Shown here in pieces: positions 1 through 21,572 of a stretch of 21,572 nucleotides of DNA. Under the pieces are notes generated by a model. The model searched no databases. It saw only the letters and a list, made by a program, of their open reading frames with translations, and was not told the DNA's origin. Every line of letters starts with the position of its first letter. Position 1 is the stretch's first letter. This stretch comes from a virus: IMG/VR virus record IMGVR_UViG_3300042881_003336, positions 1-21,572 of that record; one strand, given 5' to 3'. The translations under genes and the position numbers were made by a program.

Positions 1-382
1 TGTAAATCTTTTAACTGATTTAGATTTCAATCCAAATACTGAATTATTCGGTATTACTGATGTAACTATTGCAGGTAGAGCAGATGCTTCAGAAAACAAA
101 GTTTACATTAAACCAACTTGGTTACATAATGAGCAATTCACTATTACTGGTTTAGCAAGTGCAAACTTGAAACTTTATGTAAATGGTGTTGCAAATGCTA
201 TTGTAGGAGCTACTACATTTAATACAAGCACAAAAGAATACGCAATTACACCAACTGCTACATTGGTAGCTGCTGATGTTGTTCTTGTTGAACTTTACGA
301 TGCTGCTAATGCTGTTGCTTGTGCGCAAGTAGGAAACAAGTTTTATAGAGGAACTACTGGTAATGTTGTTACAGTAGCATAA
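1..382 (+). CDS. phage structural protein, C-terminal part (major tail protein candidate)
   Basis: The reading frame is open from position 2 to the TAA at 380-382, giving about 126 C-terminal residues of a gene that starts outside the window. An in-frame TTG at 167 is not the likely start, because the open frame upstream has the same composition. The visible protein is rich in Ala, Val, Thr and Asn and looks like a beta-rich, Ig-like fold, ending in YRGTTGNVVTVA. It lies just upstream of the small genes that precede the tape measure gene, and a strong terminator follows it directly. That position and an isolated terminator fit a highly expressed structural protein such as the major tail protein. 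This assignment is inferred from context; no diagnostic motif is visible and a capsid-decoration protein is possible. Confidence 0.6.
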   Translation, partial: VNLLTDLDFNPNTELFGITDVTIAGRADASENKVYIKPTWLHNEQFTITGLASANLKLYVNGVANAIVGATTFNTSTKEYAITPTATLVAADVVLVELYDAANAVACAQVGNKFYRGTTGNVVTVA

Positions 383-399
383 TTGTAAAATTATTATTT

Positions 400-434
400 A
401 AACACGCATAATTAACTTTATGCGTGTTTTTTAT
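400..434 (+). terminator. intrinsic terminator after the first structural gene
   Basis: A perfect 12-bp stem (400-411 pairing with 418-429) with a 6-nt loop TTAACT is followed by a run of T. It starts 17 nt after the stop of the upstream gene. It would separate that gene's transcript from the following tail genes. Confidence 0.85.
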
Positions 435-435
435 T

Positions 436-443
436 TATATTTG
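436..443 (+). promoter_or_regulatory. -7-like promoter box TATATTTG
   Basis: The sequence matches the Bacteroidota -7 consensus TAnnTTTG. It lies between the terminator and the ATG at 470, giving a predicted leader of about 20 nt. No clear TTG -33 element lies 17-23 nt upstream, so this is tentative. Confidence 0.4.
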
Positions 444-469
444 TATGATTAATAATTAAATTGTAAATT

Positions 470-787
470 ATGAAAATTTTTAATGTTGAAATTAATGGTA
501 TAGATGCAGAATGGTTCTGTAATCTTACTAAAGAACAAAAATATGATTGGATTTTAAAAAATACAAATCAAACAAATGATATTCTAATTAATGAATTTTT
601 AAATAGAACATTAGATCCGAACAAAAAAGAATACTGTGTAGAGTGCAGAGGAAATAAACAAAAAGTATCAATAGCTAAAATAGTAGAAAATGGGAATATC
701 AGCAGCGGAAATGAGCAGACGATTGAAACCGTTATTGAATCAAACGAAACTAGAACAGTTAGTAGAAGTAGAAATAAGAAAAAATGA
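470..787 (+). CDS. hypothetical phage protein, pre-tape-measure region
   Basis: This 105-aa protein is not recognised. It has an acidic, aromatic N-terminal half with W15 and W27, a CVEC pair at residues 56-59 and a polar C-terminal tail ending in basic residues (SRSRNKKK). It is the first gene after the terminator and the TATATTTG box, so it may lead the tail-assembly transcript. Its last 98 nt overlap the next gene in another frame, which is long for this compact genome. Position suggests a small head-tail or tail-assembly factor, but nothing in the sequence proves a role. Confidence 0.6.
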   Translation: MKIFNVEINGIDAEWFCNLTKEQKYDWILKNTNQTNDILINEFLNRTLDPNKKEYCVECRGNKQKVSIAKIVENGNISSGNEQTIETVIESNETRTVSRSRNKKK

Positions 788-1142
788 AAAGGATTTAATT
801 GAATATAAGAAAGGTGATTATCTTATAGGAGATATTTATGGAGATGGCAGTAGAGTTCCATATAAAAATGATGAATATGCCACTTATAAATATTTTAAAA
901 ATCCATTAGCAGGTGGAGAAACAGATTTAATAAATACAGGAGCTTTTATTAATTCATTTTTTTTACAAAAACCAATTAAAAATAAATATATTTTTGGAGC
1001 AAAAGATTATAAAGTGCCAATGCTAAAGAAAAAATATACTGCTGGTATTTTTAGTTTAAATGAAGCAAAGTTTAATAGGTTCTTAGATGGATATGTAATA
1101 GAAGATTTTAGAAAGGTTTTAAAGAAACAACTTGGACAATAA
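690..1142 (+). CDS. putative tail-completion or virion morphogenesis protein
   Basis: This is a 150-aa basic protein. An in-frame TAG at 684-686 means the start cannot lie upstream of the ATG at 690, so the 98-nt overlap with the previous gene is real unless a later start (M8) is used. The centre contains an L-I-N-T-G-A-F-I-N-S-F-F stretch (residues 80-91). It resembles the D-T-G-x-F-x-x-S-F pattern I associate with Bacteroidota phage proteins encoded between the head genes and the tape measure. The C-terminus is Lys-rich. It abuts the next gene, whose ATG directly follows its TAA. A neck or tail-completion role is inferred from this weak motif and from gene order. Confidence 0.6.
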   Translation: MGISAAEMSRRLKPLLNQTKLEQLVEVEIRKNEKDLIEYKKGDYLIGDIYGDGSRVPYKNDEYATYKYFKNPLAGGETDLINTGAFINSFFLQKPIKNKYIFGAKDYKVPMLKKKYTAGIFSLNEAKFNRFLDGYVIEDFRKVLKKQLGQ

Positions 1143-1733
1143 ATGGCAAAGTATAACTCAATAGAAAACATACCAGCAAAACTGTTCTTTGACGTTTTAA
1201 ACACAAAAGATTATAGTTTATTGCAACCTGATAATGAAAATGAAGATTTAGAAGCGGTTTTTATTGTAATTTATGATGATTTTTTTATTAAGTCAGACAA
1301 TCCCGAAGCAAAAAGATATTTAAACATAACTACTAATATTGCTTTTTTAGAATATAAACTAGCGACAATTAAGCAAGTAATGGAATTTGCTTATTTTGCA
1401 CACTTAACAAAAGAGATGCGAGATAAGTTATTAAAAGCATTAGAAGTTGGTTGTGAAATATATATTGATAAAGATACAGATTTTACAGAAGAAGTTAAAA
1501 GAGTAATGCAAGTTGAAACAGGTATTATTGAAAATGATTTAACTATGGAAAAGTTAGAGTTAGATTCAATGGTAAAAAATAGTTCTCAAAAAGCATTTGA
1601 TTTTTACGATAATATTGTTTCTTTAAGTAATGTTCATGAAAGAAATATAGACGAAACATTAACATTAGCTATGTATATAGCTTTAGATAAAAGTGCAAAA
1701 CAAAAAATAAAAAAACAAAACAATGGCAAATGA
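1143..1733 (+). CDS. conserved phage protein before tape measure (tail assembly chaperone candidate)
   Basis: A 196-aa, mostly alpha-helical, acidic protein starting MAKYNSIENIPAK, whose ATG directly follows the preceding stop. It has no catalytic motif. It contains the stretch YDDFFIKSDNPEAKRYL (residues 44-60), which I recall from conserved proteins at this position in flavobacterial phages. Its last 11 nt overlap the tape measure start. Siphoviruses usually encode tail assembly chaperones here, so that role is likely by position. A run of A (A AAA AAA in frame, near 1709) is a possible slippery site. However, the -1 frame ends within about 10 codons and does not fuse to the tape measure. 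Confidence 0.65.
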   Translation: MAKYNSIENIPAKLFFDVLNTKDYSLLQPDNENEDLEAVFIVIYDDFFIKSDNPEAKRYLNITTNIAFLEYKLATIKQVMEFAYFAHLTKEMRDKLLKALEVGCEIYIDKDTDFTEEVKRVMQVETGIIENDLTMEKLELDSMVKNSSQKAFDFYDNIVSLSNVHERNIDETLTLAMYIALDKSAKQKIKKQNNGK

Positions 1734-4700
1734 TGGTTTTATAGAGTTTTTAAGTCCTAATGCATTATCGGAATTAAAACAAGCTGAAACTTTAATTAAT
1801 AGTTTGGCAAGTAGCATTGAAAAAATAAATAAATTTAAAGCACCAACTTCTCCAAGTGGAGCTGATAATGCTGCAAAGCAAATGGCTGCTGATTTAAAAG
1901 CACAAGAACAAGCTATTAAAAATACTACTACTGCATTAATTCAAGAAGAAAAAGTAAAGCAACAGGTTATTTCTACTGAAATAAAACAATCTAACGCTAT
2001 AAAAGCCAATATAGCAGCAAGAGAAGCAGAAAGAAAAGCTACTTTAGCACAACAACAAGCACAAGAAAAAGCCGCTAAAACAGCAGAACGTGAAGCATTA
2101 GCAAACGAAAAGTTAAACTCTGCTTACAATCAATTAAACGCTGCAAGAGCAAGAGCAAAGAATGTATTAAGAGATTTAATTGCAAGTGAAAGTGCATCAA
2201 ATGCTGAAATAAGAAAGGCTCAAAGAGAATTTGATGTATTAGATCAAAAAGTTAGAAAAGCTGATAAAGCAGTAGGTGATTTCTCAAAAAGTGTTGGAAA
2301 TTACAAAGGAGCATTATCAGGAATAGGAAATTTAATGGGTGCTTTTGGTATATCAACTGGACTTTATTTAGCTGCTGATTTAGTTAAAAATATATTTGAA
2401 ACTACAAAACAAATACAGTCGTTAGATTTAGCGTTAAGAATGGTTAGTGGTTCACAAAATGAATTTGCAACTAATCAAGTTTTTTTATCTAACCTTGCTG
2501 AACAATATGGTATAGAAATTCAAGGACTTACTAAAAACTTTACTGAATTTTGGGTTGCATCTAAAGGAAAGTTAGAAGCAGAACAAATAAAAGCAATATT
2601 TACAAGCATTTCTAAATCGGTTGCTGTAATGGGATTATCTGTTGAACAACAAGATAGTGCTTTCCTTGCTTTGCAACAAATGATGAGTAAGGGTACTGTT
2701 CAAGCTGAAGAATTGAAAAAACAATTGGGTAACGCATTACCTGGTGCTGTTAAAGCCGCTACAATGGCTTATCAAGCATTACACCCTGAATTAAAAGTAA
2801 CTGAAAAGTTATTTATGGAACAAATGAAAGCGGGTAAAATATTATCTGCTGAATTGTTACCTGAATTAGCTAAAGCATACGAAAAACTTTATGGAATTGA
2901 AAATGTAAATAGAGCTGAAACATTAGCTGCTGCTCAAAACAGACTTTCAAATAGTTGGACTAAAATGATTCGTAATATAAACGAAAGCGATAATAACGGT
3001 TTAACTATGTTTTTTACAACTTTATTAGATTATTTACAAAAATCTATTAAAGGAGTTGATTATCTAGCTTCTTCATTAAATCAATTATCAAAAAATAGAA
3101 GATCAGAATCACAAGAAGAAGGTATAAAATTATGGTCAGTAGAAGATGTAAAAAAATTAAATAAAGAAGAATTAGACGATGTTATATCTGATATTAAATT
3201 TAGAATCACAAAAGGTGTAAATGAATTAAATGAATTAAATAAATCATCAGGTTGGTTAATGGATGTTTTTTCAGCGCATCTTCGTTCAAAAAATATTTTA
3301 AAATGGACTGAATATTTAGGACAGGCTGAAGGAGAATATAAAGCAATTAAAAAAATTATAGACGAAATAAATAAACCAAATGTTGTTGCGCCGCCTGTTA
3401 AAAAAACAAAAACTAAAGAAGAATTAGAAGAAGAAAAAAAAGCTGCTAAATTATTAGAAGAACAAAGAAAACAACAATACGAATTAGATATATCTAATAT
3501 TAAAAGAGAAATAGAAAGAGCTAAAGATAAATTTAATATAGTAGAAGAATTAAATAAACAAGAATTAGGTTATTTTCAAAATGGTGTTGCTAAAAAAATG
3601 AAATTATCAATGGATTTAGCAATACTTGAAATAAAGTTAGCTCAAAAAGTTGCTGATGAAAAGAAAAGATTAGCTAAAGGAAATAAAGCATTAGGTATTT
3701 CTCCAACTATTGGTGGCGATGTGATTGCAGAAAACGAATACGCAACACAATCAGTTAATATTGCTGAAAATTTCACAAATAGAATGGATAAAATCAATAA
3801 AGATTATTTCAAGTCTATGGCAGAATCTGTGCCTAAAGATTGGAGTTCTAAAACTCCTACAATGTGGACACCTGAACAAATAAAACAAGCAGAAGAAGAT
3901 GCTAAAAAAATAGCCGAAATACAAAAAAGATTACAAGACGAATTTAGAAACTATATTCAAAGTTTTGGACAAGAGTTTTTTAGTAATGCTGGTTTTGGAG
4001 AAACATTTGATTTCTTTTTAAGAATGGATCAAGATGGCAAAACAATGTTTGATAAACTTGGAGAATTAGCTGATGGTTCTGTTGAAAAGTTTGCTGCTAC
4101 ATTCCAAGCAATATCAGAAAGCGCACAAGAAATGTATAACTTTATATCTCAAGCATCACAGGCTAATTTTGATGCAGAATACGAAAGATTAGAACAACAA
4201 AAAGAAGTAGCTTTAATGTTTGCTGGAGATAGTGCAGCAGCAAAAGAAGAAATAGAAAGACAATATGAAGAAAAAAGAAAACAAATAGCAAGACGAGAAG
4301 CAAAAGCTAAAAAAGAACAAGCAATAATGAATATTGCTATTGATACTGCACAAGCAATTATTGGTTTGTGGGTTAGTCCAGGATTTCCAGCGGCAATACC
4401 TTTATCTGTTGCAGTAGGAGCATTAGGAGCTGCTCAAATTGCTATGGTTTCAGCACAACAAATTCCTCAATATTGGAAAGGTACTGATAATGCAGATGGT
4501 GGTTTAGCATGGACACAAGAAAAAGGTCGTGAGATTATTACAGATAGTCAAGGTAGAGTTAAATCATTAGGTAGTGATAAAGGTGCTGAATTAACAATGC
4601 TTTCTAAAGGAGATAAAGTATTTACTGCTGAAAAATCTGCTATGATGTTTGATAATGGTTTAAATAGTATGTTATTAAAAAATGGTATAGTTATGCCTAA

Positions 4701-4887
4701 AGTTGAAGTTTCTATGGATGCTGAAAAAATAACAAATGAAATAAAATCTTTAGCTAATACAATATCTAATAATGAAACAATACAAGTAGTTAGTGATGGA
4801 GTTGATATTATAATGAAATTAAAACGTAAAAACGAAATAGTTGAACGTACAAATAAAAGAATTGATTTTAAAGGAAAAAGCGTATAA
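1723..4887 (+). CDS. phage tail tape measure protein
   Basis: This 1054-aa protein sets tail length and occupies the tail lumen before DNA ejection. Residues about 55-190 are Ala/Gln/Glu/Lys-rich coiled coil. Residues about 225-350 match the tape-measure N-terminal domain, with the hallmark S-K-G-x-V-Q-A-E-E-L-K-K-Q-L-G-N-A-L-P-G-A near residues 320-340. Long charged coiled coils follow at about 555-650 and 810-865. A hydrophobic stretch at about 866-912 (QAIIGLWV, then an Ala-rich segment up to QQIPQYWKG) is typical of tape measure C-termini, as is the following segment containing EKGREIITD. If the usual 1.5 A per residue holds, the tail would be roughly 150-160 nm; this is an inference. The stop overlaps the next ATG as TAATG. 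Confidence 0.95.
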   Translation: MANDGFIEFLSPNALSELKQAETLINSLASSIEKINKFKAPTSPSGADNAAKQMAADLKAQEQAIKNTTTALIQEEKVKQQVISTEIKQSNAIKANIAAREAERKATLAQQQAQEKAAKTAEREALANEKLNSAYNQLNAARARAKNVLRDLIASESASNAEIRKAQREFDVLDQKVRKADKAVGDFSKSVGNYKGALSGIGNLMGAFGISTGLYLAADLVKNIFETTKQIQSLDLALRMVSGSQNEFATNQVFLSNLAEQYGIEIQGLTKNFTEFWVASKGKLEAEQIKAIFTSISKSVAVMGLSVEQQDSAFLALQQMMSKGTVQAEELKKQLGNALPGAVKAATMAYQALHPELKVTEKLFMEQMKAGKILSAELLPELAKAYEKLYGIENVNRAETLAAAQNRLSNSWTKMIRNINESDNNGLTMFFTTLLDYLQKSIKGVDYLASSLNQLSKNRRSESQEEGIKLWSVEDVKKLNKEELDDVISDIKFRITKGVNELNELNKSSGWLMDVFSAHLRSKNILKWTEYLGQAEGEYKAIKKIIDEINKPNVVAPPVKKTKTKEELEEEKKAAKLLEEQRKQQYELDISNIKREIERAKDKFNIVEELNKQELGYFQNGVAKKMKLSMDLAILEIKLAQKVADEKKRLAKGNKALGISPTIGGDVIAENEYATQSVNIAENFTNRMDKINKDYFKSMAESVPKDWSSKTPTMWTPEQIKQAEEDAKKIAEIQKRLQDEFRNYIQSFGQEFFSNAGFGETFDFFLRMDQDGKTMFDKLGELADGSVEKFAATFQAISESAQEMYNFISQASQANFDAEYERLEQQKEVALMFAGDSAAAKEEIERQYEEKRKQIARREAKAKKEQAIMNIAIDTAQAIIGLWVSPGFPAAIPLSVAVGALGAAQIAMVSAQQIPQYWKGTDNADGGLAWTQEKGREIITDSQGRVKSLGSDKGAELTMLSKGDKVFTAEKSAMMFDNGLNSMLLKNGIVMPKVEVSMDAEKITNEIKSLANTISNNETIQVVSDGVDIIMKLKRKNEIVERTNKRIDFKGKSV

Positions 4888-7553
4888 TGAATAATCCATT
4901 AGATACTAATAGTTTTAAACATTACTTAATATTTACTTCATTAGGTAAAACGGACTTGTACGAAATAGCAGAACCTGTTGGTTTTGATGCAGCTAATTTT
5001 GTAAAAGAACAAGAAGGCAAAAGATATGCAAGGACAAGAGAATATGGAGCAATAGACAAACTTACTTTTGTAGATTGCGAAACAAAAGACACAGGAGTTG
5101 AGCAAGTAATAAATCCACAAGGAGATGTTTCTACACTATTAAATCATGGGCTACAATGGTTGTTGCCAATTTATAATGATTTTGGATTTGAAGCTAAAGT
5201 AGAGTATATTTTAGAAAAGAATGGAGTACAGTTTAGTGCTGGAGTATTAGATTTTACAGAAAAAGATTTAACAGATGGATATACTTATATAAGTTGCAAA
5301 CTAATTCAAAAAAATAAAGTTGCTAATTTTAAAAGACGATTTGATGGCAAGTTTAATTTATTTGGAACTAAAAATGCTTTACAACAAGATATTACACCTA
5401 TTTCACATCAAGACATTGTATTAAAAGGATTGTTAATTGAAAGAAATAGTACTTGGGATAGTCCTGGAATTATGAATCAAAGTACGTATGCTTTTGCTGT
5501 TTTAGGTACAGATACACGAAATTATAGATGGAATAACTGCAAAAATATTATAAAATCAGGAATTAATAATACATTAACATTTTTAGCTGATTTTGTTGAT
5601 CCAGGCGATGTAAATCCTTCTGATTTTAAATATTTAAAAGCTACAAAAGAATTTTTTGATGTAGAAGTAAAAATATCTAACTTTTCTTGGTTTCAAGATG
5701 TTTTTACGATAGGTGGTGGTGATGGATATGTAGAAAATAGTTTTATTATTTCTTGGGGGGTTACTGCTACTGATCCTATTGGTTCTATAACTGTATTTTT
5801 TAATAGTTTAACAGATGGAGATAGTATAACAAATACAATAAACCAAACTTTCAATATACCTTATATCCCAGCAGGTGCATATTTGTTTATTTATATGCAC
5901 TCAAGGTGTCGTCAATCAAGTGATTTAGGTGGAGAGATAAGATGTGACAACTTAGTAGCTAAATACGATATAGATATTATATTAAATGAAAAAAGTATTG
6001 ATAGAGTTGTTACGGCTTCTTGGTGGATTGATTTAATAAAACAAACGTCTTTATATTCTTGTGGAATTGAAGTTGAAGCTCCTTTATTTGAAATAAACGG
6101 AGAATTTCATGATAATATGGTTTTCAATAGAGCTATGATTTCAAATAAAGTAGATAATTTTAATGTTACACCAAAAATAGCTTTTGAAACAATAGAAGAA
6201 ATTAATTGCGATTATGAAGTTGATGAAGATAAAATATTTATTGGTAGTCAAAATGATTTTTATACTAACAATGAAATTGGTGTTTTTGAAATATTAGCAG
6301 ATGATAGTTTTATGATTTCAGAAAATGACAGATGCCAAATAAATAGAATTTCTTATAAATACAAAACATTTGAGCAAGATAGATTAACTACTGATACAAA
6401 TATTTCAATACATACTGAAGCAGAATTTAATATACAAAATGAGAGTGTAGAAAATGTAAAAGAAATATTAATTGAACAAGTAAGAGATCAACTTTCAATA
6501 CAAAAAATAATTGATTTAGAAATTGATACTCCAACAACTTCTACTGATGAAGATGATAAAATATATATGACTGAAGTTGTAGATTTACCTGATGGCTCTT
6601 ATAATCAATTTGGAATTGTTTTATTAATGCGTTTAGTTGAAGGTAAATTAGAAATACTTAATACAACCTCAGAAGGAGATCCAGGGCAAATATTTGCTTG
6701 GACTTCATTAGGAATTAATGTAGGAAGTACATTTTCAATAATAGATGGAGTAAATGTAGGTAATTATACTGTATTTTCTTTAACTTCTTTTGTGCTTACT
6801 TTAACTCCTAATCCTGGAACAATAGCTTCTTTTAGTGGAGATGGTTTTATTTCAATAAAATATTTTTATCAAAATATATTATATATTTCAAGAACAGATG
6901 AAGATTTTATATCTAATCCATTAAAAATTCAAAACGTAGCTTATTCTATAAAAAGAAACTTAGAGAGATATGGAAGTTATTTAAAAAGTTGCTTATTATA
7001 TTCTAAAAAAGACATAATCAATACTTATTTTAAATCAAACGGTGCATTTTCAAGTCAATTAAATTCTGAAGCATTACCATTAGTGGAAAATGCAACAATT
7101 ACATATAATAGTTTACCTAATCCATTAATAACACCAAAAGTATATAATATTACAACCGTAGCCGAATTTCAAGATGTACTTGATTACATGGAAGCATATA
7201 AAACAAATAGAGGATTTATTCGTTGTTTAGATAGTAATGGTAGAGTATTAAAAGGTTATGTTCAAAAGTTAGACCATTTATGGCAAGAGAATAAACTTAA
7301 ATTAGTTTTAGAAGAAAAGTTTGAAACTCAATATCTAATACTTACATACAATAATGGAATATTAACTGTTAATGATGCGCAATACAATTTAGGTGGTATT
7401 GAAAACTGGTGGAGATTTGATAACGACCTAATAAAACTGTATGACGAAAAAAACAGACCTTTATCTAATTATTATAAATATAATTTAGTAAATTTGAACG
7501 GTTTTACTTTTGAAAGTAAAGAAGAACTATTAATAGCTTTATTAGCGTTGTGA
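4887..7553 (+). CDS. large tail-tip or baseplate-type protein
   Basis: An 888-aa protein translated directly after the tape measure gene (TAATG junction). In siphoviruses this slot encodes the distal tail and tail-associated proteins. The N-terminal 160 residues are a mixed beta domain with a small cysteine-containing motif (FVDCETKD near residue 61). The middle contains beta-rich segments with many aromatic and Asn residues. The C-terminal part has helices (EFQDVLDYMEAYKTNRGF near residue 760) and closes with a segment containing EELLIALLAL. I recognise no peptidase or glycosidase motif. It resembles long conserved tail proteins of Bacteroidota phages, and a role in the tail tip or baseplate is inferred from position and size. 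Host recognition or a Dit/Tal equivalent are both possible. Confidence 0.7.
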   Translation: MNNPLDTNSFKHYLIFTSLGKTDLYEIAEPVGFDAANFVKEQEGKRYARTREYGAIDKLTFVDCETKDTGVEQVINPQGDVSTLLNHGLQWLLPIYNDFGFEAKVEYILEKNGVQFSAGVLDFTEKDLTDGYTYISCKLIQKNKVANFKRRFDGKFNLFGTKNALQQDITPISHQDIVLKGLLIERNSTWDSPGIMNQSTYAFAVLGTDTRNYRWNNCKNIIKSGINNTLTFLADFVDPGDVNPSDFKYLKATKEFFDVEVKISNFSWFQDVFTIGGGDGYVENSFIISWGVTATDPIGSITVFFNSLTDGDSITNTINQTFNIPYIPAGAYLFIYMHSRCRQSSDLGGEIRCDNLVAKYDIDIILNEKSIDRVVTASWWIDLIKQTSLYSCGIEVEAPLFEINGEFHDNMVFNRAMISNKVDNFNVTPKIAFETIEEINCDYEVDEDKIFIGSQNDFYTNNEIGVFEILADDSFMISENDRCQINRISYKYKTFEQDRLTTDTNISIHTEAEFNIQNESVENVKEILIEQVRDQLSIQKIIDLEIDTPTTSTDEDDKIYMTEVVDLPDGSYNQFGIVLLMRLVEGKLEILNTTSEGDPGQIFAWTSLGINVGSTFSIIDGVNVGNYTVFSLTSFVLTLTPNPGTIASFSGDGFISIKYFYQNILYISRTDEDFISNPLKIQNVAYSIKRNLERYGSYLKSCLLYSKKDIINTYFKSNGAFSSQLNSEALPLVENATITYNSLPNPLITPKVYNITTVAEFQDVLDYMEAYKTNRGFIRCLDSNGRVLKGYVQKLDHLWQENKLKLVLEEKFETQYLILTYNNGILTVNDAQYNLGGIENWWRFDNDLIKLYDEKNRPLSNYYKYNLVNLNGFTFESKEELLIALLAL

Positions 7554-7568
7554 TAACGCAGATATAAA

Positions 7569-8420
7569 ATGACAGACCAATCCTTTATAAGACTATATAA
7601 GAACGACTTAGCACTTGCTAAAAAAAGCGATGATCCTAATATCGCAAAGTTGTTATATGGTGGATTTATAATTCAAAAACCAAATGAAACTTTTTTACAA
7701 ATTAGTTCAGGAGATATTAATATTACTTTTGTTGGTGGAATTAAAGTTGATTTAATTGATTCTTGTGGAAATGTAAAAAAAAATATTGATGATAATTTCT
7801 ATTATGAAAATGTTGTTGATTCAAATGGAGTTAGTCAAATAGCTTTTGAATTTGGATTAATAGGAACAGATTTTTTTAATACATCTTTACATTTAAAAAT
7901 TACTGATTTAATTAATAATAATATTTGGTATTCAAATAGTTTTTTAGTTACTTACTTAAATTCAGATATATCAACACGTTTTGATTATTTTAACAGAAGT
8001 AAGTTATATAACATTAGTTACGATTTATTGCCTTATACTCAATCTATACGCTTTGCAAACTGTTATGATGATAGTCCAGCAAATAAAGAAGAAGCAAAAC
8101 AATATATAACATCACAAGGATTAGAATTAAATTATAGACAAATAACTACTTTTAAAAGAAAGTATGTTATTGAATCTTTAGATTATGCTATCAATGACAG
8201 GTTATATGCTTTAAAAAATCATCAACAAGTTTATTGTAACGGACAAAAAGTTACTATATCAGAATATAAAGTTGATGAACGAAAAGGCGATACAAACTTT
8301 TTATCGGCAGAATTTTTAATAAATCCACAAGGAGAGAAATTTAATTTTCAAAATCAATTATTAGAAAAATTAACATTAATTAATAAAGTTCCATTAGGAT
8401 TTTATACTGCACAATTATAA
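7569..8420 (+). CDS. conserved phage tail protein, function unknown
   Basis: A 283-aa protein that starts 15 nt after the tail-tip gene. The first 135 residues are predicted beta-strand-rich, with alternating hydrophobic residues and an IDSCGNVKK stretch near residue 83. The second half has aromatic-rich segments and a basic TTFKRKYVIESLDYAIND stretch. No enzyme motif is visible. It lies between the tail-tip protein and the Ig-like and collar proteins, so a baseplate-periphery or fibre-connector role is likely by position. I do not recognise a named family. Confidence 0.65.
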   Translation: MTDQSFIRLYKNDLALAKKSDDPNIAKLLYGGFIIQKPNETFLQISSGDINITFVGGIKVDLIDSCGNVKKNIDDNFYYENVVDSNGVSQIAFEFGLIGTDFFNTSLHLKITDLINNNIWYSNSFLVTYLNSDISTRFDYFNRSKLYNISYDLLPYTQSIRFANCYDDSPANKEEAKQYITSQGLELNYRQITTFKRKYVIESLDYAINDRLYALKNHQQVYCNGQKVTISEYKVDERKGDTNFLSAEFLINPQGEKFNFQNQLLEKLTLINKVPLGFYTAQL

Positions 8421-8421
8421 T

Positions 8422-8748
8422 ATGAACTTTCCAAACGAAATAATAGGTACATTCAATAGAAATATTACTTTAGGAACAGGTTTATTAACTGTTTATAAGG
8501 ACAATACATTATTTTTAACTTTTAATGAAAATGACATTGAAGTTGAAGATAATGTATTTACTATTGATGTATCTAATTTATTTCCTAATAATGGAGAATA
8601 TTATATTAACTTTACAGCAGGATTATTTTCAAGTACTTTATTTGGTGAAGTTTATCCAGGAATATACAACACAACAGATTGGACATTTACAATAGGAATA
8701 GCAGATTTTAATTCTTTAGATTTTAATAATTTGGATTTTAATACATAA
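8422..8748 (+). CDS. small Ig-like tail protein (SbsA-type fold candidate)
   Basis: A 108-aa protein encoded one base after the previous stop. It reads like one Ig-like domain of the SbsA type: F-N-R-N-I-x-L-G-T-G at residues 11-20, then D-N-T-L-F-L-T-F at 27-34, a central D-V-S-N-L-F-P motif, and Y-Y-I-N-F-T-A-G followed by W-T-F-T-I. It has no cysteines and is rich in Phe, Asn and Thr. Two near-identical short blocks (FNSLDF, NNLDF) end the protein. Such single Ig-like domains decorate phage tails and often bind carbohydrate or cell surfaces. The fold assignment is pattern-based and the role is inferred from its place in the fibre operon. Confidence 0.6.
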   Translation: MNFPNEIIGTFNRNITLGTGLLTVYKDNTLFLTFNENDIEVEDNVFTIDVSNLFPNNGEYYINFTAGLFSSTLFGEVYPGIYNTTDWTFTIGIADFNSLDFNNLDFNT

Positions 8749-8752
8749 TAAT

Positions 8753-9265
8753 ATGACAAATACACAAATAACAGCATTAATAACCGCAATACAAGATGGT
8801 GGTTTAAATACAGCATTAGAAGTTAGAACTGTTTTAACAGCTATTAAAAATGCTTGTGTTTTGCCAAATGAAGTTAAATGGATTAAATTGCAAAATTCAG
8901 ATATAGCTACTTATTTTGAAACTACTGGTGAAACAGCAGGATTAGGTCTTTCAGGTGGATTATATGAAGGTTGGGCAATTTGTAATGGAAATAATGAAAC
9001 TACTAATGATAATGGTAAAGTTTCTATTGCTTATGGTACTGATTATTTGACTTTAGGTGCAACAGGTGGTAGTAAAGATGCTATTTTAGTTGAACATAGC
9101 CACGATGTTATTATAAACGGTGAAGGTAGTGGATCAGGGAATATAAGTTTTAATGATGGAACTGGAACTCCTCATACTTATACAACAAGCACAGAAGGAG
9201 AAAGTGGTGTTAATAAAAATTTACAACCTTATGTTGTTGAGTTAAAAATACAAAGAATAGCGTAA
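8753..9265 (+). CDS. tail collar-domain fibre protein
   Basis: A 170-aa protein with features of the phage tail collar family: GWAICNGN at residues 73-80 (the usual G-W-x-x-C-D/N-G motif), a GATGGSKDA segment near 102-110, HSH at 115-117 and the terminal N-L-Q-P-Y-V-V-E-L-K-I-Q-R-I block. In this family the histidine pair usually helps to bind metal in a trimeric fibre. The N-terminal 60 residues are helical with the repeated A-L-I-T-A-I type, and may attach to the tail. The stop overlaps the ATG of the large fibre gene (TAATG), which suggests coupled translation. It is likely a short tail fibre or tip protein. Confidence 0.8.
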   Translation: MTNTQITALITAIQDGGLNTALEVRTVLTAIKNACVLPNEVKWIKLQNSDIATYFETTGETAGLGLSGGLYEGWAICNGNNETTNDNGKVSIAYGTDYLTLGATGGSKDAILVEHSHDVIINGEGSGSGNISFNDGTGTPHTYTTSTEGESGVNKNLQPYVVELKIQRIA

Positions 9266-12180
9266 TGAGTATATTCAAAATAATAAAAAAAGCACCTAAT
9301 TCTTTTTGGCACTTGTATAACAATGGCTCAAAAGAAGTTAATTTATCGGATTTTGAAGTCGTATTAGATTTACAAGCACAAACATTTAATATACAATGTT
9401 TAAATGGAGCTAATGTACCTAATCAATCTGTTCAGGTAGCTAATATTAGAGTTATAGATCAAACAGATGGTTCATTTGAAGAAACATTCCCAAATGTATT
9501 AATTCTTAAAAATAGACTTACTACTTTAGGATATACACCTTATAAATCATCAACTGGAATAGAAGAAGCTCCAGTTGATGGAAATATATATGGTCGTAAA
9601 GATGAAGGATGGATTAATATTACAAGCGGTGGCGGTTCACTTTTTGCATTACCATTTACAACAGATCATCTTACTGCAACAGGAAATCAATATAGTATTG
9701 GAGATATTGTTTATTATATTGGTAATGTTTACAGATGTATTGCTGCTAATGATTCATTATTACCAACTAACACATTATATTGGACTAATTTAGGCGCAGG
9801 TAATCCACTTGTGCAACAACCTGCAGATTGGAATGCAACAAGTGGTAATAATCAGATACTGAACAAGCCTACAATACCAACTACTCCAACACTTCAAGAG
9901 GTTACTGATGCAGGAAATGTTACTACTAATCCTATTTTATTAGAAGATACAGGTTTACAAGTTGAAATAGGTAGCAGTGCAGGATTTCCTTATTTTAAAA
10001 TGTTAAATATTGAAAGTGGCCAAGCAACTTTATTTGATAATAGTGATAATACAGATTCAAGATACGCAAAGTTTCAAGATAAAAATGGAACTTTAGCTTA
10101 TATGGATGACATTACCATTCCAACACTTCAAGAAGTATTAGATAATAATCACGATTTAGTTGATGGAAATTTTTATGCAGGGACAGATGCAGGTTTAGAT
10201 AATATAGGAAGTAATGTTAATGCTTTAGGATTTGAAGCTGCAAAAAATAATGAGGGAGAATCAGTAAATGCTTTTGGAGCTTCTGCTGCCTCGGATAATA
10301 TTGGAAGTAATATAAATGCTTTAGGTGTTAATGCAGGTTTACTTAATGAAGGTTTTAATGTAAATGCTTTTGGCAATGAAGCAGCAATAAACAATACAGG
10401 GGATAATGTAAATGTTTTAGGTGCTTCTGCTGGACAATATAACATAGCAAATAATGTAAACGCTATGGGTTTAGATGCTGCGAGAAGTAACTCTGGTGAG
10501 CAAGTAAATGCTATGGGTAATGCAGCAGGACTTAATAATACATTTAACAATGTAAATTTATTTGGTCAAAATGCAACTGCCAATGAAGATGGACAAACAG
10601 TACTTTCAAAAGATGGTACTACTATGGCTCGTATTTCAACTACTGATTTAACAGCAACAAGAAAATATAATTTACAAGATGGTGATGGAACTTTAGCTTT
10701 TCTTTCTGATATTCCATCATCAAGTGGAATACCTCACGCAACTGCATCAGGGACTGATACATATACTGCAACAATTACAGGAGTTGCTGCTTATAATGAT
10801 GCTGATGCTTACTTGATTAGATTCACCAATGGTAATACAACAGGAGCAACTTTAAACATCAATTCTTTAGGGGCAAAAACTCTTTACAGAAACAACGATG
10901 GCGCTTTAATCGGTGGCGATATTATTTCAGGAGGCGAGATGCTTTGTGTATATAATTCAACAAATAATCACTTTCAAGTAATTGGAACTGCTCCAAATAG
11001 TTTATTTGCTTATGTTACAAATGATGATTCAGTTACTTTAACTAAAGGAATGCCTGTTTATGCTTTTAGTGGAACAGGAGACAGAATGACTGTAAAAAGA
11101 GCAAATAACACATCGGATGCAACATCTGCTCAAACAGTTGGATTAGTATTATCCACATCGATTGCAGCTAATCAAAAAGGATTGATAATGATGCAAGGGT
11201 TATTGGATAATTTAAGTATTCTTCCAACATCAACTTTTGCCGATGGTGATGCTGTTTATCTTGGCGCAACCGCAGGAACAATTACAAATGTTAAACCTTA
11301 TGCTCCTAATCATTTAGTTTATTTAGGAGTTGTTACAACAGCTTCAAATGGAAGCGCAGGTAGAATGTATGTCCGTATTCAAAACGGTTTTGAATTATCG
11401 GAGATACATGACGTGGACTTAATAACTAATGCGCCAACTAATAATCAAGTATTAAGTTATGATTCAGCAACTGATCTTTGGGTTAATAGAAACGTGTCAG
11501 AATTTAATGATTTACAGGTAAGAAGAAATGGGTTTATTCTTTTTGATGATTTATTGACAATAGCTAATGGCACTTCTCCGTTTATTAAGGGAACATTGTC
11601 TTCAGGTCAAATACTTGCTTCAGGTAATACGCAAAATAATCCTGGGGTGATTACAATTAACTGCTCAGCCACTGCTAATAGCGGGGCTTATGTTGCTTAT
11701 GTGAACAGCGCTACTGCAACAAGTTCTTTTTTATCAAATAACATGGGGTTTGATACCATTGTAAGTTTAGGACCAGTACCTGTAGCTAATACAACAATTA
11801 GGACTGGTTTAATAAGAGGAACTATGACGTCAGCAGACGCCACTGAGGGTTGTTATTTTGAAATAATAAATACCGGGATAGTTGGTAAAACAGCTATGGC
11901 AGGAGTTAGGAGTTCAACGACGTCGTTTACTTTAGCGGCAAATACTTTTTATCATTTAAGAATTATATACAATAGCACAACATTAAATACTTTCCAAGTT
12001 TACAATATGAGTGGAAGTTTATTATTTTCAGCAACATTAAGCACTAATATAAGCACTGGAGTTAATGCAATACAACCAACTTTTCTTGCTACTAGTACCA
12101 TTGCGTCGGCAACAACAATCGCTTTACTTGATTATATTGCTGTAGAATATCCATCATATAATAGAGGCGCTTTAACATAA
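9265..12180 (+). CDS. large mosaic tail fibre / receptor-binding protein
   Basis: A 971-aa modular protein. Residues 1-95 form an N-terminal attachment domain, followed by an A-P-V-D-G-N-I-Y-G-R-K-D-E-G-W block near 102-116 that is common in phage fibres. Residues about 143-177 (YSIGDIVYYIGNVYRC, then W173) resemble a type 5/12 carbohydrate-binding module. ADWNATSG at 187-194 is a frequent linker in Bacteroidota phage fibres. Eight 16-aa N-x-G-x-x-V-N-A-x-G repeats occupy 313-440. Two GTLA(Y/F)-type boxes end internal modules. Residues about 490-735 resemble a capsid-decoration-like beta segment, and about 770-971 form a C-terminal beta-sandwich that is the likely receptor-binding tip. Base composition is richer in G and C in the last module, which hints at module exchange. 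Function is inferred from the domains. Confidence 0.85.
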   Translation: MSIFKIIKKAPNSFWHLYNNGSKEVNLSDFEVVLDLQAQTFNIQCLNGANVPNQSVQVANIRVIDQTDGSFEETFPNVLILKNRLTTLGYTPYKSSTGIEEAPVDGNIYGRKDEGWINITSGGGSLFALPFTTDHLTATGNQYSIGDIVYYIGNVYRCIAANDSLLPTNTLYWTNLGAGNPLVQQPADWNATSGNNQILNKPTIPTTPTLQEVTDAGNVTTNPILLEDTGLQVEIGSSAGFPYFKMLNIESGQATLFDNSDNTDSRYAKFQDKNGTLAYMDDITIPTLQEVLDNNHDLVDGNFYAGTDAGLDNIGSNVNALGFEAAKNNEGESVNAFGASAASDNIGSNINALGVNAGLLNEGFNVNAFGNEAAINNTGDNVNVLGASAGQYNIANNVNAMGLDAARSNSGEQVNAMGNAAGLNNTFNNVNLFGQNATANEDGQTVLSKDGTTMARISTTDLTATRKYNLQDGDGTLAFLSDIPSSSGIPHATASGTDTYTATITGVAAYNDADAYLIRFTNGNTTGATLNINSLGAKTLYRNNDGALIGGDIISGGEMLCVYNSTNNHFQVIGTAPNSLFAYVTNDDSVTLTKGMPVYAFSGTGDRMTVKRANNTSDATSAQTVGLVLSTSIAANQKGLIMMQGLLDNLSILPTSTFADGDAVYLGATAGTITNVKPYAPNHLVYLGVVTTASNGSAGRMYVRIQNGFELSEIHDVDLITNAPTNNQVLSYDSATDLWVNRNVSEFNDLQVRRNGFILFDDLLTIANGTSPFIKGTLSSGQILASGNTQNNPGVITINCSATANSGAYVAYVNSATATSSFLSNNMGFDTIVSLGPVPVANTTIRTGLIRGTMTSADATEGCYFEIINTGIVGKTAMAGVRSSTTSFTLAANTFYHLRIIYNSTTLNTFQVYNMSGSLLFSATLSTNISTGVNAIQPTFLATSTIASATTIALLDYIAVEYPSYNRGALT
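10201..10584 (+). repeat. eight tandem 48-bp units encoding 16-aa head repeats
   Basis: Eight in-register units encode the pattern N-x-G-x-N-V-N-A-x-G-x-x-A-x-x-N (residues 313-440 of the fibre). The units match the trimeric-adhesin head repeat (Hep_Hag/YadA-like). They have diverged at the DNA level but not in length. The open antisense frame over this region is a by-product of the repeat. Confidence 0.85.
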
Positions 12181-12198
12181 CATTAATACAAAATAATT

Positions 12199-12318
12199 AT
12201 GATATTAACTAAATATAGAATGATTGACGAAGATGGATCTTGGGTTGAAACACTTGATATTGAACAAGCAGAAAACCATGGAAACTATATTGTAATAACA
12301 GAAGAAATAAATGAGTAA
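12199..12318 (+). CDS. 39-aa hypothetical protein
   Basis: A short ATG-to-TAA frame between the fibre gene and the holin candidate encodes an acidic 39-aa protein containing D-E-D-G-S-W-V-E-T-L and ending ITEEINE. It starts 18 nt after the fibre stop and overlaps the next ATG by 8 nt, which is the normal junction style here and supports translation. It has no membrane segment and no recognised family. Many Bacteroidota phages carry a similar small acidic protein after the fibre genes, but I cannot assign a role. Confidence 0.5.
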   Translation: MILTKYRMIDEDGSWVETLDIEQAENHGNYIVITEEINE

Positions 12319-12517
12319 AAAAAATTTAGACGCATTAATAAATAAATGGATAAGTAGAAAATTATTTGTTTTCTTAGTAGCTAGTGGTTTATTAATGTTC
12401 GCAGACTTAGAGTCATCAGATTGGGCATTAATTGCAATAACATATTTAAGTAGCCAAACAGTATTAGATTCTGTTACGGTATATTCTAAAATGAAAAACA
12501 ACAATAATAATGAATAG
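12311..12517 (+). CDS. small membrane protein, holin candidate
   Basis: A 68-aa protein with a basic N-terminus (MSKKNLDALINKWISRK), one clear transmembrane helix at residues about 18-32 (FVFLVASGLLMFA) and a second moderately hydrophobic helix at about 38-56. The tail is Asn-rich and hydrophilic. It lies two genes upstream of the M15 endolysin, overlaps both neighbours by 8 nt, and has the size and topology of a class II or III holin. The lysis role is inferred from topology and position, since holins share little sequence. Confidence 0.6.
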   Translation: MSKKNLDALINKWISRKLFVFLVASGLLMFADLESSDWALIAITYLSSQTVLDSVTVYSKMKNNNNNE

Positions 12518-12695
12518 CGTTCACGACATAAAACTTTTGGTTGTAAATGGTTTTTTAATTAGTTTCAGTTTCTCAAATGTAGAATTAGGATTGAAGATTT
12601 TTTCTTTAGTATTAGCTATTGGATATACTACCCGCAGATGGTGGCTGATGGAAAAAAATAAAAAAAATGATAACACAGGCTCAACTGATAGCTAA
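12510..12695 (+). CDS. small membrane protein, second lysis-cassette component
   Basis: A 61-aa protein with a hydrophobic segment at residues about 8-22 ([14 protein letters not shown]), a second at about 27-40 ([13 protein letters not shown]), a basic-aromatic boundary ([12 protein letters not shown]) and a polar tail. It overlaps the holin candidate upstream and the endolysin downstream (29 nt), which suggests tight co-expression. Pairs of small membrane proteins next to an endolysin are often holin and antiholin. Which of these two is the pore former cannot be told from sequence. Confidence 0.6.
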
Positions 12696-13125
12696 ATACG
12701 GAACTCCTAACAAAGAGGGCAAAGGATATATTACTCAAATTACTTTGCCTTATCCTATGTACTACGATGGCAAAAAAGTAACTAAAATCAGTTGCCATAA
12801 ATTAGTAGCAGATAAACTTTTGGCAATATTCAATGATATATTAGAGTTTTATGGTCAAGATGCAATTCGCGATTTAAAAATTGATGATTATGGCGGTTGC
12901 TTTAATTATCGTTTAATGAGAGGCGGAACTAAACTAAGTGTACATAGTTGGGGTTGTGCTATTGACTTAAACCCAAGTCGTAATTTATTAAGAGAAACTT
13001 CAAAGACTGCGAGATTTGCACGTTTAGAATATAAGCCAATGATTGATATATTTTATAAGCATGGATTTGAATCTTTAGGCAGAGAAAAGAATTACGATTG
13101 GATGCATTTTCAGGTAAAAGATTAA
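12667..13125 (+). CDS. M15-family peptidase endolysin
   Basis: A 152-aa enzyme of the M15 (VanY / L-Ala-D-Glu or D-Ala-D-Ala peptidase) group, expected to cut peptidoglycan stem peptides or cross-links. The zinc site is complete: SVHSWG (H93), AIDLNP (D100) and DWMHFQ (D144 as the catalytic acid, H147). The usual N-P-x-x-N follows D100. There is no signal peptide, so access to the wall would need the adjacent holin candidates. Length is close to a lone catalytic domain with no separate cell-wall-binding module, as is common in phages of Gram-negative hosts. Confidence 0.92.
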
Positions 13126-13206
13126 ATATTTTCCACTAACTGTTTGTTATTTAATACTTTTTTCCATTATTTGTATAATATATCATACATTTAATATTTT
13201 ATTTTA

Positions 13207-13214
13207 TACTTTTG
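13207..13214 (+). promoter_or_regulatory. -7-like promoter box TACTTTTG
   Basis: A TAnnTTTG match 20 nt before the metallophosphoesterase ATG, in a 109-bp AT-rich gap after the endolysin. No good TTG -33 element lies at normal spacing. The gap contains no terminator I can see. Confidence 0.45.
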
Positions 13215-13234
13215 ATAAACCAAACTAATAAATT

Positions 13235-14260
13235 ATGGGTACAAAAGGAAATCAAAATGCAGCTACTTACAAAAAAGATATAGTTTTATCTTTTATTAAT
13301 CAGTTTCCAAAGGCAACTACAATGGCTATTGCACGAATGATTTATGATAAACATAAATTAGATTTCAATTCACTTGATGGAGTAAGAACAAGTGTAAGAA
13401 GATATAGAGGCGAAAATGGTAAAAATAACTCACCTATTTCCAAAACTGGAGAACGCACCGAAAAACAAAAAAAACAAAGCATCAGCAGAACTATAGATTT
13501 GCCTGATAGCGATTACGAAAAGTGTGAACCATTTATAATTCCAAAAGGTCAAAACAATATTTTAATTTTAAGCGATATTCATTTCCCTTACCAAGATAAC
13601 AAAGCATTAAAACTTGCTTTAAACTACGGACTTGAAAACAAAGTCAACACAATATACTTAAATGGTGATATTGCAGACTTTTACCAATGTAGCCGATTTA
13701 CTAAAGACAGACGATTAAGGGATATGGCTGGAGAGTTGGAAATGGTTAGAGAGTTTCTAAAAAAAATTCAAGAACTATTCAAATGCCCTATCTATTATAA
13801 AATCGGAAATCACGAAAAAAGATACGAAGATTATTTAATGATTAAAGCACCTGAGTTATTAGGTATTGATGATTTTAAACTTGAACAACTTTTACGATTT
13901 AGGGAGTTTGGTGTTACGTTGGTTAAAGATAAGCAAATGGCAATGGCAGGAAGGCTTCCAATACTTCATGGACACGAATGGTTTGGTGGATTTGCACCGC
14001 CTGTTAATCCTGCAAGAGGTTTGTTTATGAAAGCTAAAGAGAGTGCAATCGTAGGACATCATCATAGAACATCGGAACATACTGAAAAGAGGTTGAGCGG
14101 TGAAGTTACAACAAATTGGTCCACAGGATGCCTTTGCGGTTTAGAACCCGAATATGCGCCTTATAATCAATATAATCATGGATTTGCTCACGTTAAGGTA
14201 GCAAGTGATGGTAATTACGAATTAAAAAATATAAGAATAATCGATTATAAAATTGTGTAA
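13235..14260 (+). CDS. calcineurin-like metallophosphoesterase with N-terminal HTH-like region
   Basis: A 341-aa protein with all calcineurin-like motifs: SDIHFP (D114, H116), NGDIAD (D145, D148), GNHEKR (N192, H193), LHGHEW (H245, H247) and VGHHHR (H275, H277). These bind two metals and support phosphomonoesterase or phosphodiesterase activity. The first 75 residues are a basic helical region with T-M-A-I-A-R-M-I-Y-D and R-T-S-V-R-R-Y motifs, which look like a winged-helix DNA-binding segment joined by a polar linker. This combination suggests a nucleic-acid substrate. Related phage proteins of this type occur next to lysis genes, but the substrate is unknown. It has its own candidate promoter and its stop overlaps the next ATG. 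Confidence 0.88.
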   Translation: MGTKGNQNAATYKKDIVLSFINQFPKATTMAIARMIYDKHKLDFNSLDGVRTSVRRYRGENGKNNSPISKTGERTEKQKKQSISRTIDLPDSDYEKCEPFIIPKGQNNILILSDIHFPYQDNKALKLALNYGLENKVNTIYLNGDIADFYQCSRFTKDRRLRDMAGELEMVREFLKKIQELFKCPIYYKIGNHEKRYEDYLMIKAPELLGIDDFKLEQLLRFREFGVTLVKDKQMAMAGRLPILHGHEWFGGFAPPVNPARGLFMKAKESAIVGHHHRTSEHTEKRLSGEVTTNWSTGCLCGLEPEYAPYNQYNHGFAHVKVASDGNYELKNIRIIDYKIV

Positions 14261-14400
14261 TGGAAAAGAAAGTTGTGCCTGATCTTAATTCGCAAATTGA
14301 GAAAGTAGCTAATAAAATGCTTCGTCAATATTTAAGAGGTCAAAACTGCGAAAAAACAAATGCTATTTATAGAGAATTAATAAAACAAAAAAATGGCTGA
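14260..14400 (+). CDS. 46-aa hypothetical protein
   Basis: A short frame that starts inside the TAATG junction with the metallophosphoesterase gene and ends with TGA at 14398-14400. The product is a basic, probably helical 46-aa protein with one cysteine (C30) and Y24, R26 and K42 on likely helix faces. Its last 8 nt overlap the truncated MADISKC start (ATG at 14393), the normal gene spacing in this operon. No function is recognised. Coupling to the upstream gene and the codon pattern make it likely to be translated. Confidence 0.55.
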   Translation: MEKKVVPDLNSQIEKVANKMLRQYLRGQNCEKTNAIYRELIKQKNG

Positions 14401-14422
14401 TATAAGTAAGTGCAAGATATAA
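14393..14422 (+). pseudogene. truncated start of the cysteine-rich gene (MADISKC remnant)
   Basis: The frame from ATG 14393 encodes M-A-D-I-S-K-C-K-I and then TAA. The intact cysteine-rich gene 0.7 kb downstream starts M-D-I-S-K-C. The two differ by synonymous codons (AGT AAG TGC against TCA AAA TGT), so the fragment looks like the original gene start, cut off when the endonuclease gene moved in. It overlaps the preceding gene by 8 nt, as a native start would. Confidence 0.6.
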
Positions 14423-14426
14423 TTAG

Positions 14427-14434
14427 TATATTTG
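14427..14434 (+). promoter_or_regulatory. -7-like promoter box TATATTTG before the endonuclease gene
   Basis: A TAnnTTTG match 18 nt before the ATG at 14453. It may let the inserted gene be expressed independently. A -33 element is not apparent. Confidence 0.4.
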
Positions 14435-14452
14435 TAATATATTTAATTTTTT

Positions 14453-15115
14453 ATGAAAAGAATAAATTACACATCAGGACAAATTGTTAATAATCATGGA
14501 ATAATATATGTTTCAGAACAACCTTTTATTATTGCAAGTAAGGTTAAGAGAAGAACTGCTATATTTAAATGTCAATGTGAAAAAGAATTTATTTCTATTA
14601 TAAAAGATGTAGTATATAATAAAAGAACAAGTTGCGGTTGTAAAAAAGGATCTAAGCCAAAAATATACAAAAAAGGTGATTTTATTAATGGAATTAAATT
14701 TATAAAAAGTTGTGGAACATTTAAAAATGCGCAAAAAGCTATATTTGAATGTCCAAAATGTAAAAATCAATGGATTTCATTAGTTAATAATATTCAAAGA
14801 GGCAAAACAAAATCTTGCTGCGGAAGTATTAAAGGATGGACTAGAAGTCAATGGATTAATTTTTCAAAAACATCTAAATTGTATAGAGTAAGATTATATA
14901 ATGAACATGAATCATTTATAAAAATAGGAATAACTACAAAGACTTTGAAAGAAAGATTTAAATATATTCCTTATAGTTTTGAGATAATAAATGTTGTAGA
15001 AGGAGAATCTTCATATATTTTTGATTTAGAAAATAGATTTAAAAGATTTTTTAAAAAAAATAAATACACACCTAAAATAGATTTTTTAGGTAAAACAGAA
15101 TGTTTTAAAATTTAA
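14453..15115 (+). CDS. GIY-YIG-type homing endonuclease with two zinc-ribbon-like repeats
   Basis: A 220-aa, very basic protein. Two similar DNA-binding-type units come first: C40-x-C42 ... C61-G-C63 and C100-x-x-C103 ... C122-C123, each with the F-x-C-x-x-K/C start and T-x-S-C-x-C/G end found in phage homing endonucleases. Residues 142-218 resemble a GIY-YIG nuclease: K-L-Y-R-V-R-L, then F-I-K-I-G-I-T (K-I-G in place of Y-I-G), R168 in ERF, E193 in DLENRF and the terminal TECF. The protein would cut DNA near a recognition site to spread its own gene. It is even more AT-rich than its neighbours and interrupts the start of the next gene, which supports mobility. The nuclease class is inferred from motifs. 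Confidence 0.75.
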   Translation: MKRINYTSGQIVNNHGIIYVSEQPFIIASKVKRRTAIFKCQCEKEFISIIKDVVYNKRTSCGCKKGSKPKIYKKGDFINGIKFIKSCGTFKNAQKAIFECPKCKNQWISLVNNIQRGKTKSCCGSIKGWTRSQWINFSKTSKLYRVRLYNEHESFIKIGITTKTLKERFKYIPYSFEIINVVEGESSYIFDLENRFKRFFKKNKYTPKIDFLGKTECFKI

Positions 15116-15119
15116 AGTT

Positions 15120-15443
15120 ATGGATATATCAAAATGTAATGACAGTTTATGTCCAAGTAAAGATTACTGTTATAGGTTTACTGCTCCAGCAAGTTTAGTT
15201 TATCAATCTTATGGAAGTTTCAATCGTGAAGAAGATGCAGACAACTGCGATATGTTTTGGGCAAATGGTAAGGAATCTACCAAGTGTAAACTAAATGGAG
15301 TTAAAAGAGATGGTGAAATATGCAATTTAGACTATTGCACGTATCCAAAATGCGTTCAAGACACGTATTGTCCTAAATGCCATAAGGTAGATGGTGAACA
15401 CAAAATGAGCTGTGCTACAAGAAAAATTCAATGTAACTTATAA
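15120..15443 (+). CDS. cysteine-rich MDISKC-type protein, metal binding likely
   Basis: A 107-aa protein with twelve cysteines (6, 11, 17, 43, 56, 68, 73, 78, 84, 87, 98, 105) and two nearby histidines (88, 94). The first half, M-D-I-S-K-C ... C-P-S-K-x-x-C-Y-R-F-T-A ... Q-S-Y ... C-D-M-F-W, matches a short protein common in flavobacterial phages. The second half adds a denser cysteine cluster with C-P-K-C-H. Spacing suggests zinc or iron-sulfur binding. The extra C-terminal module may be a fusion, since the form I remember ends soon after the C-D-x-F-W block. The ATG lies 4 nt after the endonuclease stop. No function is known to me. Confidence 0.7.
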   Translation: MDISKCNDSLCPSKDYCYRFTAPASLVYQSYGSFNREEDADNCDMFWANGKESTKCKLNGVKRDGEICNLDYCTYPKCVQDTYCPKCHKVDGEHKMSCATRKIQCNL

Positions 15444-15444
15444 G

Positions 15445-15487
15445 ATGTATATTATTTTAAACAAAAAGCATATAAAATGTATATTAT
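15445..15487 (+). repeat. 11-bp direct repeat ATGTATATTAT
   Basis: The same 11 bases occur at 15445-15455 and 15477-15487, 32 bp apart start to start, about three helical turns. Similar phasing is common for paired protein-binding sites. Nothing else marks the region as an operator. Confidence 0.45.
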
Positions 15488-15492
15488 ATACA

Positions 15493-15533
15493 ACATTTTG
15501 TCCCAAATATTCACTAAATTAAAGACGAAATGT
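15493..15533 (+). other. inverted repeat with 21-nt loop
   Basis: ACATTTTGTC (15493-15502) pairs with GACGAAATGT (15524-15533) in a 10-bp stem containing one G-T pair. It sits inside the direct-repeat-flanked segment and could be a weak RNA structure. Confidence 0.35.
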
Positions 15534-15562
15534 AATTTATAAGTTACTAATTGTTTAAAGAT

Positions 15563-15587
15563 AAACCTTAAAATTTAGGGTTTTAAT
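15563..15587 (+). terminator. intrinsic terminator-like hairpin
   Basis: AAACCTTAA (15563-15571) and TTAGGGTTT (15575-15583) form a 9-bp stem with a 3-nt loop and one G-T pair, followed by T and A-rich DNA. It closes the transcript of the cysteine-rich gene, 20 nt before the next small gene. Confidence 0.6.
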
Positions 15588-15606
15588 TGACATAAAAAGT
15601 AATAAG

Positions 15607-15762
15607 ATGAAAATAACAGTTGAAACAAACGGAGAAGTAATTACAATGGAATTACATAATGATAATACAATTTGGGAACTTATTTCTAAATTAAAAATTA
15701 TGCTTTTATTTTGTGGATATAGCCAAGATTTAATTAATCAAATAATAGAGGATAACGAATGA
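15607..15762 (+). CDS. 51-aa hypothetical protein
   Basis: A short ATG-to-TGA frame overlapping the following gene by 4 nt (ATGA). The product is an acidic 51-aa protein with a beta hairpin-like start (MKITVETNGEVITMEL) and a helical end (QDLINQIIEDNE), with one cysteine at residue 36. Similar short proteins with this start occur in flavobacterial phages, as I recall, but without a known function. The stop-start overlap suggests that it is translationally coupled to the spanin candidate. Confidence 0.6.
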   Translation: MKITVETNGEVITMELHNDNTIWELISKLKIMLLFCGYSQDLINQIIEDNE

Positions 15763-16265
15763 CAACAACTGAAAATAACAACGGAAATAACATTTTACTA
15801 ATAGCTATCGTATTGGCTTTAATAATAGGAATACTATTGACTTCTTGCGGATCAAGAAAAGTTCAAAAGTCAGAAACTAAAGAACAAGAGCAAAAAACTG
15901 TAAAAATTACTCTCGAAACTGAAACGAAAGTAACCGACAACACTAAAATAATTGATACTTCAACAACTGATGAAATAGAAATTGTTCCAATCGACAATAC
16001 TTTACCTTTTACTGTCAATGGTAAAGAGTACAAAAACGTTAAAATAAGACACAAAAAAAGTAAAAACAATATAAGTATAGTAAAAGATGAAAAAGTCCAA
16101 CACAAAGCACAAAAAGAGGGTGTAATGATGGTTAAAAGAAACAAAATAATAGAAGTAAAACAAACTGAACGTAAAGATTCATATTGGTGGCTTCTTTGGT
16201 TCTTACTTTTAGTACCAATTTACATTTTATACAAAAAATATAAAAATAAATTTTCTTTTTTATAA
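15759..16265 (+). CDS. candidate unimolecular spanin (lipoprotein with C-terminal membrane anchor)
   Basis: A 168-aa protein with two membrane anchors. The N-terminus carries a hydrophobic helix (residues 12-27) that ends in the lipobox LLTSC (C30), so the mature end should be lipid-modified. Residues 31-139 are charged and hydrophilic and could span the periplasm. Residues 142-158 (WWLLWFLLLVPIYILY) form a transmembrane helix followed by basic residues. Outer-membrane lipid at one end and inner-membrane helix at the other is the architecture of u-spanins such as T1 gp11, which fuse the two membranes in lysis. No acidic export signal follows C30, so the lipid should stay in the periplasmic leaflet. 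The N-terminus lacks the usual Lys/Arg. The function is inferred from topology. Confidence 0.65.
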   Translation: MTTTENNNGNNILLIAIVLALIIGILLTSCGSRKVQKSETKEQEQKTVKITLETETKVTDNTKIIDTSTTDEIEIVPIDNTLPFTVNGKEYKNVKIRHKKSKNNISIVKDEKVQHKAQKEGVMMVKRNKIIEVKQTERKDSYWWLLWFLLLVPIYILYKKYKNKFSFL

Positions 16266-16275
16266 ACTTTTTTGT

Positions 16276-16283
16276 TACTTTTG
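16276..16283 (+). promoter_or_regulatory. -7-like promoter box TACTTTTG
   Basis: A TAnnTTTG match directly after the spanin candidate and 30 nt before the large hairpin. There is no gene downstream on this strand, so if it is active it would make a short non-coding transcript. No clear -33 element is visible. Confidence 0.35.
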
Positions 16284-16313
16284 GAAATTCATAATAGTTT
16301 AGTTTGGTTAATT

Positions 16314-16363
16314 AATCCCCTATCGTGGTTTGTGGTGTCCGCAAACGTAGATAGGGGATTTTT
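16314..16363 (+). terminator. strong hairpin between convergent operons (terminator or small RNA 3' end)
   Basis: A perfect 11-bp arm (16314-16324 with 16350-16360) is followed on the plus strand by a 5-T run. Inside it, a second stem pairs GTTTG (16328-16332) with CAAAC (16342-16346) across a 3-by-3 internal loop. The hairpin is far more GC-rich than its surroundings. It would end the late plus-strand transcript. On the minus strand no T run follows, so termination there is less likely. Confidence 0.75.
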
Positions 16364-16365
16364 GA

Positions 16366-16614
16366 TTAGTAATTACATTTTATATCTCCAACCGCTCCCT
16401 GATGTCCAGGCAAATCAATTACTTTTATTTCACCTGTGCAGTTCTTTTTCATTTTCATTTTGGTAATTGGAGTTTGTAATACGTTAAAATAAACTACTTC
16501 AACTGCTACTCCGCAATTACAATCGGTGTTAGTTTCATTTGTATTATTATCATCTCCTGTTGAACAGCTAATTGAAATTGCAGCCATTCCTAAAATTAAA
16601 ATTGTTTTTTTCAT
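16366..16614 (-). CDS. small lipoprotein with surface-export-like signal
   Basis: An 82-aa protein with a basic start (MKK), a hydrophobic core and the lipobox SISC (C17). The mature protein begins C-S-T-G-D-D-N. An acidic pair just after the lipid cysteine is typical of Bacteroidota lipoprotein export signals, so the protein is probably displayed on the cell surface. The 66-residue mature part has four more cysteines (32 and 34 as C-N-C-G, 59, 80), which could form two disulfides. It is the last gene of the minus-strand operon and ends just before the convergent hairpin. A surface lipoprotein made early by a phage could block superinfection, but that is a guess. Confidence 0.75.
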   Translation of the reverse strand: MKKTILILGMAAISISCSTGDDNNTNETNTDCNCGVAVEVVYFNVLQTPITKMKMKKNCTGEIKVIDLPGHQGAVGDIKCNY

Positions 16615-16623
16615 AATGTTTAT

Positions 16624-16836
16624 TTATTTGTTAAATGTTTCGTTATAATATTCTTCTGCTAAATCTGGAAGTGCAATATAATTTTTATTATTTCTTGCTA
16701 ATAAATCATTAGCAAAATTAATCATTTGCTCCTTTTCCATTTCTTTGGCTTCTTTGATTATCAATAATTCATTGAGAGTTGGTTTTCTATTTAAAAATAG
16801 TTGTTCCTCTAAAAATTCTACTGCTGTTTGTTTCAT
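16624..16836 (-). CDS. MKQTAVE-family small protein (paralogue A)
   Basis: A 70-aa acidic helical protein. I start it at the ATG at 16836, one base after the preceding stop, because its first residues MKQTAVEFLEEQL match the next paralogue. A longer frame to 16860 would run into the upstream gene. The middle has I-K-E-A-K-E-M-E-K-E-Q. Short proteins with this start are common in flavobacterial phages and prophages, and none has a function known to me. It lies 9 nt before the lipoprotein gene. Confidence 0.7.
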   Translation of the reverse strand: MKQTAVEFLEEQLFLNRKPTLNELLIIKEAKEMEKEQMINFANDLLARNNKNYIALPDLAEEYYNETFNK

Positions 16837-17083
16837 CTTATTTCTTTTTAAATTGTTCAAATAAATCTTTAACTCCTTTGGAATGTGCTACGAAAGTATG
16901 TTTAAATATAAACTCTCCAAATGCTATCACTTCTTCCTCACTATAACCTTGCTGTTGGTTTTCCATTTCTTTGGCACGTTTAAATAAAGCTTCTATATCT
17001 GATCGTGTATTCCAAACAAATTTACCATTTGGATATTGCTCTCTTAAACAATCTTCTAACCATTCTACTGCTGTTTGTTTCAT
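16815..17083 (-). repeat. 22-bp identical gene-start repeat (copies at 16815-16836 and 17062-17083)
   Basis: The first 22 coding bases of the two MKQTAVE genes are identical, although the rest of the genes have diverged strongly. Identity at all synonymous positions over seven codons suggests recent exchange, or selection on the DNA or RNA itself. Confidence 0.7.
16838..17083 (-). CDS. MKQTAVE-family small protein (paralogue B)
   Basis: An 81-aa protein starting at the ATG at 17083, one base after the stop of the gene upstream. It begins MKQTAVEWLEDCL and has the same A-K-E-M-E block as its downstream neighbour, followed by a longer aromatic tail (FGEFIFKHTF). Start choice is supported by the identical spacing and by a 22-bp exact match with the start of paralogue A. 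The pair arose by tandem duplication with strong conservation only of the N-terminus. Function is unknown. Confidence 0.7.
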   Translation of the reverse strand: MKQTAVEWLEDCLREQYPNGKFVWNTRSDIEALFKRAKEMENQQQGYSEEEVIAFGEFIFKHTFVAHSKGVKDLFEQFKKK

Positions 17084-17084
17084 A

Positions 17085-17324
17085 TTAATTAAATTTAAGG
17101 TTAAATAGTTTATCGTAATCACTTTTTGCATCTATTAGTAATATTGCTTTTTGAGCTATTGCACTTTCAAGATACTTTATGCAGATTAATTTCTGCTTAT
17201 TAAAGTTTTCGCTTCCTAAATCAGAATTATAATAATCATCATAATGAACTATAAAATTCTTGTAATCACTTTCTAATTGGTTGTAAGCAATGTAATGTTC
17301 TGTTGATAAAAATTTGTCTTTCAT
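17085..17324 (-). CDS. 79-aa hypothetical protein
   Basis: A 79-aa protein with ATG at 17324, three bases after the methyltransferase stop. It is rich in Tyr, Asp and Lys (NFIVHYDDYYNSD near residues 23-35) and is predicted helical. One cysteine is present. It lies between the methyltransferase and the MKQTAVE pair. I recognise no family and no motif. Confidence 0.55.
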   Translation of the reverse strand: MKDKFLSTEHYIAYNQLESDYKNFIVHYDDYYNSDLGSENFNKQKLICIKYLESAIAQKAILLIDAKSDYDKLFNLKFN

Positions 17325-17327
17325 AAT

Positions 17328-18644
17328 TTATTGTTTTAAATAGTTAAATATATGCGCAATTACTTCTACTGTCCAACCATTTCCCAACATTTTGTATCGT
17401 TGGCTATCGCTTACATGATTAGTATAATTATCAGCAACAGTTTGTAATCTTTCACATTCTATTGGAGTTAATCTTCGAATGCGAGAATTTATAGATGCTA
17501 ATTGACTACAACTTTCATCCTCTCTTGCTCTTGCTCTTAAAGTTTCACTTTTACCATTTTCTCTTTCTCTAAAATTACCATCAAAATTAAAATCACCACC
17601 AATTATTTCAACCGCATTACTATTTTGTGTATCTAAACAATAAGTTTTCCCATCGTTTCTACTTAAATGACCACTACCTCCTGCATTCTTATTTTTTTGT
17701 ATTGATGGTCGATTTTCATCACGTTTTTGAGTGTTGTGAACAACAACATTTATCCCATGATTACTCATTCCTTTATAATCTCTTTGCAATAAACATTGTG
17801 CTTTATCAGATTTTTCAAAATCTTTTTTATAACCTAATTGACCGACTATAACGGAATTATCAGTAGGACATAGTGCAGCGTTTGCTCTTAAACAAGCTGC
17901 CTTTTTATTTCCTTCGGTAGGTTTCCAATTAAATCCAGTTTGATTTTTTTCTTCTATATGCCTTCTATTATGTTCTAAAAATCCTTTTACCATTTTTTCA
18001 CTTAAAAAATATTTATCATCAACCTGACTTTGCAAAATGTCTTTAAGTAAAATGCCTTTATCTTTTGGTTGCTCAATTATGGATTCTAAATCACCAAATA
18101 ATCCCATTGGTTGCATTCCAATATTTGTCCAATATAATCTTCTACGATTTTGAGCAGATACTAAAGCACTATTAATTTCAATAGGATTTACTCCGATTGC
18201 TTTACTTAATACCTTTTCCCATTTTTCGCCCATCATTACATTTTCAAGAAGAAAATATTTAGGTTTTACTTCGTTTAATAAACGCATATATTCCCAAAAT
18301 AAATATGATTGTCCTTCAAACTCATAACCCTCAGATTTTAATTGCAAGTAATGTTCTAATGTTAATATTTCTTGTTCATCTTTTGTACTCATTCCTTTGC
18401 GTTTACCAGCAAAAGAAAATGATTGACAAGGCGATCCACCTATTAATAAATCAATTTTAGGCAAATCATAACCATTAACATTAATTACACTTCCTAATTG
18501 TTTAGTATTTGGATAGTTTGCCATTGTAACCTGGATAGCATATTTATCAATTTCAGATGCAAAATAGTTATCTACTTTAATTCCAATTCTTTCAAGAGCT
18601 TGTTGTCCACAAGACATTCCATCAAATAAAGATAGTACATTCAT
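17328..18644 (-). CDS. C5-cytosine DNA methyltransferase
   Basis: A 438-aa enzyme that methylates cytosine C5 with S-adenosylmethionine. All key motifs are present in order: motif I LSLFDGMSCG (4-13), motif IV GGSPCQSF (69-76, catalytic C73), motif VI ENV (134-136), motif VIII QNRRRLYW (165-172), motif IX RRLTPIECERLQ (390-401) and motif X MLGNGWTV (419-426). The target-recognition region between VIII and IX is long (about 190-385) and holds several K-x-x-C-L blocks, near 248-252, 281-285 and 333-337. No restriction enzyme is next to it, so it is an orphan methyltransferase that may protect phage DNA from host restriction or affect replication timing. Its start overlaps the stop of the DnaA-like gene (ATGA). 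Confidence 0.95.
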   Translation of the reverse strand: MNVLSLFDGMSCGQQALERIGIKVDNYFASEIDKYAIQVTMANYPNTKQLGSVINVNGYDLPKIDLLIGGSPCQSFSFAGKRKGMSTKDEQEILTLEHYLQLKSEGYEFEGQSYLFWEYMRLLNEVKPKYFLLENVMMGEKWEKVLSKAIGVNPIEINSALVSAQNRRRLYWTNIGMQPMGLFGDLESIIEQPKDKGILLKDILQSQVDDKYFLSEKMVKGFLEHNRRHIEEKNQTGFNWKPTEGNKKAACLRANAALCPTDNSVIVGQLGYKKDFEKSDKAQCLLQRDYKGMSNHGINVVVHNTQKRDENRPSIQKNKNAGGSGHLSRNDGKTYCLDTQNSNAVEIIGGDFNFDGNFRERENGKSETLRARAREDESCSQLASINSRIRRLTPIECERLQTVADNYTNHVSDSQRYKMLGNGWTVEVIAHIFNYLKQ

Positions 18645-18985
18645 AATGTGTGAGATATGTTAATATTATTATTAATTATGTGATAGTTTAACCACTTATC
18701 GTCAATATCTTTTAATTTAAAATCAATACGTTTAATAATATGTTTAACTTCAGGATAATATTCTAATTCGTACAAAATTCTTTTATTGCCATGAATTACT
18801 GATGCGTGATCTCTATTAATAAACATTCCTATTTTTTTTAAACTATACCTTGTTTTTTCACAAGAAAAATAGCAATATAAATGCCTTGCTAATACAATTT
18901 CTTTTAATCTACTTTTACTTAAAATATCTTCTTCAGATATAAGAGTAACTTCACTTACTGCTTTTAAAATTCTTTTTAATTCCAT
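18641..18985 (-). CDS. standalone DnaA domain IV-like DNA-binding protein
   Basis: A 114-aa protein whose centre, residues 34-71, matches the C-terminal DNA-binding domain of DnaA: R-H-L-Y-C-Y-F, then Y-S-L-K-K-I-G-M-F, and the signature R-D-H-A-S-V-I-H-G-N-K-R-I (58-70). The AAA+ ATPase part of DnaA is absent. The protein could bind DnaA-box-like sites and recruit or compete with host DnaA. It lies directly downstream of the RepA-like ATPase (9-nt gap) and overlaps the methyltransferase start by 4 nt, so it belongs to the replication module. The C-terminal 40 residues are polar and helical. Confidence 0.85.
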   Translation of the reverse strand: MELKRILKAVSEVTLISEEDILSKSRLKEIVLARHLYCYFSCEKTRYSLKKIGMFINRDHASVIHGNKRILYELEYYPEVKHIIKRIDFKLKDIDDKWLNYHIINNNINISHTL

Positions 18986-18994
18986 AATATAAAT

Positions 18995-19894
18995 TTAAAA
19001 TGTTGGTTTACTTTTTGGTGCTTCTACAATTTTATTGTCTAAAGATAAAGTATAAGGAAGCCAATCTTTATTAACTGATATTCCAAATGCATCCCATTTT
19101 TTACCCCTACCTCTTTGACAAGTAACACTTGAGAAATCGCCTTCATCTTTAATGATAACTACCGTTTCACATTTTTGTTGTAGAATAGTTCCTAAATGAC
19201 CTCTTGCTTTGTCTTGTCCTGGATTAAGGTGTAATACTCCTGTTATATGAGCTTTACTTAATGTTGAGTATTTCATTAATGATTGAGTAAATTCAGTTGA
19301 TTCAACTAAATCGTTAAAGTTGTCAAGCATATCAACATAACCATCAATAGAAACTACTCCTAATTTATTTCTATATTCACTTTCCATAAACAGCCATTTG
19401 AGATAATCACGCCTAATTTTAGCATTATGTTCACGTAAGTTAATTGCTATGTAGTTATCAGGTATAACAGGACTTTGTGGTGTTCCGTACATTTTGCATA
19501 TTCTATCAGCACCTAATCTTGAATAGTATGCGTCTTGTTCTGTGTCTAGGTCAATAATGTATTTATCTCTAAGATTATGACCTTTAATATCTGATGAATA
19601 GTTTACGCTGTTACCATCAAAACAACAACCTAATAACAAAGATTTAAGCCACGACTTCCTTGCTTTTTCTTCACCTTTAATCATTGAAATATTACCAAAA
19701 GTTCCAAATATTAAATGATTAAATTCACCATTGTAAGCTATATCATCATAACCTATTGATATTGCTAATTTAGGTTTAGTTACTTTACTTTTTAAGTCAA
19801 GTGTTGATAATTTATGTATCTCATTAAAATCAACATCTAAGCTATCTAATGCCTGTTTAAGCTGTACTGTTGGTATATCTATTTTAAATTCCAT
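18995..19894 (-). CDS. RepA/RecA-like ATPase (replicative helicase or initiator candidate)
   Basis: A 299-aa ATPase of the RecA-like RepA group found in Bacteroidota mobile elements and phages. The nucleotide site is G67-N-I-S-M-I-K-G-E-E-K-A-R-K-S81, a Walker A variant in which arginine replaces the glycine before K-S. Walker B is VVSIDG (180-185). HLNPG (222-226) and ARGHLGT (230-236) match the polar-residue and finger motifs of the family. It likely forms a ring that remodels or unwinds DNA at the origin. The start overlaps the upstream gene by one base (TAATG) and the DnaA-like gene follows, so the three are probably co-translated for replication. Confidence 0.85.
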   Translation of the reverse strand: MEFKIDIPTVQLKQALDSLDVDFNEIHKLSTLDLKSKVTKPKLAISIGYDDIAYNGEFNHLIFGTFGNISMIKGEEKARKSWLKSLLLGCCFDGNSVNYSSDIKGHNLRDKYIIDLDTEQDAYYSRLGADRICKMYGTPQSPVIPDNYIAINLREHNAKIRRDYLKWLFMESEYRNKLGVVSIDGYVDMLDNFNDLVESTEFTQSLMKYSTLSKAHITGVLHLNPGQDKARGHLGTILQQKCETVVIIKDEGDFSSVTCQRGRGKKWDAFGISVNKDWLPYTLSLDNKIVEAPKSKPTF

Positions 19895-20406
19895 TATGGT
19901 AAGTTTTTATATTTGTTAATATACTCTGTGATAACATTATTTAATGAAATAAATACTTTATCTTCTTTTAAAATACCTTCAAAATAATCCATCATTGCTT
20001 TATCTTTTAAAAGTTCGTTTTCTAAATCACGTTCTTTGTCAGTCAATAATGCTGGATGCTTATCAGTAATGCCTAAATCATTAATATATTTATTCATTAA
20101 TACATCGTTTACTTCTTGCGTAAACTTTTCATAGTAAAATTCAATAGGATGTTTTAAATAATCGTGCATTTTCTTTTGAGCAAATTTAAAATCACCTTTG
20201 TAAAAATGTACTTCCTGAGCAAATACCCTACAAAATAACTTAGCAAACAAAACATCGTTTTTAAGAGCTTGTTTTTTACTTTCCATAACCCAATTAGCTA
20301 AAAACGAATATGCTTCTAAATCAATTTGTTTTGGCTCATATTTGCCATTTTCAAGTCTATAACTCATTTGAGCAAATGCTTGTTCTATGTTATTTATCTT
20401 TCTCAT
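19894..20406 (-). CDS. 170-aa hypothetical protein in the replication operon
   Basis: A 170-aa, strongly helical protein with no motif I recognise. It contains ANWVMESKKQALK near residues 37-49, many aromatic residues in the middle (EVHFYKGDFKFAQKKMHDYL) and a charged C-terminal helix. Its stop overlaps the ATPase start as TAATG and its start overlaps the upstream 74-aa gene (ATGA). Gene order next to the RepA-like ATPase suggests a helicase-loader or primase-accessory role, but that is positional inference only. Confidence 0.6.
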   Translation of the reverse strand: MRKINNIEQAFAQMSYRLENGKYEPKQIDLEAYSFLANWVMESKKQALKNDVLFAKLFCRVFAQEVHFYKGDFKFAQKKMHDYLKHPIEFYYEKFTQEVNDVLMNKYINDLGITDKHPALLTDKERDLENELLKDKAMMDYFEGILKEDKVFISLNNVITEYINKYKNLP

Positions 20407-20627
20407 AATCTTTTTTCTTTTTTATAGATTTCTAATAGTTCTTGTGTTGTATATTCATCAAATATAATATCTTCATTATATCTAATTACTAACCACTCTG
20501 CAAATCCAATAGCAAATTCATCTGCTATTTTTTCTATTATTTCAGCATCTTCAATAATTGGAATAATATAATAATTTCCATTAAAACATTTCCTTGATGC
20601 TTTTGCAAACTTTTGTTTTAGTTTCAT
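20403..20627 (-). CDS. 74-aa hypothetical protein in the replication operon
   Basis: A 74-aa protein with a basic N-terminus (MKLKQKFAKASRK), a short NYYIIPIIED strand pair and an acidic aromatic helix (FAIGFAEWLVIRYNED). It is 2 nt downstream of the initiator-like gene and overlaps the next gene by 4 nt, so it is likely translated as part of the operon. No domain is recognised. Confidence 0.6.
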   Translation of the reverse strand: MKLKQKFAKASRKCFNGNYYIIPIIEDAEIIEKIADEFAIGFAEWLVIRYNEDIIFDEYTTQELLEIYKKEKRL

Positions 20628-20629
20628 AA

Positions 20630-21229
20630 TTATTTTTGTGTTGAAAATCTTTCTAATTTATCAGGTCTGCTAATAAATTCTAAAGTTAGGTGTTTATGAT
20701 TAGTTTCTTTATGCCATTTATCATTATAACAATTTTCAATAGCATTTAAAAAATCTTGCTTTGAATATCCTTCTTTTAGTCTTGCTAAAATTTTATTTTT
20801 AACTATTGGACTAATTACTTTTGTTTTTTTACCTGTAATTAAATTAAATTGATTTATTAAAGCATTCCAATCAACTTTGATAGAAGTTGGATTATTATTT
20901 ATATCTTTTATATTATTACTTATTATATTAGCATCAACCACTTCTTTAAGGGGTGGTTCAACCATTTGTTCCTTAACTTGTTGATTATTAGACTTTGCCA
21001 AATAACCTTTCAATCCATTTACTCTGCTGTCTATTACAAAATTCATAGTTTTCATATAACTTTTAAAATATTTTGCAACAATTTTTGTTTTTATTGTAGT
21101 TTCTTTACCTCTATAATATTTAAAAACATTAACTAAAAACTCATTAAAATGTTTTTCATTGTCAAAAAATTCTTCTGCTATTTCTATATCTTGAATAGTA
21201 ATTTTTATATATTCTTTTTTATTGTTCAT
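20630..21229 (-). CDS. replication-initiator-like protein with phage conserved C-terminal domain
   Basis: A 199-aa protein, first gene of the operon after a structured leader. The N-terminal 80 residues are basic and helical, with NGLKGYLAKSNNQ after residue 70, and resemble the winged-helix start of phage initiator proteins. Residues about 121-195 match the phage conserved C-terminal domain (Phg_2220_C type): W-N-A-L-I-N-Q-F-N-x-I-T-G-K-K, then K-I-L-A-R-L-K-E-G-Y-S-K-Q-D-F, and the terminal F-I-S-R-P-D-K-L-E-R-F. A poly-Asn linker separates the two. Proteins of this kind act as DnaD-like initiators or helicase recruiters. The role is inferred, and the domain match is from pattern recognition. 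Confidence 0.75.
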   Translation of the reverse strand: MNNKKEYIKITIQDIEIAEEFFDNEKHFNEFLVNVFKYYRGKETTIKTKIVAKYFKSYMKTMNFVIDSRVNGLKGYLAKSNNQQVKEQMVEPPLKEVVDANIISNNIKDINNNPTSIKVDWNALINQFNLITGKKTKVISPIVKNKILARLKEGYSKQDFLNAIENCYNDKWHKETNHKHLTLEFISRPDKLERFSTQK

Positions 21230-21336
21230 AATTTAATAAAATGACAAAACCCTAAAATGATGCACTACTATCAAATTAGGGTTTGTCGGTTAGTCGTTAG
21301 ACTAATATTTTCCTGTTGGTAGTGCTTCAACAAGCG
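21230..21336 (-). promoter_or_regulatory. structured leader of the replication operon (inverted repeats, pseudoknot-capable)
   Basis: Several complementary segments lie between the gene start and the -7-like box. AAACCCTAA (21247-21255) pairs with TTAGGGTTT (21276-21284), extended by GAC/GTC around one bulged A. GCACTAC (21262-21268), in the loop of that stem, pairs with GTAGTGC (21319-21325). TTAGTC-GTTA-GACTAA (21290-21305) is a third hairpin. This could be a regulatory leader, an attenuator or an origin. Confidence 0.6.
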
Positions 21337-21344
21337 CAAATATA
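21337..21344 (-). promoter_or_regulatory. -7-like promoter box TATATTTG for the replication operon
   Basis: On the minus strand the sequence reads TATATTTG, the Bacteroidota -7 form. It predicts a transcript start near 21330 and a leader of about 100 nt. The -33 region is not conserved, so the call is moderate. Confidence 0.45.
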
Positions 21345-21365
21345 TTAAATTATTTTAATATAATG

Positions 21366-21572
21366 CTAAAAGAAATTTATAACATTATTAATATAATTCA
21401 AATGCTTTTCTTTAGTATCTAATAGGATACCATTTAAATCTTTATACATAAATGTTTTTTTATCATATTTCATAAATCTATGTATTTTAGCGTGTTCTTT
21501 TGGATTAATTTCAATTACATCTTTTGCATATTCTAAGTTATAATTCCAATGATGCAAATGATTTCCAATTAA
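21366..21572 (-). CDS. HNH homing endonuclease, C-terminal fragment cut by the window edge
   Basis: The frame is open through the right edge of the window, so the visible 68 residues are a C-terminal part; an in-frame TTG at 21557 is not the likely start. The protein shows NHLHHWNYN, then D-V-I-E-I, K-E-H-A-K-I-H-R-F and, near the end, L-L-D-T-K-E-K-H-L-N-Y-I. This pattern of paired histidines, KEH and HRF is typical of HNH endonucleases in flavobacterial phages, where the H-H-W segment is part of the active site. It likely cuts DNA and may be a mobile gene of its own. It ends 136 nt upstream of the replication operon. Confidence 0.7.
   Translation of the reverse strand, partial: LIGNHLHHWNYNLEYAKDVIEINPKEHAKIHRFMKYDKKTFMYKDLNGILLDTKEKHLNYINNVINFF

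Follow-up and report, generated by a model that had tools for sequence, protein, structure and literature searches.

One gene in the virus DNA analysed here very probably encodes the u-spanin of a phage that infects flavobacteria (Table 1). The DNA—the window, as we shall call the whole stretch of 21,572 nt—makes up a virus record of 21.6 kb that is classed as linear and is probably a fragment of a virus genome. A preliminary description had proposed a u-spanin at this place, and comparison with the protein's relatives supports the proposal: the lipobox cysteine is invariant, the C-terminal helix is retained, distant members carry ordinary lipoprotein signals, the genes lie downstream of wall hydrolases belonging to six families, and the family is homologous to the candidate u-spanins of phages FCL-2 and 11b. 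Because such relatives have already been listed as predicted u-spanins, the window protein is an addition to a known, predicted class, not a discovery.

Table 1. The spanin candidate, its predicted parts and its neighbours in the window
Feature	Coordinates	Strand	Evidence
Candidate u-spanin, 168 aa, PHROG 5885 family	15759..16265	+	ORF; conservation; phrog_5885 E 1e-9; upstream wall hydrolases
Predicted lipoprotein signal: n-region without positive charge, h-region, lipobox LTS	15759..15845	+	Sequence; Ser29 invariant
Codon of lipobox Cys30	15846..15848	+	Cys invariant, 37/37
Predicted periplasmic middle, ~112 aa; conserved P77, P83, N87-G88, Y91, N93, K100	15849..16184	+	Alignments; model beta-rich, of low confidence
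Predicted C-terminal transmembrane helix, residues 143–160, then KKYKNK	16185..16238	+	Hydropathy; helix in model, pLDDT about 75
51-aa ORF upstream, stop overlapping spanin ATG (ATGA)	15607..15762	+	ORF list; conserved in many relatives
M15 peptidase endolysin	12667..13125	+	PF13539 E 3.7e-10; phrog_17001 endolysin E 1.6e-45; phrog_6584 E 3e-64
Small membrane protein, holin candidate	12311..12517	+	Position before endolysin; hydrophobicity
Second small membrane protein, holin/antiholin candidate	12510..12695	+	Overlaps both neighbours; conserved in relatives
Metallophosphoesterase gene, outside lysis, between endolysin and spanin	13235..14260	+	phrog_221 E 1e-42; conserved in relatives
Endonuclease-like gene, between endolysin and spanin	14453..15115	+	phrog_681 E 3.8e-21

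The protein is built as first described. A lipobox (L27-T28-S29-C30, the end of LLTSC), followed by GSRKV, precedes a hydrophilic middle, about 112 residues long, that extends to about residue 141, and the chain ends in a single hydrophobic helix at about residues 143–160 (YWWLLWFLLLVPIYILY) and a Lys-rich tail. By a crude rule based on hydropathy—an h-region followed by a lipobox, and one hydrophobic segment at the C-terminal end—this is the sole ORF of the u-spanin plan among the 26 in the window of at least 70 aa. None of 457 ORFs from Markov shuffles (n = 200) fits the rule, and when the residues of the protein itself are shuffled, 3 in 100,000 do. The gene is real, since pN/pS, measured against 24 relatives, lies between 0.25 and 0.50 (median 0.415), and it is under purifying selection; its ATG overlaps the stop codon of the 51-aa ORF before it, and the two are possibly translationally coupled. 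The predicted structure, of low confidence (mean pLDDT 58, pTM 0.22), has helices at the N- and C-termini and strands between, a layout like that described for u-spanins (Kongari et al. 2018, PMC6139136).

About 80 relatives are known, most of them from IMG/VR and most environmental. A scan of IMG/VR found 42; a profile-based scan gave 122 matches, of which 80 were kept; and a scan of bacterial assemblies gave three, one of them weak. In a diverse alignment of 37 members, 28–82% identical to the window protein, nine residues are invariant: S29, C30, R33, K34, P77, G88, N93, K100 and K134. The cysteine is also unchanged throughout a 36-member set, and position 28, just before the invariant serine, is mostly T, C or S. 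Full-length relatives end in a hydrophobic helix: 71 of the 78 fit the rule of lipobox plus terminal helix, and the remaining seven, judged by eye, keep the terminal hydrophobic stretch. PHROG 5885, labeled 'unknown function', matches the window protein over nearly its full length (residues 21–158, E 1e-9), all 37 members of the diverse alignment, and gp19 of FCL-2 (E 7.7e-71). It is the family to which the window protein belongs, and its label could now give way to that of a probable u-spanin family.

Other databases were less forthcoming. Nothing in Pfam or NCBIfam exceeds the cut-off for the window protein, the NCBIfam matches being weak and far below theirs. A match to PF22251, the transmembrane domain of a vacuolar protease (E 8.8e-7), falls below the curated cut-off and is explained by hydrophobic ends joined by a charged linker. 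We claim no membership among the PHROG 'Rz-like spanins', because the match there is marginal (phrog_1026, E 0.3). Searches of annotated phages by tblastn with two distant members, L083 and L070, returned no matches.

The preliminary description called spanins poorly described in phages of Bacteroidota. As predictions they have in fact been described, and so there is no gap here. In Table 5 of Kongari et al. (2018, PMC6139136), FCL-2, 11b and RAP44 stand as singletons among the phages with u-spanins, and several others, whose names are of the Cellulophaga type, fall into small families; unimolecular spanins have been annotated in the Cellulophaga phages Ingeline and Nekkels (PMC8776804); and a 2025 survey reports that phages of Bacteroidetes use unimolecular spanins exclusively (PMC12596118).

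Two of these singletons belong with the window protein. Its family is homologous to gp19 of FCL-2 (YP_009140520; hhalign E 1.6e-11) and to PHG11b_49 of Flavobacterium phage 11b (profile comparison, E 7.8e-16). By the crude rule, FCL-2 has no ORF of the u-spanin plan but gp19, and in 11b no ORF of this plan other than PHG11b_49 is adjacent to the lysin; on these grounds we infer that they are the u-spanins meant in Table 5. Like the window protein, gp19 has the lipobox SCGSRKV, a charged linker, the motif P..V.G..Y.N and a C-terminal helix, and matches PHROG 5885; an M15 endolysin that is 63% identical to the window's is encoded 0.76 kb upstream of it. The FCL-2 protein differs in being shorter (127 aa versus 168 aa), in having an ordinary MKK n-region, and in that the two proteins are only about 30% identical. 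PHG11b_49, for its part, shares SCGSRKV, EPIDN...V.GK.YKNV.IKHKK and the C-terminal helix, but lies directly after a GH19 endolysin, is 154 aa long, and also begins with MKK.

Resemblances to other spanins lie in the plan. The prototype, gp11 of T1, which complements lambda RzRz1 (PMC6139136), likewise runs from a lipobox through a hydrophilic middle to a C-terminal helix and a basic tail, and is also encoded in the company of holin and endolysin; in plan the likeness first drawn to it holds. No homology extends beyond the 20 residues of terminal helix that align, however; gp11 belongs to PHROG 1804, not 5885, and the window protein has no phrog_1804 match. Riemerella phage RAP44 gp03, encoded between holin and endolysin, likewise has a lipobox (SCRTRKK) and a C-terminal helix, but no PHROG 5885 match. 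Neither of the Cellulophaga phages phi13:2 and phi10:1, both on the list of Kongari et al., has a candidate by the crude rule within its first 50 kb.

The company these genes keep points the same way as the plan of their products. Counting the window, FCL-2 and 11b, we assembled 86 loci; 15 had too little upstream sequence, leaving 71 usable, and in 67 of these a wall hydrolase is encoded upstream on the same strand. The hydrolases, confirmed by Pfam on representatives, are GH24 lysozymes (35 loci), M15_4 (13) and M15_3 (9) peptidases, Amidase_2 (6), GH19 (3) and DUF5675 (1), the last a family of undescribed function, which we count on position alone. The hydrolase gene is directly adjacent in 16 loci, with a stop/start overlap of 1 or 4 bases in ten and a longer overlap in two; in one (L082) a Phage_holin_4_1 gene (Pfam) precedes the lysin. 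Many loci are closely related, so these counts do not represent independent events. It is the persistence of the linkage across several unrelated enzyme families that supports a role in lysis.

In the window, 2633 nt separate the end of the endolysin gene (13125) from the spanin candidate, which bears out the 2.6 kb originally given. The accompanying suggestion that this separation would hide the gene from cassette-based searches does not hold for the family, since distant members sit beside the lysin. What separates the two in the window's clade is a metallophosphoesterase gene together with small ORFs, and the window has an endonuclease-like gene there as well that is missing from relatives; the gap is thus a feature of the clade, lengthened by insertion of the endonuclease.

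Could the protein be something else? One feature, passed over in the preliminary description, gives pause. The n-region of the window protein, MTTTENNNGNN, has no positive charge at all, which is atypical for a signal peptide, and Arg-Lys comes directly after the lipobox; 31 of the 78 full-length relatives also have no positive charge in their first 12 residues. Read naively, the positive-inside rule would flip the orientation of the first helix, and this would count against a u-spanin. The protein might then span the inner membrane twice in the ordinary way, with a Lys-rich cytoplasmic middle and an unlipidated Cys30, as the neutral-to-acidic n-region and the Arg-Lys pair would suggest. An alternative start codon, in frame and further upstream, does not supply a basic n-region in several relatives, because in these a stop lies one or two codons before the ATG. 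We think the two-helix arrangement very improbable, nonetheless. The cysteine and the serine before it never change across the 37 diverse members, in an h-region that otherwise drifts; distant homologues have textbook lipoprotein signals that begin MKK or MRK (MKKL..LLLTSC, for example MKKLILILLLLLTSCGARKV); and the strongly positive C-terminal tail fits a middle that is periplasmic.

We give equally little credence to the idea that the protein is a phage lipoprotein with some other role in the envelope—superinfection exclusion, perhaps, or as an accessory to wall or holin—in which the C-terminal anchor is incidental. The endolysin is not adjacent in the window's clade, it is true, and the role of the family is known from prediction only. 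Against this, the linkage to lysis enzymes has persisted even as the enzyme itself was replaced by members of unrelated families, and exclusion lipoproteins are not known to have a C-terminal transmembrane helix. Scarcely credible, finally, is a two-component spanin in which the protein would serve as o-spanin, with an additional anchor, and depend on an i-spanin encoded elsewhere in the genome. In its favour, the window is a 21.6 kb fragment, and in some relatives the gene just before the endolysin specifies a protein that has an N-terminal helix and a coiled coil (3303–3716 in locus L006). But the Lys-rich stretch after the helix of these neighbours suggests that their coiled coil is cytoplasmic, no coiled-coil gene of this type precedes the endolysin in the window, and, while no Rz/Rz1 pair was seen near the lysis genes of this incomplete genome, one protein bears both membrane anchors.

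If the protein is a u-spanin, its likely course of action can be sketched; lipidation, topology and membrane fusion are features that we infer by analogy. Export through the inner membrane would be directed by the N-terminal signal; after cleavage before Cys30 by signal peptidase II, the cysteine, now lipidated, would come to lie in the outer membrane, in its inner leaflet. The C-terminal helix would stay behind in the inner membrane, its Lys-rich tail in the cytoplasm, and with the two anchors so disposed the mostly extended middle would tether both membranes through the peptidoglycan mesh. When the holin triggers and the M15 endolysin degrades the wall, these tethers would be free to cluster and collapse, and in collapsing they might fuse the outer membrane, or otherwise disrupt it, and so release the progeny. 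Kongari et al. (2018, PMC6139136) model the disruption as fusion.

What is new here—an annotation for PHROG 5885, and a cysteine in the middle domain—is modest. The cysteine, which about 40% of members have, occurs as Cys-Pro, in the motif EICP, in 33 of 78 full-length relatives (5992–6459 in L083 and 5965–6429 in L075, for instance), and three more have a different mid-domain cysteine. Elsewhere V, I, S, E or K stands at the EICP position; in the window protein it is Val, and the mature periplasmic part of this protein contains no cysteine. Kongari et al. (2018, PMC6139136) found a periplasmic cysteine in none of 58 u-spanins, and the family as a whole, with 33 and 3 members of 78 that have one in the middle, departs from this pattern. 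Many members of this flavobacterial u-spanin superfamily might form disulfide-linked dimers through the EICP cysteine, as two-component spanins do, while others, the window protein included, make do with another residue, and a subclade might be exported by an uncharged or acidic n-region that perhaps slows or times insertion. We offer this joint reading as speculation, and rather doubtful speculation at that. The variable cysteine does make disulfide dimers of some u-spanins a testable question, however. The FCL-2 and 11b singletons of Kongari et al. are now joined, with some 80 relatives, into one homologous family of flavobacterial phages, and its diversity suffices to choose the residues with which mechanistic work on a u-spanin might begin; those authors report little experimental work on the class (PMC6139136).

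Several neighbouring genes deserve mention. Neither of the two small membrane proteins encoded before the endolysin has a family match above cut-off in Pfam or PHROG. The endonuclease-like gene occurs at its place in the window's own record only, among the loci tested. In two other loci, L045 and L027, the interval between endolysin and spanin contains different ORFs, HNH-like as judged by eye, which suggests a site of repeated insertion. A Cys-rich protein of 107 aa (15120–15443), whose family matches are weak, is also encoded in this interval in the window, and most close relatives keep it. Just downstream of the spanin candidate, on the minus strand, is a gene for a small predicted lipoprotein (16366–16614; MKKTILILGMAAISISCSTGDDNN...), with close homologues, among the loci tested, in L003 and L011 only. 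The proteins with an N-terminal helix and a long coiled coil (MIWLLENW...GGKQAKK) are encoded directly before the endolysin in L057 (2776–3189) and L064 (5013–5522) as well as in L006.
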